Assembly (NCBI RefSeq): GCF_004785685.1 | Contig: NZ_SRPF01000002.1 | Location: 434,001 to 498,000, forward strand | Direction: 5' to 3' | From: Marinobacter confluentis | Lineage (GTDB): Bacteria > Pseudomonadota > Gammaproteobacteria > Pseudomonadales > Oleiphilaceae | DNA length: 64,000 nucleotides | Shown: positions 1-64,000 of the stretch, one piece after another | How positions within the stretch are numbered: the first letter of the stretch is position 1 | Layout of the letters: every line of letters begins with the position of its first letter | Position numbers and translations under genes: made by a program | Notes under the pieces: generated by a model | What the model was told of the DNA's origin: nothing | What the model saw: only the letters and a program-made list of their open reading frames with translations | The model's database searches: none

Positions 1-1
1 A

Positions 2-151
2 TCGGCCCGGCAGTTTCTGGAGCAGTCAAAACTGTCGGTCGACGAGATCACCCGGCGCATCGGCTATGAGGATGTCAGTTCTTTCAGTCGTCTGTTCAGC
101 AAGCATACCGGCCTGGCACCGGGCGCCTACCGATCACGATTCGGCCTGTAA
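2..151 (+). CDS. AraC-family transcriptional regulator, C-terminal fragment (5' end outside window)
   Basis: The last 49 codons of a gene that begins upstream of the window. The translated end contains the second helix-turn-helix and recognition segment typical of AraC/XylS regulators: an ARQFLEQSKLSV helix, then the IGYEDVSSFSRLFSKHTG signature and a terminal G-x-YR motif (GAYRSRFGL). In this family the segment contacts DNA, while effector binding lies in the missing N-terminal part. The inducer and targets cannot be inferred from this fragment. It ends about 110 bp before the next gene, on the same strand. Confidence 0.85.
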   Translation, partial: SARQFLEQSKLSVDEITRRIGYEDVSSFSRLFSKHTGLAPGAYRSRFGL

Positions 152-261
152 GGCCCACCCCACGCGGGTTTGGCCCGGGTTATGCATCCAAGAGATTGAG
201 AGCGCCACTCAGGCTCCCGAACGTAAAGTTTACCGACAGGTGGCATGATGGGGAGACAACC

Positions 262-426
262 ATGAACACACCGATACAGCAAAGCCAGGCAGATATCCTG
301 AACCGGCTCTACACGATGAAGCAGAAGCAACTCGAACAGGCCCTCCTTCAGGGCAATTCCCTTCGCAGTCAGGTACTTGAAGCTGAAGCAAATGCCATTT
401 TTAGTGCCATGAAAAGCCTCCGCTGA
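262..426 (+). CDS. Small hypothetical protein, 54 aa
   Basis: I do not recognise a family. The start at 262 has a clear ribosome-binding site (GGGGAGA, 6 bp upstream). An in-frame ATG at 196 has none. The protein (MNTPIQQSQADIL...) is hydrophilic and rich in Q, L, A and E, predicted mostly helical, with no signal peptide or membrane segment and no cysteine. It lies between an AraC-type regulator on the same strand and a convergent CNNM protein. A small cytosolic helical protein or peptide partner is plausible, but no function is supported. Confidence 0.6.
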   Translation: MNTPIQQSQADILNRLYTMKQKQLEQALLQGNSLRSQVLEAEANAIFSAMKSLR

Positions 427-430
427 CCCG

Positions 431-454
431 TCAGGCCGGTCTTTTCAGGCCTGA
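431..454. terminator. Possible bidirectional terminator hairpin
   Basis: TCAGGCC at 431-437 pairs with GGCCTGA at 448-454 around a 10-base, T-rich loop. It lies in the very short gap between two convergent genes and overlaps the stop codon of the minus-strand one. The stem is only 7 bp with no long T run, so this is a modest candidate. Confidence 0.4.
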
Positions 455-1464
455 TATTTCTTCAGGCGGCGGCTCCAGCGCTGTTTTGCGTAGCGTCGAA
501 GGTTGGACACGTTGTCGGTTTCGTCCATGATTTCAGTGCCCAAAAGTGTCTCCAATATGTCCTCCAGCGTCACTATGCCCAGCCAGGTGCCCAATTCGTC
601 ATAGACCACTGCCAGGTGTTGCCGCTCGCGCAGCATATCGGCGAAGACGAATTCAATGTTGGTGTTGCCCTTGATCCGTTTTACCGTTCTGAGCGCCTGT
701 TTCAGGTCTTGGTCATCCGACATGCCAATAAGATCGCTGCGGTGGATGTAGCCCAGGGCTTCGCCGTCTTCGTCAATCATTGGGTAGCGGGAGAACGGCC
801 CTGCTTTGACCTTGTTGCGAAACGCCTCAACGGTGATGTCCGGCGGAATCGTTTTACACACCGTGCGTGGTGTCATTACCGCACTGACCTTGATCTCGTG
901 GAATCGGAGGACGTTCTGGATCATTCGCCTCTCGTCCTCATCCAGGGCCTGCTGGTCACGACCGATCTCTGCCAGCGCGCTTATTTCCGCACGGACATCC
1001 ACTTCTGCCTCTTTCGAACCGATCCGGCGGGTTACCATTTTTGAGAGCCAGATAAACGGCAGCAGCGATTTCATCATCAAACCCAGAATCACCGGCAAAC
1101 GGGGCGCAAGACCGCGCCAGTATTTGGCTCCGATGGTCTTTGGAATAATCTCGGAGAGAAACAGGATAGCCAGGGTCATGACCGCCGATGCCGCACCAAC
1201 CCAGGCTTCGCCAAAAACCACAGCTACCTGTGCGCCCACACCAATTGCCCCGACCGTGTGGGCAATGGTATTGAGGGTCAGAATGGCGGACAGCGGGTCA
1301 TCAATGTCGTCTTTCAGTTTTCTCAGCCGTTTGAAAAGCTTCGGGCTATCCTTTTTAAGCGAGGCAATATAACTCGGCGTAATCGATAGCAATGCCGCTT
1401 CCAGGACCGAACAGAGGAACGAGAAGCCTATGGATAGAACCGCAAACGCGATCAGTAATGTCAT
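445..1464 (-). CDS. CNNM (DUF21) transmembrane / CBS-pair protein, hemolysin-C/CorB-like
   Basis: 339 aa. Residues 1 to about 140 form the DUF21/CNNM membrane domain with several hydrophobic helices (LLIAFAVLSIGFSFLCSVLEAALL, split by charged loops) and the usual SEIIPKTIGAKY stretch. A tandem CBS pair follows at about 190-310 (VMTPRTVCKTIPPD, FSRYPMIDEDGEALGYIH, LAVVYDELGTWLGIVTLEDILE). No CorC_HlyC C-terminal domain is evident; the protein ends soon after the second CBS motif. Relatives are linked to Mg2+ or other divalent-cation transport in the inner membrane, with CBS domains sensing nucleotides. It lies downstream of fadH on the same strand with a 9-bp gap, but a functional link is not obvious. 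Confidence 0.88.
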   Translation of the reverse strand: MTLLIAFAVLSIGFSFLCSVLEAALLSITPSYIASLKKDSPKLFKRLRKLKDDIDDPLSAILTLNTIAHTVGAIGVGAQVAVVFGEAWVGAASAVMTLAILFLSEIIPKTIGAKYWRGLAPRLPVILGLMMKSLLPFIWLSKMVTRRIGSKEAEVDVRAEISALAEIGRDQQALDEDERRMIQNVLRFHEIKVSAVMTPRTVCKTIPPDITVEAFRNKVKAGPFSRYPMIDEDGEALGYIHRSDLIGMSDDQDLKQALRTVKRIKGNTNIEFVFADMLRERQHLAVVYDELGTWLGIVTLEDILETLLGTEIMDETDNVSNLRRYAKQRWSRRLKKYQA

Positions 1465-1473
1465 AAAGGTTGC

Positions 1474-3561
<2,088 letters not shown>

Positions 3562-3624
3562 TCATCAGGATGCGACATGGTAGCATAGCGGCATTAGACG
3601 AATGTATGACACGGAACCGACATT

Positions 3625-4455
3625 ATGAGCACTCGCGATTCGTTAAAGACGCAACCTGAAGAACGGGTTCAGATCAGCATCGAAGATGGCATTGCCATGG
3701 TTACGCTGAATCGGCCGGAAAAGTACAATGGCCTGGACATGCCGATGTTCAAGGCGATCACCGAGGCTGCCCGTTCGCTCAAAAAGGATCGCAGTGTCCG
3801 TGCCATCATTCTCAGTGGTGCGGGCGAGGCGTTCTGCTCCGGCCTTGATGTCAAAACCGTGTCGAAAAACCCGGTGAACTTTCTCAAACTTCTGTTCAAA
3901 CCCGGCCGCAAGATCAGCAACCTGGCGCAGGATGTGGGCTATCTATGGCGCGATGTGCCGGCCCCGGTCATCGCTGTAACCCACGGCTACTGTTTTGGCG
4001 GCGGCTTCCAGATTGCCCTGGGTGCGGATTTCCGGTTCTCCACGGCGAACTGCGAGTTTTCCATTATGGAAAGCAAGTGGGGGCTGATTCCGGACATGAG
4101 CCTGGCAGTCACCCTGCGGGAACTCATCCCCATTGATCTGGCCAAGGAACTGACAATGACCGCACGCCGGTTCAACGGCACTGAGGCCAGAGCCATGGGC
4201 CTGGTCAGCCGGGTCTGTAATGACCCCATGGCCGAGGCGCTGGCCTTTGCCCGTGAGCTTGCAGAGCGGTCACCGGATGCCGTGGCCGCCAGCAAACTAC
4301 TGTTCAACAGAACCTGGAGCGCGTCTGACAAAGAGGCTCTGGATTGGGAAACCCGCCTGCAGAAAAAGGTGATCGGCCGGGCCAACCAGCGCATTGCCAT
4401 CGCCCGGAATTCCGGCGAACCGGACAAAGCCTACCTGGATCGCCGAAACCTCTAA
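3625..4455 (+). CDS. Enoyl-CoA hydratase/isomerase (crotonase) family protein
   Basis: 276 aa, normal for the crotonase fold. The family shares an oxyanion hole formed by backbone amides. Here the CSGLDVKTVSK segment (first oxyanion loop) and HGYCFGGGFQIALGADFRF (second loop) are intact. The position equal to the first catalytic Glu of classical hydratases reads FQIALGADF, and the second region reads ESKWGLIPDMS, where an acidic residue is retained (Asp of IPD). This pattern fits isomerase or other crotonase subfamilies as well as a hydratase, so the exact substrate is open. Divergent neighbour of fadH; probably fatty acyl-CoA metabolism. Confidence 0.88.
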   Translation: MSTRDSLKTQPEERVQISIEDGIAMVTLNRPEKYNGLDMPMFKAITEAARSLKKDRSVRAIILSGAGEAFCSGLDVKTVSKNPVNFLKLLFKPGRKISNLAQDVGYLWRDVPAPVIAVTHGYCFGGGFQIALGADFRFSTANCEFSIMESKWGLIPDMSLAVTLRELIPIDLAKELTMTARRFNGTEARAMGLVSRVCNDPMAEALAFARELAERSPDAVAASKLLFNRTWSASDKEALDWETRLQKKVIGRANQRIAIARNSGEPDKAYLDRRNL

Positions 4456-4468
4456 GACTTTCATTGTC

Positions 4469-4496
4469 TTGACCTGAACCGACGGCCAAGTATTAT
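4469..4496 (+). promoter_or_regulatory. Sigma70-type promoter of the mrp operon
   Basis: TTGACC at 4469-4474 and TATTAT at 4491-4496 are separated by 16 bp, one mismatch each from the -35 and -10 consensus. They lie 55 bp upstream of the mrpA start, which has its own AGAGG ribosome-binding site. Confidence 0.65.
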
Positions 4497-4551
4497 CAGT
4501 CCGTCAATAAAACCTCTCCATCCATGAAAGAAAAACTAAAAAGAGGTTGCG

Positions 4552-7386
4552 ATGTCGCTACCGCTGGTTGTTTTATTACCTTTTCTGGGTGCCCTGGCAG
4601 CACCGCTGTTTGCCCAGGGCGGGCGCACGGCGATTGCCATAGCGTCATCCGTGCCTGCCATTATTGGTCTGGCGGCGCTCTATCCGCATTGGGCGACCCT
4701 TGCTGACGGCGGCATCGTCGAAACCAGTTATGCATGGATGCCTTCGCTGGGACTGGCGTTCAGCTTCCGTCTGGACGGGCTATCGCTGCTGTTTGCCCTG
4801 TTGATCATGATCATCGGGCTGCTGATCATTCTATACGCCCGCTATTACCTGAAGCCTTACGAAAACGTTGGCAAGTTTTACGCCCTGCTGCTGTGTTTCA
4901 AGGGCTCAATGCTCGGCATTGTGCTTTCCAGCAACCTGTTGCTGATGTTGATTTTCTGGGAACTGACCAGCCTGACTTCGTTCCTGCTGATCAGCTTCTG
5001 GACCCATAAAAAGGATGCCCGCCGGGGTGCCCGTATGGCACTGGCCGTTACCGGTGGCGGCGGCCTGGCACTGCTGGCCGGTATTCTGTTGATTGGCGAC
5101 ATTGTGGGAAGCTATGAGCTATCCGTTGTGCTTGCCTCCGGCGAGCTGATCAAGAACCACAGCCTGTACCCGATTGCGCTGACGCTCGTCCTGCTGGGTG
5201 CGTTCACCAAGTCCGCACAGTTTCCGTTCCACTTTTGGCTACCCCACGCCATGCAGGCGCCAACGCCCGTTTCCGCCTACCTTCACTCTGCAACCATGGT
5301 CAAGGCCGGCATATTCCTGATGGCCCGGCTTTACCCGGCCCTGGCGGGAACCGAGCAATGGTTCTATATGGTCAGTTTCACCGGCATGGCAACGCTGCTC
5401 ATCGGTGCCTATGTCGCCATGTTCAAGCACGACCTCAAGGGGCTGCTCGCGCATTCCACCGTCAGCCACCTCGGCCTGATAACGCTGTTGTTCGGCATGG
5501 GTACCAATCTTGCTGCGGTCGCGGCGGTATTCCATGTCATCAACCACGCTATTTTCAAGGCCTCCCTGTTCATGGCTGCCGGCATCATTGATCATGAGAC
5601 CGGTACCCGGGATATGCGCCAGATTAACGGCCTCTGGCGCTACATGCCGCACACCGCCACCCTGGCCATGGTGGCGGCTGCCTCAATGGCGGGCGTTCCG
5701 CTGCTTAATGGCTTTATCAGCAAGGAAATGTTCTTCGCTGAAGCACTGGAACTGAACCTTCCCGGCATCTGGGCCTATCTGCCGCCATTGATTGCCACCC
5801 TTGCCGGTATTTTTGCGGTGGCCTATTCGGCCCGATTTATTCACGACGTCTTCTTTAATGGCAAGCCCAAAAACCTGCCTATTTTTCCGCCCCATGAACC
5901 CCCCCGGTACATGAAAATTCCGGTGGAAATTCTGGTCTTTGCCTGCCTCGCCGTCGGCATGTTCCCTGCACTTTCCGTGGGCCCGATTCTCTTCGCTGCC
6001 GCGTCTGCGACCCTCGGCGGACCGGTTCCGGACTACAAACTTGCGGTCGCGCACGGCTTCAACCTGCCACTGCTTATGAGTTTTGCAGCATTTGCCGGTG
6101 GCCTGCTGATGTACAGCCAGCGCAAGCGCTTTTTCGCTTTTCACGAACGCTTCAAGGAAATTGACGAGAAAGCAATTTTCGAAGCCTTCGTCAGCCGGAC
6201 CTCGGAACTGGCAAACGGCATTACCGCGCGCATCGAGAACGGTTCGCTTCAGCGCTACGCCATGCTCCTGGTAGCCAGCGTTATCGCGGTTGCCGTCGTT
6301 CCATTGACGACCATGGGTATTTCAATCGGCTCCAACGGCCTGTCCCCAGCGGACTGGCCAACCCTGATTGGCATCGCGGTACTGGTCGTCTGTGCGCTGG
6401 CAACCGCAGCGTTGCATCGCAACCGGTTCTACGCACTTGTGCTTTTGAGCGTGGTCGGCCTGATGGTTTCCCTGGGCTTTGCCCGCTTCTCCGCTCCGGA
6501 TCTGGCCATGACGCAGCTTTCAGTGGAAGTGGTCACCATCGTGCTGCTGATGCTCGCGCTTTATTACATGCCGGCCTGGACCCCGATAGAGACGCCGGCG
6601 GGCCGCCGTACCCGGGACATACTGATCGCCGGTGCAGCTGGCCTGGGCATGACACTGGTAACGCTCGCAATGCTGACCCAGCCGTTTACCTCAATTTCTG
6701 ATTTCTTCCTGGAAAACAGTAAACCCGGCGGCGGTGGCACCAACGTGGTCAACGTGATTCTGGTGGATTTCCGGGGCTTCGATACCCTGGGTGAGATTGC
6801 AGTGCTGGGCATCGCTGCCCTTGGCATCTTTGCCATGTTGCGGAACACCGCCATGACGCCACCGAGCACCGACAGCCTTGGCAATGTCTGGTCCAGGGAC
6901 GCCTACCCGATGATGCTCCAGCAGGTGGCGCGGCCCATGTTGCCGCTGGCACTGATGATTTCCGCCTATATTTTCCTGCGCGGGCACAACCTGCCCGGCG
7001 GTGGATTTATCGCGGGGCTGATTACAGCCATTGCCCTGATTCTGCAATATGTCGCCAACGGCATGTCCTGGACCCAGGACCGTATTTCAGTGAAGTACCA
7101 CAACGTGATCGGCCTGGGCTTGCTGTTTGCGGTTATTGCCGGCGCCGGCAGTTTTGCCTTCGGCTACCCGTTCCTGACATCCACGTTCGACTACATTTCC
7201 TGGCCGGTTGTCGGCAAGTTTGAAGTGGCATCCGCGCTGGTGTTCGACCTGGGAGTCTATCTGGCCGTTATCGGCGCGACCCTGCTGGCACTGGTAAGTA
7301 TTGGCCGGCTGTCGCCCCATTCCGCGATTACCAGCCGGTCGGAGCACCAGGCCACAGTGAACAACGAACAAGGGGAGAGCCACTGA
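4552..7386 (+). CDS. Na+/H+ antiporter Mrp/Mnh subunit A fused to subunit B
   Basis: 944 aa. Residues 1 to about 780 are MrpA: an NuoL-like core of many transmembrane helices with conserved ion-path motifs (FWELTSLTSFLLI, GAFTKSAQFPFHFWLP, HSATMVKAGIFL), followed by the MrpA-specific C-terminal helices. Residues from about 790 to the end are an MnhB domain (FLRGHNLPGGGFIAGL). A/B fusion is the arrangement of the 'group 2' six-gene Mrp operons (mrpAB-C-D-E-F-G). The complex exchanges cytoplasmic Na+ (or K+) for protons and supports alkali and salt tolerance in the inner membrane. The stop overlaps the start of mrpC as TGATG, indicating translational coupling. Confidence 0.95.
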   Translation: MSLPLVVLLPFLGALAAPLFAQGGRTAIAIASSVPAIIGLAALYPHWATLADGGIVETSYAWMPSLGLAFSFRLDGLSLLFALLIMIIGLLIILYARYYLKPYENVGKFYALLLCFKGSMLGIVLSSNLLLMLIFWELTSLTSFLLISFWTHKKDARRGARMALAVTGGGGLALLAGILLIGDIVGSYELSVVLASGELIKNHSLYPIALTLVLLGAFTKSAQFPFHFWLPHAMQAPTPVSAYLHSATMVKAGIFLMARLYPALAGTEQWFYMVSFTGMATLLIGAYVAMFKHDLKGLLAHSTVSHLGLITLLFGMGTNLAAVAAVFHVINHAIFKASLFMAAGIIDHETGTRDMRQINGLWRYMPHTATLAMVAAASMAGVPLLNGFISKEMFFAEALELNLPGIWAYLPPLIATLAGIFAVAYSARFIHDVFFNGKPKNLPIFPPHEPPRYMKIPVEILVFACLAVGMFPALSVGPILFAAASATLGGPVPDYKLAVAHGFNLPLLMSFAAFAGGLLMYSQRKRFFAFHERFKEIDEKAIFEAFVSRTSELANGITARIENGSLQRYAMLLVASVIAVAVVPLTTMGISIGSNGLSPADWPTLIGIAVLVVCALATAALHRNRFYALVLLSVVGLMVSLGFARFSAPDLAMTQLSVEVVTIVLLMLALYYMPAWTPIETPAGRRTRDILIAGAAGLGMTLVTLAMLTQPFTSISDFFLENSKPGGGGTNVVNVILVDFRGFDTLGEIAVLGIAALGIFAMLRNTAMTPPSTDSLGNVWSRDAYPMMLQQVARPMLPLALMISAYIFLRGHNLPGGGFIAGLITAIALILQYVANGMSWTQDRISVKYHNVIGLGLLFAVIAGAGSFAFGYPFLTSTFDYISWPVVGKFEVASALVFDLGVYLAVIGATLLALVSIGRLSPHSAITSRSEHQATVNNEQGESH

Positions 7387-7766
7387 TGGAGCTGGCATTC
7401 GCAATCGTCATTGGCGCACTGACCGCGTCCGGTGTGTACCTGTTACTCAGAGCCCGAACCTTTCCCGTGGTGATGGGCCTGACGCTACTTTCCTACGGCG
7501 TTAATCTGTTCCTGTTCTCATCCGGGCGCCTGGCAACCGGTGGCCAGCCAATCATTGGCAGCACCGAGGCCTATTCCGACCCACTGCCCCAGGCACTGGT
7601 TCTGACCGCCATTGTTATCGGCTTCGCGATGACCGCGTTTGTGGTTGTACTGTCGCTGCGCAGCCTTGCGGACCACAGTGATGACCATGTTGATGGCAAG
7701 GTCTCGGATAGCGTTGAGCCAGAGAAGACTGAAGGCGAAACCGGGCGGGAGGACGCCAAATCATGA
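7386..7766 (+). CDS. Na+/H+ antiporter Mrp/Mnh subunit C
   Basis: 126 aa, three hydrophobic helices, homologous to NuoK of complex I. The central helix carries VVMGLTLLSYGVNLFLFSSGR, in the position of the NuoK/MrpC motif. A hydrophilic acidic tail (about residues 95-126, rich in D, E and K) follows the last helix. The start overlaps the end of mrpA by one base and the end overlaps mrpD by 4 bases, so it belongs to one translationally coupled operon. MrpC is a membrane subunit needed for cation/proton exchange. Confidence 0.93.
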   Translation: MELAFAIVIGALTASGVYLLLRARTFPVVMGLTLLSYGVNLFLFSSGRLATGGQPIIGSTEAYSDPLPQALVLTAIVIGFAMTAFVVVLSLRSLADHSDDHVDGKVSDSVEPEKTEGETGREDAKS

Positions 7767-9277
7767 ACCACTGGCTGATTGCGCCGATTCTTATACCTCT
7801 GGTGGGTGGCATCCTGCAGGCTTTCATGGGGTACGCGCCCATTGCACTGCGCCGCACCCTGGGTATCGCAACCACAACACTGACCCTGGCCTCCGCGATT
7901 TTGCTGATGGGGCTGGCCAACGATGATAGCTACCGGCTCTACGCCTTTGGTAACTGGCAGCCGCCGTTCGGCATTGTGATGGTTCTCGACCGCCTGGCCG
8001 CTCTGATGCTGGTGTTGACGTCGGTGCTTGCCCTGTTCGCCCACATCTATTCCCTGGGCGGTGCTGACGGCAACAACCGTCAGTTTCACGGGCTTTTCCT
8101 GTTCCAGCTGCTGGGCCTGAACATCGCCTTCCTGACCGGCGACCTGTTCAACCTGTTTGTAGCCTTCGAGGTGTTGCTGATCGCCTCCTACGGCCTGCTG
8201 ATGCACGGCGAGGGCAAAAACCGCACGGTACCGGGGCTGCATTACGTTGTGCTGAACCTGGTGGGGTCGGCCATTTTCCTGATCAGTGTTGGCATGATCT
8301 ACAGCGTGACCGGCACCCTAAACATGGCTGATCTGGCCCAGAAAATTCCTCAGGTCGCCCCGGGAAATCTGCCTATAGTGCAGGCCGGCGGCATGATGCT
8401 GCTGGTGGTCTTCGGGCTGAAAGCGGCCATTCTGCCCCTGTGCTTCTGGCTGCCAAGCGCCTACGCCAATGCCACGGCGCCGGTAGCGGCGCTGTTCGCC
8501 ATCATGACCAAGGTCGGCATTTACGCCATTATCCGGGTCTGCAATCTGATTTTCGGCGAACAGGCCGGAGATCTTTCAGGTCTGGGCATGGACTGGCTGT
8601 TCCCACTGGCGCTGATCACTCTGGTGATGGGCGTGATAGGCGCGCTGGGAGCCACCAATCTGAGAAAACTCTTTGCCTGGCAGGTCATTATCTCGGTGGG
8701 CACCCTTCTGGCGGCGATTTCCCTGAACTCGGAAAGGGGGACCTCAGCGGCACTGTTTTACCTGGTCAACACCACCTGGGTAGTGGGCGGCCTGTTCCTG
8801 CTGGCCGATCTGATTTCAGGCCAGAGAGGCACAGCATCCGATCAGATCGTAACCGCCCCACGAATGCGGAACCGCACGTTTCTGAGTGTGCTTTACCTGG
8901 TCGGCGCGGTCGCTGCTGCCGGGCTGCCGCCGCTGAGTGGCTTTTTTGCCAAGCTGCTGATTCTTGATTCGGCGGTGCCTGGCACGGTACGGACCTGGTT
9001 ATGGCTGGTCATGCTGGTCGGCAGTTTCTTTACGCTGATTGCCTACAGCCGCGCCGGCAGCATTGTTTTCTGGCGCAACGTCGAAGGCCACCTGGAGGAG
9101 CCGCGAAAACTCACCGGCACCATTGCCGTACCTGCCAGTGCGCTGATCGCACTGAGCCTGGTGATCGTGGTTCTGGCCGAGCCATTGAGCCGCTATGTAG
9201 ACAGCACCGCTGCCCAACTGCATAACCCGGCGGCCTATATCGAAGTTCTCAAAACCCCGATGGTTGAGGAGAAGTAA
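7763..9277 (+). CDS. Na+/H+ antiporter Mrp/Mnh subunit D
   Basis: 504 aa, about 14 predicted transmembrane helices, homologous to the NuoM/NuoN antiporter-like subunits of complex I. The expected motifs are present: FNLFVAFEVLLIASYGLL, with the conserved Glu of the fifth helix, and KAAILPLCFWLPSAYANA, with the conserved Lys and LP bend, then FAIMTKVGIYAI. MrpD together with MrpA forms the ion- and proton-conducting core. The start overlaps mrpC (ATGA type); the gap to mrpE is 2 bp. Confidence 0.94.
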   Translation: MNHWLIAPILIPLVGGILQAFMGYAPIALRRTLGIATTTLTLASAILLMGLANDDSYRLYAFGNWQPPFGIVMVLDRLAALMLVLTSVLALFAHIYSLGGADGNNRQFHGLFLFQLLGLNIAFLTGDLFNLFVAFEVLLIASYGLLMHGEGKNRTVPGLHYVVLNLVGSAIFLISVGMIYSVTGTLNMADLAQKIPQVAPGNLPIVQAGGMMLLVVFGLKAAILPLCFWLPSAYANATAPVAALFAIMTKVGIYAIIRVCNLIFGEQAGDLSGLGMDWLFPLALITLVMGVIGALGATNLRKLFAWQVIISVGTLLAAISLNSERGTSAALFYLVNTTWVVGGLFLLADLISGQRGTASDQIVTAPRMRNRTFLSVLYLVGAVAAAGLPPLSGFFAKLLILDSAVPGTVRTWLWLVMLVGSFFTLIAYSRAGSIVFWRNVEGHLEEPRKLTGTIAVPASALIALSLVIVVLAEPLSRYVDSTAAQLHNPAAYIEVLKTPMVEEK

Positions 9278-9279
9278 CC

Positions 9280-9768
9280 ATGCTGGATCGACTGACCTTC
9301 CCCCAGCCCTACCTCAGCCTGCTGCTGTTTATTGTGTGGCAGTTCCTCAGCAATGGCGTTTCCGGGGCAAGCATCGTCATGGGTCTTATTCTGGCGTGGC
9401 TGATTCCCCAGATTACCCGCGGTTTCTGGCCGGAGCGCCGCGCTTTCGTCAACGCCTGGAAGCTGCCCGGCTATATCGGCATCGTACTGCTGGATATCGT
9501 GGTTGCCAGCGTCAGTGTCGCAAAGCTGATTCTGGGTGGGCGTGAACCAAAATCCATTTTCGTATCCTACCCGCTGGAGCTGGAACACCCGCTGGCCATT
9601 GCCATTCTGGCCAGCACCATTTCCCTGACCCCGGGTACCGTCAGCGCAGACGTCAGCGACGACAACAAGCTGCTACTGATTCACGCGCTGGATGCCGACA
9701 ATGCTGATGAGGTAATCAGCAGCATCCGTGAGCGCTATGAACGCCGCCTGAAGGAGATGTTTCAATGA
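9280..9768 (+). CDS. Na+/H+ antiporter Mrp/Mnh subunit E
   Basis: 162 aa. Three hydrophobic segments near the N-terminus are followed by a soluble alpha/beta domain with ISLTPGTVSADVSDD, the MrpE signature, and a charged C-terminus (RERYERRLKEMF). MrpE has no complex I counterpart; it is thought to stabilise the Mrp complex at the membrane. Its ribosome-binding site (GAGGAG) lies in the end of mrpD. Its stop overlaps the start of mrpF by 4 bp. Confidence 0.92.
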   Translation: MLDRLTFPQPYLSLLLFIVWQFLSNGVSGASIVMGLILAWLIPQITRGFWPERRAFVNAWKLPGYIGIVLLDIVVASVSVAKLILGGREPKSIFVSYPLELEHPLAIAILASTISLTPGTVSADVSDDNKLLLIHALDADNADEVISSIRERYERRLKEMFQ

Positions 9769-10034
9769 TGACCATCGCGCTACAGATAACCATTGGCATG
9801 GTCGTCATTGCGGCCCTGCTCAACGTCTATCGCCTGATCAAGGGACCGGACGCGCCGGACCGGGTGCTGGCTCTGGACACGCTGTACATCAACGCTATCG
9901 GCCTGATTATCCTGCTGGGCATTACCCTGGGCACCCGGCTCTATCTGGAATCAGCCCTGCTGATTGCGGTCATGGGCTTTGTCGGCACCGTTGCCCTGGC
10001 CAAGTATCTCAAGCGCGGCAGCGTGATCGAATAA
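9765..10034 (+). CDS. Na+/H+ antiporter Mrp/Mnh subunit F
   Basis: 89 aa with three transmembrane helices. The GPDAPDRVLALDTL motif after helix one is the MrpF signature (conserved Asp residues near the membrane face). It begins MMT; either Met could be the start. Overlap with mrpE and an 18-bp gap to mrpG place it in the same transcript. Confidence 0.92.
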   Translation: MMTIALQITIGMVVIAALLNVYRLIKGPDAPDRVLALDTLYINAIGLIILLGITLGTRLYLESALLIAVMGFVGTVALAKYLKRGSVIE

Positions 10035-10052
10035 TCATCGGAGGCACTCATC

Positions 10053-10385
10053 ATGAGTACGATCGCAGAGTACGCCATTGTCATCCTGTTGCTGACCGGC
10101 GGTTTTTTCACCCTGGTCGGCGCCATTGGCCTCGCCCGGCTGCCGGATTTTTACAGCCGTCTGCATGGGCCAACAAAGGCAACAACCGTAGGCATCGGTT
10201 CTATTGTCATGGCCTCGGTGGTGTTTTTCAGTACCCGGGGCGAGGGTATCGGTATCTCTGAAGTACTGATTGTGGTGTTCCTGTTCATTACGGCACCGGT
10301 CAGTGCCAATATCATGGCCAAGGCCGCCATGCACATGGGTATCGATCCGGCCAAAGGGACACGCGGCCATCCCTGGGATCAATAA
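10053..10385 (+). CDS. Na+/H+ antiporter Mrp/Mnh subunit G (last gene of the operon)
   Basis: 110 aa, three transmembrane helices, with the MrpG/PhaG motif IGLARLPDFYSRLHGPTKAT between helices one and two and APVSANIMAKAAMHMG in the last. A clear ribosome-binding site (GGAGG) precedes the ATG. The operon therefore has six genes, mrpAB-C-D-E-F-G, and the reading ends at a GC-rich hairpin just downstream. Confidence 0.92.
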   Translation: MSTIAEYAIVILLLTGGFFTLVGAIGLARLPDFYSRLHGPTKATTVGIGSIVMASVVFFSTRGEGIGISEVLIVVFLFITAPVSANIMAKAAMHMGIDPAKGTRGHPWDQ

Positions 10386-10398
10386 CCGGAATCCATCA

Positions 10399-10419
10399 GG
10401 CGCCGTCGCAAACGGCGCC
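10399..10419 (+). terminator. Hairpin after the mrp operon, possible terminator
   Basis: GGCGCCGT (10399-10406) and ACGGCGCC (10412-10419) form a perfect 8-bp stem with a 5-base loop, 13 bp after the mrpG stop. The following bases are CAAAATTTG, so the T tract is poor; it may terminate weakly or mainly protect the 3' end. Confidence 0.5.
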
Positions 10420-10431
10420 CAAAATTTGTCA

Positions 10432-10459
10432 TTGGAAGTGCATAAAATTCCCGTATAGT
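10432..10459 (+). promoter_or_regulatory. Probable promoter of ppnP
   Basis: TTGGAA (10432-10437) and TATAGT (10454-10459) with a 16-bp spacer, 31 bp before the ppnP start codon. The -10 is one mismatch from consensus; the -35 is weaker. Confidence 0.5.
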
Positions 10460-10490
10460 GGGCATCCTCATTTTTTCAGGAGCCTGACAC

Positions 10491-10772
10491 ATGCTAAAAG
10501 TAAACGAATATTTTGACGGCCGGGCCAAGTCCATTTCCTTCCAGTCCGCCACCCTGCCCGCCACCGTTGGCGTCATCAGCCCGGGCGAATACGAATTCGG
10601 CACCAACAAGCGCGAAACCATGACCGTACTTAGCGGCGTTCTGACCGTACTGCTGCCGGGTATGGACGAATGGATGACCTATGGCGCGGGCGAGTTTTTT
10701 GAAGTGGCCGGCCAGGCCAGTTTCAAGGCAAAAACCGACGTCGACACCGCCTACCTTTGTACCTATCAGTAA
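10491..10772 (+). CDS. ppnP: Pyrimidine/purine nucleoside phosphorylase PpnP (YaiE/DUF1255)
   Basis: 93 aa, the standard length of this small cupin-fold enzyme. It phosphorolyses several nucleosides to base plus ribose 1-phosphate in the cytoplasm. Diagnostic stretches are VNEYFDGRAKSISFQ at the N-terminus, PATVGVISPGEYEFGT, KRETMTVLSGVLTVLLPG and the final FKAKTDVDTAYLCTY. It appears to be a single-gene transcript with its own promoter and an AGGAG ribosome-binding site, between mrpG and an acyl-CoA ligase. Confidence 0.93.
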   Translation: MLKVNEYFDGRAKSISFQSATLPATVGVISPGEYEFGTNKRETMTVLSGVLTVLLPGMDEWMTYGAGEFFEVAGQASFKAKTDVDTAYLCTYQ

Positions 10773-10839
10773 AGCTCGATCTGTGGCAGATTAGTCCCTC
10801 TTCTCCAATAAAACCAACAAGCGAGAAAGAGGGACAGTC

Positions 10840-12486
10840 ATGGCCAATACGCGCATTCTGCCGCCGGCAGACAACGCCTACCAATACCCACTGCTGATCA
10901 AACAGCTTCTGCTGTCGGCGCCGCGTTATGCGCCAGACCAGGAAATCGTTTACGCCAATAAGAGCAAGTACACCTACACCGACCTGGTGGACCGCATCCA
11001 CCGGCTGGCGAACGCCCTGACCGACGCTGGCGTCAAGCCAGGTGACACGGTCGCCGTTATGGACTGGGACACCCCTCGCTATCTGGAATGCTTCTTCGCC
11101 ATTCCGATGATCGGGGCGGTGCTGCACACCATCAACGTACGCCTGTCGCCGGACCAGATCGTTTACACCATGAACCACGCCGAAGACGACCTGGTTCTGA
11201 TCCACGATGACTTCCTGCCCATTCTTGAAAGCGTCAAAGGCGATATCAAAACCGTCCGCAAATACATCCAGCTGACAGACGAAGCCCAGGCAAAGTCGAC
11301 CTCTCTGGACAGTGCTGGCGAATACGAAGCACTACTGGCCAATGCCCACAACTGCTTTGATTTTCCGGATTTTGACGAGAACAGCATCGCCACCACCTTT
11401 TACACCACCGGCACCACCGGCAATCCCAAGGGCGTGTTCTTCAGCCACCGTCAGCTGGTGCTGCACACACTGGCCATGACCGGCTCACTGTCGGCCTTTG
11501 ATGAAATGCCCATGCTGCGGTCATCGTCTGTTTACATGCCGGTGACTCCGATGTTCCACGTTCACGCCTGGGGCGTGCCTTATGCCGCCACCCTGCTCGG
11601 CATAAAACAGGTCTATCCCGGCCGCTATGAACCAGAACTGCTGGTGGATCTGCTGAAAGAGCACGGGGTCACTTTCTCTCACTGCGTGCCCACCGTTATG
11701 CAGATGATGATGGCCACCGAGTCCATCAAGACCGCAGACCTGAGCAACTGGCATGTACTGATCGGCGGCAGCGCCCTGACCCGCGGCCTGTGTGATGCCG
11801 GCGCCAAACTGGGCATCCGGATGTATACCGGTTACGGCATGTCGGAAACATGCCCGCTGCTGTCGACCACGCACCTGAAACCGGAAGACCTTGAGCTGCC
11901 ACTGGAACAGCAGACCACCCAACGCATCAAGACCGGTATAGCGGTACCCATGGTGGAAATTGAGATCACTGACCCTGACGGCAATCCGGTTGCACACGAT
12001 GGCGACGCCAAGGGCGAAGTGGTGGCCCGGGCGCCCTGGCTGACCCAGAGCTACTTCAAGGAACCGGAGAAAGGCGAGGAGCTCTGGCAGGGCGGATGGC
12101 TGCACACCGGCGACGTAGCGTCCATGGAGCCGGACAGCACCCTGGTCATCAAGGACCGTATCAAGGATGTGATCAAGACCGGGGGCGAATGGCTGTCTTC
12201 ACTGGATCTGGAAAACCTGATCAGCCAGCATCCGGCCATTGCAGCGGCCGCTGTTGTGGGTGTGCCGGACGAAAAATGGGGTGAACGCCCCCATGCGCTG
12301 GTCGTGCTCAAGCCCGGCGAACAAGCCACGCTGGAAGACCTTCAGGACCATCTGAAGCAGTTTGTGGAATCCGGCGAAATTAACAAATGGGCCATTCCGG
12401 GCAAAATTGATTTCGTGGACGATATTCCCAAGACCAGTGTGGGCAAAATCAACAAGAAGCTGATCAGGGATCAGTTGGATAACTGA
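10840..12486 (+). CDS. Fatty acyl-CoA ligase (AlkK-like, AMP-forming)
   Basis: 548 aa, an ANL-superfamily acyl-adenylate ligase. It forms an acyl-AMP and then acyl-CoA from a fatty acid, ATP and CoA. Motifs in order: the P-loop-like TTFYTTGTTGNPKGV, TPMFHVHAWGVPYAA typical of AlkK/medium-chain ligases, YTGYGMSETCPL (motif A5), WLHTGDVASMEPDSTLVIKD and the catalytic-lysine end PKTSVGKINKK. The chain-length preference is not visible; AlkK-type enzymes favour medium or long chains. Ribosome-binding site AGAGGGA. Followed by a strong hairpin terminator. Confidence 0.9.
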   Translation: MANTRILPPADNAYQYPLLIKQLLLSAPRYAPDQEIVYANKSKYTYTDLVDRIHRLANALTDAGVKPGDTVAVMDWDTPRYLECFFAIPMIGAVLHTINVRLSPDQIVYTMNHAEDDLVLIHDDFLPILESVKGDIKTVRKYIQLTDEAQAKSTSLDSAGEYEALLANAHNCFDFPDFDENSIATTFYTTGTTGNPKGVFFSHRQLVLHTLAMTGSLSAFDEMPMLRSSSVYMPVTPMFHVHAWGVPYAATLLGIKQVYPGRYEPELLVDLLKEHGVTFSHCVPTVMQMMMATESIKTADLSNWHVLIGGSALTRGLCDAGAKLGIRMYTGYGMSETCPLLSTTHLKPEDLELPLEQQTTQRIKTGIAVPMVEIEITDPDGNPVAHDGDAKGEVVARAPWLTQSYFKEPEKGEELWQGGWLHTGDVASMEPDSTLVIKDRIKDVIKTGGEWLSSLDLENLISQHPAIAAAAVVGVPDEKWGERPHALVVLKPGEQATLEDLQDHLKQFVESGEINKWAIPGKIDFVDDIPKTSVGKINKKLIRDQLDN

Positions 12487-12494
12487 TTGACTTG

Positions 12495-12529
12495 CCACAG
12501 GTCACCCGGCACCCTCGGGTGACCTGTGG
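12495..12529. terminator. Bidirectional terminator hairpin
   Basis: CCACAGGTCACCCG (12495-12508) pairs perfectly with CGGGTGACCTGTGG (12516-12529) around a 7-base loop. It lies between the ends of two convergent transcripts, the acyl-CoA ligase on plus and the 13-gene operon on minus, and is followed by AACTTTTC on the plus strand. Confidence 0.75.
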
Positions 12530-12543
12530 AACTTTTCAAAAGT

Positions 12544-14418
12544 TCAGCGCTCTGTCGCCGCCCTGATCTGTTTCAGGCGCCGCCAGAGTGTGGTCTGACT
12601 GATACCCAGATACTCGGCAGCCTGAGTCTTATTGCCACCAAAGCGATCCAGTACCTTGAGAATTTCCTCCTGCTCCACCACTTGAAGGTGGCCTGAGTCC
12701 GGCCCGACCGGCAGCGCGAGATCTCGCGTGAACAGCTCCGGTGCCAGGCTTTCCAGATGGCGGGAGAACTCGTCAATCGACGGGTAAAGGGTCGTGGAAA
12801 CCAGCAAACGTTCCAGCAGGTTTTCAAGCTGTCGCACGTTTCCCGGCCAGTCAAAACGGTTAAACAATGGCATCAAGACGCCAATAAGCGCCTCAGAGTC
12901 CGCGTCGATGCTGTATTGCTGCCCCAGCCTGTCGATGAAATGCCGGGTCAGCGGCTCGATATCCTCCGGCCTTTCTCTCAAAGGCGGCAGATTGATAATG
13001 AATACATTCAACCGGTAATAAAGATCCTCACGGAAACGGCCCGCTTTGACCTCTTCCAGCAGGTTGTGATTACACGCCGCTACAAATTTAATGTCCAGCG
13101 CAATGGATTTGCGGGCACCGACCGGCCTCACTTCCCGCTCCTGCAATACCCGCAACAGTTTTGCCTGCTGCGGCATAGGCAGTGAGTTGATTTCGTCCAT
13201 AAAAAAAGTGCCGCGATTGGCGGATTCCAGCAGGCCCGACTGGCCACCACTCTTGGAATTGGTGAAGGCACCATCGGCATAGCCGAACAGCTCGGACTCA
13301 AACAGTTCATCGGGAATGGCCGCGCAGTTGATCGCGACAAAGGGCCCGTTACTGTGGGTGCTGGATTCATGAATCTGCCTGGCAGCCAGCTCCTTGCCGG
13401 TGCCCGTTTCACCCCGCAGCAGCACCGCGCCCGGCGTAGCGCCGTAGATCTGCAGCAGACGAGTGACCTCGTCCATTTTTTCAGACCTGAACACCAGTTG
13501 ACGACCAGCAGCCGAACGGTCGTGCTGCCTGACCGGCGCCGCGGTGATCGCATAGAGATTACCAACCCGTTCATCACCGACTTCAAAGGCCCGTTTGGCC
13601 ACGCGACACAACCGGTCCCCCAGCAGCAGACCTTCCGCTACCGTATCGGCAGACTGCAGAAAGCGCCGGTCCAGAAACCGGTCAATGCGCTTGCCGGTGG
13701 CCATGTCGGGAATCAGGTCCCTGACGCCCTCATTGAAGCTGATCACCTGTTCGTCACGGTTGGTGATGATGGTTGGCCGCGGTGCATTGTCGATCATGAA
13801 CTGGGCGAAGGTGCTCTGTTCCCGTTCCCGTTTGTACTCCCCGGCCACGGTGATCGCCCGCCGGATCATGTAACGGCAGGACTCGCGGGAATACACCATC
13901 ACATAGGGAATGTCGGCCTGCTCTGCCAGGTCGCACACATAGCTGGAGCCAATAATGACACCAAAGCCGTCCTTGCGAATGGTGTGAAAGATGTCTTTTG
14001 CTTCCTCCGCCATGGCATAGGTTCGATGGTCAACGTTGACGCCTTCTACGTAATCCAGAAACTCTGTCCAGGTGGCCTGATGCTCATGGGTCATCAACAG
14101 TATCCGCGGGCTGACCTGCCGCGCTCTGAGCACCGCATTGACCAGATCAGACTGGCGAACCTTCAGGGAAACAACCGGAACCGGCAACGTGTCTTTGAGG
14201 TAGTAGGCGTTGGCACCGGCGCTGATGAACACATCAACAGCGTCATGCTCTACCAGTCGTCTTGCAGCCAGCAAAGCGTCATTGAAGATGCTGTCGATGA
14301 TGACAATATCGGCGATCGACTGGAACTCAGGCACCAGCGAATGCACCATCTTGCTGAGCTTGGAGTTGCCAATCAGACAAACCCTGACCCGTTTGTTTTC
14401 AGAGTTGTTGAACTTCAC
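12544..14418 (-). CDS. Sigma54-dependent transcriptional activator, PrpR-like, with variant GAFTNS loop
   Basis: 624 aa; GTG start with AGAGG upstream. Order of domains: PrpR_N sensory domain (about 10-190, the fold that binds 2-methylcitrate in propionate regulators), a PAS-like segment (about 205-290), a sigma54 AAA+ domain (about 310-545) and a Fis-type helix-turn-helix (about 590-615). The ATPase has Walker A GETGTGKE near 334, Walker B GTFFMDEI and the FREDLYYRLNVF arginine-finger region. The sigma54-contacting loop reads GAFTNS (bases 13255-13272) instead of GAFTGA. It is the last gene of the 13-gene run, 51 bp after leuD, and a consensus sigma54 promoter precedes the first gene. Autogenous control of its own operon is the natural inference. 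Confidence 0.88.
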   Translation of the reverse strand: MKFNNSENKRVRVCLIGNSKLSKMVHSLVPEFQSIADIVIIDSIFNDALLAARRLVEHDAVDVFISAGANAYYLKDTLPVPVVSLKVRQSDLVNAVLRARQVSPRILLMTHEHQATWTEFLDYVEGVNVDHRTYAMAEEAKDIFHTIRKDGFGVIIGSSYVCDLAEQADIPYVMVYSRESCRYMIRRAITVAGEYKREREQSTFAQFMIDNAPRPTIITNRDEQVISFNEGVRDLIPDMATGKRIDRFLDRRFLQSADTVAEGLLLGDRLCRVAKRAFEVGDERVGNLYAITAAPVRQHDRSAAGRQLVFRSEKMDEVTRLLQIYGATPGAVLLRGETGTGKELAARQIHESSTHSNGPFVAINCAAIPDELFESELFGYADGAFTNSKSGGQSGLLESANRGTFFMDEINSLPMPQQAKLLRVLQEREVRPVGARKSIALDIKFVAACNHNLLEEVKAGRFREDLYYRLNVFIINLPPLRERPEDIEPLTRHFIDRLGQQYSIDADSEALIGVLMPLFNRFDWPGNVRQLENLLERLLVSTTLYPSIDEFSRHLESLAPELFTRDLALPVGPDSGHLQVVEQEEILKVLDRFGGNKTQAAEYLGISQTTLWRRLKQIRAATER

Positions 14419-14469
14419 GGGCGCCTCTTGTTCGGACCGTTAGGTAGTCAGAATAGCCGATGCCCGTGC

Positions 14470-15105
14470 CTATCGGAACAGCCAGGGCTCCTGAATTTTG
14501 CGGCCGGCCTCGTAATGCCGGATGGCGTCAGACCGCTCAAGCGTCAGCCCGATTTCGTCAAAACCTTGCAGCAGGTTCTGTCTGCGACCTTCTTCGACCA
14601 CGAATGGCCAGGTCGAACCGCCTCCCTGGATCTCGCAGTTCTGCAGATCCACCGTCAGCTCGAATCCGGGCTCAACGCCACAGCGCTCAAACAGTTCATC
14701 AATCAATTCCTGATCGAGAATCACCGGCAACAGGCCGTTGTTGAAACAGTTGTTGAAGAAGATGTCGCCAAAACTCGGCGCCAGCAAGGCGCGAATGCCA
14801 AAATCCCGCAGTGCCCAGACCGCATGCTCCCGGGAGGAGCCGCACCCGAAGTTGGCCTGTGCCAGCAGGATCGAACCCTGGCTGTAGGGCGTCTGATTCA
14901 GAATACACTCAGGGTTCAGGCGGCGATCAGCAACGGGTGTGTCCACGTCGCCCGGGTCAAGGTATCGTTCGTCGTCAAACAGGTGCGGCCCATAACCCGT
15001 CTTTTCCAGCATTTTCAGGTACTGTTTAGGCAGGATGGCATCCGTATCGATGTTCGAGCGATTGAACGGAATCACGATACCGGTGTGGGTTTCGAAAGGC
15101 TGCAT
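14470..15105 (-). CDS. leuD: LeuD-family dehydratase small subunit (3-isopropylmalate dehydratase or paralogue)
   Basis: 211 aa, the usual LeuD length. The swivelling aconitase domain is recognisable by NFGCGSSREHAVWAL (substrate-recognition loop) and FNNCFNNGLLPV. With LeuC it forms a heterodimer that dehydrates and rehydrates a branched hydroxy-dicarboxylate; in leucine synthesis this is isopropylmalate isomerisation. It follows leuC with a 2-bp gap. No leuA or leuB is nearby. Instead it sits between catabolic-looking genes and a PrpR-like regulator, so a catabolic paralogue acting on citraconate- or methylmalate-like compounds is possible. Confidence 0.85.
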   Translation of the reverse strand: MQPFETHTGIVIPFNRSNIDTDAILPKQYLKMLEKTGYGPHLFDDERYLDPGDVDTPVADRRLNPECILNQTPYSQGSILLAQANFGCGSSREHAVWALRDFGIRALLAPSFGDIFFNNCFNNGLLPVILDQELIDELFERCGVEPGFELTVDLQNCEIQGGGSTWPFVVEEGRRQNLLQGFDEIGLTLERSDAIRHYEAGRKIQEPWLFR

Positions 15106-15107
15106 GG

Positions 15108-16520
15108 TCAGAATTTCCTCACGTCAGTCAGTTCACCGGTAATGGCCGCAGCAGCCGCCATCAACGGGCTCATCAAATGAGTGCGCCCGCCTTTGCCCTG
15201 CCGACCCTCGAAGTTGCGGTTAGAGGTGGACGCGCAGCGTTCACCGGCTGAGAGACGGTCATCGTTCATACCCAGGCACATGGAACAGCCTGCAGAGCGC
15301 CATTCGAAACCGGCCCGTGCAAACACCTCTGCCAGCCCTTCCCGTTCAGCCTGCAAGCCAACCAGACCCGAGCCTGGCACTATCAACGCCTGTTTGACAG
15401 CAGAATGAACCTTATGCCCCTTGATCAGATGGGCGACTTCACGCAGGTCTTCGATGCGTGCATTGGTGCAGGAACCGATAAAGACCTTGTCGATGGCAAG
15501 GCCTTCCAGCCGCTGGCCGCTTTTCAGGCCCATGTAATCGCATGCGCGCTGAAGGTTCCTGCGAGCCGACTCGTCTTTCACCCGGTCGATATCGGGCACG
15601 GTGCCGCCGATACCCGTCACCATTTCAGGGGACGTTCCCCAGCTTACCTGTGGGCCAAGTTCGCTGACGTTGAAGTCTTCCTCGCGGTCAAACACGGCGT
15701 CGGCGTCCGACACCAGGGTCTGCCAGTAGTTGTGGGCCTGTTCCAGCATTGCGCCTTCCGGCGCTCGGGGGCGACCTTTGACGAAAGCTCGGGTCTTCTC
15801 GTCGTAAGCGACCATGCCAGCGCGAGCGCCGGCCTCAATGCTCATATTGCAGATGGTCATCCGCCCTTCCATGGACAGTTGTTCGATGGCACTGCCGGCG
15901 TATTCAATAGCATATCCGGTTCCACCCGCCGTACCGATTCGCCCGATCAGGGCAAGAATCAGGTCTTTGGCAGTAACACCGTAACCCAGCTCACCCTCAA
16001 ACCTGACTCGCAGATTTTTCTGCTTCCGGGTCCGCAGGGTCTGGGTGGCCAGCACATGCTCTACCTCGCTGGTGCCTATACCCATGGCCAGGGTTGCGAA
16101 AGCACCGTGGGTCGAGGTGTGCGAATCGCCGCATACAATGGTCATACCCGGCAGCGTCAGCCCCTGCTCCGGCCCCACAACGTGCACAATGCCCTGGCGG
16201 GAGTCTTCAAGCTCAATCAGCTCAATACCGGATTCATGGCAGTTGGCGGTCAGGGTTTCCACCTGTTTTCGGGCAATAAGATCGGCAATACCCGGCACAC
16301 CCAGCTCACGGTTGCGTGTAGGCACCGCGTGATCAGGAACGGCAATGTTGGCGTCCAACCGCCAGGGCTTTCGGCCCAGGGAGCGGAGCCCGGAAAAGGC
16401 CTGGGGAGAGGTGACTTCATGCAACAGGTGACGGTCGATGTACACCAGCGAACTGCCATCGGGCAGCTCATCGACAAGATGGCGACTCCACAGCTTGTCG
16501 TAAAGCGTTTGTGCAGCCAT
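15108..16520 (-). CDS. leuC: LeuC-family dehydratase large subunit (3-isopropylmalate dehydratase or paralogue)
   Basis: 470 aa, typical LeuC length. The three 4Fe-4S ligands are present at Cys351 (FIGSCTNAR), Cys412 and Cys415 (GCSMCLGMN). Other family marks are [32 protein letters not shown] and [17 protein letters not shown]. The sequence is close to canonical leucine-pathway enzymes, with small differences such as SCTNAR rather than the common SCTNSR. The operon context is not leucine biosynthesis. It may be the housekeeping enzyme recruited here or a paralogue for another substituted malate; a second leuCD elsewhere in the genome would decide. A 13-bp gap separates it from the lipoprotein gene. 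Confidence 0.88.
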
Positions 16521-16533
16521 TTTTTTATCCTCG

Positions 16534-16962
16534 TTATTGGCTTGGGCCGCTATTGCCCAGATCTGACCAGTTCAGCCACTGGTAAAGCTCCTCACCCTCA
16601 TCCGCCGCAATCCGGAAACCGCACCAGCTATCAAGGCGCCCGCCTTGCAGGGGCTCAATGATGCAGTAAGGGCGTGAGCAGTCCCGTTGTTCGACACCAG
16701 CTGCATCCAGTAAATCCGTGCTCTGGCGCAACAACCTTTCCGCCTCGGATTTCAGGGCGTCATCGGAATCGCTCAGCGCCGCGACATTAGCCTTGAATCC
16801 CTGCACATAAAGACGGCGGTATTGACCACAGGCCTTTGGTTCGTCGGCCAGCCCGTCGATCAGGGCCTGCCGGTTGGAACCCACCCCTGGTGCCTCGGGC
16901 ACTGTACTGCAAGCCGAGAGCAGCAGACCAAACGCTACAGCTGCCAGCCGCTCAGAAAACAT
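16534..16962 (-). CDS. Small lipoprotein of unknown function
   Basis: 142 aa. The N-terminus [21 protein letters not shown] has a short basic/hydrophobic signal and an LSAC lipobox, so the mature protein should start at Cys18 and be lipid-anchored. The mature part has five further cysteines ([18 protein letters not shown]), which could form disulfides in the periplasm. The start at 16962 overlaps the end of the upstream amidase gene by 11 bp, implying coupling; a start 33 bp earlier would bury the signal. I do not recognise the family. Its place inside the operon suggests a role linked to substrate uptake or the envelope module. Confidence 0.7.
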
Positions 16963-17542
16963 GGGCAAGGGTAGCTTCGAGGGAAAGCACATCAACGTAC
17001 TTGGTGTTGAGGTCTTTCAGATTGGCCCTGTGAGCGTCCATGTCCCGGTCGCCACAGGCCTCTTCAACCACAATGGTGCGGTAGTCGTGTTGCAGGCAAT
17101 CAAGCGCCGTAGCACGAACACAGCCGCTGGTCGTCAGGCCGGTCACAATGACGCCGTCTGCACCGGCGCTTTTCAGTTGCAGGTGCAGATCGGTTCCGAA
17201 GAACCCACTGGCCCAGTGTTTGGTGATCAACACTTCCTTGTCCAACCGCCCAAGCCTGGGGTCAATCAGCTCAAGCCCGGAGCCAGACTGTAGAACGTCC
17301 AGATCCGGCAGTTTTTCCCGGAACACCCGGGCCTGCTCCGGTGAGCTGTAGGCCACGGTTGTGAAAATCACCGGCAGTCCCGCCATGCGAAAGCGTTCAA
17401 TCAGCACCCGGTTTGCGTCGATCACTGACCCGCACTCCGCAGCCAGGGGGCTGCGGGCGGGGTCCGTGAACCCGAGGCTCATGTCCACAATGATCAACGC
17501 ATACCGTTCGGCTTTCGCCAGGGTGCGGGAATCAAGGCTCAT
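16952..17542 (-). CDS. Isochorismatase-family amidohydrolase (N-carbamoylsarcosine amidase-like)
   Basis: 196 aa, a cysteine hydrolase of the isochorismatase fold. The catalytic triad is visible as Asp in ALIIVDMS, Lys in LITKHWASGFFGTDL and Cys in VTGLTTSGCVRATA. Family members cleave C-N bonds of N-carbamoylsarcosine, nicotinamide, maleamate or similar amides. The start at 17542 overlaps the hyuB stop as ATGA, so hyuA-hyuB-amidase are coupled. In creatinine degradation the same trio (ATP-dependent N-methylhydantoinase plus N-carbamoylsarcosine amidase) acts in sequence. By analogy it probably removes an amide or carbamoyl group from the HyuAB product. Confidence 0.8.
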   Translation of the reverse strand: MSLDSRTLAKAERYALIIVDMSLGFTDPARSPLAAECGSVIDANRVLIERFRMAGLPVIFTTVAYSSPEQARVFREKLPDLDVLQSGSGLELIDPRLGRLDKEVLITKHWASGFFGTDLHLQLKSAGADGVIVTGLTTSGCVRATALDCLQHDYRTIVVEEACGDRDMDAHRANLKDLNTKYVDVLSLEATLAHVF

Positions 17543-19416
17543 GCCCGACCTCCGGCACCAGACTTCCAAACCGGCATGGCCGGCGCTGGCAATCCGGTCT
17601 CTTCCAGGCAACGGGCCTTGATTTCCTCAATGGTGCCGCCCCGTGAGAACAGCGCTGAATCGTCCCGGCTATTCGCCATGACAGCACGCAGTGCCGAGGT
17701 GGCATCCGCATCAACCGTTCCGGTGGCATCCAGCACAACGCCGTAGCGCTTGGCGCCATCAACGCTGACCAGCCCCTTGCGAACATCCGAAGCAACGGCT
17801 TGCGGCTCGCGTTTGAGGGGGTTACCCCAGCCACCACCACCCCAGGTGTCGAAGACCACCAGGTCACCGGCCTGAACTTTCACATGGTCGCACTTGGACG
17901 GCAGCATCTGACGCTCGCCATTGGCACGGATCAGTTCCTTGCGGCTACGCTGGCCCGGATCGCCACCGTTCACGCCCCAGGGATAGGTCAGCCAGCGGTC
18001 GTCGTGTATCGAGATCTCGCCGTCCGCCAGCAGGCGATAGCCCACGCGAATGCCGTTACCGCCCCGGTGCAGGCCTGCACCGCCAGAATCGGTAATGGTT
18101 TCGTAGGTTTCAATCCGCAGCGGGAAGTAGGCTTCAACGAACTCATTGGGGACGTTGGTGAAGCCCGGCCAGAGTGAGTGACCGTCGGGGCCGTCACCCA
18201 CCGGGCGACCCGGAATACCACCGAAGCCGATCTGGAACAGCTGGAACCATTCGTTGTTCTCGTCGTAACCCGAATACATGAAGTGCGGCGAATCAGAGAA
18301 GCCGGCGCCGCTCATGGCGTCCGGTGTGCCCTGACCCAGCAGGCCACCCATCACGTCGAAAATCCGGCCCAGCAGGTGGGTACGGCACGAAAGCGCCGCC
18401 GGGAAGTTCGGCTTTAGGATGGAACCCTGGGGAATATTCACCTCCACCAGATCGTAGAAGCCATCGTTGAACAGGATCGACGGATCGAACAGGTTGATGG
18501 TGAAGGCCCCGAAAAACATCTTGAACATCTCCTCGTTAAGGTAGAAGTTCACGGATGACGGCGCCTGGGGGTCTGTACCCTCAAAATCGAAAATGGCCTT
18601 GTCGCCCTCCCGCCACATGGTGCAGCGGATGGTGTATGGGCCAAGGCCCGCACCGTCGTCACAGATGTAGTCTTCGAAGGAGCGCTTTTCTTCCGGCACC
18701 ACATTGCGGATGATTTCCCGCATGGCAATGTAGTTGCGCTCCAGCATCATGCTCAGGGCACTGGTGAAGACGTCGTCACCGAAACGGTTGGCCAACTCGA
18801 TACAGCGTTTTGCGGCAGTGCGGCAGGACGCCACGATGGCGTTGAAATCAGACTTGTTCCAGCGCGGCATCCGCACGTTGTGCAGGATCAGGTCCAGCAC
18901 GTCCTCATTCAGCTCGCCTTTCTTGTAGATCTTCACCGGCGGAATGCGGATACCTTCCTCAAAGATGGTCTGGGCATCGGTGGGCAGGCTGCCCGGCACT
19001 TTGCCGCCGACGTCCGACATGTGCCCGAACATGGCCGACCAGTTGATCAGCCGGCCGTCCTTGAAAATGGGCACCAGCACCAGCCAGTCCGGCAGGTGGC
19101 TGACGGCACCGTCACACATGTAGGGATCATTGGTCAGGAAGATGTCACCCTCTTCGATTGTGCCCCCATAGGACTCAGTGAAGCCGGTGATAAAGGAGCC
19201 GAACTGGCCCACCACCATCTTGCCGTCGTGGTTGGCGATCATCGGAAACGCATCGCCCTGTTCGCGAATACCCGGCGACATGGCGGTGCGGATCAGTACC
19301 GCGTCCATCTCGTTACGGGCGTTGGCCATGGCGTTCTCGATGATATCGAGGGTGACCGTATCCACATCCACTCGCTGAAGCGGCGTGCTATTGGGTTGAA
19401 TGATATTCGCAGGCAT
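17539..19416 (-). CDS. Hydantoinase B/oxoprolinase family subunit (HyuB)
   Basis: 625 aa. Family marks include VDVDTVTLDIIENAMANARNEMD at the N-terminus, GIREQGDAFPMI, FLTNDPYMCDGAVSHLPDW (a metal- and substrate-site region) and GAGLHRGGNGIRVGY. HyuB pairs with HyuA to form ATP-dependent N-methylhydantoinase, 5-oxoprolinase, caprolactamase or acetone/acetophenone carboxylase. The subunit alone does not say which. The start at 19416 has AGGGAG 8 bp upstream; a longer frame to 19452 would overlap hyuA without benefit. Gap to hyuA is 4 bp; it overlaps the amidase gene downstream. Confidence 0.88.
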   Translation of the reverse strand: MPANIIQPNSTPLQRVDVDTVTLDIIENAMANARNEMDAVLIRTAMSPGIREQGDAFPMIANHDGKMVVGQFGSFITGFTESYGGTIEEGDIFLTNDPYMCDGAVSHLPDWLVLVPIFKDGRLINWSAMFGHMSDVGGKVPGSLPTDAQTIFEEGIRIPPVKIYKKGELNEDVLDLILHNVRMPRWNKSDFNAIVASCRTAAKRCIELANRFGDDVFTSALSMMLERNYIAMREIIRNVVPEEKRSFEDYICDDGAGLGPYTIRCTMWREGDKAIFDFEGTDPQAPSSVNFYLNEEMFKMFFGAFTINLFDPSILFNDGFYDLVEVNIPQGSILKPNFPAALSCRTHLLGRIFDVMGGLLGQGTPDAMSGAGFSDSPHFMYSGYDENNEWFQLFQIGFGGIPGRPVGDGPDGHSLWPGFTNVPNEFVEAYFPLRIETYETITDSGGAGLHRGGNGIRVGYRLLADGEISIHDDRWLTYPWGVNGGDPGQRSRKELIRANGERQMLPSKCDHVKVQAGDLVVFDTWGGGGWGNPLKREPQAVASDVRKGLVSVDGAKRYGVVLDATGTVDADATSALRAVMANSRDDSALFSRGGTIEEIKARCLEETGLPAPAMPVWKSGAGGRA

Positions 19417-19420
19417 ACGA

Positions 19421-21493
19421 TTACTCCCTACCCTTGTGGCCAACAGGCTCAATCAACAGGTTACCCACCTTGTCGACTTCGGCCTGATAACCCGGGAAGA
19501 CCACGGTGGTTGAATCCATCTCGGTAACAATAGCCGGGCCGGGTATCACATGGCCGGGCCAGAGTTTTTCACGGTCATACAGCGTGGCGGTATGGTCCTG
19601 GCCGTCGAAATAGATCGGGCTTTCACCGGTGACGGCGTCACTCAGTTGCTCAGCTTCGGCGGTCCATTCCTTTTCGGTAATGTTTGGCCTGGGTGCCCTG
19701 GCGATGGCGCGCAGGTTGACCAGTTCATGCTCTTCATCCAGCGAGAAACTGAACAGTTGCTGGTGCTCGGCATCAAAAGCCGTTTGCAGCACGCCCAATC
19801 CTTTGGACTTGAGTTCGTCCGGTTCCACGTCCTGGGTCAGCAGCAGGGCCTGACCCTGGTAACGCACGTCGGCCTGCCAGGTAATGGTCTGGTCCTGGCG
19901 GGGAATGTCCTGTCCTTCCAGAGACCGGTTGACCTGTTGGGTCAGGGACTCGAGAATTTCGACAACCTGGGCTTGATCCAGTTTTGAAAAGCCTTTGACC
20001 AGGGACCGCGAGGCTTCGTCTTTTACCCGGGTTGTGGCATCTCCGTAGGCGCAAAGCACCCCCGGCGACGGCGGAACAATCACTGGCCAGGCATCCATCA
20101 GAATACCCAGCGCATTGGCGTGCAGAGGGCCGGCACCGCCAAAGCCACAAAGGGCGAATTCCCGGGGGTCATACCCCTGCTCGACGGAAATCAGCCTCAG
20201 GGCGCCAAACATGTGCTCGTTGGCAATTCGCACTATGCCTTCGGCGGCTTCCTTCAGGGATACGCCCATACCGTCGGCCACTTTCTGGACCGCCGCTTCG
20301 GCCAGATCCCTGCGGATCTCCATATCGCCGCCCAGCTTCTGGTTTGCAGGCAGGTAGCCCAGCACCACGTTGGCATCGGTTACCGTGGGCTGTTCACCAC
20401 CCTTGTTGTAGGCCGCGGGCCCGGGCTCAGCGCCGGCGCTGTCAGGGCCAACCCGCAAGGCGCGGGTCAGCTCCGGTACAAAGGCAATGGAGCCGCCACC
20501 GGCGCCCACGGTGCGCACGTCCACCGACGGTGCCCGAACCGCTACGTCGCCAACCCGGGTTTCCCGGCGCAAACGGGCGCTGTTGTTTTCGATCAACGCC
20601 ACATCGGTTGATGTGCCCCCTACATCGAAGGTCAGTACCTTGTCGAACCCACCTCGGGAGCAGAACCAGATGGCGCCGGCGACACCGCCAGCCGGACCAG
20701 ACAGCAACAGGTTCACCGGCGTATAGGACGCCGAATCGCAGGTCGCCAGACCACCGTCAGAGCGCAGAATGGACAGTTGCACATCGTCTGCCAGCCGCGC
20801 CTTGATCTCGTGCTCCAGATGATCCAGATAATTGGATACCTCGGGGCGAACAAAGCTGTTCACCACCGTGGTTTCCGTGCGTTCGTATTCCTGCATTTCA
20901 GGAACCACGCGGGAGGACAGTGATACCGGTATATCCGGCATCACTTCTGCGGCAATCACCGCAATTTTCTCTTCATTGACACCACTGGCGTAGGCGTTGA
21001 TCAGCGATACCGTCAGCGCTTCGATGCCCGCATCGCGAAGCTGTTCAAGCTTGCCGCGGATATCGGCCTCGTCAAGTTCAGTGACCACCTCACCTTTGGC
21101 ACTGACACGCTCAATAGCTTCCACCGTGTGTTCCAGTGACGCCAGCAATGGCTGCTTGTTGAAGATCACCCAGCCGCCCAGGCCACCCGGTACGAACGAC
21201 CGTGCAATGTGCAATACCTGCCGGTAGCCCTGGGTGGTCACCAGCCCCACCCTGGCCCCTTTCTGGGTCAGGATGGCGTTGGTCGCGACGGTCGTGCCGT
21301 GCATGACCGAGCGTATCTCCCTGGCATCAATCCCGGACGTACGGCAGATTTTCTCGATGCCGTTCAGTACCCCCTGGGACGAGTCAGAGGGTGTAGAGGG
21401 CACCTTCGCGGTATAGGTAGCCCCGGTATCATCATTGATGAGGAGCAGGTCCGTAAAGGTGCCGCCCACATCAACCCCTAGTCGAAAGCTCAT
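19421..21493 (-). CDS. Hydantoinase A/oxoprolinase family subunit (HyuA)
   Basis: 690 aa, an ASKHA-fold ATP-dependent subunit. LGVDVGGTFTDLLLI (phosphate-1 loop) begins at about residue 4; VMHGTTVATNAIL, LLSGPAGGVAGA and LTFDVGGTSTDVALI follow. ATP is probably used to phosphorylate the substrate carbonyl before ring opening or carboxylation. The start at 21493 has a near-perfect AGGAGG ribosome-binding site; the frame upstream of it runs into the DUF1329 gene and is not needed. No third, acetone-carboxylase gamma-like, subunit is present, which favours a hydantoinase or lactamase role over acetone carboxylase. Confidence 0.88.
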   Translation of the reverse strand: MSFRLGVDVGGTFTDLLLINDDTGATYTAKVPSTPSDSSQGVLNGIEKICRTSGIDAREIRSVMHGTTVATNAILTQKGARVGLVTTQGYRQVLHIARSFVPGGLGGWVIFNKQPLLASLEHTVEAIERVSAKGEVVTELDEADIRGKLEQLRDAGIEALTVSLINAYASGVNEEKIAVIAAEVMPDIPVSLSSRVVPEMQEYERTETTVVNSFVRPEVSNYLDHLEHEIKARLADDVQLSILRSDGGLATCDSASYTPVNLLLSGPAGGVAGAIWFCSRGGFDKVLTFDVGGTSTDVALIENNSARLRRETRVGDVAVRAPSVDVRTVGAGGGSIAFVPELTRALRVGPDSAGAEPGPAAYNKGGEQPTVTDANVVLGYLPANQKLGGDMEIRRDLAEAAVQKVADGMGVSLKEAAEGIVRIANEHMFGALRLISVEQGYDPREFALCGFGGAGPLHANALGILMDAWPVIVPPSPGVLCAYGDATTRVKDEASRSLVKGFSKLDQAQVVEILESLTQQVNRSLEGQDIPRQDQTITWQADVRYQGQALLLTQDVEPDELKSKGLGVLQTAFDAEHQQLFSFSLDEEHELVNLRAIARAPRPNITEKEWTAEAEQLSDAVTGESPIYFDGQDHTATLYDREKLWPGHVIPGPAIVTEMDSTTVVFPGYQAEVDKVGNLLIEPVGHKGRE

Positions 21494-21530
21494 ACTTCCT
21501 CCTGACTGTTCAGTCGGGTATTTGCGGGCA

Positions 21531-22796
21531 TCAGCGTACTGCTGCCTGCTCAAGTTCGCGGAGACTGATGGAATCACCATCGGTGCCTTCAGTGTTCAGT
21601 TTCGCGTTGGCTGCCAGCACGAAAATAGTCGCGTGGCGACGCTGGTAATCGATGGTGAAACCGGCGTTGGATACGATGCCACGGTCGCCGTCTTCTGTCT
21701 CAATGGTCTTGAGGTTGTAGTTCATCCATTTCCAGAATTCGCCCTTGCGGTCGTACACATCCGCCATATAGAAACGCGGGAACTTGGTGTCCATGTACAT
21801 GACCTTCTTGCTGTAGGGGTGCTCTGGCGGAGCAACTGCCTCAATAACCCAGACTTCGCGTGGCTCCCACTGGTCGCTAGGGTTCCAGTATGGCGCGTTT
21901 TCCAGATCAACAATCGGATACTCAGCGTTGCCGCTGGCATCCTGGTCCCAGGAGGTCGCCTGACTGTTTGCCACCACCAGAATCTTGCGCTTGCCCAGCA
22001 GCTTGTATTCCGGGTACCAGGTCGGGTGGGCGTTGAAGATCTCGATGTCGTCGTTCAACTGGTCAGTACCACCAATGGGGTCCATCCAGGTGCCACCCGA
22101 CAGGCGGCGGGTACGACGAACGGATTTCAGATACGCCCAGCTATCATCCAGTTTCGGGCTGTCGTAGCGCACGGTGAACAGGCCCAGGCCACGAATGTCG
22201 TTGGGGTAAGTGGCGTAAAGCAGCTGCTTCCACAGTATATCGCCATCGCCTTCCACGGTGCTTTCCTCACCCAGGCGACCTTTCATGTAGTACCGGCGCA
22301 GCACCCATTCCTGGGTCCGTTCCAGACCACGTTCATCATCAATGAACAGATAGGCGAACTCAGGATAATCCTGGAAGTTCTTGGTTGGCTGGGCCACATG
22401 GTGGTTCCAGATCAGCTTTTCAGCGGCATTAGGCGTGTCTTCCGTTACGTCGGGAAACGGCATGCCAGCCTTCCAGCCTTCCATCATCCGTGTTTCCGGA
22501 TTAAAAGTTGCCTGGTCAGAGTACTGCTCAGTCGCTGCAAGATAATCGCTACCTAACTGAATCTCTTCAGAGGCCTTCAGGGTAATCTGCAGACCTTCTT
22601 CCCGAATCAATCGCTTTTGCAGGTCGGTCAACAGGGAATCAATGCTGTCGCCCTCGAACGTGTTATTCAATTGCTCGCTCAGGTTACCGGCATTGATCAC
22701 ATCGCCCGGCGACAGCTCTGCCGCCACCAGACTTCCGGCGCTCGCCAACAGGCCAATGGCCAGGGTAAGACGTTTGATAGATGTCATTGTTTTCAT
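21531..22796 (-). CDS. DUF1329 periplasmic protein
   Basis: 421 aa with a Sec signal peptide (MKTMTSIKRLTLAIGLLASAGSLVAA, cut near residue 26). The mature protein matches DUF1329, a LolA/LolB-like lipid-binding fold, by stretches such as GWKAGMPFP, RTRRLSGGTWMD and HPYSKKVMYMD. DUF1329 genes are commonly found next to DUF1302, RND and YCF48-like genes in bacteria that handle hydrophobic substrates. A periplasmic carrier between an outer-membrane pore and the RND protein is a reasonable inference, not shown. Gap to the DUF1302 gene is 10 bp; gap to hyuA is 37 bp. Confidence 0.88.
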   Translation of the reverse strand: MKTMTSIKRLTLAIGLLASAGSLVAAELSPGDVINAGNLSEQLNNTFEGDSIDSLLTDLQKRLIREEGLQITLKASEEIQLGSDYLAATEQYSDQATFNPETRMMEGWKAGMPFPDVTEDTPNAAEKLIWNHHVAQPTKNFQDYPEFAYLFIDDERGLERTQEWVLRRYYMKGRLGEESTVEGDGDILWKQLLYATYPNDIRGLGLFTVRYDSPKLDDSWAYLKSVRRTRRLSGGTWMDPIGGTDQLNDDIEIFNAHPTWYPEYKLLGKRKILVVANSQATSWDQDASGNAEYPIVDLENAPYWNPSDQWEPREVWVIEAVAPPEHPYSKKVMYMDTKFPRFYMADVYDRKGEFWKWMNYNLKTIETEDGDRGIVSNAGFTIDYQRRHATIFVLAANAKLNTEGTDGDSISLRELEQAAVR

Positions 22797-22806
22797 GATG
22801 CTCTCC

Positions 22807-24483
22807 TCAGAACTGGTAGGTCAGACGGGCGGTAAGCTGGTCGTTGCCCGAGAAGTAACCGAACAGGTTGGTATCGTTAAAGCCTTCCAGCGGGCGCTCC
22901 TGATCTGTCTCATGGAAGAAGATATCCGCTTCCAAACGAACCCGGACGTGGTCGCCATAGGCCAGCTCAACCGACGGAATCACAAAACCACCGCCGTAGG
23001 TCAGGTCAGAACCGACCGCCAGGGAAGGATTGATCTGGTCATTGGCATAGTTGGTGGCCAGAACCGCTGTGATGATGCTGCTGAACTCCTCGGTCTCGCC
23101 GCCAAAGCCGGCCAGATTCACCAGTTGCTCATCTTCGTCAAAGTCGGTGATGTAGTTGCTGAACAACTGCACGGTGAAGAAGGACGGGCGGCTGGTGCCA
23201 AGCACGTTCTGCAGGTCTAACTGCTTGTCTATGCGGATCATGGTGCGCACCAGGCTCTTCTCTTCGATGCCGCAAAAACCCGGGAAGAAGCCACAGGCCT
23301 CACCGGCACCCAGACCCGCCAGTCCGCCAGCAGTGCCGACGTTGTAGGGTGCATCTGGTATGTAGGCAATTTCGGTACTGAACACCAGGTCCGGCCCGGC
23401 GAAGTAGTTGTTGGCGGTTACACCGAAGATGTCGATGTAGGGGTAGATGAACTCTCCCGCCTCTGCCGGGTCGCCCTCGTAGTCGTAGGGGTTGGTCTGA
23501 AGATCAGGACGGGCACCGTTAGCCACCGGGTTCGGATTGACCACCGGATTCGGGTTGGGTCCATGGAACCAGCCCAGCGAGTAGCCCCAGTCGCCAGCCA
23601 GGCCGTTCCAACGCAGGCCGTAGGAATCGTCATCCATATCGGCTTCTGAGTGGTCATAGTTATAGGGTACATTTGCACCCAGCGGTGCCGCCTCAAAGGT
23701 AATACCCTTGTTCGGATTGTTGGCCCAGCGTCCGCCTTCGACGTCATAGCTGTTACCGCGGTCTTCGCTGTCGTTCAGGCGTCCGGGTATGTAGAGCAGT
23801 TGCACACTGCCATCAAGGCTGTCCACGCGCTGGACCAGGTTGACCAGGTTCAGCGGCTTGCGAAGCTCTTCGTTCTCTGGTTCCAGAAACGAACGCCAGC
23901 GGAAATCGTAGCCGTGTACTACGTCCAGCAACTGGAAGAAGTCGGTCTCACCCCAGACCACCTGCTGCCGGCCCACTTTCAGGTTGGTGGTATCGGTCAC
24001 ATCGCCCTGCAGCCACAGCTCGCGGATATCCTCGCTGTCATAGACATCGCGACGAAGGTCCACGGAGGTTCCGGGCGCACCACCCGTCTGCGCCCATTCA
24101 TCGGCCACGGCCTGCAGGTCCTTGAGGTAGTCTGTCGGCGTTTCCCGCGCTACCCGGCCGGTAAACTTGAACCTTACGCCGTCGAAATCCCGGAACAGGT
24201 TCAGCTTGCCAACGGTTCGAGCCATGGACAGGTCGTAGCGATAATCATCCCGCTGCTCGCCGTCGAACACGTTCGGCCCTGGGCCAATCAGCGTCGGGTT
24301 CTCCAGATTCCAGGACAGATATTCCCGGATGTAACCGCTGACCTCCCAGTCTTTGGTCAACCAGTCTTCCTCAGCCAACACCGTCCGGGGAACCCCCAGA
24401 GAGGCGACCATTACCCCCGCAGCCAGAAGCGCAGGCTTCCAGGGGTGGCTATCCACATGGATTTTCTTTTTTTCGGTTTTCAT
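22807..24483 (-). CDS. DUF1302 outer-membrane beta-barrel protein
   Basis: 558 aa. Residues 1-38 are a signal peptide ending TVLAEEDW. The rest alternates amphipathic strands and ends in Leu-Thr-Tyr-Gln-Phe, the terminal-aromatic pattern used for outer-membrane insertion. WEVSGYIREYLSWNLENP near the mature N-terminus and the LKVGRQQVVWGETDFF segment are DUF1302 features. Likely a pore for hydrophobic molecules, by analogy with family neighbourhoods. It lies 15 bp after the RND gene and 10 bp before the DUF1329 gene. Confidence 0.88.
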   Translation of the reverse strand: MKTEKKKIHVDSHPWKPALLAAGVMVASLGVPRTVLAEEDWLTKDWEVSGYIREYLSWNLENPTLIGPGPNVFDGEQRDDYRYDLSMARTVGKLNLFRDFDGVRFKFTGRVARETPTDYLKDLQAVADEWAQTGGAPGTSVDLRRDVYDSEDIRELWLQGDVTDTTNLKVGRQQVVWGETDFFQLLDVVHGYDFRWRSFLEPENEELRKPLNLVNLVQRVDSLDGSVQLLYIPGRLNDSEDRGNSYDVEGGRWANNPNKGITFEAAPLGANVPYNYDHSEADMDDDSYGLRWNGLAGDWGYSLGWFHGPNPNPVVNPNPVANGARPDLQTNPYDYEGDPAEAGEFIYPYIDIFGVTANNYFAGPDLVFSTEIAYIPDAPYNVGTAGGLAGLGAGEACGFFPGFCGIEEKSLVRTMIRIDKQLDLQNVLGTSRPSFFTVQLFSNYITDFDEDEQLVNLAGFGGETEEFSSIITAVLATNYANDQINPSLAVGSDLTYGGGFVIPSVELAYGDHVRVRLEADIFFHETDQERPLEGFNDTNLFGYFSGNDQLTARLTYQF

Positions 24484-24498
24484 ATGAATTACCCATTC

Positions 24499-26892
24499 TC
24501 AGTGAGTGGATTGCGCTAGCCGGTCCGAATTTCGGGCGGGATCGGCCTGTGTTGGTGAGTCACCGAATATGAATTTCGGCTTTAACACCCGGACAAGGGA
24601 GGGCATGACGAACAGCGAGGTAAACGCTGACACGAGCAGCCACAGCCCGATGAGAGTGCCCATCTCCGCCTGGAAGCGAAGGGACGAGAAAGACCAGAGC
24701 AGAACGCCAGCCGCCAGGGTGACGGATGTCAGAAGTACACCGCGCCCTGCGGAATAGAGCGACTGGCGGATGGCTTCCATATGATCGGCGTCGGGATACT
24801 TCTCAAGATATTCCTTGATCGAATCGACGATGTAGAAGGCGTAATCGACTCCCAGCCCGATGCCCAGCGCCACCACAGGCAGTGTGCTGATGCTCATGCC
24901 GATGCCCTGCCACGCCATGAAGGCAAAGGTCACCACATTCGAAATCAGCACCGGAACGATGAAAAAGATACCGCTGGCCGACGACCGGTAAACCGCCAGG
25001 CAGGAAAGAATGACCACCAGCAGCGCCAGGGCGATGGCCTCGATCTGGTCCGACAGCAGGATTTCATTGACCGCCGCGATAATGCCCAGGGAACCCCCTG
25101 CCAGCCGAACGTCCACACCCTCCAGCGGGTTATCGGCGATAAAGCGCTTGATCTGGTAAGTGGCCTGGCGCAGCGTTTCACCCTGGCGGTCGCGGAAAAA
25201 CAGGATCACTGAGCCGTTGCGGAACAGGGTGTCGGCAAATTGCGCCAGGTCATCCGGGGCTGCGCCCTGCATGTAGAAACTGATCAGTTCGCCGTTTTCA
25301 ATCCGGGTGTTGCCCAGCTCGCCGTACCGGGGGTTGCCTTCGTACAGGTTGCGCCGCACGTCCACCACAATGTCCGCCAGCGAAATGCTGCCACCGACCT
25401 GGGGCATGCGTTCCATCCGGCGCTGGAAACGCTGCATCCAGTCGAGGACGTCCGGACGTTTGAGCGCATCGTCCTCGTCCCCTTCCAGTACAATGAACAT
25501 CTGTTCGGTGCCGGGATAATTGGCGTTGATCAGCGCGCTGTCGCGGTTGAAGGAAGAGTCTTCCCAGAGTATTGGGGAACCGGTCGTCGCATCGCCAATG
25601 GTCAGATCCGTGGCTTTGAAAACCAGCAAACCAACACCCACCAGCGTAATGGGCAGAACATAATAGCGTCCCCGGGTTTCGACCACCTTTACTGCAACGT
25701 TCAGAACCGCCGTCAGCAGAAAACGCAGATTGACCGGATGGGCGTAACGCAACGGCGCCTTGACCCAGCTCAGCATGACGGGCGTGAGAATGACCGCTGA
25801 AAATCCGATGGTCATGACCCAGATGGCGCCGATGATGGAGACCTTCTGAAGCAGCGGAATCGGCGTCAGCACCACACAGAGAATGGCGCCCGCATCAGAC
25901 ACCAGCCCCAACAGACCGGGCCTGAACAGTTCTTTCATGGTCTGTTCCGCGGCCAGCCTTGGAGCCACGCCTTCGCCGTCGCACAGATCGTCAAATCGGG
26001 TAATGAGCTGTACCGCGTGGCTGAAACAGCGGGCTGTAATGATGAATGCCACCACAATGACCAATGGGTCAAAGTTGAATCCCAGCAAAACGCCGATACC
26101 CAGGGCCCAGATGGTGGATACCACGCCGCTGAGCAATGGCAACAGCGTGCCGCGCCAGGTCCGGTTCAGCAGAAACAGCGCCAGCAGCATGGCTGCCAGT
26201 GACAGCAGGGCAATGGCCACGGTTTCTTCCAGATAGAAATCCACCCAGCCATACAGAATCGGCTCGCCGACAACGTGGTGGGACACCTGATCCTTGATCG
26301 GCGAGTCATCCAGAATCGCCTGGATCTGCGGAAAGATCTTGCTGTAATCCACCAGGTGATCGTAGAAATCCATCTGCAGCAGCGTGGAGCCCAGGTCCTG
26401 CTCAACGTAGATGCCGTAAACCAGAGGGTTATTCACCACCGCCTCTTCAAGCTCCTGAATGCCCTGCTGGCTTTCCGGCACATCTGGCCACATCAATGGG
26501 ACGCTTTCGATGCCCATGGACGAAGCGCTGACCGACTTCAGCTTGCGGGACGCCAGGGACACCACCTGAAACGGATTTACGCCACTGACTTTTGCCAGCT
26601 CGCGGGTCACCCGCTGCACTTCTTCCAGGATCGGAGCGGTAAAGATAGTGCCTTCATTGGCTTCGATCAGAATGCTGACCTTGTTGGTACCACCAAAGGT
26701 ATCTTTATATCCCTCGTGTACATCGACATAGGGATGGTTGCTGGGCACCATGTCGCTGAATACGGTGCGCACGTCCATGGTGAACAGCGTCAGCGACATC
26801 AGCAGTGTGGACACCAGGATGACCGCGGCCACGGGCACCCGATGGCGAATACAGAACTCGGATAAAGACCCTGCAAACCGGCTGACTGACAT
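24499..26892 (-). CDS. RND/MMPL-superfamily transporter
   Basis: 797 aa. Layout is typical of hydrophobe/amphiphile (HAE) or MMPL transporters: one N-terminal helix, a periplasmic domain, five or six helices around residues 215-420, a second periplasmic domain, and a final helix block from about 615 to 775. Motifs include TVFSDMVPSNHPYV, GVDYAFYIVDSIKEYL (with a membrane Asp, as in proton-relay sites) and a matching GVLLTSVTLAAGVLLW helix. The genes for an adaptor protein and TolC are absent; the DUF1302/DUF1329 pair may replace them. Transport of lipid-like molecules is inferred; direction is unknown. Confidence 0.88.
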   Translation of the reverse strand: MSVSRFAGSLSEFCIRHRVPVAAVILVSTLLMSLTLFTMDVRTVFSDMVPSNHPYVDVHEGYKDTFGGTNKVSILIEANEGTIFTAPILEEVQRVTRELAKVSGVNPFQVVSLASRKLKSVSASSMGIESVPLMWPDVPESQQGIQELEEAVVNNPLVYGIYVEQDLGSTLLQMDFYDHLVDYSKIFPQIQAILDDSPIKDQVSHHVVGEPILYGWVDFYLEETVAIALLSLAAMLLALFLLNRTWRGTLLPLLSGVVSTIWALGIGVLLGFNFDPLVIVVAFIITARCFSHAVQLITRFDDLCDGEGVAPRLAAEQTMKELFRPGLLGLVSDAGAILCVVLTPIPLLQKVSIIGAIWVMTIGFSAVILTPVMLSWVKAPLRYAHPVNLRFLLTAVLNVAVKVVETRGRYYVLPITLVGVGLLVFKATDLTIGDATTGSPILWEDSSFNRDSALINANYPGTEQMFIVLEGDEDDALKRPDVLDWMQRFQRRMERMPQVGGSISLADIVVDVRRNLYEGNPRYGELGNTRIENGELISFYMQGAAPDDLAQFADTLFRNGSVILFFRDRQGETLRQATYQIKRFIADNPLEGVDVRLAGGSLGIIAAVNEILLSDQIEAIALALLVVILSCLAVYRSSASGIFFIVPVLISNVVTFAFMAWQGIGMSISTLPVVALGIGLGVDYAFYIVDSIKEYLEKYPDADHMEAIRQSLYSAGRGVLLTSVTLAAGVLLWSFSSLRFQAEMGTLIGLWLLVSAFTSLFVMPSLVRVLKPKFIFGDSPTQADPARNSDRLAQSTH

Positions 26893-26894
26893 GA

Positions 26895-27872
26895 TTACTC
26901 GCCCCCCTCAGGCCATTGCGTCCAGCGCTCACCAGACAGCCGGCCAATGGTTGAGCCAGCGAGCAGAACGCTTTCTTCGGTTGCCATCAGGCGGGCGTGA
27001 TAGCCGCTTGCGAAACCATCCGGCTGTATGTCTGACCATTTCGCCCCGTTATCCGAGCTGATAAGGGCGCCACCATTGCCTGTGGCCAGCCATCGTTCGC
27101 CGTCGTATATCACGTCGTAGAGGTGTTCTTCGGTGCCGGATTGGTGGCGCTGCCAGCTCTCGCCGCCATTCATGCTGAGGTAGACCACCCCTCCGTTGCC
27201 CACAATGACACCCTGGTCGTCATTAAAGGCAAGTGAACGCAGGCTCTCATAACCCAACTCTTCGCCTTGCCAGGACTGGCCGTTATCAGTGGACTGGTAA
27301 AGCGTGCCAAATTCCGCGGTGACCCAGAGCCGGCCATCGGAAGAACGGGCGATATCGTTCATCGCCACATCGCCGTCAAGGCTGAGGTCGGTCCAGTTCT
27401 GACCGTCGGCGCTGCCCCGGAAGACGGCACCCATTTCGCCAATGGCCCAGAAATGACCATCCAGCCAGGCGACCTCAATCAGCTTGCCGGCAATCTCGGA
27501 AACCGGAAGTTGCTGGCTCTCCCAGCCCGAGCCGTCGTTGCGAAACAGCCAGCCCTGATTGCCAACGGCGACCACAAGGCCGGTATCGGAAGTGGCGATG
27601 CCCTGGAGATTAATGGCCCGCTCCATGCTGTGGCGAACCCAGCTATCGTCCGCACCGTTGCGCTCCAGAATCACGCCGTTGTTGCCCGCAAACCAGACAC
27701 TGCTCTGCGGTGAACCGGCGACGTCATAGAACAGATCCCGAGGCTCACTCAACGGCTGGGGCAGCGGCAGCGGCTCTACCGTCGGTTTGATAAACGCAGC
27801 GGCATAGGCCAGACCGCTGACCACCGCCCAGGGGGCGATCTGCGCGGCAAACCCGAGCACTTTACCCACCAT
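26895..27872 (-). CDS. YCF48-related beta-propeller protein (BNR-repeat, membrane-anchored)
   Basis: 325 aa. An N-terminal hydrophobic segment (APWAVVSGLAYAAAF) anchors the protein or acts as an uncleaved signal. The rest consists of repeats with the propeller pattern of photosystem II assembly factor Ycf48, for example VWFAGNNGVILER, VAVGNQGWLFRN, WAIGEMGAVFRG, WVTAEFGTLYQS, and Asp-box-like STDNGQSWQG and SSDNGAKWSD. Such genes recur next to RND/DUF1302/DUF1329 genes. It probably serves as a periplasmic partner of the transporter. It overlaps the upstream lyase gene by 11 bp and lies 2 bp before the RND gene. Confidence 0.85.
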   Translation of the reverse strand: MVGKVLGFAAQIAPWAVVSGLAYAAAFIKPTVEPLPLPQPLSEPRDLFYDVAGSPQSSVWFAGNNGVILERNGADDSWVRHSMERAINLQGIATSDTGLVVAVGNQGWLFRNDGSGWESQQLPVSEIAGKLIEVAWLDGHFWAIGEMGAVFRGSADGQNWTDLSLDGDVAMNDIARSSDGRLWVTAEFGTLYQSTDNGQSWQGEELGYESLRSLAFNDDQGVIVGNGGVVYLSMNGGESWQRHQSGTEEHLYDVIYDGERWLATGNGGALISSDNGAKWSDIQPDGFASGYHARLMATEESVLLAGSTIGRLSGERWTQWPEGGE

Positions 27873-28791
27873 GGCCAGGCCCCTCGTTGCGCTTTTCCCA
27901 CTGCTGGGTCAGCCAGCGGAAGGATTTACCGCCAAGACTCATGCCGGTCAGGGCTTCCACTTCACGAACCACGGGCACCAGCTCCAGCGGATCGATACCG
28001 GTCTGGTAGCCCATGCTGTCCAGCATCAGTACCACATCTTCAGTGGCCACGTTGCCGGTCGCCCCCGGTGAGAAGGGGCAGCCGCCAAGGCCACCAATCG
28101 ACGAATCGAATTCCCTGACCCCGCAGTCAACTGACGCGAGGATGTTCGCCAGGGCCATGCCCCGGGTATCGTGAAAATGACAGGATACTTTTTCCAGGGG
28201 CGCGACCCGCGACACTTCCTGGAGTACCTGGCGCACCTGAGCCGGGTTGGCAGCACCAATGGTGTCGGCGATGATGATCTTTGCCGCACCGGCCGCCTGC
28301 ATGTGTTCGGCAAACTGTCTGACCACTGACGGAGCCACCCTGCCCTCAAACGGACACTCGAAGGCCACCGCCAGATAGGCCTGCACTTCAACACCGTCAT
28401 CACAACCCCGGCGTACAATGGCTTCACAGACCTGGGCAGTCTGGTCCAGCGACATCCGGATGTTTTTCTGGTTCATGGTTTCAGTCACTGACAGAACCAC
28501 GTTCATCACTCTTGCGCCGGCTGCCAGTGCCAGTTCGTAGCCCTTCATGTTGGGAATCAGCCCGGCGTAGCGCACAGAATCCGAAGATGGCAGGGCAGCA
28601 AACACCCGGTCAGTGCCCGCCATCTGTGGCACCGCTTTGGGTGACACAAAACTTCCGGCTTCCAGATTGCGGATGCCCACACCCACAAGATGGCCGATCA
28701 TCGCCAGGCGATCTTCAACCGACAGGGTTTTACCCTGGCTCTGAAGGCCATCACGCGGACCCACTTCATTAATGCGAACTGTGTCAGCCAT
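27862..28791 (-). CDS. HMG-CoA lyase-family enzyme (hydroxymethylglutaryl- or citramalyl-CoA lyase-like)
   Basis: 309 aa, standard TIM-barrel length. Catalytic features of the HMG-CoA lyase branch are intact: VGPRDGLQ with the catalytic Arg, CHFHDTRGMALAN with metal-binding His residues, and GLGGCPFSPGATGNVATED with the conserved Cys. These enzymes split a 3-hydroxyacyl-CoA retro-Claisen style; relatives use HMG-CoA or citramalyl-CoA. It follows a CaiB CoA-transferase by 3 bp, which suggests that the transferase makes its CoA-ester substrate. Leucine-degradation partners (MCC, isovaleryl-CoA dehydrogenase) are not nearby, so a non-leucine substrate is likely. Confidence 0.88.
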   Translation of the reverse strand: MADTVRINEVGPRDGLQSQGKTLSVEDRLAMIGHLVGVGIRNLEAGSFVSPKAVPQMAGTDRVFAALPSSDSVRYAGLIPNMKGYELALAAGARVMNVVLSVTETMNQKNIRMSLDQTAQVCEAIVRRGCDDGVEVQAYLAVAFECPFEGRVAPSVVRQFAEHMQAAGAAKIIIADTIGAANPAQVRQVLQEVSRVAPLEKVSCHFHDTRGMALANILASVDCGVREFDSSIGGLGGCPFSPGATGNVATEDVVLMLDSMGYQTGIDPLELVPVVREVEALTGMSLGGKSFRWLTQQWEKRNEGPGHGG

Positions 28792-28794
28792 GAA

Positions 28795-29991
28795 TCACCC
28801 CACCACTTTCTGTTCACGCAGCCGGGCAATGCGCTCGCTGCTGTAACCCATCGCTTTGAGCACTTCTTCAGTGTGCTGGCCCAGCAGCGGGGGCGGTGTG
28901 TAAGAATCCGAGGCGTCTTTGCTCAGCTTGATGGGATTACCGGGCGCCTTGACGAAGCCCCCATCCGCCTGGGGAATATCCACCACCATCTTTCTGAACA
29001 GCACCTGGGGATCGGTCAGGGCATCGGAGAATTTATTGACTGGCGCGCAGGGGATACGGGCGCTTGAAAGCAGCCTCACCCAGTGCTCAGTGGTGTTGGT
29101 TTCAAGCAGATCGGTGAGAATGCCGTTGATCTTGTGCTTGTCGGCAAAACGGCCTGGCTGGGTTTTGTACTTCGGGTCTCTAAGGTCGTCGATACCAAGC
29201 AGCTCAACGAGGTTTTCCCAGAAGCTGTCAAAGATCACGGCGATGATTACGAAGCCATCACTGGTGCGATAAGCGTCGTAGGGCACATGAACAAAGTGGG
29301 CGTTGCCAATGGGCGATGGGTTTTCGCCACTGAGGAAATACATGGTGGCCATGTAGTTCAGCATGCTGACCTGGCAGTCCAGCATGGAAATATCCACATG
29401 CTGGCCGTAGCCATTGGCAGCACGGGAATGCAGGGCTGCCAGAATGCCCATCACCGCAAACATGCCACCACCCAGGTCACCGATGGGAATCCCTGCACGG
29501 GCGGGATGGTTCTCGTCGTGGCCGGTAATGGACATACCGCCGCCGATACCCTGTACCACCTGATCGAACGCGGGTCGCAGGTAGTTGGGACCGTCCTGGC
29601 CAAAACCCGTGACCGAGCAGGTGATGATTTTGGGATTCACTTCCGACAGATGATCATGGCCAATCTTCAGCTTGGTGGGCACACCCGCAGAAAAATTGTC
29701 GATAACCACATCGGATTCTTTAACCAGATCATAGAAAGTCTGAAGCCCTTCCTCAGATTTCAGATCAATACAGATGCTCTTCTTGTTGCGGTTGAGGGTA
29801 ATAAAATAGGCACCCTGGCCGTTGTAGGAATTCTTCGGATCCTTCGCCAGCAGGCTGCGTGTGCCCTCGCCTTTCAATGGCTCGACCTTGATGGAGTCCG
29901 CACCGAGGTCGGCAAGAATCATTCCTGCGTAGGGGCCTGAGAGCATGTGCGTCAGATCAATGATCCGCACGCCTTCCAGTGGTTTCGTCAT
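28795..29991 (-). CDS. CaiB/BaiF (family III) CoA-transferase
   Basis: 398 aa. The family III fold is recognised by GVRIIDLTHMLSGPYAGMILADLGADSIKVE at the N-terminus (split across the usual loop), NRNKKSICIDLKSEEG, and GQHVDISMLDCQ, which contains the catalytic Asp that forms the acyl anhydride. Such enzymes move CoA between carboxylic acids such as oxalate, carnitine, succinate/citramalate or itaconate. It is the first gene of the 13-gene run, about 55-60 nt downstream of the predicted transcription start from a sigma54 promoter. The ribosome-binding site is weak. Its substrate is probably the hydroxy-diacid that the next gene product cleaves. Confidence 0.9.
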   Translation of the reverse strand: MTKPLEGVRIIDLTHMLSGPYAGMILADLGADSIKVEPLKGEGTRSLLAKDPKNSYNGQGAYFITLNRNKKSICIDLKSEEGLQTFYDLVKESDVVIDNFSAGVPTKLKIGHDHLSEVNPKIITCSVTGFGQDGPNYLRPAFDQVVQGIGGGMSITGHDENHPARAGIPIGDLGGGMFAVMGILAALHSRAANGYGQHVDISMLDCQVSMLNYMATMYFLSGENPSPIGNAHFVHVPYDAYRTSDGFVIIAVIFDSFWENLVELLGIDDLRDPKYKTQPGRFADKHKINGILTDLLETNTTEHWVRLLSSARIPCAPVNKFSDALTDPQVLFRKMVVDIPQADGGFVKAPGNPIKLSKDASDSYTPPPLLGQHTEEVLKAMGYSSERIARLREQKVVG

Positions 29992-30058
29992 AATCAGTCA
30001 GCACGCAATTGATGGTGAAAGGATTACCCGATTCAAAGGGTCGCTTTACACCGTCATC

Positions 30059-30073
30059 GCAAAGGGGGTGCCA
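30059..30073 (-). promoter_or_regulatory. Sigma54 (-24/-12) promoter of the 13-gene operon
   Basis: On the minus strand the sequence reads TGGCAC-CCCCT-TTGC, an exact match to the sigma54 consensus TGGCAC-N5-TTGC, with GG and GC 12 bp apart. Transcription would start near 30047, about 56 nt before the CoA-transferase start at 29991. The operon ends in a sigma54 activator gene, so the promoter and its regulator are encoded together. Confidence 0.85.
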
Positions 30074-30174
30074 ACTTGTACAAAAAAACGATAGTTATCG
30101 ATAAGACACTGAAAAGTAGGTGTTAATACGTAATCGGGGAGGGCTGCCGATGGTTCAATCGCAGGGTTAACTTT

Positions 30175-30209
30175 ATTTCATTATGAAATTTTTATTTCAG
30201 ATCTGAAAT
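30175..30209 (-). promoter_or_regulatory. Two tandem palindromes, likely upstream activating sites
   Basis: ATTTCATTATGAAAT (30175-30189) and ATTTCAGATCTGAAAT (30194-30209) are perfect palindromes sharing the half-sites ATTTCA and TGAAAT. Their centres are about 19.5 bp apart, roughly two helical turns. They lie about 130-160 bp upstream of the predicted sigma54 transcription start, the normal position for an enhancer-binding protein. An A-tract and TTATCGATAA (30095-30104) lie between, where DNA bending could occur. The rest of the gap to 30305 shows no gene. Confidence 0.7.
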
Positions 30210-30305
30210 GATTATTGCAGATACCGCTATCAGCGAAGAATTAGCGGCCACGGGCCGGGGACGACCTTGAGATCCGGCCGTAACCGGAATCTGAACCGCC
30301 TGTTT

Positions 30306-31559
30306 CTATAGCCCGGTAAAGGCAAAGTCCAGGTCGGGACGCACCCCTGACACTATGTCCGCCAGCGCCGCAGCCGAGCCGCAGGAATGCGTCCATCCCA
30401 GGGTGCCATGACCGGTGTTCAGAAACAGATTGGGGAATTTGCTTCTGCCAATGTAGGGTACATTGGAAGGTGTGGTCGGGCGTAAGCCTGCCCAGAACTC
30501 CGCCTGATCCCAATGGGCTGCGTCGGGCATCAACTCGGCCGTGCGCCGTACAATCGCTCGGCAGCGGGTCAGGTTCAGCTTGCGGCTGTAACCGTTCAGT
30601 TCGGCCGTGCCGGCAACCCGGATTCGGTCTCCCAGCCGGGAAAACACAAGCTTATACTCGTCATCGGTCAGGCTGACCCGGTAGGCCGCCTCTTCGTTTT
30701 TCACCGGCACGGTGATGGAATAGCCTTTGGCCGGGTAGATATTCAGAAACACGCCGATTTTGCGAGCCAGAATGGCGCTGTAGCTGCCAAGACTCAGTAC
30801 ATAGTTGTCAGCCCTCAGGGTCTGGTGCTGCCCATCATGGATCACATTGACCCCAAGAATCCGCCCAGATGCCTTTTCCAGGCCGACGACGTCGGTGCCA
30901 TACAGAAACCGGACACCGGCCTCCTCGGCCTTCTTCGCCAGCGACTGGGTGAATTTCCGGGCGTCGCCGGACTCGTCATCGCCAGTGTAGGTGGCTCCGG
31001 TGATGCGATGACGGACTGGGGACAATGCCGGCTCCAGCTCAACTGCGCGGCGGGCGTCAATCACCTGCCGGTCGCAGCCCAGTTCCCGCATGATCCTTGC
31101 AGGCTCCTGGGCGGCATCGAATTCTTTCTGGCTGGTATAAAAGTGGAGAATGCCCTTTTCAAGGTGGTCGTAATTCAGGCCCAGGTCTTTGCGCAGTGTC
31201 TGAAGGCAGCTTCGGCTGTAGGTGCCCAGATTCACCATCTGGCGGATGTTGTAGGCGGCACGGGCGGAAGTGCATTCCCTCAGAAAAGACGCGGCCCAGC
31301 GCCATTGCGCAGGGTCCATTCGGGGCCGGAACAGCAGGGGCGCATCCGGCCTGATCATCCATTTGAGCACCTTCATTGGTGCAGACGGACCCGCCCAGGG
31401 CTCGGCATGGGATACCGATATCTGGCCACCATTGGCAAAGCTGGTTTCTGTGCCGGCCTTGCGCTGTCTTTCAACAACCGTAACGTCATATCCTTTCTGG
31501 CGCAGGTACCAGGCCGATGTAACACCGACAACGCCCGCACCCAGCACTATGACGTGCAT
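30306..31559 (-). CDS. dadA: D-amino acid dehydrogenase (small subunit)
   Basis: 417 aa, a FAD-dependent oxidoreductase of the DadA family that deaminates D-amino acids (chiefly D-alanine) and passes electrons to the respiratory chain. The N-terminal FAD motif is VIVLGAGVVGVTSAWYLR; ETSFANGGQISVSHAEPWA is a strong DadA mark, and the C-terminus has GLRPTTPSNVPYIGRS and TGHGTLGWTHSCGS. The start has GAGGAGG 8 bp upstream. No alanine racemase (dadX) or Lrp gene is next to it, unlike many dad loci. It is the 3' gene of a six-gene minus-strand series. Confidence 0.92.
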   Translation of the reverse strand: MHVIVLGAGVVGVTSAWYLRQKGYDVTVVERQRKAGTETSFANGGQISVSHAEPWAGPSAPMKVLKWMIRPDAPLLFRPRMDPAQWRWAASFLRECTSARAAYNIRQMVNLGTYSRSCLQTLRKDLGLNYDHLEKGILHFYTSQKEFDAAQEPARIMRELGCDRQVIDARRAVELEPALSPVRHRITGATYTGDDESGDARKFTQSLAKKAEEAGVRFLYGTDVVGLEKASGRILGVNVIHDGQHQTLRADNYVLSLGSYSAILARKIGVFLNIYPAKGYSITVPVKNEEAAYRVSLTDDEYKLVFSRLGDRIRVAGTAELNGYSRKLNLTRCRAIVRRTAELMPDAAHWDQAEFWAGLRPTTPSNVPYIGRSKFPNLFLNTGHGTLGWTHSCGSAAALADIVSGVRPDLDFAFTGL

Positions 31560-31592
31560 TCACTACCTCCTCGCTGCAGGAATTTCAAAATG

Positions 31593-31949
31593 TCAGCCGC
31601 CGGCGCGCTTGACCGTCCAGCCTTTTTCTTTCAGAAGCGGCACCAGGGTGTCGCGCTGGTCGCCCTGTATTTCAACCACGCCCTCTTTCACCGTGCCGCC
31701 AACGCCGCAGCGGGCCTTGAGCAGCTTTGCATAAGCCTTGAGCTCAGCGCCGGCCAGCGGAATACCGGTGATCAGTGTTACCCCTTTGCCCTTGCGCCCC
31801 TTGGTTTCACGGCTGACCCTGACCACGCCGTCACCAGACGGCGCCTGAGCATCGCCGCAGCGGCATTCGGCCACTGGTTCTCTACAATCAGGGCACATTC
31901 GTCCCTGTTCGGTGGAAAAGACCAGCCCGCCGCCAGAGTTTTTCTTCAT
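31593..31949 (-). CDS. yciH: SUI1/YciH-family translation initiation factor-like protein
   Basis: 118 aa. The C-terminal two thirds is the SUI1/eIF1 fold (GVTLITGIP, KLLKARCGVGGTVKEGVVEIQGDQ). The N-terminal part has four cysteines (MCPDCREPVAECRC) that may bind zinc. Bacterial YciH is thought to influence start-codon fidelity. Two ATGs three codons apart are possible; I chose the one at 31949, where AGG is 9 bp away, but 31958 cannot be ruled out. Confidence 0.88.
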   Translation of the reverse strand: MKKNSGGGLVFSTEQGRMCPDCREPVAECRCGDAQAPSGDGVVRVSRETKGRKGKGVTLITGIPLAGAELKAYAKLLKARCGVGGTVKEGVVEIQGDQRDTLVPLLKEKGWTVKRAGG

Positions 31950-31978
31950 TACATCCAACCTTTCAACACGTTACCTGT

Positions 31979-32515
31979 TCAAACCCCGGGTGGATATTTC
32001 TCGAACATGTCTGTGACGATCTCATCGATCAGCTCCTGCCGGGATTCAGAGGACTGGCTTTCGTTCAGGTAGCGTCGGCTGGCAGCACGCCAGACCACCT
32101 GCTTGTTCTGGGAATCGACCAGCTCAACCACCAACTTGCCCTCTTCTACTTTCTCGATCGGCGGCGGTGCCGAAATTCCCCAGCCAAAGTTGCCACTGCC
32201 GAATCCCAGACCGAAACCAAAGCCCGAGCCAACACGTTCGAGTCGCTCTTCGGTAACGATCCGCCAGGTCACCAACAGGTCAGCCTCACCAGCTGCCCGT
32301 TGTTCAAGGTTCTCGCGCTCCATCTCCCGCTCAATGGCGGTGCGAATCCTGGCGCCGTCCAGGGAAACGTAGGCGTCTTCACCGTCTTTGGTGGGCGCAA
32401 AATTCCAGGAGCTGTAATCACTGAATGCGGCCCCTGAATCGTAATCCGTAACCACATTGCTGGCGCAGCCGGTTATGGCCACCGCAAACATCGATATCAA
32501 TAACAACCTGATCAT
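31979..32515 (-). CDS. DUF4136 lipoprotein
   Basis: 178 aa. The signal MIRLLLISMFAVAITGCASN has an ITGC lipobox, so the mature protein begins at Cys17. The domain matches DUF4136 (YDSGAAFSDYSSWNF, GLGFGSGNFGWGIS, and KLVVELVDSQNKQVVWRA near the C-terminus). The function of the family is unknown. The start overlaps the stop of the YigZ gene as ATGA and also has AGGAG in front. Confidence 0.88.
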   Translation of the reverse strand: MIRLLLISMFAVAITGCASNVVTDYDSGAAFSDYSSWNFAPTKDGEDAYVSLDGARIRTAIEREMERENLEQRAAGEADLLVTWRIVTEERLERVGSGFGFGLGFGSGNFGWGISAPPPIEKVEEGKLVVELVDSQNKQVVWRAASRRYLNESQSSESRQELIDEIVTDMFEKYPPGV

Positions 32516-33159
32516 TCGGTCACTCCTGTGTGTTGGCTTTCGGTCAGAATATTCAGCCCTCGCGCATTGCAAAATTCGATTAACCCGTCACGTTTTTCCT
32601 GCGGCAACTCCATCGTTACCTTTACTGTGGCTCCGTAATCCACGTTTTCAATCACAGCATCGTTAGATTCACACCAGTGCCGAAGGGGCTGTTCGTCTGC
32701 AAAGCCAATGTTCACCCGAACCTCTTCCAGCGGTTTCTGAACAACTCGCTCAACCTCCGAAAGCACGCTTTCAGCCGCGCCGGCATAAGCCCTGACCAGG
32801 CCGCCAGCACCCAGTTTCACGCCACCGAAATAGCGGATGACCATAACCAGCACATCGCCCATATCCTTGTGCTGAATCACCCCAAGGATAGGCTTACCTG
32901 CGGTACCGGAAGGTTCGCCGTCATCGTTCATGGCGGCTTCCGCAGCCGCACCAGGCTGTCCGATTTGATAGGCCCAGCAGATATGTCGGGCGTCCGGGTG
33001 GTCCGCGCGGGCTTCGGCCAGCCAGGCCTTGACCTGTTCACGGTTAGAAACCGGGACAACCCGGGCAATGAACCGACTCTTTTTAATCTCGGTTTCCCGC
33101 TCCAGAAGCCCGGCGGGTACCGGGTAGTCAACCGCCATTGTCCTATCCCGCTCAGACAT
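32512..33159 (-). CDS. YigZ/IMPACT-family (UPF0029) protein
   Basis: 215 aa. The N-terminal UPF0029 domain is clear: EIKKSRFIARVVPV, NDDGEPSGTAGKPIL and VMVIRYFGGVKLGAGGLVRAY. A ferredoxin-like C-terminal domain follows. Homologues include E. coli YigZ and eukaryotic IMPACT; a general role in translation control is suggested but unsettled. The ATG at 33159 overlaps the kinase stop by one base (TGATG). A start at 33138 with GGGA upstream is also possible. Confidence 0.88.
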   Translation of the reverse strand: MSERDRTMAVDYPVPAGLLERETEIKKSRFIARVVPVSNREQVKAWLAEARADHPDARHICWAYQIGQPGAAAEAAMNDDGEPSGTAGKPILGVIQHKDMGDVLVMVIRYFGGVKLGAGGLVRAYAGAAESVLSEVERVVQKPLEEVRVNIGFADEQPLRHWCESNDAVIENVDYGATVKVTMELPQEKRDGLIEFCNARGLNILTESQHTGVTE

Positions 33160-34484
33160 CACACGTTCCGGGTGAATACCGGCAGGCTCAGGCGCACTAC
33201 AAGCCCGGTCCGATCACCGTTGAATGCTTCAATTTCCCCATCATGCAGGCCAAGGATATCCCGGGCAATAGCCAACCCCAGCCCCCAGCCTTTGCCACCC
33301 CGGGATTTGTCGGCCCGGTAGAAGGGTTCGAACAGATGGCCCAGTGCGCTGCTCGGCACACCCGGCCCTTCATCGGTAATGTCCACCACCAGGCGCTGGC
33401 CAACGGTTTTAAGACCAAGTGAAACCGGGTTACCCGGCGGCGTATGGTCCAGGGCATTCTGCAGCACGTTATCGAAGGCCCGCTGCAACAGATTGGGGTC
33501 GCCCAGAACCAGAGTACGCTCTGAATCGGGCATTACCGTCAACCTGCAATCGATACCCCGGTGCTCGGCATAGTCCGCTGCATCCGCCAGTACACGATTC
33601 AATACGTGCAGCAACTGCACTGGTTCACGCTGTATATCGCCACCCTGCTCAGACACGCTATACAGGGTCAGAATCTGGGTCGTCATGGCATCCAGACGTT
33701 CATTCTGGCGAAGGATAGACGCCATCATTTCATCATCGGCACTGGCGTCACTCGCCAGTTCAATAGCCACGCGCTGGCGCGCCAGGGGCGTTCTCAGGTC
33801 GTGCGAGATATCCCGCATCAAGTGCTTCTGGCGCTCCAGCAGATAGCAAAGCCGCTCGGTCATGCCATTGAACGCGGTGGCCATGGCGCCGATTTCGTCA
33901 CGGCGGGACGCAATTTTCCGGCTGACCCGAAGGTCGATATGGCCGCCGGCAATCTCACGGGCGGTGGATTCCATATGCTTCAGCGGGCGCGCAACCCGGC
34001 GCGCTACCCACCAGCAGGCCAGGGTGATAATCACAAACGCCAGCAGCACTTCCATCCAGCGATACAGCCGCGCATCCACCCAGCCTTCTGCACCCTTGCG
34101 CGGCCAGGCCACCAACTGGTAGTCATCCGCCACCGGGATGACCGCGGGCCTCAGGGAATACCAGCCACTGGACTCCAGCCGCTCGCGGATCACCTGGGGC
34201 AACTCTTCATCATTCTGGTCGACTTCGATCAGCCTCAGGTGCAGGTCCAGCCGCTGGCCTTCGGATTTCAGATAACGCCAGAGACTGCCACCATCGTCGT
34301 CCCGGCGAAACGCCAGCGCCTGCATCGCCACATCCCGCAAACCGGCCTGGCGTTCGATGGCGGCCCGCTCGCGATCCTGCAGCGCGTGGGTTGCCATGTT
34401 CCCCGCAACCAGGGTGATCGCCATGGCCATCCAGATCGAGATAAACACACGCCAGAACAGCGTGACTCTGAGCCTCGGCATCAT
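33159..34484 (-). CDS. Sensor histidine kinase, CpxA-like
   Basis: 441 aa inner-membrane kinase. Transmembrane helices at about 10-30 and 143-162 flank a short periplasmic sensor. A HAMP domain follows (to about 215), then the H-box LMRDISHDLRTPLAR with the phosphorylated His at 228, an N-box NVLQNALDHT, and ATP-lid motifs DEGPGVP and GKGWGLGLAIAR. The order and motifs resemble CpxA/RstB-type OmpR-partner kinases. Its start overlaps the response-regulator stop (ATGA). The signal is unknown; CpxA relatives sense envelope stress. Confidence 0.9.
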   Translation of the reverse strand: MMPRLRVTLFWRVFISIWMAMAITLVAGNMATHALQDRERAAIERQAGLRDVAMQALAFRRDDDGGSLWRYLKSEGQRLDLHLRLIEVDQNDEELPQVIRERLESSGWYSLRPAVIPVADDYQLVAWPRKGAEGWVDARLYRWMEVLLAFVIITLACWWVARRVARPLKHMESTAREIAGGHIDLRVSRKIASRRDEIGAMATAFNGMTERLCYLLERQKHLMRDISHDLRTPLARQRVAIELASDASADDEMMASILRQNERLDAMTTQILTLYSVSEQGGDIQREPVQLLHVLNRVLADAADYAEHRGIDCRLTVMPDSERTLVLGDPNLLQRAFDNVLQNALDHTPPGNPVSLGLKTVGQRLVVDITDEGPGVPSSALGHLFEPFYRADKSRGGKGWGLGLAIARDILGLHDGEIEAFNGDRTGLVVRLSLPVFTRNV

Positions 34485-35167
34485 GCCGGCACCCGGTAGC
34501 TGTAGCCCAACCCTCTCACCGTTTCGATTCGCGGCGGGTCATCGTTACCCAGTTTCTTGCGAAGGTTACTGATGTGCATGTCCAGGGTCCGGTCATAGGC
34601 CTCAAGCCGCCGGCCCAGGGCCCACTGCATCAGATCGGTTTTGCGAACAACACTGCCAGCATGGGCCAGTAACACCTGCAGCACTTCGTATTCGGTGGCG
34701 GTCAGGTCCATGGCGGTGTCGTTCTGGTAGATTCGGCGCTGTACCGGCTCTACTCGAAGGTCGCCATAGAGTCTGGTTTCATCCACACCCACTTCCTGAT
34801 CCCAGGCGATTCGCCTCAGCAAGGCCTGCAACCGGGCAATAAGCTCACGCGGGTTACAGGGTTTGGGAATGTAATCGTCGGCGCCCACTTCGAACCCGAC
34901 GATACGATCGGTTTCATCGCCCCGGGCGGTAAGCAGCACCACCGGCAGATGGGTTTTCGCCCGTATCTGGCGCAGTACGTCCAGGCCGCTGATATCAGGC
35001 AGCATGATATCCAGCACCACGATGTCGCAATCCTGGCCCATGGCCAGAGACAGGCCGTCATTACCGTTGGCTGCCTCGCGCACGGTAAAGCCCTGATTGG
35101 TCAGATAACGTGCCAGCAGGGTGCGAAGCTCTTCATCATCTTCAACCAGCAAAACCCGGTTCTGCAT
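34481..35167 (-). CDS. OmpR-family response regulator, CpxR-like
   Basis: 228 aa. The receiver domain begins VLLVEDDEELRTLLARYL, with the phospho-acceptor Asp in IVVLDIMLPDISG, and the winged-helix DNA-binding domain contains the LTATEYEVLQVLLAHAG and DRTLDMHISNLRKKLG motifs. The start at 35167 has a strong AGGAGGAG site 6 bp upstream; a longer frame to 35242 lacks one. It is the first gene of a stack RR-HK-YigZ-DUF4136-YciH-DadA on the minus strand. Confidence 0.92.
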   Translation of the reverse strand: MQNRVLLVEDDEELRTLLARYLTNQGFTVREAANGNDGLSLAMGQDCDIVVLDIMLPDISGLDVLRQIRAKTHLPVVLLTARGDETDRIVGFEVGADDYIPKPCNPRELIARLQALLRRIAWDQEVGVDETRLYGDLRVEPVQRRIYQNDTAMDLTATEYEVLQVLLAHAGSVVRKTDLMQWALGRRLEAYDRTLDMHISNLRKKLGNDDPPRIETVRGLGYSYRVPA

Positions 35168-35350
35168 AAAACTCCTCCTGAAACCTGCCGGAAGTTTATC
35201 ATGCCCTGAAAATCCGCTGCCCGGCCGGTCCTGTTTTTGCAAAACCTTTACACGGAGGCCGTCTTTTTGGCACTGCGAGACTCACAGGCAGTGATCATTC
35301 GCCGGGTTCTGGCGTATGGTATCGATACAGCAAGAGGAGCCAGACCCCAG

Positions 35351-36520
35351 ATGCCCGTTCCGGAACACCAGCCACTGACCATTACGACCCGTGATTCCAT
35401 CGAAGGTATAGGTCAAGCCCAGTGGGAAGCACTGGCGGGCAAGGCCAATCCGTTCCTGAGATACGAATTCTTCGCGGCCCTGGAACAGTCGGGCTGCACC
35501 AGCGCGGAAACCGGGTGGCAGCCCCAACACCTGGTCATTCAGCACGGCGACGCGGTCGTTGGTGTGGCGCCCGCCTATCTGAAAACCCATTCCATGGGCG
35601 AATATGTTTTTGATTTTGCCTGGGCCGAGGCCTATCAGCGCCATGGCCTGCCTTACTATCCGAAACTGCTGGTCGCGGTGCCGTTTACCCCTTCCCGGGG
35701 GCCCCGACTGCTGATTGACCCTGCCGTCCGGGCCAGTCTTGAAACCGGCGATGTTCCCACCCTGCTGGATAACCTGATTGCCGATCTGGGGGTGCATTCC
35801 TGGCACCTGCTGTTTCCAGACGCCGCTGATCAGTCACTGTTGCACCAGGAAACAGAACTGCACCGGATTGGCTGCCAGTTCCACTGGAATAATAGAAGCT
35901 ACCAGGACTTCGAGGATTTTCTGACTGCCCTGACCTCTCGCAAACGCAAGGCTATCCGCAAAGAGCGCCGGCAGGTGGCAGAACAGGGAATCAGCTTCAG
36001 CCGTTTCCATGGCCGTGACATCTCCGACCGGGTGCTGTCGACGTTTTATGTGTTTTACCAGGCCACCTACCTGAAGCGTGGGCAGCGGCCTTATCTGAAC
36101 AAGGATTTTTTTGAGCAGGTCCGGGAGCGCCTGCCGGAACATCTGACCCTGATCATGGCCAGTCACCAGGGCAAAATGATCGCCGGCGCCCTGTTCATGT
36201 CAGGTGAAGATACACTCTATGGCCGTTACTGGGGCTGTCTGGATGAATATAACTTTCTGCACTTTGAAACCTGTTACTATCAGGGAATCGAGCTGGCCAT
36301 TGATCGGGGCCTGGCGCGCTTCGATGCAGGCGCGCAGGGCGAGCATAAACTGATCCGCGGGTTCGAGCCGGTTATCACACATTCCTGGCACGGCATAGTG
36401 CACCCCGGTTTCCAGGACGCCATTGCCAGATTTACCGAGGAAGAGGCGCGCCATGTCATGGCCTACGCCGAAGACGCACTGAACGCACTACCTTTCAGGC
36501 AGGCCGGCCCGGATCAGTAG
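35351..36520 (+). CDS. GNAT/FemAB-like acetyltransferase (DUF482-type, 'peptidogalycan biosynthesis' family)
   Basis: 389 aa. The family is recognised by NPFLRYEFFAALEQSGC near the N-terminus, AYLKTHSMGEYVFDF, and the C-terminal RGFEPVITHSWHGI; these are conserved in DUF482 proteins, which fold as tandem GNAT domains. The reaction is not established. The start at 35351 has AGAGGAG about 11 bp upstream; an upstream extension to 35237 would overlap the promoter of the response regulator. It is divergent from the two-component genes. Confidence 0.85.
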   Translation: MPVPEHQPLTITTRDSIEGIGQAQWEALAGKANPFLRYEFFAALEQSGCTSAETGWQPQHLVIQHGDAVVGVAPAYLKTHSMGEYVFDFAWAEAYQRHGLPYYPKLLVAVPFTPSRGPRLLIDPAVRASLETGDVPTLLDNLIADLGVHSWHLLFPDAADQSLLHQETELHRIGCQFHWNNRSYQDFEDFLTALTSRKRKAIRKERRQVAEQGISFSRFHGRDISDRVLSTFYVFYQATYLKRGQRPYLNKDFFEQVRERLPEHLTLIMASHQGKMIAGALFMSGEDTLYGRYWGCLDEYNFLHFETCYYQGIELAIDRGLARFDAGAQGEHKLIRGFEPVITHSWHGIVHPGFQDAIARFTEEEARHVMAYAEDALNALPFRQAGPDQ

Positions 36521-36561
36521 CAGCGTCAGGCGCCTACTGACACACAACGGAGCGGGCATCC

Positions 36562-37233
36562 ATGGAAACGGACTATCTTTTCAACCTTCTGAACGACAAC
36601 CCCCTTCTCCTGCTGATCGCCGTCACTGCGCTGGCCGTGGCTATTTACGCTGTCATCTCAGGCAGTCTGGCCCGGCGCAAAATGGCCGAGCAGAACAACG
36701 TCGTAAAATACCGGGTAGACAGCCTGTGGAAAGACATCAATGCCTGGCAGGCCTCCCAGTTCAGCAGCCCCGTTACGGCAAACCATCAGGATGCCAATGC
36801 CGGCGAACGCTACGCAACGGAAAAATCAGCCTACGACGCTATCTGGCCACTGGTGTGGTCACTGCATGACAAACTGGGCATGTTTCTACGGGCCGTTGAA
36901 TCCGACGACAACACCGGCGAACTCCGTCTGGAAGCCCGGAATGCGGCGCTGGAAGCCCGGAAGGTACTGAATCGCGTTCGACCTTTCTGCCACGCCGACA
37001 TCGACGAACTCGTCACCCAGTTGATCGACAACCACATAAAAGCGCATCTGGCCGCATGCCATCTGATGGATCTGCGCAAAGATTCCCTGGCTTCCAGCTC
37101 GAGCCACGAAATGGCCGTGCAGAAGGAGAAATTCCACATGCTTTACGATGGCCAGGCCAAGGAAATGCTGAACCAGCTGGTGACGCTGATCAGGCGCAGG
37201 ATGCTCAGCCAGGGAACTTCGGCGGGCGGATGA
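36562..37233 (+). CDS. Membrane-anchored hypothetical protein
   Basis: 223 aa, no family recognised. Residues 14-34 form one hydrophobic helix (LLLLIAVTALAVAIYAV). The rest is soluble, mainly helical and charged, with possible coiled-coil stretches (ARNAALEARKVLNRV; MAVQKEKFHMLYDGQAKEML). The layout suggests a single-pass inner-membrane protein with a large cytoplasmic helical domain. It follows the acetyltransferase-like gene by 41 bp. Confidence 0.65.
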   Translation: METDYLFNLLNDNPLLLLIAVTALAVAIYAVISGSLARRKMAEQNNVVKYRVDSLWKDINAWQASQFSSPVTANHQDANAGERYATEKSAYDAIWPLVWSLHDKLGMFLRAVESDDNTGELRLEARNAALEARKVLNRVRPFCHADIDELVTQLIDNHIKAHLAACHLMDLRKDSLASSSSHEMAVQKEKFHMLYDGQAKEMLNQLVTLIRRRMLSQGTSAGG

Positions 37234-37287
37234 ACTCTATGGGTTCCGTATCGTAAATTGAACGACTTCCTCTGACTTCGGATACCC

Positions 37288-38058
37288 ATGCGCAAAGTGA
37301 AGCAGTGTTTTATCGGCGTCGCCCTGACGCTGGCCGTGTTGTTAACAGGCCCACTTTTCCTGGCCGCCTGCGCGAGTTTCCAGGATTCATCAAGCTGGCG
37401 CACGGCCGACCGCTCCAGCACCGGCATTGCGCCCACCCCTGAACAGGAACAACGCGCTGTGGTGCAGGTATATGGCGCCCGTGCCTACAACTGGCGCGGT
37501 TATTTCGCGGTGCACACCTGGATCAGCACCAAGGAAGCCAGTGCCGATACCTACTACGTGCATGAGGTAACGGGATGGCGCCATTATGTCGTCCAGTCCC
37601 GACCGGACGCTCCGGACCGTGCCTGGTATGGGTCCGAACCCACACTGATTGCCGACATTCGTGGTGACCGGGCCGAGGCGATCCTTGATCAACTGGGCGG
37701 CGTTATCGAACGCTACCCCTACCCTACTGAATACGAGGCCTGGCCAGGGCCTAACAGCAATACATTTGTTTCCTGGGTGATTCGTCAGATTCCGGAGATG
37801 GATGTAGCTTTACCCAATCATGCGATTGGCAAGGACTTTCTTGGCGATGACCTGGTGGCCGAGGTGCCGGGTGGCACCGGTTATCAGCTATCGCTGGGTG
37901 GCTACTTTGGAATTCTTGCAGGTACACGGGAAGGGCTGGAGTTAAACATTCTCGGCCTGTCGCTGGGCGTTAATCCGCTGGGACTTGGCATCAAACTCCC
38001 CGGAGTGGGAGAACTGGCGTTACGCAACACCAATCCAATGTCTGAAGCAACGCCTTAG
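37288..38058 (+). CDS. DUF3750 domain-containing protein
   Basis: 256 aa. The N-terminus has a hydrophobic segment (GVALTLAVLLTGPLFLAACA) that is either a membrane anchor or, with LAAC, a possible lipobox at Cys28. The DUF3750 domain follows: YGARAYNWRGYFAVHTWIS, WRHYVVQ, YPTEYEAWPGPNSNTFVSWV and a glycine-rich C-terminus. The conserved HTW and NSNTF stretches resemble a cysteine/histidine hydrolase-like family of unknown role. A MITE-like element follows about 30 bp downstream. Confidence 0.82.
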   Translation: MRKVKQCFIGVALTLAVLLTGPLFLAACASFQDSSSWRTADRSSTGIAPTPEQEQRAVVQVYGARAYNWRGYFAVHTWISTKEASADTYYVHEVTGWRHYVVQSRPDAPDRAWYGSEPTLIADIRGDRAEAILDQLGGVIERYPYPTEYEAWPGPNSNTFVSWVIRQIPEMDVALPNHAIGKDFLGDDLVAEVPGGTGYQLSLGGYFGILAGTREGLELNILGLSLGVNPLGLGIKLPGVGELALRNTNPMSEATP

Positions 38059-38087
38059 TCCGCTTCAGGTGCTACCAGCACGGCCGT

Positions 38088-38267
38088 GGCAGGGTAGGCC
38101 GCCCAAAAAAACGCTACAAGCACCCCTGCGGGGTCCAGCCAGCAATCACAGATTGCTGTCGTTCGGCTGTCGCATGAAGCTTTGCTTCATAAACGCTCGG
38201 CCGAACCCATGTGCGCTTGGGCTCCGCCATCCATGGCTCCGCACATTTTTGGGCGGCCTACCCTGCC
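38088..38267. mobile_element. MITE-like element with 22-bp terminal inverted repeats
   Basis: The 22 bases at 38088-38109 are the exact reverse complement of those at 38246-38267. Both ends are flanked directly by CCGT (38084-38087 and 38268-38271), a possible 4-bp target duplication. Inside are nested inverted repeats: CAGCAATC/GATTGCTG (38140-38158), GTTCGGC/GCCGAAC (38161/38206), ATGAAGC/GCTTCAT (38174-38190) and ATGTGCG/CGCACAT (38209/38246). No coding frame is present, so any movement would need a transposase encoded elsewhere. Confidence 0.65.
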
Positions 38268-38290
38268 CCGTCCTCTCTACGAGTATGCCG

Positions 38291-38614
38291 TCAGAATATG
38301 GTTAGTCCCGCATAGCGGACGAGACCTGCTGCAGCGATACCCCCGGCAATCGAAGGCAACGGTTTTTTGGTTGCCAGCATGATTACGGCCGTCACAATCA
38401 GCGCCGCCACAGAACCCGCATCCCCGCTAAAAGCCATTGGTGTAATTATGGCAATAAGAACCGAGCTGGCCATGGTGTTGATGAAGCTTTCGATTCTGGA
38501 ACTGATGGTGACGAAAGACATCAGGAAAACACCGCCGAAGCGAGTAACCACCGTTACAGCGGTGATAATTGCGATCAGCGCAAGGATGCCTGCGGTTGTT
38601 GTATCGATGCTCAT
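38291..38614 (-). CDS. AzlD-family branched-chain amino acid exporter subunit
   Basis: 107 aa, four hydrophobic helices. The pattern TAVTVVTRFGGVFLM, TMASSVLIAIITPMAF and AALIVTAVIMLATKKPLPSIAGG is typical of AzlD, the small partner of AzlC. Together they export branched-chain amino acids or analogues across the inner membrane. It overlaps the azlC stop by 4 bp (ATGA). Confidence 0.85.
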   Translation of the reverse strand: MSIDTTTAGILALIAIITAVTVVTRFGGVFLMSFVTISSRIESFINTMASSVLIAIITPMAFSGDAGSVAALIVTAVIMLATKKPLPSIAGGIAAAGLVRYAGLTIF

Positions 38615-39360
38615 GCATCCCCCTCGTTTTCCGCGGTTTTAACACCGCTATCCCCGGGCTTTTTTTCCAGCCAGAAAAAACCAATAGCACCGCCAGCCAG
38701 CGCCCCGACCACCACATGCATATTCGGCGGCAACCACTTCCAGGCAGCCAGGGACGTTATTGCGGCTACCGCCCAGGCCACCAGGGTTCTCGGGGATTTA
38801 TTGCCACCCAGGGCCATGGCCAGCAGGAAGCAGCCCAGCACCATGTCCAGCCCCAGGGATTTCGGGTCCTGCAGTAAGCCGCCAAAATAGACGCCCAGCC
38901 AGGTTCCAATGATCCAGGCCATCCAGATGGCGATGCCGCCGCCGAGGATGACCTCCAGGTTGCGTTTGCCCCGCTGGTGTTCCTGGGCAGACACCGCCCA
39001 GTTGGCGTCAGTGAGCAACAGCAGCAGGCTGTAGCGACGGCCCGGGGACATGTCCCTGAGCATGGGGTAGAGCGAGGCGCCCATCAGCAGGTGGCGGGAA
39101 TTGATGGCGAAAACCACGGCAATCAGCGGAAGCAGGGATACTTCACTACCCCACATATCGATTGCTGCGAACTGGGAAGCACCGGCGAAGACGGTGGCGC
39201 TCATCAGGATCGCCTGAAGTGGTTCCAACCCCTTCTGTACAGCGGCTAAACCGAACGCAGCGCCGAACGCCACCACGAATAACGAGATGGGTAACAGCCG
39301 GAAAAATTCATAACGAACTTTCGTGGCGCTGAACTGGTAGGAATAGGTTGTGGGCGTCAT
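38611..39360 (-). CDS. AzlC-family amino acid exporter subunit
   Basis: 249 aa, several membrane helices. AzlC marks: LLPISLFVVAFGAAFGLAAVQKGL, FAGASQFAAIDMWG, and INSRHLLMGASLYPML. It acts with the AzlD protein encoded immediately downstream to export branched-chain amino acids. No regulator gene is adjacent. The start follows a short AT-rich gap of about 70 bp from the convergent-side sirtuin gene. Confidence 0.9.
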   Translation of the reverse strand: MTPTTYSYQFSATKVRYEFFRLLPISLFVVAFGAAFGLAAVQKGLEPLQAILMSATVFAGASQFAAIDMWGSEVSLLPLIAVVFAINSRHLLMGASLYPMLRDMSPGRRYSLLLLLTDANWAVSAQEHQRGKRNLEVILGGGIAIWMAWIIGTWLGVYFGGLLQDPKSLGLDMVLGCFLLAMALGGNKSPRTLVAWAVAAITSLAAWKWLPPNMHVVVGALAGGAIGFFWLEKKPGDSGVKTAENEGDA

Positions 39361-39428
39361 TGTAGCAAGCTAATGAAATTGGCATCACTTCCCTATAGGT
39401 AGATGCCGAAAAACCGGCCCTTCATAGA

Positions 39429-40283
39429 CTAAAGTTCGGCCAGTGCGTGGTCCAGGGTCTGGCTGATGGTGGCATTCAGCTTCAGATCCACCAGCGAATC
39501 CGCGCGGGTTCGGCCGAGGTTCAGCGTTGCCATTGGTCGCGACCATTCCTGTGCATAGCGGCAGAAACGGAAACCGGAATAGACCATCAGGGACGAGCCG
39601 ATCACCAGCAGGCCATCACTGGCTTTGAGTGCGTCCAGCGCCGAATGCACCCGCTGTTTTGGCACATAGTCGCCGAAGAACACCACGTCCGGCTTGAGAA
39701 TACCGCCGCAGTGGGTGCAGTCGGCAATGTTGAACCGGGAGAAATCGATTTCCAGGTCGGCGTCTCCGTCCGGGGCTGCCGTTGCCGAGTAGTTATCGAA
39801 GCCGGGGTTCAGTTCGGCACAGCGTTCGTGAACCAGGTCCCGGCTGGAGCGGTTGCCGCAGGTCATGCAGATTACCTCGTCGGCCCGGCCGTGAAGATCC
39901 ATCGCCAGATGGCTTCCTGCTTTCTGGTGCAAACGGTCCACATTCTGAGTCACCAGGAGGTTGCTGTGGCCTCGCTTTTCCAGTTCGGCAATCCGCTGAT
40001 GGGCCGGGTTGGGCGTGGCGTTTCGAATAATCGGCCAGCCAATCAGGCTTCGACCCCAGTATCGCTGACGCACCTGCTGGCTAGCCATGAAATCCCCGTG
40101 CTGGACCGGCTGCCTGCGCTTCCAGCTGCCCTCGCCGTCGCGATAATCCGGAATGCCGGAATCGGTACTGACACCGGCGCCAGTCAGAATCAGTAACCGG
40201 GGATGCCGACGAATAAAATCAGCCAGCAGCTGCCCTGCCTGTTCAGGCTCATGGGCTTCCAGGGGCTCCTCGCCGATGGGCAT
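39429..40283 (-). CDS. Sir2-family NAD-dependent protein deacetylase (class II-like)
   Basis: 284 aa. NAD-binding and catalytic motifs are intact: LILTGAGVSTDSGIPDYRD, LVTQNVDRLHQKAGS and the catalytic His in DLHGRADEVICMTCG. Zinc ligands appear as two CxxC pairs, CMTC and CTHC, about 60 residues apart. It removes acyl groups from lysines with NAD+ consumption. The GSWKRRQPV stretch is typical of class II sirtuins. I prefer the start at 40283, with AAGG 7 bp upstream; an ATG at 40319 is also possible. Confidence 0.9.
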   Translation of the reverse strand: MPIGEEPLEAHEPEQAGQLLADFIRRHPRLLILTGAGVSTDSGIPDYRDGEGSWKRRQPVQHGDFMASQQVRQRYWGRSLIGWPIIRNATPNPAHQRIAELEKRGHSNLLVTQNVDRLHQKAGSHLAMDLHGRADEVICMTCGNRSSRDLVHERCAELNPGFDNYSATAAPDGDADLEIDFSRFNIADCTHCGGILKPDVVFFGDYVPKQRVHSALDALKASDGLLVIGSSLMVYSGFRFCRYAQEWSRPMATLNLGRTRADSLVDLKLNATISQTLDHALAEL

Positions 40284-40415
40284 GGAAACACCTTTTGTGG
40301 GATGTCGGAATGCGGTCATAAACCCTCATCGTCAGGCTGGATTGCCTACTTTAAGGGGCAAAACCGGCGCTGCCAACGTCCCCTGCTGGAAATACCCGGC
40401 ACCATGGCCGTAAAC

Positions 40416-40438
40416 TTGTGCGCAGATTCTTAGCGCAA
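40416..40438 (+). promoter_or_regulatory. Candidate OhrR operator upstream of ohrR
   Basis: TTGTGCGCAGATTCTTAGCG lies about 15-35 bp before the ohrR start. It matches the element in front of ohr (TTGCGCGCAAATCTT) in its first half and ends in GCGCAA, an inverted partner of TTGYGC. Autoregulation by OhrR is inferred. Confidence 0.55.
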
Positions 40439-40452
40439 CGGTTTTTAACGCC

Positions 40453-40902
40453 ATGACTAAAGACACCACCTGTTCCGAACTGCTGTTGGATAACCAGCTC
40501 TGCTTCGCCCTCTATTCCACATCGCTGATGATGACCAAAACCTACAAACCACTGCTCAAAGCGCTGGACCTTACCTACCCCCAGTATCTGGCCATGCTGG
40601 TGCTCTGGGAGGAAGACGGGATTACCGTCAGCCATATCAGCAGGCGGTTGTTAACGGACCCGGGGTCGGTCACGCCATTGCTGAAAAGACTGGAAGCCGA
40701 CGGGCTGCTGACCCGCCAGCGTCGAAAGGAGGACGAGCGAGTGGTTGATCTTCATCTGACTGCGAAAGGAAAAGCGCTTCAGGATCAGGCGAAGACCATT
40801 CCCGGTTGTATCGTAAACGCCAGCAACCAGAGCGTGTCCGACCTGATGGAGCTCAAGCGCCAGTTACTGAAACTTCGCGAAAACCTGAAAACCCCGGTAT
40901 AG
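40453..40902 (+). CDS. ohrR: MarR-family organic hydroperoxide-sensing regulator OhrR
   Basis: 149 aa winged-helix repressor. LLLDNQLCFALYSTSLMM carries the redox-sensing cysteine near residue 17, as in OhrR proteins. The DNA-binding part reads GITVSHISRRLLTDPGSVTPLLKRLEADGLLTRQR, with a wing at KEDERVVDLHLT. Oxidation of the cysteine by organic hydroperoxides relieves repression of ohr, which lies 114 bp downstream on the same strand. A second cysteine (PGCIV, about residue 118) could form the disulfide in a two-Cys OhrR. Confidence 0.92.
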   Translation: MTKDTTCSELLLDNQLCFALYSTSLMMTKTYKPLLKALDLTYPQYLAMLVLWEEDGITVSHISRRLLTDPGSVTPLLKRLEADGLLTRQRRKEDERVVDLHLTAKGKALQDQAKTIPGCIVNASNQSVSDLMELKRQLLKLRENLKTPV

Positions 40903-40943
40903 CCGGATGTAACCCAATCCATTACGCAAACCGGACATTTATC

Positions 40944-40968
40944 TTGCGCGCAAATCTTTTGTGCGTTA
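40944..40968 (+). promoter_or_regulatory. Candidate OhrR operator upstream of ohr
   Basis: A perfect palindrome TTGCGCGCAA (40944-40953) is followed by ATCTTT and TTGTGCGTTAA. It lies about 50-75 bp before the ohr start and shares its core with the element in front of ohrR. TTACAAT just downstream (about 40984-40990) could be the -10 hexamer. Confidence 0.6.
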
Positions 40969-41016
40969 AGTTGGGGTTGATCTTACAATCAGAAGCAGAC
41001 ACAGGGAGAACAGATT

Positions 41017-41442
41017 ATGGCGATTCAAGAAGTTCTGTACCGCGCATCAGCAGAAGCCACCGGTGGCCGTGACGGCCGCGCTATTTCCTCTGACGGAGTG
41101 CTGGACGTTGAACTAGCCACCCCCAAAGAAATGGGCGGCGCTGGCGGCAAAGGCACCAATCCCGAGCAGCTGTTTGCGGCCGGTTATTCCGCCTGTTTTA
41201 TCGGCGCCATGAAGTTTGTCGCCGGTCGGGACAAGCTGCCCATGCCTGACGACGCTTCCATCGAAGGTGAAGTGGGCATCGGCCAGATCCCCAACGGTTT
41301 TGGCATTGAAGTAGAGCTGAAGATCTCCCTGCCGGGCATGGACGACGCCCAGGCGGATAAGCTGATCGAAGAAGCCCACAAGGTGTGCCCCTATTCCAAC
41401 GCCACCCGTGGCAACATCGATGTCACGCTGACACGCGTGTAA
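41017..41442 (+). CDS. ohr: Organic hydroperoxide resistance protein Ohr
   Basis: 141 aa, standard Ohr length. It is a thiol peroxidase that reduces organic hydroperoxides in the cytoplasm using lipoylated proteins. The two catalytic cysteines are in [15 protein letters not shown] and [13 protein letters not shown], and the conserved Arg/Glu environment is intact. It is preceded by AGGGAG ribosome-binding site and the OhrR operator, and followed by a strong terminator. Confidence 0.95.
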
Positions 41443-41471
41443 ACGGAAGCACGCTTGAAGTGTGATCGTTT

Positions 41472-41503
41472 AAAAAGGCAGCGGGCTTCCCCGCTGCCTT
41501 TTT
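41472..41503. terminator. Bidirectional Rho-independent terminator
   Basis: AAAAAGGCAGCGGG (41472-41485) and CCCGCTGCCTTTTT (41490-41503) form a perfect 14-bp stem with a 4-base loop and A/T tracts on both sides. It terminates ohr on plus and the LysE gene on minus. Confidence 0.85.
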
Positions 41504-42120
41504 TACATCAGCTCGGCAAATTCCACGGACACCATGGGAATCACCGACAGCGCCAGCAGCAGCCCCATGGTCCAGTTGAACCAGCGGCGATAGACTGGTT
41601 TCTGCAGCAACCGTCGCAACCCCGCACCTCCAAGCATCCAGGCCCCAACGCAGGGCACCGCCACCACCAGAAACGCCGCAGCAATCCAGCTTGCCTGCTG
41701 GATCACTGCCCCACTCACCGTGGTAAAAGTGGCCAGAGCGCCAACCGCCATCACCCAGGCCTTGGGATTCACCCACTGGAAAGCAGCAGCCTGCAAGAAG
41801 GACAGAGGACGGCTGGTGTCATCCTCTTTAATCTCCGTGGCAGTGGTCGCAATCCGCCATGCCAGATACATGAGATAGGTGATACCCAGCACCTTGATCA
41901 CCTGATGCATCACCGGAACCGCCTCGAACACTTTGCCAAGCCCCATGCTGATGGCCAGCACCATGGCCGGAAAGCCAATACAGATTCCCAGGTAATGAGG
42001 CAGCGTTCGCCATACCCCGAAGTTCATGCCCGAGGTCATCACCATGATGTTGTTCGGGCCCGGCGTGGCGGTTGAAACCAACGCAAAAAGTAAAACGCTC
42101 AGAAGCACTTCCATGGTCAT
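41503..42120 (-). CDS. LysE/RhtB-family amino acid exporter
   Basis: 205 aa, six predicted helices. The N-terminal TPGPNNIMVMTSGMNFG is the LysE/RhtB signature, and KVLGITYLMYLAWRIA and FQWVNPKAWVMAVGA follow. The protein exports amino acids or related compounds. It overlaps the DUF1127 gene by 4 bp, and the pair diverges from a MocR regulator gene that probably controls it. Confidence 0.9.
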   Translation of the reverse strand: MTMEVLLSVLLFALVSTATPGPNNIMVMTSGMNFGVWRTLPHYLGICIGFPAMVLAISMGLGKVFEAVPVMHQVIKVLGITYLMYLAWRIATTATEIKEDDTSRPLSFLQAAAFQWVNPKAWVMAVGALATFTTVSGAVIQQASWIAAAFLVVAVPCVGAWMLGGAGLRRLLQKPVYRRWFNWTMGLLLALSVIPMVSVEFAELM

Positions 42121-42371
42121 CTCCCCAATCCCTGGATTTTCCAGAATGGCTTGAGCAGCTCAGCCTGACGCTGCTCCTCGGTCAGCCCGATGTCGGCCAG
42201 CAAGTGGTCGCTCAGTTGGGCCAGGTGCCGACGGGTTCGACGAGATTGAAGCATCTGCATCACCCACTTTCCGGAAATCACCACCATGACCGCGTTCTGC
42301 GCTTTCGCTGCGGCGTCCGCCTTGCGAATAATCCCCAGGCCTTTAAGCGATTGGATGTTTGCAGTGGTCAT
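42117..42371 (-). CDS. DUF1127 small protein
   Basis: 84 aa. The C-terminal half has the DUF1127 pattern RRHLAQLSDHLLADIGLTEEQRQAE, split by its usual helix turn. Such proteins are small, basic and often regulatory or RNA-associated; the role here is unknown. The start has GGAGAAGGACC upstream. It is translated with the downstream LysE gene (4-bp overlap). Confidence 0.85.
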   Translation of the reverse strand: MTTANIQSLKGLGIIRKADAAAKAQNAVMVVISGKWVMQMLQSRRTRRHLAQLSDHLLADIGLTEEQRQAELLKPFWKIQGLGR

Positions 42372-42434
42372 GGTCCTTCTCCTTCATTATCGGTTTGTGA
42401 GCCTGTTCATCCTGAACCGAATTTTGCAATGGTT

Positions 42435-42514
42435 ACAGATTCACTTATTTGGTATTTTGATCGGTACAGATGTGCCAAACCCCCATCTGTCATGGTCCAT
42501 TTTCTTTCATCTGT
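42435..42514. promoter_or_regulatory. Four ACAGAT/ATCTGT half-sites, candidate MocR operators
   Basis: ACAGAT occurs at 42435-42440 and 42466-42471, and its inverse ATCTGT at 42485-42490 and 42509-42514. Two copies extend to GTACAGAT and ATCTGTAC. They lie in the 171-bp gap between the divergent DUF1127/LysE pair and the MocR gene, as expected for MocR/PdxR regulators that bind paired direct and inverted repeats. Confidence 0.55.
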
Positions 42515-42542
42515 ACTGGTCGATTGCGAAGCGAGGGCAACA

Positions 42543-43961
42543 ATGGAAACCAATCTGTATGCGCAACTGGCGGATTCACTGAGCCAGCAGATTCGCGAAG
42601 GCCTGTTCCGGACCGGCGACAAGATGCCCTCGGTACGCCACCTGGCACGGCGGGAAGCCGTCAGCATTTCCACGGTGACCACCGCTTACAGCCTGCTGGA
42701 ACAATGGGGCTGGGTAGAGGCACGGCCGAAATCCGGGTATTTCGTGGCCCGGCGCCAGGACGACCGGCTGGCCATGCCACGCCAGGTGAAGATGAAGCCA
42801 AGGCCACGGGCCGCAACGACCTCGGAACTGGTCATGGAAGTTCAGCGGGATTCTGCCAACCAGAAAGGCGTCAGCATGTCCGCGGCGATTCCGGCGCTGG
42901 ACTTTCCGATTCTGGGCAACGTTCAGCGGGCCTTCACCCGTCTGTCCCGAACCCGCAAATATCTGGGGGTGGGTTATGACGCCCCAGAGGGCCTGCCGGA
43001 ATTCCGCCAGCAGATCGCCCGCCGCGCCGTGGACGCTGGGGTGCATGTATCACCGGATGAAATCATCAGCACCGCTGGCTGCCAGAACGCCATGGCCCTG
43101 GGTTTGCGGGTGCTGACCCAACCCGGCGACATCATTGCCCTGGAATCGCCCTGCTATTACGGGCTGATCCAGATGGCAGAAGCCTTTGGCCTGAAAGTGA
43201 TTGAAATACCGGCCCACCACGACACCGGCATCAGCGTAGAAGCCCTGAAGCTGGCGCTGGAGAAATGGCCGATCAAGGCGCTGGTGTCCGTGGCTACTTT
43301 CTCAAACCCGCTGGGGTCCATCATTCCCGATGAACGCAAACAGGAGCTGATGGAGCTGCTGGAAAAATACGATGTACCAATGATCGAGGACGACATTTAC
43401 GGCGAGCTGTATTTTGGCGACCGTCGTCCCAAATCGGTAAAGGCCTTCGACCGTGACGGCCGGGTACTGCTGTGCTCCTCGGTATCCAAAACCATTGACC
43501 CGCAATTGCGGGTGGGCTGGATCATGCCGGGCCGTTACCTGGAGAAGGTGACCCATCAGAAATTCATCCAGCAAGTATCCGGCTCTACCCTGCCCCAGAT
43601 GGTGACGGCAGAGATCATGGCCCAGGGCGCCTACGACCGGCACCTGCGCCAGGCCCGGGAAACCTACCGGATGCGCAGCCAGCAGCTGGTGGATCTGGTC
43701 AGCCAGCACTTCCCGGAAAACACCCGGCTGTCACGTCCCAAAGGCGGGCTGGTGGCCTGGGTAGAACTGCCGGACCGGGTCAACACCACCGAACTCTACC
43801 ATCGGGGCCGCAGCCAGAACCTGACCATTGCTCCCGGCGAGATCTTCTCCGCCTCCGGGCAGTACAAGTGCTGCTTCCGGATCAACTTCGCTCAGGGCTG
43901 GAGCCCCGAGCGCGTGGCGGCGGTTCAGACCTTCGGGGAGTGGATTCGGGAAAGCCTCTGA
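42543..43961 (+). CDS. MocR-family regulator (GntR helix-turn-helix fused to aminotransferase-like domain)
   Basis: 472 aa. An N-terminal GntR winged helix (ETNLYAQLADSLSQQIREGL, VSISTVTTAYSLLEQWGWVEARPKSGYFV) is joined to a fold-type I PLP aminotransferase domain. The PLP lysine is in LLCSSVSKTIDPQLRVGW. MocR proteins use PLP or an amino-acid aldimine as an effector and seldom have catalytic activity. The start at 42543 has GAGGGC upstream; a longer upstream frame is non-coding. It is divergent from DUF1127-LysE, so control of an amino acid exporter is likely. Confidence 0.92.
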   Translation: METNLYAQLADSLSQQIREGLFRTGDKMPSVRHLARREAVSISTVTTAYSLLEQWGWVEARPKSGYFVARRQDDRLAMPRQVKMKPRPRAATTSELVMEVQRDSANQKGVSMSAAIPALDFPILGNVQRAFTRLSRTRKYLGVGYDAPEGLPEFRQQIARRAVDAGVHVSPDEIISTAGCQNAMALGLRVLTQPGDIIALESPCYYGLIQMAEAFGLKVIEIPAHHDTGISVEALKLALEKWPIKALVSVATFSNPLGSIIPDERKQELMELLEKYDVPMIEDDIYGELYFGDRRPKSVKAFDRDGRVLLCSSVSKTIDPQLRVGWIMPGRYLEKVTHQKFIQQVSGSTLPQMVTAEIMAQGAYDRHLRQARETYRMRSQQLVDLVSQHFPENTRLSRPKGGLVAWVELPDRVNTTELYHRGRSQNLTIAPGEIFSASGQYKCCFRINFAQGWSPERVAAVQTFGEWIRESL

Positions 43962-44015
43962 TGACTGCTGATTGATCATGTTCCACTCCGCCTCAGCACA
44001 ACTCTACACCAGAAT

Positions 44016-44054
44016 ATGCAATCGATTGCATTTATAGGGCATTTAGACTATACC
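44016..44054 (+). promoter_or_regulatory. Promoter of the chemoreceptor gene with a 16-bp palindrome
   Basis: ATGCAATCGATTGCAT (44016-44031) is a perfect palindrome. Its right end supplies a -35-like TTGCAT (44026-44031), followed after 17 bp by TATACC (44049-44054). An operator overlapping the -35 box would fit repression. Confidence 0.5.
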
Positions 44055-44117
44055 TTCAGTGTCTGTCTCAAAAGAGATGACGCCTGTTGAGTGGCCGATT
44101 AATGGGTGCCTTTGCCG

Positions 44118-46202
44118 ATGTCTCAATCCAATCTCTCTTCTTCCCGCCCCCGGGCAGGCCGCTTTTCCTGGCTGACCCGTTTTCGCCTGACCCTTGTCAG
44201 CCGCCTGAGCCTTGGCTTCGGGATGGTCGGTCTGGGCGTCATCGGAATTCTGGTCGCCAGCCTGTTCAGCCTGCAGCAATCCAGCCAGGGACTGGACGCC
44301 CTGGTCTCTGAAGCCCTGCCGGTCAAACAGACCATCGCAAGTGCACGATTGACCCTGAAAGACATCAGCACCAGCGCTGCGGAGCATTACAACGCCCGGG
44401 TAGCCGGGGAATCGGCAGACATCCGGTCGCGAGTGGAAACCGACATCAACAGCTTCAATGAAATCATTGCCCGGCTGGAAAACGACTTCCCTCTGCTGAA
44501 CCAGGTGCCGGCCATAAAAGCTGGCCTGGCGGAGTCAGTGGAACAGGCCCGCGAGCAGTTTGAGCTTTTGATCAGGAACATGAACAGCCACGAGCGTTCA
44601 ATTGACGCCGAAGCCCGTATCACCGAAGTTCGCGCTGAAATCAATGAACTGAAAACCCGGGCGGAACCGGTTTTCCAGCGCAACCTGGATGCAATGGAGC
44701 AGGTAGATGCCATCGCCCTGGCCTACCGGCTACAGGGACTGTTCAACAATGCTTCCCTGCTGGCTATTAACGCCTCACTCGCTGACAGCCTGGAGGTCAT
44801 TGAGACGGTTCAGGCAGACCTGAGAGACAGCCTGGACGGCGTTGCGCGACTGACTTTTCCGATTCTGGACCAGAAACGGGCCGATCCCGCCTTTGCCGAC
44901 TATTACGACGACATGGACCCCCTGTTTGATCAACTGGAGCGCCTGACAACGGCAAACGACGGCCTGATTGCCCAACAGAAAAACCTGTTTGTTGAGATTC
45001 GCAGTGTGCTGCCGGCACGTGTAGACGCGGTTCAATCTGCACTGGCGGAGGCCGGTCGTGGCCTACAGGCGGTCTCGCAGCAGGTGGATGATGCAGTTGT
45101 GGGCATTAGCGATCAGGCACTTGAACAGGTAGGGCTTGGCCGTACCATCATGATTACGGCAACAGCCCTGATTCTGGCGCTCTGCCTGCTTGTATCCTGG
45201 CTGGTGGTACGAAGTGTACGCCGACCCATCCGCCGGTTGAGAGACTATATGAAACAGGTGGGGAACGGTGATTTCAGCGGCGAGGTGGGGCACTACGCAA
45301 AGGACGAAATCGGCGAGATCTTCCAGTCTACTGAGCAGCTGGTTCACAACATCCGGGACATGATTGCCCGGATCGCCGAGCTCAACAAAGACATCAACAC
45401 CATCTCCACCGATTCTGCGAAGGCGACCGATTCGGTGCGTACCCGGTTGAACAACCAGAGCCAGGATCTGCGATCCGTTGCCACAGCGGTGACCCAGATG
45501 TCGGCCAGTGTTCGGGAGGTCGCCCAGAATACCCGCGAAGCCGCCGCCGAAGTCAAACAGAGCGAAACCCAGGCCCATGACATCGAAACCGCCGTCAACG
45601 CGGCGGTAACCTCCACCGGCGAATTAGGCAGAACCATGCAATCCGCAACAGAGGTCATTCAGATGCTCGATAAGGAAGTGGTTGGCATCGAACAGATACT
45701 CGATGTCATCCGCAATATCGCTGAACAGACCAATCTGCTTGCACTGAATGCCGCCATAGAAGCAGCGCGGGCCGGTGAACAGGGCCGAGGATTTGCCGTG
45801 GTCGCTGACGAAGTGCGAACCCTGGCGAGCCGAACCCAGTCAAGCACGGAAGAGATCCGCCAGAAAATAGACTCGGTGATGGCCGGGTCACGCAATGCCG
45901 TCGAATCCATTGCCACCAGCGTCAGGAACGCCGACGACATATCCGGTCGGGTTGGCCATGTTCATGAAGCGTTCAAAGAGTACCTGACCTACGTTGAGCG
46001 AATCAGCGAAATCAACAACGAAGTGTCAGTGACCACCGGCGAGCAAGAGTCCGTCTCGGAACAGATCACAGAGCGCATTCACACCACCAGCGACAGCAGC
46101 GCCGCCGTCGCTACCGACTTCGAACTGACTTCCCAGCGGGTAGCGGAGCTGGATGAAATTGCCAACAACCTGGACCAGGAGATCAAGCGTTTCCAGCTAT
46201 GA
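44118..46202 (+). CDS. Methyl-accepting chemotaxis protein
   Basis: 694 aa. A first transmembrane helix at about 31-52 ([16 protein letters not shown]), a large helical periplasmic sensor to about 340, a second helix at about 345-366 ([16 protein letters not shown]), a HAMP domain to about 420, and the methyl-accepting coiled coil. The conserved tip, [22 protein letters not shown] then [15 protein letters not shown], is at about 534-570. No CheR-docking pentapeptide is seen at the C-terminus. The start is uncertain: 44118 or a GTG at 44106, and neither has a strong ribosome-binding site. The attractant is unknown. Confidence 0.93.
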
Positions 46203-46758
46203 TTCGCGCAAGCCGCTGGCGCAGGTCGTCGGCGCCAAGCTCCGCCATCACAGCGATGTTGCGCTCCGGAATGGCGTCCGGGTTTGGGTGGCTGTCCACC
46301 GCCCGTTCAACGCTGGCCTCACGAAGCAGATGCAGCATCGGATAGGGTGAGCGGTTGGTGTAGTTCTCCGCATCCTCGGCCCCGGTTCCGGCAAAGCGGT
46401 AGTCCGGGTGAAAGCTGGCCACCTGGTATATGCCCTCAAGCTCCAGGAGCTGAAGCAGGCCGTCCACAGCCGCCAGAAAATCGTTGTACTCATCAAAATC
46501 GGTCAGCACACCGGGGTGAATCAGCAAGGTGGTCTCGGTATCCGGATGTTCCTCCAGAAACCGCAGCTCTTCCTGCAAGCCTCGCAATAACGCTTCTTCT
46601 GAATCTGCTTCAGACACTGCAAACCGCACGCGATTGTTCACCAGCTCCCTGCGTGCAAAGGGGCACAGGTTCAGGCCGATCACAATCTCTTCCAGCCATT
46701 GCCGGCTGACTTGCTCAATCTGCAACTTATCCAAGTTATCTCCCTGACGCTGTTTCAA
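46183..46758 (-). CDS. DUF1415 family protein
   Basis: 191 aa, normal for DUF1415. Diagnostic stretches are [38 protein letters not shown] and [11 protein letters not shown], followed by [13 protein letters not shown]. The function is unknown. Its 3' end overlaps the end of the chemoreceptor gene by 20 bp in convergent orientation. Confidence 0.88.
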
Positions 46759-46845
46759 CCATGGCCCCCAAAACCCTGAAAGTCATGATATGTTAAGCAA
46801 GCTTACAATAATAACGCGACAGCCAACGGATATCGGAGAAACAAC

Positions 46846-47751
46846 ATGGACGCACTGCGCACCCCCGACGAACGATTCAACCGCCTGCTGGACTACCCCT
46901 TTGAACCCCACTACATCGAGGTAGACGGCCTGCGCATGCACTACGTGGACGAAGGGCCGGCCGATGCCAAACCCATACTGATGATGCACGGCGAGCCATC
47001 CTGGTCCTACCTGTACCGCCACATGATCCCAATATGTGCCGCCGCCGGCCACCGGGTAATCGCGCCGGACCTGATCGGCTTTGGCAAATCCGACAAGCCC
47101 ACCGACATCACCGATTACAGCTACCAGCAACACATGGACTGGATGCAAAGCTTTCTGGACCAGACCGGCCTGACCGACATCACCCTCGTATGCCAGGACT
47201 GGGGCTCACTGCTGGGCTTGCGCCTGGCCGCGGAAAACCCCGACCGCTTCCGCGCCATCGTGCTGGGCAACGGCATGCTGCCCACCGGCGACCAGGCCTT
47301 GCCGAAAGCCTTCCAGATCTGGAAAAACTTCGCGATTTACAGCCCCTGGTTCCCCATCGCAAAAATCATCGACACCGGGAGCTTCAAAAAACTGGGGCCG
47401 GATGAAAAGCGCGCCTATGACGCCCCCTTCCCCAACAAAAAATACAAAGCCGGCGCCCGGGCCTTCCCCAAGCTGGTCCCCGCCTCACCCAACGACCCGG
47501 CCACCGAAGCCAACCGCGCCGCCTGGAAGGTTCTGGAGCAGTGGGAAAAACCCTTCCTGACCACCTTCAGCAACGGCGACCCGGTTACCCGCGGCGGCGA
47601 CAAGTACGTGCAGGAACGCGTTCCCGGCGCCAAAGGCCAACCCCATGTCACGCTCACCGGTGGCCATTTCCTGCAGGAAGATTCGCCCGTGCAGTTTGCG
47701 ACTGCCGTGAACGATTTGCTTGCGAGAATGGATGGTGGCGGATTGGGCTAG
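46846..47751 (+). CDS. Haloalkane dehalogenase (alpha/beta hydrolase)
   Basis: 301 aa. The oxyanion region MMHGEPSWSYLYRHM and nucleophile elbow LVCQDWGSLLG, with Asp as nucleophile followed by the halide-binding Trp, are hallmarks of haloalkane dehalogenases, as opposed to the Ser nucleophile of esterases. A probable catalytic acid is the Asp of TFSNGDPVTRGGD, and the His is in LTGGHFLQED. The enzyme hydrolyses carbon-halogen bonds to alcohol and halide. Position of the acid and the E-P-S-W sequence fit subfamily HLD-I. It stands alone with an upstream GGAGAAAC site; no dehydrogenase partners flank it. Confidence 0.88.
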   Translation: MDALRTPDERFNRLLDYPFEPHYIEVDGLRMHYVDEGPADAKPILMMHGEPSWSYLYRHMIPICAAAGHRVIAPDLIGFGKSDKPTDITDYSYQQHMDWMQSFLDQTGLTDITLVCQDWGSLLGLRLAAENPDRFRAIVLGNGMLPTGDQALPKAFQIWKNFAIYSPWFPIAKIIDTGSFKKLGPDEKRAYDAPFPNKKYKAGARAFPKLVPASPNDPATEANRAAWKVLEQWEKPFLTTFSNGDPVTRGGDKYVQERVPGAKGQPHVTLTGGHFLQEDSPVQFATAVNDLLARMDGGGLG

Positions 47752-48224
47752 AGACAGCAGGCCTTGTGTTTTTTACCGCTGCCGCACGGGCAGCGGTCAT
47801 TGCGGCCGGGATTAAGCCGGCCTTCCCGGGTGTCGCCCTGAAGGTAATACCAGCGCCCTGCTTCCTTGCGGAAATCGGAGTTCTCTTCCAGAAATCCCCA
47901 TCCGCTCCCGGCACGGTAGACTGCCCGAAAATGAACGCGGCCCGAATCACCTTCCTGCGAGCTCTGCAGGATCTGCAATGACGACCAGGCCGGTGAGCCT
48001 TCAAGACTGAGCGAAGCAGGCCGTGTACTTGAATGCCAGGTTGAACGAAGATAGTCCGGCAGGTCCAGTACAAACGCAGCAAAGCGGGAGCGCATCAGCG
48101 CTTCCGGCGTATCCGCCGCCTGCCCCTGGTGCAACGGCTGGCAGCATTGTAAATAAGGCTTCGCGCTGCCGCAGGGGCAGTGGCTCGTGTTCTGGGTTTG
48201 TTGCATTCCGGGCTCACAGTACAT
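47748..48224 (-). CDS. ychJ: YchJ-family protein (UPF0225, two SEC-C motifs)
   Basis: 158 aa. SEC-C zinc motifs occur at both ends: HCPCGSAKPYLQCC near residue 15 and NDRCPCGSGKKHKACCL at the C-terminus. The YchJ domain lies between, with TPEALMRSRFAAFVL and YLRSTWHSSTRP. The role is unknown; SEC-C motifs bind zinc and often protein partners. Its 3' end overlaps the dehalogenase stop by 4 bp, convergently. Confidence 0.9.
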   Translation of the reverse strand: MYCEPGMQQTQNTSHCPCGSAKPYLQCCQPLHQGQAADTPEALMRSRFAAFVLDLPDYLRSTWHSSTRPASLSLEGSPAWSSLQILQSSQEGDSGRVHFRAVYRAGSGWGFLEENSDFRKEAGRWYYLQGDTREGRLNPGRNDRCPCGSGKKHKACCL

Positions 48225-48296
48225 TTCTGGACGACTAATCGCAGTTTAAACATTACTTGGCCTGATCAGTCGACTGCAAACAATGCTTCATTTTCA

Positions 48297-48320
48297 CGCT
48301 TTTAAAAAAAAGCGAACACT
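48297..48320 (+). repeat. Degenerate copy of the 'CGCTTT' hairpin repeat (left border of accessory stretch)
   Basis: CGCTTTT (48297-48303) and AAAAGCG (48308-48314) form a 7-bp stem and continue as AACACT, resembling the right arms (AAAGCGAACAT) of the repeats at 49.7 and 50.3 kb. It sits in the 282-bp gap between ychJ and the first accessory gene. The left arm of the family (AATGTTCG) is not preserved, so the assignment is tentative. Confidence 0.35.
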
Positions 48321-48506
48321 CCATTCTGAGCTTGACGGCCCTGCAACGTTTTGCCTTTTCGCCGCTTCGCTCTGCCAAGGTTGCCGCATATTTTCAGCGT
48401 AAATTGCCAAGAAATTGATAATCATCGCAGCGTCAGAAGCCAATTCGTACTACGGTCAGCTTGGTTACACACGCACAATGCTCGCGCCTGGGTTCGGGAT
48501 GCGCCT

Positions 48507-49028
48507 ATGTATTTGACTGATACTTACAAAGTGGACAAGGCTGTCAACGGAACTTGGCAACTTAGAAGAGCTATATATCCCCGTCTGTACTGGTTCTGGG
48601 GAATTACAGCGGTATCGGCTGTTATTTTATTTTTTATTTGGGACAGACCCCGTTGGGAGCCTTACGTTTATTTTTTTGGCGGATGGATTGGTTTGATGGC
48701 TCTGGCTATTCCTTACCACGTGCTCAGGGACAAGCTGATAACGATTGAGAACGACGGTGCTGAATTCGTTCTTCGAGGAAAGCACTTTCTCGGGAAAAAA
48801 GGAAAACGGTTTTCAACCAAAGGCGTTTACCGGATCGGGAGAATTACTGTTTCCAGCGGTGATACGTCCAAAAATTATCACATGGAGGTTCGCACTGACG
48901 ACGGCCTTCGCTTCATGATGGGTATCAGCTCCCTTGGAAGCATGAAAGAGCAAGCGCTGATCGACCTTGGCAAGGACCTTGAGCGTAAGACCGAAGGCAA
49001 GTTGAAATACTCACCGCTCAACGCATAA
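48507..49028 (+). CDS. Hypothetical membrane protein, 173 aa
   Basis: No family recognised. Two hydrophobic helices (FWGITAVSAVILFFIWD and YVYFFGGWIGLMALAIPYHVL) occupy about residues 30-80. The rest is a soluble beta-rich domain that resembles a small PH-like fold (ITIENDGAEFVLRGKHFLG, YHMEVRTDDGLRFMMG). The start at 48507 (MYLTDTYKV) was preferred; the frame is open further upstream but that part reads like non-coding sequence. Base composition is AT-richer than its surroundings. It is 15 bp ahead of a second membrane gene of similar layout; the two probably act together. Confidence 0.65.
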   Translation: MYLTDTYKVDKAVNGTWQLRRAIYPRLYWFWGITAVSAVILFFIWDRPRWEPYVYFFGGWIGLMALAIPYHVLRDKLITIENDGAEFVLRGKHFLGKKGKRFSTKGVYRIGRITVSSGDTSKNYHMEVRTDDGLRFMMGISSLGSMKEQALIDLGKDLERKTEGKLKYSPLNA

Positions 49029-49043
49029 TCATGGGGTAGTGTA

Positions 49044-49619
49044 ATGGATGAAGTGACGAATCCGGCGAGCAATTACGTCAGACTGGAAATGGACATTTCC
49101 AACCATCAAATAGTCGCCTATCAGGATAATTATAAGGTACTAGGGTGGATTGTCTTGGGCGCATCATTCATGCCATTCCTTGCTTTGTTTACTGCACCGT
49201 GGCCAATTTTATTGTTTGTAATTCTGTTCTGGTTGGCGCTTGTTGCAGCTGGAATGACTCTGGTATTGAAAGAACGTCGACAACGTTGGGACCACTCTAC
49301 TCAAATGGTCGTTTTTGAAGCGAGGTGGCCGGGTAGTAAGTTTAAGCCGTCTAAAAAAATTCCGATTCACAAATTCGAAGACGTCCAGATAATGACCACG
49401 CCAAGAACGAATCAACGTGGGATCGAGGAAACCGGCCCCGGCGTTCTGGTAAGAGTCAGATATGAAAAGGATTCAAGGCATACCTATCCCGGAAAAAACT
49501 CTTGGAGAATTGGCAGTTTTCACAGCACAGAATATGCCGAGGATGCCGAATATCTCGCTCAAAAGGTAGCTCAGGTATGTGGCGTTCCTGTTAGAAACAG
49601 TTTGGCGAGTAGAGGCTGA
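49044..49619 (+). CDS. Hypothetical membrane protein, 191 aa
   Basis: No family recognised. Two adjacent transmembrane helices lie at about residues 33-75 (VLGWIVLGASFMPFLALF, ILLFVILFWLALVAAGMTLVL). The C-terminal part is a basic, beta-rich soluble domain (VVFEARWPGSKFKPSKKIP, VRVRYEKDSRHTYPGKNSWR). It repeats the architecture of the gene just upstream, which suggests an ancient duplication or a heteromeric pair. A copy of the AATGTTCGCTTTGC repeat begins 48 bp after its stop. Confidence 0.65.
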   Translation: MDEVTNPASNYVRLEMDISNHQIVAYQDNYKVLGWIVLGASFMPFLALFTAPWPILLFVILFWLALVAAGMTLVLKERRQRWDHSTQMVVFEARWPGSKFKPSKKIPIHKFEDVQIMTTPRTNQRGIEETGPGVLVRVRYEKDSRHTYPGKNSWRIGSFHSTEYAEDAEYLAQKVAQVCGVPVRNSLASRG

Positions 49620-49666
49620 ATTACTGTGAATAAAACCGAAAACTCAGGTAACAAGGTGCACCATCT

Positions 49667-49726
49667 GAATGTTCGCTTTGCGACCAATGCTACTCGCGGA
49701 CCTCAGCTAAAAAAGCGGGACATAAC
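49667..49726 (+). repeat. Cassette-like 3' repeat, copy B
   Basis: GAATGTTCGCTTTGCGACCA begins the element, and an imperfect right arm AAAGCGGGACAT lies at 49713-49724. The arms can pair (AATGTtCGCTTT with AAAGCGgGACATaa). It lies 48 bp behind the second membrane-protein gene, in the same orientation as copies at 50305, 51858 and 52749. Confidence 0.7.
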
Positions 49727-49802
49727 GGTATTTCCGTCGTATTGACTTTCAGAACCGGTACATTTCACCCAACCAATTTTCCGGAACGAATGGAGGCCTA
49801 CC

Positions 49803-50291
49803 GTGAGCAATCCTTTGGCAGGCGACACTGACATCACATTTCTCCAGCAGGCCATTCAACAAGCCCTGGCATCGGTTGACGATGGCGGAGCCCCGTTTGG
49901 CGCTCTGGTGGTTCATAACAACAAAGTCATTGCGCAAGCGGGTAACAGGGTAAAGCAGGATTTCGACGCCACTGCCCACGCTGAAGTAGCGGCAATACGC
50001 AAGGCCGGCCAGAAGCTGGGCGATGCCCAGATGCCGGAAGCAACCCTGTATTCAAGCTGCGAGCCCTGTCCCATGTGCCTGGCGGCCGCCCACTGGGCTC
50101 GAATCCCGCGCATTGTATTTGCTGCCTCTCAAGAAACTGCGAATGAGGCCGGCTTTGCCGACGGCAACATTGCAGAGCAGCTCTATGGCCAGATTCATCC
50201 TGCACGGGCCGAGCAATTGGGATTGGTTCATATCGAGTTAGAGAACTCGGGTGCCCCTTTTCAGGCTTGGCTAAACGTTTCTAGCCGCTAG
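49803..50291 (+). CDS. Nucleoside/guanine deaminase-like protein (CMP/dCMP deaminase family)
   Basis: 162 aa. The zinc site is intact: HAEVAAIRKA (ligand His and catalytic Glu) and SSCEPCPMCLAAAHWARI (two ligand Cys). GAPFGALVVHNNKVIAQAGNRV is typical of the guanine deaminase/tRNA adenosine deaminase branch. It probably hydrolyses a purine base or nucleoside amine. GTG start with GGAGG 6 bp upstream. The gene is flanked on both sides by repeat copies (B and C), as a one-gene cassette would be. Confidence 0.88.
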   Translation: MSNPLAGDTDITFLQQAIQQALASVDDGGAPFGALVVHNNKVIAQAGNRVKQDFDATAHAEVAAIRKAGQKLGDAQMPEATLYSSCEPCPMCLAAAHWARIPRIVFAASQETANEAGFADGNIAEQLYGQIHPARAEQLGLVHIELENSGAPFQAWLNVSSR

Positions 50292-50745
50292 CATCATCAA
50301 ATCTGAATGTTCGTTCTGCAACCAAGATCCACTCCGAACTCAACTAAACAAAAGCGAACATCCTTACACCCTCACCTAAGGTGCTGTTATAGGTCACCGC
50401 TGGTAAAAGCATTTTTCTTCTTTCTGATGTCCTCGGTAACGTGGTTAGAATCCAAGCTACGCGATAGTTCCGGTAAAACAGTGACGTGATTGCACAACGC
50501 TATTTGAGGCATATCTATAGATAGGCTGCCAACGGCATCTCAATTCCCTATCCGATCAGGCAGGCACATAATGAGGTTGCACAATTTATGTGTCGAGATA
50601 TTTTACACTAATTTAAATGCAAACCCATAAAAAACTGAAAATAATGCAAATTAAATGCTGGCATTTTCTATGCTTTAGTTTTCTCTGGTTACGTTTCGTT
50701 ATTAGCTCGGAATGAGAATTGCCTAGAACTAATAGGAGATTGGAT
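50292..50745. other. AT-rich non-coding gap before the PEP-CTERM gene
   Basis: 454 bp. It begins with repeat copy C (50305-50362). The rest is strikingly AT-rich (for example near 50585-50660, with TTTTACACTAATTTAAATG) and contains no convincing coding frame. It ends in the AGGAG ribosome-binding site of the next gene. Confidence 0.6.
50305..50362 (+). repeat. Cassette-like 3' repeat, copy C
   Basis: GAATGTTCGTTCTGCAACCA is followed by a right arm CAAAAGCGAACAT (50349-50361). ATGTTCG and CGAACAT are exact inverted repeats. The copy starts 14 bp after the stop of the deaminase gene, in the same orientation as the other copies. Confidence 0.7.
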
Positions 50746-51471
50746 GTGAAATACTTGAGGCAGTTGGCTATCGCACTAACCATGGCAACCCCCGCCATAT
50801 CAGACGCTTACAGTCTGGATGAGACCACCAGAATAGTTACAGATCAAGACAGCGGGACAGAGTGGCTTCAGTGGACTGAAACCATCGGCATGGCAGTCGA
50901 TGACGATTTCAGCAGCATTCAAGGTGGTGGCTGGAGTGTCGCTTCCAACGAACAAATGTCAGCATTGTATGACGCTTTTTTTCCATCCATCGTTTGGGAC
51001 GCCGATGAGAATACCAGCCAATTCTCTTATGGTATTACGACCTACGGCGACGGCATTGATAATGCGTTCAAGTTTGGAGAGTTGTTTGGTTGGACTTACG
51101 CGAGGGACTCAAAGAGTGTTCAGACTGGCCGGCCATTCGAATACTCAACAGGTTTCAACGCTACCTACGCATATTTTGGAAATGATTTAGATGGCGATGG
51201 TCGAATCAATAGAACATCAGTTTTATCAGAAAGCATCTTCGATAACCCTGAAAATGGGGTATACAGAGAACGAGCCGAATACTTCGACCTAACATCTGAT
51301 AATTATTCACCTGGAGGTACTTACTTTGGTGGCGGAGTTGCGCTGGTCCGAACAACGCCCACAACAAAAGTCCCTGAGCCCAGCACTCTTGCCTTGCTTG
51401 GCTTGGGCCTGGCTGGCTTAACATACGCGCGCAGAAAATCGCGGTCGAGGGTCTATTCAATCCATTCCTAA
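50746..51471 (+). CDS. PEP-CTERM sorting-domain protein
   Basis: 241 aa exported protein. The N-terminus MKYLRQLAIALTMATPAIS is a signal peptide. The body (DETTRIVTDQDSGTEWLQW..., a repeated aromatic/acidic pattern) resembles exported PEP-CTERM proteins of unknown function. The C-terminus is the classic sorting signal: VPEPSTLALLGLGLAGL, a hydrophobic helix and the basic tail YARRKSRSR. An exosortase/EpsH system would process it; none is in the window. GTG start with AGGAG 7 bp away. Base composition is lower-GC than the core genome. Confidence 0.88.
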   Translation: MKYLRQLAIALTMATPAISDAYSLDETTRIVTDQDSGTEWLQWTETIGMAVDDDFSSIQGGGWSVASNEQMSALYDAFFPSIVWDADENTSQFSYGITTYGDGIDNAFKFGELFGWTYARDSKSVQTGRPFEYSTGFNATYAYFGNDLDGDGRINRTSVLSESIFDNPENGVYRERAEYFDLTSDNYSPGGTYFGGGVALVRTTPTTKVPEPSTLALLGLGLAGLTYARRKSRSRVYSIHS

Positions 51472-51496
51472 CTCCGTCGGGTTGCATTGAACAGAA

Positions 51497-51575
51497 GGTG
51501 TCAGACGAAGCATTTCGGCGTCGGTCCAACGATCATATTTCGTTCCGCCGTTCAGTCTTAAACTCGTCTGACACC
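51497..51575. repeat. Inverted repeat GGTGTCAGACGA/TCGTCTGACACC
   Basis: GGTGTCAGACGA at 51497-51508 is the exact reverse complement of 51564-51575, with a 55-base loop. It follows the PEP-CTERM gene by 26 bp. It could be a terminator-like hairpin or the 3' recombination site of that cassette-like gene; its sequence differs from the AATGTTCGCTTT family. Confidence 0.6.
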
Positions 51576-51857
51576 ACTTTTCGCGCAGACTTAGGAAGGT
51601 CTTTTAGGTTTACTTACCAATATAAACTTTACTCCCCTTAAAAATTGCCGATGATTCTCTGTTTGATTAAACGATACGAATTTCGGCTTTTGAGCTTACG
51701 ATTGCTTTTAATATCCAGCTCCTGTCGACCATGCAAGCGAAGTCAACCAAATGTTTGGACTTACCCGGGTTCTAGTATACTCCTGGCCTATGATTAAGCT
51801 ATGCCCCAAAGGCACGACATATCCGAACCTCAAAATTGACCTTCGTGACTGGGATCT

Positions 51858-51913
51858 TAATGTCCGCTTTGCGACCAAGCCCGGCTCCCCAAACTCTTAA
51901 GCAAAAGCGTTAA
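51858..51913 (+). repeat. Cassette-like 3' repeat, copy D
   Basis: TAATGTCCGCTTTGCGACCA begins the element and GCAAAAGCGTTAA (51901-51913) is its imperfect right arm: GCTTTTGC-like pairing with a 28-base middle. Same orientation as copies B and C, but 387 bp after the nearest gene. Confidence 0.65.
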
Positions 51914-52049
51914 TCTGGTCAGCTTGTGAGGCGGGACACTGGGTATGAGCGGCACCCCGTTGGTTTTCTGGCATGACCTGCAGCCGGGTAAGGCAACTGG
52001 CGCCAACATACTGCGAACAAATACACTCGGGAATTAATGGGCGAGCACA

Positions 52050-52322
52050 ATGACAAACAGAGTTGATATTTATTACTGCACAGGGTGCCGGTGGCTGCTT
52101 CGTTCGGCCTGGATGGCACAGGAACTGCTGACCACCTTCGAAGGCGAGCTGGATTCGCTGGCATTGCATCCGGGAAGCGGTGGAATTTTCGAGGTGTGGG
52201 TTAATGAAAAGCGGATCTGGTCCCGCAAGGAGCAAGGGGGATTTCCGGAGATCAAGGTGCTAAAGCAATTGGTGCGGGACGAAATCGACCCTGAACGCTC
52301 GCTCGGACACGTGGATCGATGA
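52050..52322 (+). CDS. SelT/SelW/SelH (Rdx) family protein
   Basis: 90 aa, typical for bacterial SelW-like proteins. The thioredoxin-like redox motif is a CxxC: IYYCTGCRWLLRSAWMAQ, at residues 10-13; cysteine replaces the selenocysteine of vertebrate SelW. GSGGIFEVWVNEKRIWSRKEQGGFPEI completes the family pattern. A redox role is inferred. The next gene overlaps its stop by 4 bp (ATGA), so a coupled pair. Confidence 0.88.
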   Translation: MTNRVDIYYCTGCRWLLRSAWMAQELLTTFEGELDSLALHPGSGGIFEVWVNEKRIWSRKEQGGFPEIKVLKQLVRDEIDPERSLGHVDR

Positions 52323-52726
52323 AGTCAGGGATTAATAAGTCCGCCCCGGCTCTCCTTAAAGCTCGCCTCATGCTGGTGGTGATAGGAATCATCCTACCCT
52401 ACCTGGCACGCTTGCCTCGGGGCTCTGAATGGCTTGGGCAGTACACCGACGCCGGTCTGAGCGGCTGGTTGTTAATCAGTGGCTTAAATGCCATTGCCTG
52501 GGGTGCCATCCTTGCTATCAGCTTTACGTATGAACGGCCTGCTTCGCTGATCGCGCCATGCTTACTAGGTTTCGGCTATTTAGCCTGGTCGCATGGCACA
52601 CTGGATTTGAGTACGAACCCAAATGCTCCGATCGCACTGGTGATTATCCCGGTCTACGCGCTTTTACCGATTGGAGTGGGCGGGGTAATTGGCTTTGTCA
52701 TGGATCGCATTTTTCGGCGCAGTTAA
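52319..52726 (+). CDS. Hypothetical small membrane protein
   Basis: 135 aa, no family recognised. Four hydrophobic helices are predicted (MLVVIGIILPYLARL; GWLLISGLNAIAWGAILAI; LIAPCLLGFGYLAW; ALVIIPVYALLPIGVGGVIGFVM), ending in a basic tail. It is co-translated with the SelW-like gene. A repeat copy (F) begins 22 bp after its stop. Confidence 0.7.
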   Translation: MKSGINKSAPALLKARLMLVVIGIILPYLARLPRGSEWLGQYTDAGLSGWLLISGLNAIAWGAILAISFTYERPASLIAPCLLGFGYLAWSHGTLDLSTNPNAPIALVIIPVYALLPIGVGGVIGFVMDRIFRRS

Positions 52727-52748
52727 GGGCCGGCGCCATTCCCAAACC

Positions 52749-52771
52749 TGAACGCTCGCTTTGCAACCAAG
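52749..52771 (+). repeat. Cassette-like 3' repeat, copy F (left arm only)
   Basis: CTGAACGCTCGCTTTGCAAC matches the left arms of copies B-D. The right arm is missing because the sequence runs straight into the 3' end of ybiT at 52782. It marks the right edge of the accessory stretch. Confidence 0.6.
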
Positions 52772-52781
52772 TCAGCAGTCC

Positions 52782-54368
52782 TCAGTAATACCCCTGGCTC
52801 CGCAGATAGTCATCATAACTACCACTGAAATCCGTCACGCCTTCACCGGAAAGATCCAGAATGCGCGTGGCCAGGGACGACACAAATTCCCGGTCATGGC
52901 TGACAAAAATCAGTGTGCCCGGGTAGTTTTCCAGCGCCAGGTTCAACGCCTCGATGGATTCCATATCCAGGTGGTTGGTGGGCTCATCCATCAGCAGCAC
53001 ATTCGGCTTCTGCAGAATCAGTTTGCCGAACAGCATTCGGCCTTCCTCGCCACCGGAAATCACCTTCACCGACTTGCCAATCTCATCACCGGAAAACAGC
53101 ATCCGCCCCAGCGTTCCGCGCACCATCTGCTCACCGTCCGGCGTCCACTGGGCCATCCAGTCGGCCAGGGTCATGTCGTTGGCAAAATCGTCGGAATGGT
53201 CCTGGGCGTAGTAGCCCACCTGAGCGCTATCGGTCCACTTCACCTCGCCGCTGTCCGGCACCATTTTTCCGGCCAGGCACTGCATCAGCGTGGTTTTACC
53301 GATGCCGTTGGGACCGATGATAGCCACCCGTTCCCCGGCTTCCACTTTCAGATCCAGATTATTGAACAGCGGATCGTTCTCGAATCCTTTGCTAAAGCCG
53401 TGCAACGTTACCGCCTGGCGATGCAGTTTCTTGGTCTGCTCGAAGCGGATAAAGGGGCTCACGCGGCTGGAGGGCTTTACTTCCTCAAGCTGGATCTTGT
53501 CGATCTGACGGGCACGGGAAGTCGCCTGCTTGGCTTTGGACGCGTTGGCCGAGAAGCGGCTGACAAACTGCTGCAGTTCGGCAATCTCTTTCTTCTTCTT
53601 GGCGTTATCCGACAGCATGCGCTCGCGGGCCTGGGTGGCGGCGGTCATGTACTCGTCGTAGTTGCCCGGGAACAGGCGCAGCTCACCGTAGTCCAGGTCC
53701 GCCATGTGGGTGCACACGCTATTCAGGAAGTGGCGGTCGTGGGAAATGATGATCATGGTGCTGTTGCGGGCCACCAGAATGTTTTCCAGCCAGCGGATAG
53801 TGTTGATGTCCAGGTGGTTGGTGGGCTCGTCCAGCAACAGGATATCCGGGTCGGAAAACAGTGCCTGGGCCAGCAGCACACGCAGCTTCCACCCTGGGGC
53901 AATAGCACTCATCAGGCCATTGTGCTGGCTTTCGGGAATATCCAGCCCCAACAGCAGTTCGCCGGCCCGGGCTTCAGCGGTATAGCCATCCAGCTCGGCA
54001 AACTGGACTTCAAGGTCCGCCACCGCCATGCCGTCTTCCTCGCTCATCTCCGCCAGCGAGTAGATGCGGTCGCGCTCCGCCTTCACCTGCCAGAGCTCTT
54101 CGTGTCCCATAATCACCGTATCCAGAACGGTACAGTCTTCATAACCGTACTGGTTCTGGCGCAGCTTACCCAAGCGCTGGTTGTGGTCCAGCATCACCTG
54201 ACCGGCGGACGGCTCCAGATCTCCACCCAGGATTTTCATAAAGGTGGATTTGCCGCAACCATTGGCACCAATCAGGCCGTAGCGGTTGCCGTTACCAAAT
54301 TTGACCGACACGTTTTCGAATAACGGGCGGGCGCCAAACTGCATGGTGATGTTTGCGGTGGAAATCAA
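52782..54368 (-). CDS. ybiT: ABC-F family ATPase YbiT
   Basis: 528 aa, two ABC domains joined by the ABC-F linker, no membrane part. First Walker [13 protein letters not shown], first Walker [14 protein letters not shown]; second Walker [12 protein letters not shown], second signature [13 protein letters not shown] and Walker [13 protein letters not shown]. Sequences such as [18 protein letters not shown] and [18 protein letters not shown] match E. coli YbiT closely. ABC-F proteins act on the ribosome. The start codon is TTG at 54368; alignment of the N-terminus with YbiT (ITMQF at the same distance from the start) supports it. Confidence 0.93.
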
Positions 54369-54555
54369 AGGAACAATCCGTCATCAGGTGAATGCCCGGT
54401 TACACACCGGAACGAAAGGCGCGCATTGTACAGATTTCAGGCACAAACCGTGAGGCCGCAATAACACGGATAAAAAGGGCTTGCCTGAAATCGCTGTGGC
54501 GGGCAGCATTCAGGTTCGTGTAATTACGTAAAAAGCTAAATGAGGAAACATCACC

Positions 54556-54834
54556 ATGGCACAGGCAACTGCCCGTCATATCCTGGTAGACAGCGAAGCA
54601 AAATGTGAAGAACTGAAAAAAGCCATTGAAGGCGGCGAAGACTTTGCGGAAGTGGCAAAGAAGCACTCATCCTGCCCCTCCGGCCGCAATGGCGGTGACC
54701 TGGGCTCCTTCGGCCCCGGTCAGATGGTGCCGGAATTCGACAAGGTGGTTTTCAGCGGCGACGTTAATACTGTACTTGGCCCGGTGAAAACACAGTTTGG
54801 CTACCACCTGCTGGAGGTGACCAGCCGGAGCTGA
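54556..54834 (+). CDS. ppiC: Parvulin-type peptidyl-prolyl isomerase PpiC
   Basis: 92 aa, a single parvulin domain as in E. coli PpiC. TARHILVDSEAKCEELKKAI, KKHSSCPSGRNGGDLGSFGPGQMVPEFDK (split by the active-site loop) and THFGYHLL-like TQFGYHLLEV are the family marks. It isomerises proline peptide bonds in the cytoplasm. The stop overlaps the start of the VanZ-type gene (TGATG). Confidence 0.93.
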   Translation: MAQATARHILVDSEAKCEELKKAIEGGEDFAEVAKKHSSCPSGRNGGDLGSFGPGQMVPEFDKVVFSGDVNTVLGPVKTQFGYHLLEVTSRS

Positions 54835-55802
54835 TGGGTTTGCCCTCAGTTTTCTCCCGCCGGGGCCGTGCTGTTTTCTGGCTGGCTCTGGCGGGTCTCA
54901 TCTGCCTGTTTCCCCTGTTTTTCATTGGCGGCCCCGGCTGGAGTGGCGGCCCGCTGATCATATCGGCCTGGAACCTCGGCCACCCCCTGTTTTTTGCTCT
55001 GCTCACGCTGGCTGTTCGGCCGTGGCGCTTTTATTCCGGCTGGAAACTCTGGCTGTATGGAACCGCAGCGGTGCTGCTTCTGGGCGCAGGCATCGAACTG
55101 CTGCAGTCCCTGGACACCCGGGACCCGGACACGGGGGACATGTTCCGCAATCTCACCGGCTTCTGGGCGGTCCTGGCGTTACGGCCGCTGGCAAGTTTCC
55201 AGCAATCCGGCAGGTTACAGGTACGGCTGCTTAGACTATTTGCCGCGGCCATGCTGGCCATCGATCTGATCACGGTCAGCCGGGTGGCGCTTCAGCAGGT
55301 TCAGGTCAGCCAGTGGCTACCAAATCTTTATGACTTCCGGCAGGCCAACCCCGGGGAGTTCTGGCGTGGCAACGTAACCACCAATACGGACGGCAGCTGT
55401 GGGCCCCTTCCCGACAACGCATTACACATCGGGCTCACGACCCGGCGCTATTCAGGCGCATCACTGGACAACCTGCCCTCGGACTGGCGGGGGTACCAGG
55501 CCCTGGAGATCCTGCTCTGGAATCCACAGGACTACAGCATACCGCTGACGCTCAGAATCAACGATATGACCCATGAGCAGAACAGTAATGTCTATCAGGA
55601 CCGGTTCAATCGCACTCTGGACATTGCCCCAGGAATCAACCGGATTGAGCAGAGCCTGGCGGAGGTTGCCGTGGCGCCGAGTGGCCGGAAGATGGAAATG
55701 AACGATGTTCGCCGGTTGATGTTTTTCACCTCCAATCTGAACCAGCCCGCCCGCTTGTGTCTCGGTACGCTCAGGCTCAGGAAGACCCCAGAAAGCGAGT
55801 AA
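54834..55802 (+). CDS. VanZ-family membrane protein with C-terminal beta domain
   Basis: 322 aa. Four to five hydrophobic helices occupy residues 10-150, including the VanZ pattern LGAGIELLQSLDTRDPDTGDMFRNLTG. A soluble part of about 160 residues follows (FWRGNVTTNTDGSCG, SDWRGYQALEILLWNP, beta-rich and resembling a carbohydrate-binding fold). VanZ itself gives low-level teicoplanin resistance, but most family members are of unknown role. Co-translated with ppiC; convergent overlap of 26 bp with the DUF2059 gene. Confidence 0.82.
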   Translation: MGLPSVFSRRGRAVFWLALAGLICLFPLFFIGGPGWSGGPLIISAWNLGHPLFFALLTLAVRPWRFYSGWKLWLYGTAAVLLLGAGIELLQSLDTRDPDTGDMFRNLTGFWAVLALRPLASFQQSGRLQVRLLRLFAAAMLAIDLITVSRVALQQVQVSQWLPNLYDFRQANPGEFWRGNVTTNTDGSCGPLPDNALHIGLTTRRYSGASLDNLPSDWRGYQALEILLWNPQDYSIPLTLRINDMTHEQNSNVYQDRFNRTLDIAPGINRIEQSLAEVAVAPSGRKMEMNDVRRLMFFTSNLNQPARLCLGTLRLRKTPESE

Positions 55803-56595
55803 GCTGACGCCCTACGGCTTCCACCGGCTGGGTGATGGAATCCTGGATACTGCCGGTTACCACGCGCGTGAACCTGGCTCCGGCATCGGATTCAAGAAAC
55901 CCGATGTAATCCTTCAGCTCGTCAACGGTCAGATCCTGGTAGGTGTAGAGGTAGGCATCGTAGACCTGCTGGGCGACCATTGCCCGAACCTGATCCCGGT
56001 TGCCTTCAATCATCTGTTTCAGACGGTCAAACCCCGGGCCATTGCTGCCCTGGAAGGCCGATATGGCTGTCGCCAGGCCCAACTGTACGGCTACGGTGGT
56101 GTCTACCGCGCTTTCAGTGGCGCGGGCTGCGCGATCATAGCGGGTGAACAGTGCGGCCCGGTCGCTGCCCTTGAACCTGGCCTGCATATCCGGCGCGCCC
56201 CGCTCAATCCGGGGCCAGACATCCGGGCTTGAAGCCGCGATCTCCGCCTGTGAAACCTTTTGGGCCAATGGCGTCTCATACCAGCGACCCACAGTTTTGA
56301 GCTGATCTTCATTCATCTCAGAGGACAGGTCTGATACCAGTGCCGACTGCATATCCGCTGCCCGGAAGGCATTGCGCACCACTGCGGTGACCGTGGTAAC
56401 CACCATCGGGTCGGACTGCCCGCTCTGCCTCAGCCCCTGACGAACACCCTCGGTCATCATCGCCGGATACTGGGCCACAATATCGTCAACGGGCGAGGCC
56501 TCAAGCACCGACTTTGCCAGTGGACTGGCATGGGCAAAGCCAGGCAGCAACAACAGACAAACTAAAAGCGGTTTAATTTGGGATAGTGCGGGCAT
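55777..56595 (-). CDS. DUF2059 periplasmic protein
   Basis: 272 aa. A signal peptide (PLLVCLLLLPGFAHASP, cut near residue 24) leads into a helical protein with a C-terminal DUF2059-like stretch (YTYQDLTVDELKDYIGFLESDAGARFTRVV). The family is periplasmic and of unknown function. Confidence 0.82.
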   Translation of the reverse strand: MPALSQIKPLLVCLLLLPGFAHASPLAKSVLEASPVDDIVAQYPAMMTEGVRQGLRQSGQSDPMVVTTVTAVVRNAFRAADMQSALVSDLSSEMNEDQLKTVGRWYETPLAQKVSQAEIAASSPDVWPRIERGAPDMQARFKGSDRAALFTRYDRAARATESAVDTTVAVQLGLATAISAFQGSNGPGFDRLKQMIEGNRDQVRAMVAQQVYDAYLYTYQDLTVDELKDYIGFLESDAGARFTRVVTGSIQDSITQPVEAVGRQLTRFLGSS

Positions 56596-56657
56596 GAACT
56601 TAGTATCCTTGGTACGAAAGCCCCGTTATGCCACGAGCCGAGTAACCGACGCAAGAT

Positions 56658-57356
56658 ATGTCCAGACCCAGAAGACGCCAACTGCTGCCCGCAACATGGG
56701 CATCACGCCTGCGATGGTACGGTTTGCCGACCCTGGGGCTGATTATTACCATTCTGGTAACTTTGCGATTCAGCCTGCTGGAGCCGGATCCGCCGGCCAA
56801 CCCGGAGGATATCTGCGAGATTTTTCGCGAACACCCGGTCTGGTATGACTACGCAAAGGATTCACAGGACCAGTGGGGCACTCCGATCGCGACTCAACTG
56901 GCGTTTGTGTATTACGAATCGTCTTTCCGCAGCCATGCCCGACCACCCCGAACGCAGCTCCTGGGCTTTATTCCCTGGCTTCGTCCCACCACTGCGTACG
57001 GCTATGCCCAGGCCCTGGACCCGGCCTGGGGCGAATACCTTCAGGCCAATGGAGGGGGCGTATCGGTGGTGCGCACCAACATGAAGTACGCGCTGGATTT
57101 TGTCGGCTGGTACAACCACCTGACCCGGAAAGAAACTGACATCACGCTGAATCAGCCAAGGGAGCTGTATCTGGCCTACCATGAAGGACGCGCGGGATAC
57201 CGGCGGCAGACCTACCTTGCCAAACCGGCGGTGGTGTCCCTGTCAGAGCGGGTGCAGAACCGCGCCTTCCGTTATGACAACCAGCTGCAGAGCTGCGAGC
57301 AGGAATTCCAGTGCTGGCGCTTCTACCAGTTCTGGCCGTTTTGCGGAGACTGGTAA
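56658..57356 (+). CDS. SLT-domain lytic transglycosylase-like protein
   Basis: 232 aa. One N-terminal membrane helix (YGLPTLGLIITILVTLRF) anchors it. The lysozyme-like domain follows, with the probable catalytic Glu in LAFVYYESSFRSHA and typical TAYGYAQALDPAWGEY and LYLAYHEGRAGYRRQTY stretches. It probably cleaves peptidoglycan glycan strands in the periplasm. It ends 5 bp before the convergent LysR gene. Confidence 0.85.
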   Translation: MSRPRRRQLLPATWASRLRWYGLPTLGLIITILVTLRFSLLEPDPPANPEDICEIFREHPVWYDYAKDSQDQWGTPIATQLAFVYYESSFRSHARPPRTQLLGFIPWLRPTTAYGYAQALDPAWGEYLQANGGGVSVVRTNMKYALDFVGWYNHLTRKETDITLNQPRELYLAYHEGRAGYRRQTYLAKPAVVSLSERVQNRAFRYDNQLQSCEQEFQCWRFYQFWPFCGDW

Positions 57357-57361
57357 GCGGC

Positions 57362-58267
57362 TCAGGCCGTACCTTCAATATGGGGGCCAAGACCCAAAAG
57401 ACGCTGGCCAAGAAATTCCATCACCAGGCGGACCCGGGCCATATGCCGGGTTTCGTTATTGACTATCAGCCACAGGTCCACCCCCTCACCTTCCAGTGGT
57501 GGCGTCAACCGCCTGAGGTCGGTGGTTATATCCCCAAGGTAACAGGGCAAAACGGCCAGACCGACCCCGGCTCTGGCCAGCGAATACATGGATTGCAGGC
57601 TGTTGCACCTCACCAGCGACCGGGTGTTCTTGAGGGACTTGCGATACCAACGCCCCGTCGCGAGATGGCTGAAGCTTTCGTCCGGCAATATCCAGCTGTT
57701 CAGCTCCGGGGCATTGTCCAGATCCATATCCGGATGCCGCTGGCAGTAATCCGGTGAGCCGTAGACCGCGGATTCGATGGTGGCGATCCGGTCGCCTTCC
57801 AGCGTGGCCTGAGGCTTGTTGACCGGGCGCAGGGTCAGGTCCGCATCGCGATGGCTGAGATTGAGCACATCGTTATCGGTCAGTACTTCCAGCTCAATGT
57901 CGGGGTAGGCCTGCAGCAGTTCCGACACCAGCGGGCCGATCAGGGCATTGACCATGACATCCGTTGCCGCCAGCCGGACTTTGCCAACCGGCACTGTATC
58001 TTGCCCAATCAGCTGGCGTTCCAGATTTTCCATGTCAGAAGCCAGCCGATCGGCCTCACGGAAGGCCGTTTCGCCCACGGGCGTGAGGTGCAGCCCTTCG
58101 CGGTCGCGCTCGAAGAACTGAATCCCCATCTGCTCTTCCATCTGGTCCAGCCTGCGGAGCACGGTGGTCTGATGCACACCGAGGATTTCGCCGGCTTTGG
58201 CAAAGGTTCCACCGGTGGCCAGGGCGTGAATATAACGAAGGTAGTCCCAATCCATAAATAACTGCAT
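57362..58267 (-). CDS. LysR-family transcriptional regulator
   Basis: 301 aa. The N-terminal helix-turn-helix (WDYLRYIHALATGGTFAKAG, VHQTTVLRRLDQMEEQMG, FFERDREGLHLTPVG) is followed by a LysR substrate-binding domain from about residue 90. Starts at 58267 or 58255 are equally likely; neither has a strong ribosome-binding site. It diverges from a 63-residue gene (125 bp away), which may be its target. Confidence 0.88.
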   Translation of the reverse strand: MQLFMDWDYLRYIHALATGGTFAKAGEILGVHQTTVLRRLDQMEEQMGIQFFERDREGLHLTPVGETAFREADRLASDMENLERQLIGQDTVPVGKVRLAATDVMVNALIGPLVSELLQAYPDIELEVLTDNDVLNLSHRDADLTLRPVNKPQATLEGDRIATIESAVYGSPDYCQRHPDMDLDNAPELNSWILPDESFSHLATGRWYRKSLKNTRSLVRCNSLQSMYSLARAGVGLAVLPCYLGDITTDLRRLTPPLEGEGVDLWLIVNNETRHMARVRLVMEFLGQRLLGLGPHIEGTA

Positions 58268-58392
58268 ATTTGCAACGTTTGTACGGATTTTAACGTATTC
58301 ACGCTGCAAAAACGAACCCGTAGAATTCATTGCATAGTCAGCTAATCAATTGCGACTCACTATCAACCCACTTATACAAAGGAGGAGGCGCT

Positions 58393-58584
58393 ATGACTCA
58401 AATCCATAACGTATCTCATCACCCGCTGCCGTCCAGCATCCTCCACAACGGAAACGATGTCAGGCGCCAGTACACCCGTGCAGCAGCTCAGAGAGCATTC
58501 CAGGTGATCAGTTACAAAATCGGCTTCCTGAAGAAGCGCGCGGCCGATGTCACCCAGGACTACCAGCCAGGCATGCAGGGCTAA
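58393..58584 (+). CDS. Small hypothetical protein, 63 aa
   Basis: No family recognised. It has a very strong ribosome-binding site (AAAGGAGGAGG, 6 bp upstream) and a strong terminator 26 bp behind, both signs of a real, possibly highly expressed gene. The protein is basic and helical in the C-terminal half (RRQYTRAAAQRAFQVISYK, KKRAADVTQD) with His-rich start. It is divergent from a LysR regulator gene. Confidence 0.65.
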   Translation: MTQIHNVSHHPLPSSILHNGNDVRRQYTRAAAQRAFQVISYKIGFLKKRAADVTQDYQPGMQG

Positions 58585-58610
58585 CGCAGATTCAGCGTTA
58601 CTGAACGAAA

Positions 58611-58650
58611 AACGCCGGAACCCCGATGTATTCGGGGCCCGGCGTTTTTT
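58611..58650 (+). terminator. Rho-independent terminator
   Basis: AACGCCGG (58611-58618) pairs with CCGGCGTT (58639-58646), with an inner CCCCGA/TCGGGG stem (58621-58635), and a run of T follows. It ends the 63-aa gene and lies 18 bp before the stop of the convergent ligase gene. Confidence 0.85.
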
Positions 58651-58667
58651 TATGCCTGTGAAAAGCC

Positions 58668-60350
58668 TCAGAACTCCCAGACCACCTTCTTCTTCTGGGC
58701 GAACCAGTCGTCCATCCTGCGGTTATAGAAATCCTCAAGCACGTTACGCTTGATCTTCATGGTAGGCGTCAGCATCCCGTTTTCCATGGTCCAGGGTTCT
58801 TTCACCACCACCGCAAACGCCAGCTTTTCATGGCCTTCGCACTCCCGGTTTACCGCGTCCAGCTCCTGGGCCAACTCCTTTTCCAGCTCATCACGGCTGC
58901 CACCGGCGTCAAGATCTGCCCTGGCCTCTTCCGATAGCAGAATCATCAGGCACGGCTGGGGCTGATTGGCACCGGCCACACAGACCACTTCCGCCTTGGG
59001 GTGGTTAAAGCGGTTCTCGATGGGCACCGGCACCACGTATTTGCCTTTGGATGTCTTGAACAGGTCTTTGACCCTGCCGGTGATCCGCAGGTAACCCTCG
59101 GCGTCGATCTCCCCCATGTCGCCGGTTTTCAGGAAACCGTCTTCAGTGATGTCTTCCCGGGTTTTCTCTTCGTTCTTGTAATAACCCAGCATCTGGCTGG
59201 GGCTGCGAACCTGCACTTCCTCACCCTCTGCCAGCCGGTGCTCGACACCCGGATTGGTCACACCCACGGTGCCGACTCTGGCCTGGCCCGGACGGTTGGC
59301 GTGGGAATAACCGAAGTTTTCGGACATGCCGTAGACTTCCAGCAGTTCCAGCCCAAGGTTTCGGTACCAGCCAATGATGTCGGCAGACAGGGGCGCGGCG
59401 CCGGTCAGTGCGGCACGGCAATGGTCCAGCCCCAGCTGCTTCAGAACCTTCTTCTTCACCAGTTTGTTCAGTACCGGCAGGTTAAACAGAATCTTCTGCT
59501 TTTTGGGTGGCAGCTTGCTGTTGATGGCCAGATAGAACTTCATCCACAGGCGCGGCACCGAGAAAAACAGCGTCGGTTTGGCCCGCTGGAGATCTTCCTG
59601 GAAGGTATCCAGTGAGTTGGCAAAGTACAGGTGGAAACCGTAGTAGAGCGACTGAGTTTCAACCGCCGCACGTTCAGCCACGTGGGCCAGGGGCAGATAG
59701 GACAGCATCCGTTCTTCATTGGACACCGGGAAGATCTGCTGGAGCCCGTGAGCCGCCGCGATCATGGTGCGGAAGCTGTGCATCACGCCCTTGGGGCGCC
59801 CGGTGCTGCCGGAGGTATAAACAATGGTGGACATGTCATCCGGGTCCGGAAGCTTTGGCTCCGCCGGTTCATTCTGTTCGATGATCTCCACCCATTTTGG
59901 GGTATCGTCCCTGGGCGACATGGGCAGGGAAACAATCGGCAGGTCTGCCGGAATATGGTCCCTGATATCGTTCCAGCCATCGGCTTTGCCGTCCATCTTG
60001 CCCAGGAACAGCAGTTTGGCCTCGCTGTGTTCCAGTATGTAGGCCGCCGTGTCGCCGTTCAGGGTGGGATAAAGTGGTACTGATACATGCCCAGCGGCCC
60101 AGATCGCCAGGTCGCTCAGAATCCAGTGGGCGCTGTTCTTGCCAAGAATGGCGATATTGCTGCGCTCGGGAATACCAAGGCCGTTGAGGTAGGTCGCCAT
60201 ACGCAGCACCTGGTCCGCTGCCTGCTTCCAGGTAATGTCTTCGGTGGAGCCGTCGGAAAATGGTTGGGTCAGATACACTTTGTCCGGTGTTTTTTCCGCC
60301 CAGTAAAATAGGCAGTGGATCGATGTCTGTTTCTGGCTTTCATCGGCCAT
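58668..60350 (-). CDS. AMP-dependent long-chain fatty acyl-CoA ligase-type protein
   Basis: 560 aa ANL-superfamily enzyme. P-loop STIVYTSGSTGRPKGV, A5 motif VYGMSENFGY, FLKTGDMGEIDAEGYLRITGR, and KDLFKTSKGKYVVPVPIE belong to the ACSL branch of ligases. It activates long-chain fatty acids to acyl-CoA, or may act on other acids. ATG with GGAG upstream. The upstream gap to the GST gene carries both promoters. Confidence 0.9.
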   Translation of the reverse strand: MADESQKQTSIHCLFYWAEKTPDKVYLTQPFSDGSTEDITWKQAADQVLRMATYLNGLGIPERSNIAILGKNSAHWILSDLAIWAAGHVSVPLYPTLNGDTAAYILEHSEAKLLFLGKMDGKADGWNDIRDHIPADLPIVSLPMSPRDDTPKWVEIIEQNEPAEPKLPDPDDMSTIVYTSGSTGRPKGVMHSFRTMIAAAHGLQQIFPVSNEERMLSYLPLAHVAERAAVETQSLYYGFHLYFANSLDTFQEDLQRAKPTLFFSVPRLWMKFYLAINSKLPPKKQKILFNLPVLNKLVKKKVLKQLGLDHCRAALTGAAPLSADIIGWYRNLGLELLEVYGMSENFGYSHANRPGQARVGTVGVTNPGVEHRLAEGEEVQVRSPSQMLGYYKNEEKTREDITEDGFLKTGDMGEIDAEGYLRITGRVKDLFKTSKGKYVVPVPIENRFNHPKAEVVCVAGANQPQPCLMILLSEEARADLDAGGSRDELEKELAQELDAVNRECEGHEKLAFAVVVKEPWTMENGMLTPTMKIKRNVLEDFYNRRMDDWFAQKKKVVWEF

Positions 60351-60497
60351 CGAAGGCTCCTTTTTATTTATAATTGAACCGTTTTTTTATTCTGCAAAGA
60401 TAGAACATTGCGAAGCAAAACACACTTTTACGCGTGACAAGGTCGGCAATTAGTCTAGAGTGATTGCCGCTCGTGCCCTGACTCAAAAAGGTATTCC

Positions 60498-61424
60498 ATG
60501 CAGGACCTGATTCTCTATCACTATTCCATGTCGCCCTTCGCCGAGAAAATGCGCGCCATGCTCGGCTATACCGGCATTCCCTGGCAGTCCGTAACGGTTC
60601 GTGAGATGCCACCCCGCAAGGTGCTATCGATTCTTGCCGGTGGTTATCGCAAAGTGCCCGTGGCCCAGATTGGCGCCGATGTGTTCTGCGACACCCGGGT
60701 CATTTCTGATGAGCTGGCCCGCATCAGCGGCCGACCGGAGCTCAGCCTTGACGGCCAGCCTCAGGAGATCCTCGATTTCGTCCGCAAGGCGGACCTGGAG
60801 ATCTTCTTTGCCTGCGTGATGTCCGCCAGCGACAAGAACATGTTGAAGAAGCTGATCAAGGAAACGTCGCTGTGGAATGCCTTTCTGTTCTTGAAAGACC
60901 GAATGGCGATGGGCAAAACATCCCGCGTTCGCACCGCCCGTGGCCCCAAGGCGAAAGCCGTGGTGCTTGAGCATATGGCGGCCATGGAACAGATGCTGAC
61001 CAGCGATTTCCTGTTCAGCGACCAGCCCACCATTGCGGATTTCTCGGCCTATCACGGCCTCTGGTTCGTCACCGAACTGGGGGAAAAGCCGTGGATTGAG
61101 GATTACCCGAAAGTGAAGGACTGGCTGGCGCGCATGAAAGCCTTTGGCCATGGCAGCAGCCAGAAGATAGGGGACAAACAGGGGCTGGATACCGCCAAAG
61201 CCGCCAGCCCGCGCGCCCTGGCATCAGCCAGCGAAGATCCCCTGACCGGCCAGCGGGTGACGGTGGCTCCGGATGACTATGGTCGCGACCCCGTCAAAGG
61301 CACCCTGGTGTTCGCCGACGACCGGCGCATCATCCTGTCCCGCAGTCACAAGCGCGTTGGCGAGGTTCACGTCCATTTCCCCCGCCAGGGATTTACGCTT
61401 GAGGCGGCTGAAGCGAGCCAATAA
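60498..61424 (+). CDS. Glutathione S-transferase family protein
   Basis: 308 aa, longer than a typical GST. The N-terminal thioredoxin-like domain (LILYHYSMSPFAEKMRAML, YRKVPVAQIGADVFCDTRVI) is followed by a helical C-terminal domain to about residue 220 (LFSDQPTIADFSAYHGLWF), then an 80-residue beta-rich extension (VTVAPDDYGRDPVKGTLVF) with no match I recognise. The first active-site position has Ser (YSMSPFAEK). It is divergent from the acyl-CoA ligase. Its end overlaps the DUF5610 gene by 32 bp convergently. Confidence 0.85.
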   Translation: MQDLILYHYSMSPFAEKMRAMLGYTGIPWQSVTVREMPPRKVLSILAGGYRKVPVAQIGADVFCDTRVISDELARISGRPELSLDGQPQEILDFVRKADLEIFFACVMSASDKNMLKKLIKETSLWNAFLFLKDRMAMGKTSRVRTARGPKAKAVVLEHMAAMEQMLTSDFLFSDQPTIADFSAYHGLWFVTELGEKPWIEDYPKVKDWLARMKAFGHGSSQKIGDKQGLDTAKAASPRALASASEDPLTGQRVTVAPDDYGRDPVKGTLVFADDRRIILSRSHKRVGEVHVHFPRQGFTLEAAEASQ

Positions 61425-62625
61425 CGCCGCTTAAAAAATCGTCCATCAGTGATTGCGGGGCCAGCGCCGAGCCATCGGCCCGTCCGCCCTGCCACTGGCG
61501 GATTTCCTGAAGCAGCGATTTCATCAGCCCTTCAAAGGCAGGTTCAGACAGGCCCCGCTCAAACGCTGACTGGGCCAGCCCCTGCAGGTCCCGGGCAAGC
61601 CCGCCCAGGGGCCTGAGCTGGGCATTTTCAGCCGGCTGCGCAGACACGGATTCGTAGGCGGCAGCCGATACGATTCGGGTTGAGGTCAGGCTGAGACTGA
61701 AACTTGCCAGGGCGTCGCCACCCAGATTCAGATCCTGTGCCTTGCGGAAGGCGCCCTGAATATCGCCATCGAAAAACCGCTCAGAAACTTTCCCGACCTT
61801 CTCGAACAGCTTCGCTAGCGCCTGCTGCTCCTCGCTGTTCAGGTCACCCTCAACGCTGAAGGAATAGCGTCCGGAAAAGGCGTCGATGGTGCTCAATTCC
61901 GTGGTGCGGCCATTCTCGCCCGTGGTGGTCTGTCCAGATGCGCCACTGTAGCGCTGCTCGGCCATCTGCACAGTTACCTTGTCGCCTTCTTCGGTGGTCA
62001 CCTCGAAGGAAAATAGCGATTCGACAGCTCGCTCTACCCGATAGCCGGATGAAGTCTCCGGCTGCGCCACAACGGTCCCGCTCTTACCCTCGACAAACTG
62101 GTCACGCAAGCCATCAAGGCCGCTCTGTATCCGGCTGTAGCTGTCGTCAATGTCACTACCAAGCTGGTCATTCATCAGACCCATGGCCTGAATCTGTTCG
62201 CGGGCTTCGGCAAACCCCTGTTCTACTCCGGCCCTGGCGTCTGACAGCAACCCGGCCAGACGTTCCGGATCAGCACCGGCGCGGGCCTCAGCCTGCAGGC
62301 GCTGCTGCACAAACCCCAGAATCCGCTGGGCCACCACTTCCGCCGAAGGCGCTTCAAAGGCGGGCGCGGAAAATCGCCCGGACGCGCTTGCAGGCAGGTT
62401 GCCTAACTGCTGCTCAAGACGCTGGGACAAGCGGGCTTTCAACACATTCATCGCGTCTTCAACAGTGCGGATGTCTGAACCCTGGGACTTCTGAGCTTTT
62501 TGATCGCCGGTCACGCCCTGATTCGCAACGTCGCCGCGACCACGTCCGGGCTGACTGCCAGACGGCGACTCGGTGGTGGACCTTGAAAAGCCGGGCACGT
62601 TAATGGGGGAAACCATGACAATCAT
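61393..62625 (-). CDS. DUF5610-type hypothetical protein
   Basis: 410 aa, no signal peptide or membrane segment. Q-, A- and S-rich N-terminus (probably disordered, residues 1-45), helical DUF5610-like region at about 60-170 (EVVAQRILGFVQQRLQAEARAG), and a beta-rich second half (SLFSFEVTTEEGDKVTVQMAEQRY, ALASFSLSLTSTRIV). The function is unknown. Starts at 62625 and 62616 are equally possible. Composition and length fit related conserved proteins in marine gammaproteobacteria. Confidence 0.75.
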   Translation of the reverse strand: MIVMVSPINVPGFSRSTTESPSGSQPGRGRGDVANQGVTGDQKAQKSQGSDIRTVEDAMNVLKARLSQRLEQQLGNLPASASGRFSAPAFEAPSAEVVAQRILGFVQQRLQAEARAGADPERLAGLLSDARAGVEQGFAEAREQIQAMGLMNDQLGSDIDDSYSRIQSGLDGLRDQFVEGKSGTVVAQPETSSGYRVERAVESLFSFEVTTEEGDKVTVQMAEQRYSGASGQTTTGENGRTTELSTIDAFSGRYSFSVEGDLNSEEQQALAKLFEKVGKVSERFFDGDIQGAFRKAQDLNLGGDALASFSLSLTSTRIVSAAAYESVSAQPAENAQLRPLGGLARDLQGLAQSAFERGLSEPAFEGLMKSLLQEIRQWQGGRADGSALAPQSLMDDFLSGVIGSLQPPQA

Positions 62626-62704
62626 CCTCGATTCCTGAATAAACAGGTTATCGACCGGCACCAGCAGCCCATTAAGAACATTTGGGTATTAGGCCCAAGC
62701 CTTA

Positions 62705-63145
62705 CTAACGACGAAAGCGGGTTTCAAGCACGACAGCGGAATTGGTGCGCTCGACACCCTCAAGATTGCCGATCTGGTCCAGTACGGCGCTCAGTTCCTC
62801 AAGCGACTGGGCCTGAACGATGGCGATCAGATCGTACTCACCGCTGACGGAATACAGCTGGGACACCTGGCTGATAGCTTCCAGAGCCCGGTTGGTGCGG
62901 GCCGTCAGTTTCTGCAGCACCTTGATCGAAACATGGGCTTCTACCTGGCTGGCCGCATATTCACCACCCAGTTCCACTGAATAGCCACGGATAGCGCCGG
63001 AAGCTTCCAGCCTGGCGATGCGATTCTGCACGGTCGAGCGCGACAGGTTCAGCTGCCGCGCCAGATCCGACACGCTGATGCGGGCATTCTGGCGCAGGTG
63101 CAGTAGCAACGTCTGATCCTGGGGACTGAGCCTGTTAGTTTTCAT
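62705..63145 (-). CDS. Lrp/AsnC-family transcriptional regulator
   Basis: 146 aa. Helix-turn-helix ARISVSDLARQLNLSRSTVQNRIARLEASGAI and an AsnC-type effector (RAM) domain (VSIKVLQKL, QLYSVSGEYDLIAIVQAQSLEE). It is divergent from astA, 123 bp away, and is a likely regulator of arginine catabolism and of itself. A start nine bases upstream (63154) is also possible. Confidence 0.9.
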   Translation of the reverse strand: MKTNRLSPQDQTLLLHLRQNARISVSDLARQLNLSRSTVQNRIARLEASGAIRGYSVELGGEYAASQVEAHVSIKVLQKLTARTNRALEAISQVSQLYSVSGEYDLIAIVQAQSLEELSAVLDQIGNLEGVERTNSAVVLETRFRR

Positions 63146-63147
63146 GA

Positions 63148-63212
63148 TTGCCATAATGATAAAAATATCTGTTAATTTGCCATAATTGTAAGTCAATCTA
63201 TCATTTTTATCA
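63148..63212. promoter_or_regulatory. Repeats between lrp-type regulator and astA, candidate operator
   Basis: TTGCCATAAT occurs twice in the same direction (63148-63157 and 63177-63186, 29 bp apart). TGATAAAAAT (63157-63166) is the exact inverse of ATTTTTATCA (63203-63212). The AT-rich cluster, with a further imperfect TGCAATATGGCA copy near 63214-63225, fits Lrp-family binding sites. Confidence 0.5.
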
Positions 63213-63268
63213 CTGCAATATGGCATCAGGCCAGGTCATACTGGGGCAAACCGGAAGAGGATTCCCCC

Positions 63269-64000
63269 ATGATCATTCGCCCCGTCGCCATGAGCGACCT
63301 TGCTGAACTCAAAACCATTGCCGCCGAATCCGGCCCCGGTTTCACCTCGCTGGTGAATGATCATGATTTTCTGGTCCAGAAGATCGAACGTTCTATAGCC
63401 AGTTTTGCCGATGCCAACGGGCAACAGGCGGCCGGGAGCTATCTGTTCGTGCTGGTGGAGCCGAACACCGGCAGCATCATGGGCACCACCGGCATTGAGG
63501 CATCAGTAGGCACCCGGCGCCCGCTTTACCACTACCGCGTAGGCCATGCCACACGCCAGTCGCCCACCCTTGGGCTGAGCCGCCATCAACAGACACTGAC
63601 CCTTTGCAACCACTACAAAGGCGGTAGTGAAATCTGCACGCTTTACCTGCGCCCGCAGTATCGACGCGCCTGGGCGGGCAAACTGCTGTCCCGGGTGCGG
63701 TTCCTGTTCATGGCCCAGCACCCGGAAAGATTCGCCAACACCGTGATTGCCGAAATGCGGGGCGTGTCTGACCCATCCGGCGAATCCCCCTTCTGGCGCT
63801 GGTTGCAGACACACTTTGTCGACCTGGATTTTGCCACCGTCAGCCAGATGGTCGGCACCGGCGACAACGGCTTTATTGCGGACCTGATGCCGGAACACCC
63901 CCTGTATACCAGCCTGATGGATGAACCGGCACGGGCCGTAATTGGCAAGGTCCATCCGGATACACGTCCGGCCTTGCATATGCTCGAGTCGGAGGGCTTC
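63269..64000 (+). CDS. astA: Arginine N-succinyltransferase, N-terminal part (3' end outside window)
   Basis: 244 residues, open to the window edge. It transfers succinyl from succinyl-CoA to L-arginine, first step of the AST pathway in the cytoplasm. Diagnostic AstA stretches are MIIRPVAMSDLAELKTIA, GFTSLVNDHDFL, YHYRVGHATRQSPTLGLSR, TLCNHYKGGSEICTLYL and VIAEMRGVSDPSGESPFW. AAGAGG lies 8 bp upstream of the ATG. It diverges from an Lrp-type regulator gene. Confidence 0.93.
   Translation, partial: MIIRPVAMSDLAELKTIAAESGPGFTSLVNDHDFLVQKIERSIASFADANGQQAAGSYLFVLVEPNTGSIMGTTGIEASVGTRRPLYHYRVGHATRQSPTLGLSRHQQTLTLCNHYKGGSEICTLYLRPQYRRAWAGKLLSRVRFLFMAQHPERFANTVIAEMRGVSDPSGESPFWRWLQTHFVDLDFATVSQMVGTGDNGFIADLMPEHPLYTSLMDEPARAVIGKVHPDTRPALHMLESEGF

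Follow-up and report, generated by a model that had tools for sequence, protein, structure and literature searches.

Accessory-gene modules of Marinobacter appear to be shuffled at a two-arm site, most likely by a dedicated small recombinase rather than an integron integrase or XerCD

A stretch of 64,000 nucleotides of the Marinobacter confluentis genome (hereafter the window) contains accessory genes that are separated by copies of one short repeat, and the question is whether these are the gene cassettes of an integron, as an initial annotation had suggested, or modules of another kind. We consider it likely that the repeat (site A) is the natural site of a tyrosine recombinase, that modules are exchanged between two such sites (A×A), most likely by a 204-aa recombinase, and that the window holds an island with an array of them.

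The window was searched for the 20-mer TGAATGTTCGCTTTGCGACC, with Y and R permitted at two positions. This returned the four copies listed in the table, all on the plus strand as first described, and no other place within 4 mismatches. With the 14-nt arm alone (up to 3 mismatches), 11 places were found versus 6.4 expected, which 8 of 100 shuffles also reached and which is not clearly beyond chance. A 22-mer with up to 3 mismatches occurs at 8 places in the organism's own genome (reversed control: 0), and the exact 20-mer was not found in viral contigs. Three copies do lie close behind plus-strand stops (46, 12 and 22 bp after 49619, 50291 and 52726), in line with the initial annotation, and the copy at 51857 begins 385 bp after the stop at 51471. 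Three copies were also said to carry a pairing right arm. A partner motif follows copies 1 to 3, but it is clear only at copy 2 and degenerate at the other two; none was seen behind copy 4. What had been taken for a degenerate copy at 48297 is the second motif standing alone (site B). Folding of the A copies as hairpins or attC sites, suggested as a check, was rejected, with 49, 39, 164 and 130 of 200 shuffles folding at least equally well. Readings as REP-like elements or terminators were set aside because the copies mark exchange boundaries.

The island (48302-52768) runs from site B to the fourth site A. Its GC content is 0.488, compared with 0.58 for the remainder of the window and 0.563-0.601 for other windows of equal size, so the region is AT-richer, as noted before; the statement that it lacks an integrase gene also holds, since a Pfam integrase domain was found in none of the six ORFs of the island that were scanned. 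The gene on its right, which we take from its sequence features to encode an ABC-F type ATPase, has matches, paralogs counted, in 124 of 124 genus genomes. Alignment reveals an unoccupied locus in two relatives, where the flanking genes are 148 bp (G097) and 74 bp (G100) apart and the YchJ/SEC-C gene is missing at the corresponding place. Between species the locus differs. The sister genome G025 shares the left flank up to the point where site B sits; it has the B edge and a right edge without site A. The Rdx region (52008-52356) is 95% identical to the interior of a 3.75-kb A-bounded module found at three other loci (L128, L153 and L208). The MafB19-like deaminase occurs in scattered genomes of the genus (8 of 124); the 7 further loci that carry it and could be read have no site next to it, and its DNA had no match in plasmids. 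With its four A sites, B start and A end, the island lies between two genes that adjoin in relatives, and its array may have arisen by movement of modules at A×A.

Table. Features of the island and its two neighbours in the window
Feature	Position	Strand	Remarks
YchJ/SEC-C gene, left neighbour	47748..48224	-	Pfam YchJ_M-like 1.7e-23, SEC-C; outside the array
Site B (TTAAAAAAAAGCGAACACTC), left island edge	48302..48321	+	strong arm reads inwards
Hypothetical protein, membrane-like by eye	48507..49028	+	ATG 48507 in open frame 48351-49028; no Pfam family
Hypothetical protein, membrane-like by eye	49044..49619	+	no Pfam family
Site A, copy 1	49666..49685	+	arm AATGTTCGCTTT and hexamer GCGACC; 0 mismatches
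Degenerate B-like motif	49707..49726	+	behind copy 1
Cytidine/deoxycytidylate-type (MafB19-like) deaminase	49803..50291	+	Pfam 1.9e-24
Site A, copy 2	50304..50323	+	2 mismatches; hexamer GCAACC
B motif CTAAACAAAAGCGAACATCC	50344..50363	+	behind copy 2
Protein with PEP-CTERM anchor motif	50719..51471	+	Pfam PEP-CTERM 1.1e-8
Site A, copy 3	51857..51876	+	1 mismatch
Degenerate B-like motif	51896..51915	+	behind copy 3
Rdx family protein	52050..52322	+	Pfam Rdx 9e-32
Hypothetical protein, membrane-like by eye	52319..52726	+	no Pfam family
Site A, copy 4, right island edge	52749..52768	+	2 mismatches; hexamer GCAACC; 13 bp before the ABC-F stop codon
Presumed ABC-F type ATPase gene, right neighbour	52782..54368	-	name from sequence features

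Site A is present in 102 of the 124 genus genomes. It comprises the strong 12-bp arm AATGTTCGCTTT, the hexamer GCGACC and, at a distance of exactly 6 bp, a weak inverted arm; in site B this strong arm is combined with the hexamer TGTTTA, and the orientation is opposite. Of the arms listed across the genus, the first 150 include 130 with one of the two hexamers. Among 160 nonredundant flanks, the value for the second arm peaks at a spacing of exactly 6 bp (0.418, versus 0.21-0.32 at other spacings; 0.433 and 0.537 for the two hexamers taken separately). This inverted second arm at 6-bp spacing was predicted ahead of its test. Sites fall inside ORFs of at least 90 aa in 14 of 92 cases (random positions: 66 of 92), and a same-strand ORF precedes the site in 68 of 92 (random: 49 of 89). 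Neighbouring pairs less than 6 kb apart in the named loci had the same orientation in 42 of 42 cases; in one locus outside that set, L089, both strands carry sites.

In other genomes, homologous segments start and stop at the repeat while their neighbours differ on at least one side, and the cassette-like organisation proposed for the window is thus found well beyond it. In loci selected for holding the 20-mer, segments homologous between different loci have 250 unique internal ends, and 78 of them lie within 5 bp of site A (1.7 expected); removal of the segments that contain the recombinase left 51 of 165 (1.0 expected). Of the 151 ends that do not lie at A, 19 have site B as their boundary, and almost all of these belong to the enzyme's own segment. 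Occurrence of the repeats at many unrelated places that are not cassette boundaries had been named as an argument against cassettes; the places are many, but the repeats there are boundaries. Some modules are common from end to end, e.g. the 3.75-kb module of L128, L153 and L208 at 97-98%, and a scan of 75 of the 98 module ORFs shows that their cargo includes genes for mercury transport and efflux, HipA-like genes and metabolic genes. Individual gene-plus-repeat units gained or lost between genomes, a comparison likewise suggested as a check, were not seen: among 337 copies, including places fetched twice, there were no events in which one genome had and another lacked a single module between the same pair of neighbours.

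The repeat itself records where sequences switch. Where two copies have just the left flank in common (54 pairs), no pair differs at repeat positions 14-19, and each of positions 20-29 differs in 27-43 pairs. Where just the right flank is common (74 pairs), position 7 differs in 39 pairs and each of positions 8-19 in no more than 2. The switch point maps to positions 8-19. Copies of the enzyme segment account for 58 of the 74 right-shared pairs, and the remaining 16 give the same pattern. Additional differences at positions 4 and 7 of left-shared pairs (13 and 15 of 54) and at 20, 23 and 27 of right-shared pairs (20-25 of 74) were taken as ordinary divergence. In the mechanism that we propose, accessory-gene modules would sit between directly repeated A sites, GCGACC would be the 6-bp crossover region, and wherever two A sites recombined at their shared hexamer, the end of one module would be joined to the start of another, so that modules could be lost, gained and reordered in the manner of cassettes.

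The candidate enzyme is a protein of 204 aa with a Pfam Phage_integrase hit of 9.5e-18. When it is aligned with XerD (1a0p), R, HxxR, H and Y match and the lysine is only loosely aligned; by domain and catalytic residues it is a tyrosine recombinase. Its single-sequence structure prediction has a pLDDT of 37.7, too low to be usable. It scores far below the IntI cut-off, and the closest NCBIfam models are Xer-like, likewise far below cut-off. The gene is found in 38 of 124 genomes, in a fixed place between one site A and one site B: site A (up to 3 mismatches) lies 87-105 bp before the start in 27 of 30 loci, exactly 90 bp in 23 of them, and a B motif follows the stop in 23 of 30. Site A occurs in 38 of 38 genomes with the gene versus 64 of 86 others; part of this association is built in, because the recombinase segment brings its own site A. 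We infer that this enzyme of catalytic-domain size, carried between site A and an incompatible site B, moves modules at A×A in the way XerCD moves Acinetobacter dif modules; it would cut at the hexamer, modules may move as circles, and B would have a role of its own. The gene is absent from the M. confluentis genome, and the window array is therefore probably a stranded remnant, probably fixed.

An integron, in which the repeats would be attC-type sites moved by an IntI integrase, could account for the GTT[AG] found 14-15 bp before the repeat in 71 of 215 copies (at most 7 at any other position), for the attC-like array that terminates at the repeat on a Providencia IncC plasmid, and for IntI scores over the cut-off in 84 of 124 genomes. 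However, the GTT end is missing in 144 of the 215 copies, among them all four in the window (GTTRRRY at a module boundary: 0 of 4), the exchange point falls in the repeat and not at the G^TT of attC, and the site is built of two 12-bp arms in inverted orientation that enclose a fixed hexamer. A simple test for attC pairing upstream gave a weak result, with 6-7 of 7 positions paired in 9 of 71 cases (control: 4 of 71). Of 28 intI loci, 20 have no B motif beside intI, and a scan of one strand showed a weak site A, with 4 mismatches, at one of these. As for the integrase with an attI site that was to be looked for, the only gene of this genome that scores above the IntI cut-off is on another contig, and no A or B site was found on either strand in the 13.8 kb around it. 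We regard the integron reading, and with it the attC-type sites of the initial annotation, as highly improbable.

Integrative elements with fixed ends (B on the left, A on the right, strong arms inside) might instead insert whole and in tandem, the modules being cargo and A×A secondary. The window island does span B to A with strong arms pointing inwards at both ends, and next to one intI type a B motif lies 65-84 bp past the stop in 8 of 28 loci, 3 of which have a site A beyond the array. What makes this unlikely is that the two ends bear different conserved hexamers, that breakpoints outside the enzyme's own segment fall at A (51 of 165) and hardly at B, and that G025 has the B edge, yet no site A at its right edge. 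It seems very improbable that the repeats are passive places of ordinary homologous recombination or of assembly joins: breakpoints can gather at any repeated sequence and several loci are drafts or MAGs, but 20 bp is short for homologous recombination, switches occur in the complete plasmid L020 too, and a degenerate second arm at fixed 6-bp spacing, two fixed hexamers and a recombinase gene at a fixed distance from site A all speak against it.

Exchange by the 204-aa recombinase at A×A, if right, would give a marine genus a gene-capture system that is invisible to cassette finders built on attC or dif. Among the matches listed from open-licence PubMed Central, there was no published description of such a Marinobacter module system, and the arm sequences occurred only singly, in papers unrelated by title. 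The presence of B and A around integrons suggests a way for these to move as blocks, and a compact recombinase with two non-cross-reacting sites, should the proposed mechanism prove right, could be a practical tool for genome engineering. More tentatively, this may be a third self-contained mobile-module system beside integrons and dif modules, with one small recombinase and two incompatible sites that share one arm, A for the stacking of modules and B in inverse orientation. In that case entire segments could be swapped by A×A together with B×B, as a natural form of recombinase-mediated cassette exchange, whole integrons would be carried too, and relatives with other hexamers would exist across other Proteobacteria.

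Like integron cassettes, the Marinobacter modules pair most of their accessory genes with a downstream site of matching orientation, are shuffled, and form enzyme-less arrays; unlike them, they have a double-arm site with a fixed hexamer instead of a folded attC, and both switch point and enzyme differ. Integrons themselves can be flanked by B and A sites. The arms show no relation to the XerC/XerD arms of dif: compared with E. coli dif, the best ungapped identity is 9/22 for A and 11/22 for B, no better than shuffles. FimB and FimE are short tyrosine recombinases of comparable size that use inverted arms. Simple tyrosine recombinases (PMC8138268) likewise combine a short protein having the tyrosine-recombinase residues with inverted arms. 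The Marinobacter enzyme differs from both in being linked to module arrays and not to one invertible switch. For the Acinetobacter dif (pdif) modules, PMC13141974 and PMC6449649 describe movement by XerCD, sites in which a 6-bp spacer separates two arms, reactions between sites whose spacers are identical, and both C and D modules. Accessory genes between short two-arm sites with a 6-bp spacer, proposed reactions between identical spacers, and modules common to species in different neighbourhoods are shared with these. In the Marinobacter system, by contrast, a dedicated short recombinase travels with the system, one arm is combined with two hexamers, and the 42 neighbouring pairs of A sites have one orientation where C and D modules both occur in the dif system so described.

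The window (G000:C58:434001-498000 in the 3.77-Mb genome of Marinobacter confluentis) holds an AT-rich island with six ORFs, all on the plus strand, which encode a deaminase, a PEP-CTERM protein, an Rdx protein and three products without a Pfam family. The initial annotation had seen copies of one repeat in the same orientation within an AT-richer region, and this was confirmed for four copies. The pairing right arm that it also described is a real motif, but its identity is that of a second site type (B) read backwards. Site A consists of a 12-bp arm, the hexamer GCGACC and a weak inverted second arm; site B carries the same arm with TGTTTA, in the opposite orientation. Accessory-gene stretches between directly repeated A sites are referred to as modules.

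Features of the window island and inter-repeat stretches common to several loci
Feature	Position or loci	Remarks
AT-rich island	4.5 kb between YchJ-type gene and ABC-F-type gene	GC 0.488 vs 0.58
Repeat TGAATGTTCGCTTTGCGACC	Inside island	4 copies, all on one strand
Second motif TTAAAAAAAAGCGAACACTC	Left edge of island	
YchJ gene	Window 47748-48224	
Rdx part	Window 52008-52356	95% identical to interior of 3.75-kb module
3.75-kb inter-repeat stretch	L128, L153, L208	97-98%
1495-bp inter-repeat stretch	L135, L184, L219	>99.7%
730- and 642-bp inter-repeat stretches	L086, L088	98.8%
3.6-kb inter-repeat stretch	L088, L089	99.8%

Searched as a 22-mer with up to two mismatches, the repeat was found in 102 of the 124 Marinobacter genomes, and the reversed control gave no match in any of the 124. 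A scan with the exact 20-mer yielded at least 115 stretches. The 80 matches listed are from Marinobacter except for two from Marinobacterium, one from an unclassified gammaproteobacterial MAG and one from an Opitutales MAG; there was no match in the viral contigs searched. The Opitutales copy (L177, exact, on a 4.6-kb contig) has 600 bp in common at 98% with L213 of the same scan, and its placement in this MAG is perhaps a binning error.

The 115 scan stretches, four plasmid loci and the window were compared all against all for homologous segments of at least 200 bp and 85% identity. Of 250 unique internal segment ends, 78 lay within 5 bp of a repeat, versus 1.7 at random positions; when segments containing the recombinase described below were removed, the figures were 51 of 165 versus 1.0. 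Several stretches between neighbouring repeats are common to two or three loci end to end or nearly so (see table), while the sequence outside the bounding repeats is unlike on at least one side, and on both for L128 and L153. Among 54 pairs of repeats sharing only the left flank, repeat positions 14-19 are alike in all, and each of positions 20-29 differs in 27-43 pairs. Among 74 pairs sharing only the right flank, 58 of which are copies of the recombinase segment compared with each other, position 7 differs in 39 and each of positions 8-19 in two at most; the remaining 16 behave alike (seven differ at position 7, at most two at 8-19). The switch therefore falls within CGCTTTGCGACC. Two contigs of one genome (L337, L338) both start with a 571-bp flank, 97% identical between them; their right sides are unlike, and divergence begins exactly behind site A.

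If crossover takes place in GCGACC, the arm AATGTTCGCTTT would be predicted to recur in inverted form immediately behind this hexamer, 6 bp from the first arm. Averaged over 160 nonredundant right flanks, identity with the inverted arm was 0.418 at this spacing, versus 0.21-0.32 at the 24 other spacings. Because many loci had been selected by the full 20-mer, the test was run again on the arm only (GAATGTYCGCTTT followed by 18 unspecified bases and a pyrimidine). This pattern occurs in 98 of 124 genomes; its reversed control gave seven matches in total. The first 150 arm matches listed (G000 to G056) contain GCGACC 80 times, TGTTTA 50 times and 19 other hexamers 20 times. Both main hexamer groups have a second arm at spacing 6 (0.433 for 78 distinct GCGACC sites, 0.537 for 47 TGTTTA sites), and thus represent two site types on one arm, A and B. 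The loci examined contain 129 B motifs and no match to the reversed pattern. One nearly perfect 30-bp palindrome in the window's own genome, AATGTTCGCTTT-GCGACC-AACGCGAACATT (G000:C73:67215-67244), is a site A in which both arms are strong.

A recurrent segment of about 800 bp starts at site A, ends at a B motif and encodes a 204-aa protein with a phage-integrase domain (9.5e-18). Its alignment with XerD covers the catalytic R, HxxR, H and Y, and it scores far under the cut-off of each NCBIfam model met, IntI included. Site A (up to three mismatches) lies 87-105 bp ahead of the start in 27 of 30 loci, and the B motif 92-102 bp past the stop in 23 of 30. From this position, the conservation and the site anatomy we infer that this recombinase is the catalyst. 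It occurs in 38 of 124 genomes, in some as fragments only, and 31 full-length matches share 96-100% identity with the query. The ABC-F protein is 80-98% identical to that of the window within the genus (full-length matches listed, apart from one second copy at 64%), and this rough comparison of identities suggests a recent spread of the recombinase. Site A is present in all 38 enzyme-bearing genomes versus 64 of the 86 others, with on average 5.1 versus 2.8 copies (p=1e-5), an association that is partly built in because one copy comes with the enzyme segment itself. A search of G000 itself revealed only integrases 24-25% identical to the recombinase.

Outside the genus, plasmids of Cupriavidus, Achromobacter, Pseudomonas, Phaeobacter, Methylomonas and others encode proteins 60-66% identical to the recombinase. 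A survey of ten loci of this kind (seven plasmid records and three loci from two genomes) found arm-like AATGWYYGCTTT, with up to one mismatch, seven times within 300 bp of the gene versus 0.92 expected, although four of the seven fall in genomes picked for holding a palindrome, two of these being both strands of one palindrome; several of the plasmid loci have none near the gene. In one palindrome-bearing genome, a full palindrome with a different hexamer starts 22 bp past the stop of the recombinase-related gene. Among 398 genomes of the phylum, 10 contain full 12-6-12 palindromes (up to two mismatches), and the control matches none. Palindromes with the same arm and different hexamers were also seen in other families of the phylum (L242-L255), with up to four in one small genome.

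At the window locus, two relatives (G097 and G100) have neither the island nor ychJ, and only 148 and 74 bp, respectively, separate the aligned ends of their hydrolase and ABC-F genes. Of the four genomes compared, only G000 and its sister genome G025 carry the YchJ gene at this position; G097 and G100 have it at another location. The left flank of the island is found in G025 too, through site B, which is included; about 13.8 kb of different sequence follow, containing a single internal site A but no site A at the right edge. The deaminase is present in 8 of the 124 genomes. In seven other readable loci (an eighth, partial match was left out), the fetched stretch lacks A sites on both strands and lacks B motifs on the deaminase strand, so the gene does not travel as such a module today. 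Gain or loss of single modules, a comparison proposed in the initial annotation, was not found. In our reading, the window holds a stranded array.

GTT[AG], an attC-like end at a fixed distance, is found at -15/-14 of the repeat in 71 of 215 copies. The intI stop is followed 65-84 bp later by a B motif in 8 of 28 intI loci fetched (L221, L231, L235, L236, L237, L314, L315, L321); seven of the ten 942-bp intI matches and one fragment make up these eight. Three of the eight have an A site 2.8-5.9 kb beyond the intI start, past the array, and here the whole integron is apparently flanked by B and A sites. The simplest interpretation would be that one type of integron was taken up as B-to-A cargo and that its last cassette adjoins the A end. 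On a Providencia rettgeri IncC plasmid (L018, 4004; the same match occurs in five Providencia plasmids), an attC-like accessory-gene array adjoins traN, and its GTT end is 11 bp ahead of a site A.

No description of a matching system was found in the open-licence literature searched (PMC13141974, PMC6449649, PMC8138268 and PMC3414803 included). The stretch had initially been called cassette-like and its repeats likened to attC-type sites; the way of working is indeed cassette-like, but membership among integrons fails. Marinobacter A-site modules work like integron cassettes, yet differ in their boundary and in the place of intI; they likewise work like dif modules, yet are set apart from these by the site sequence.
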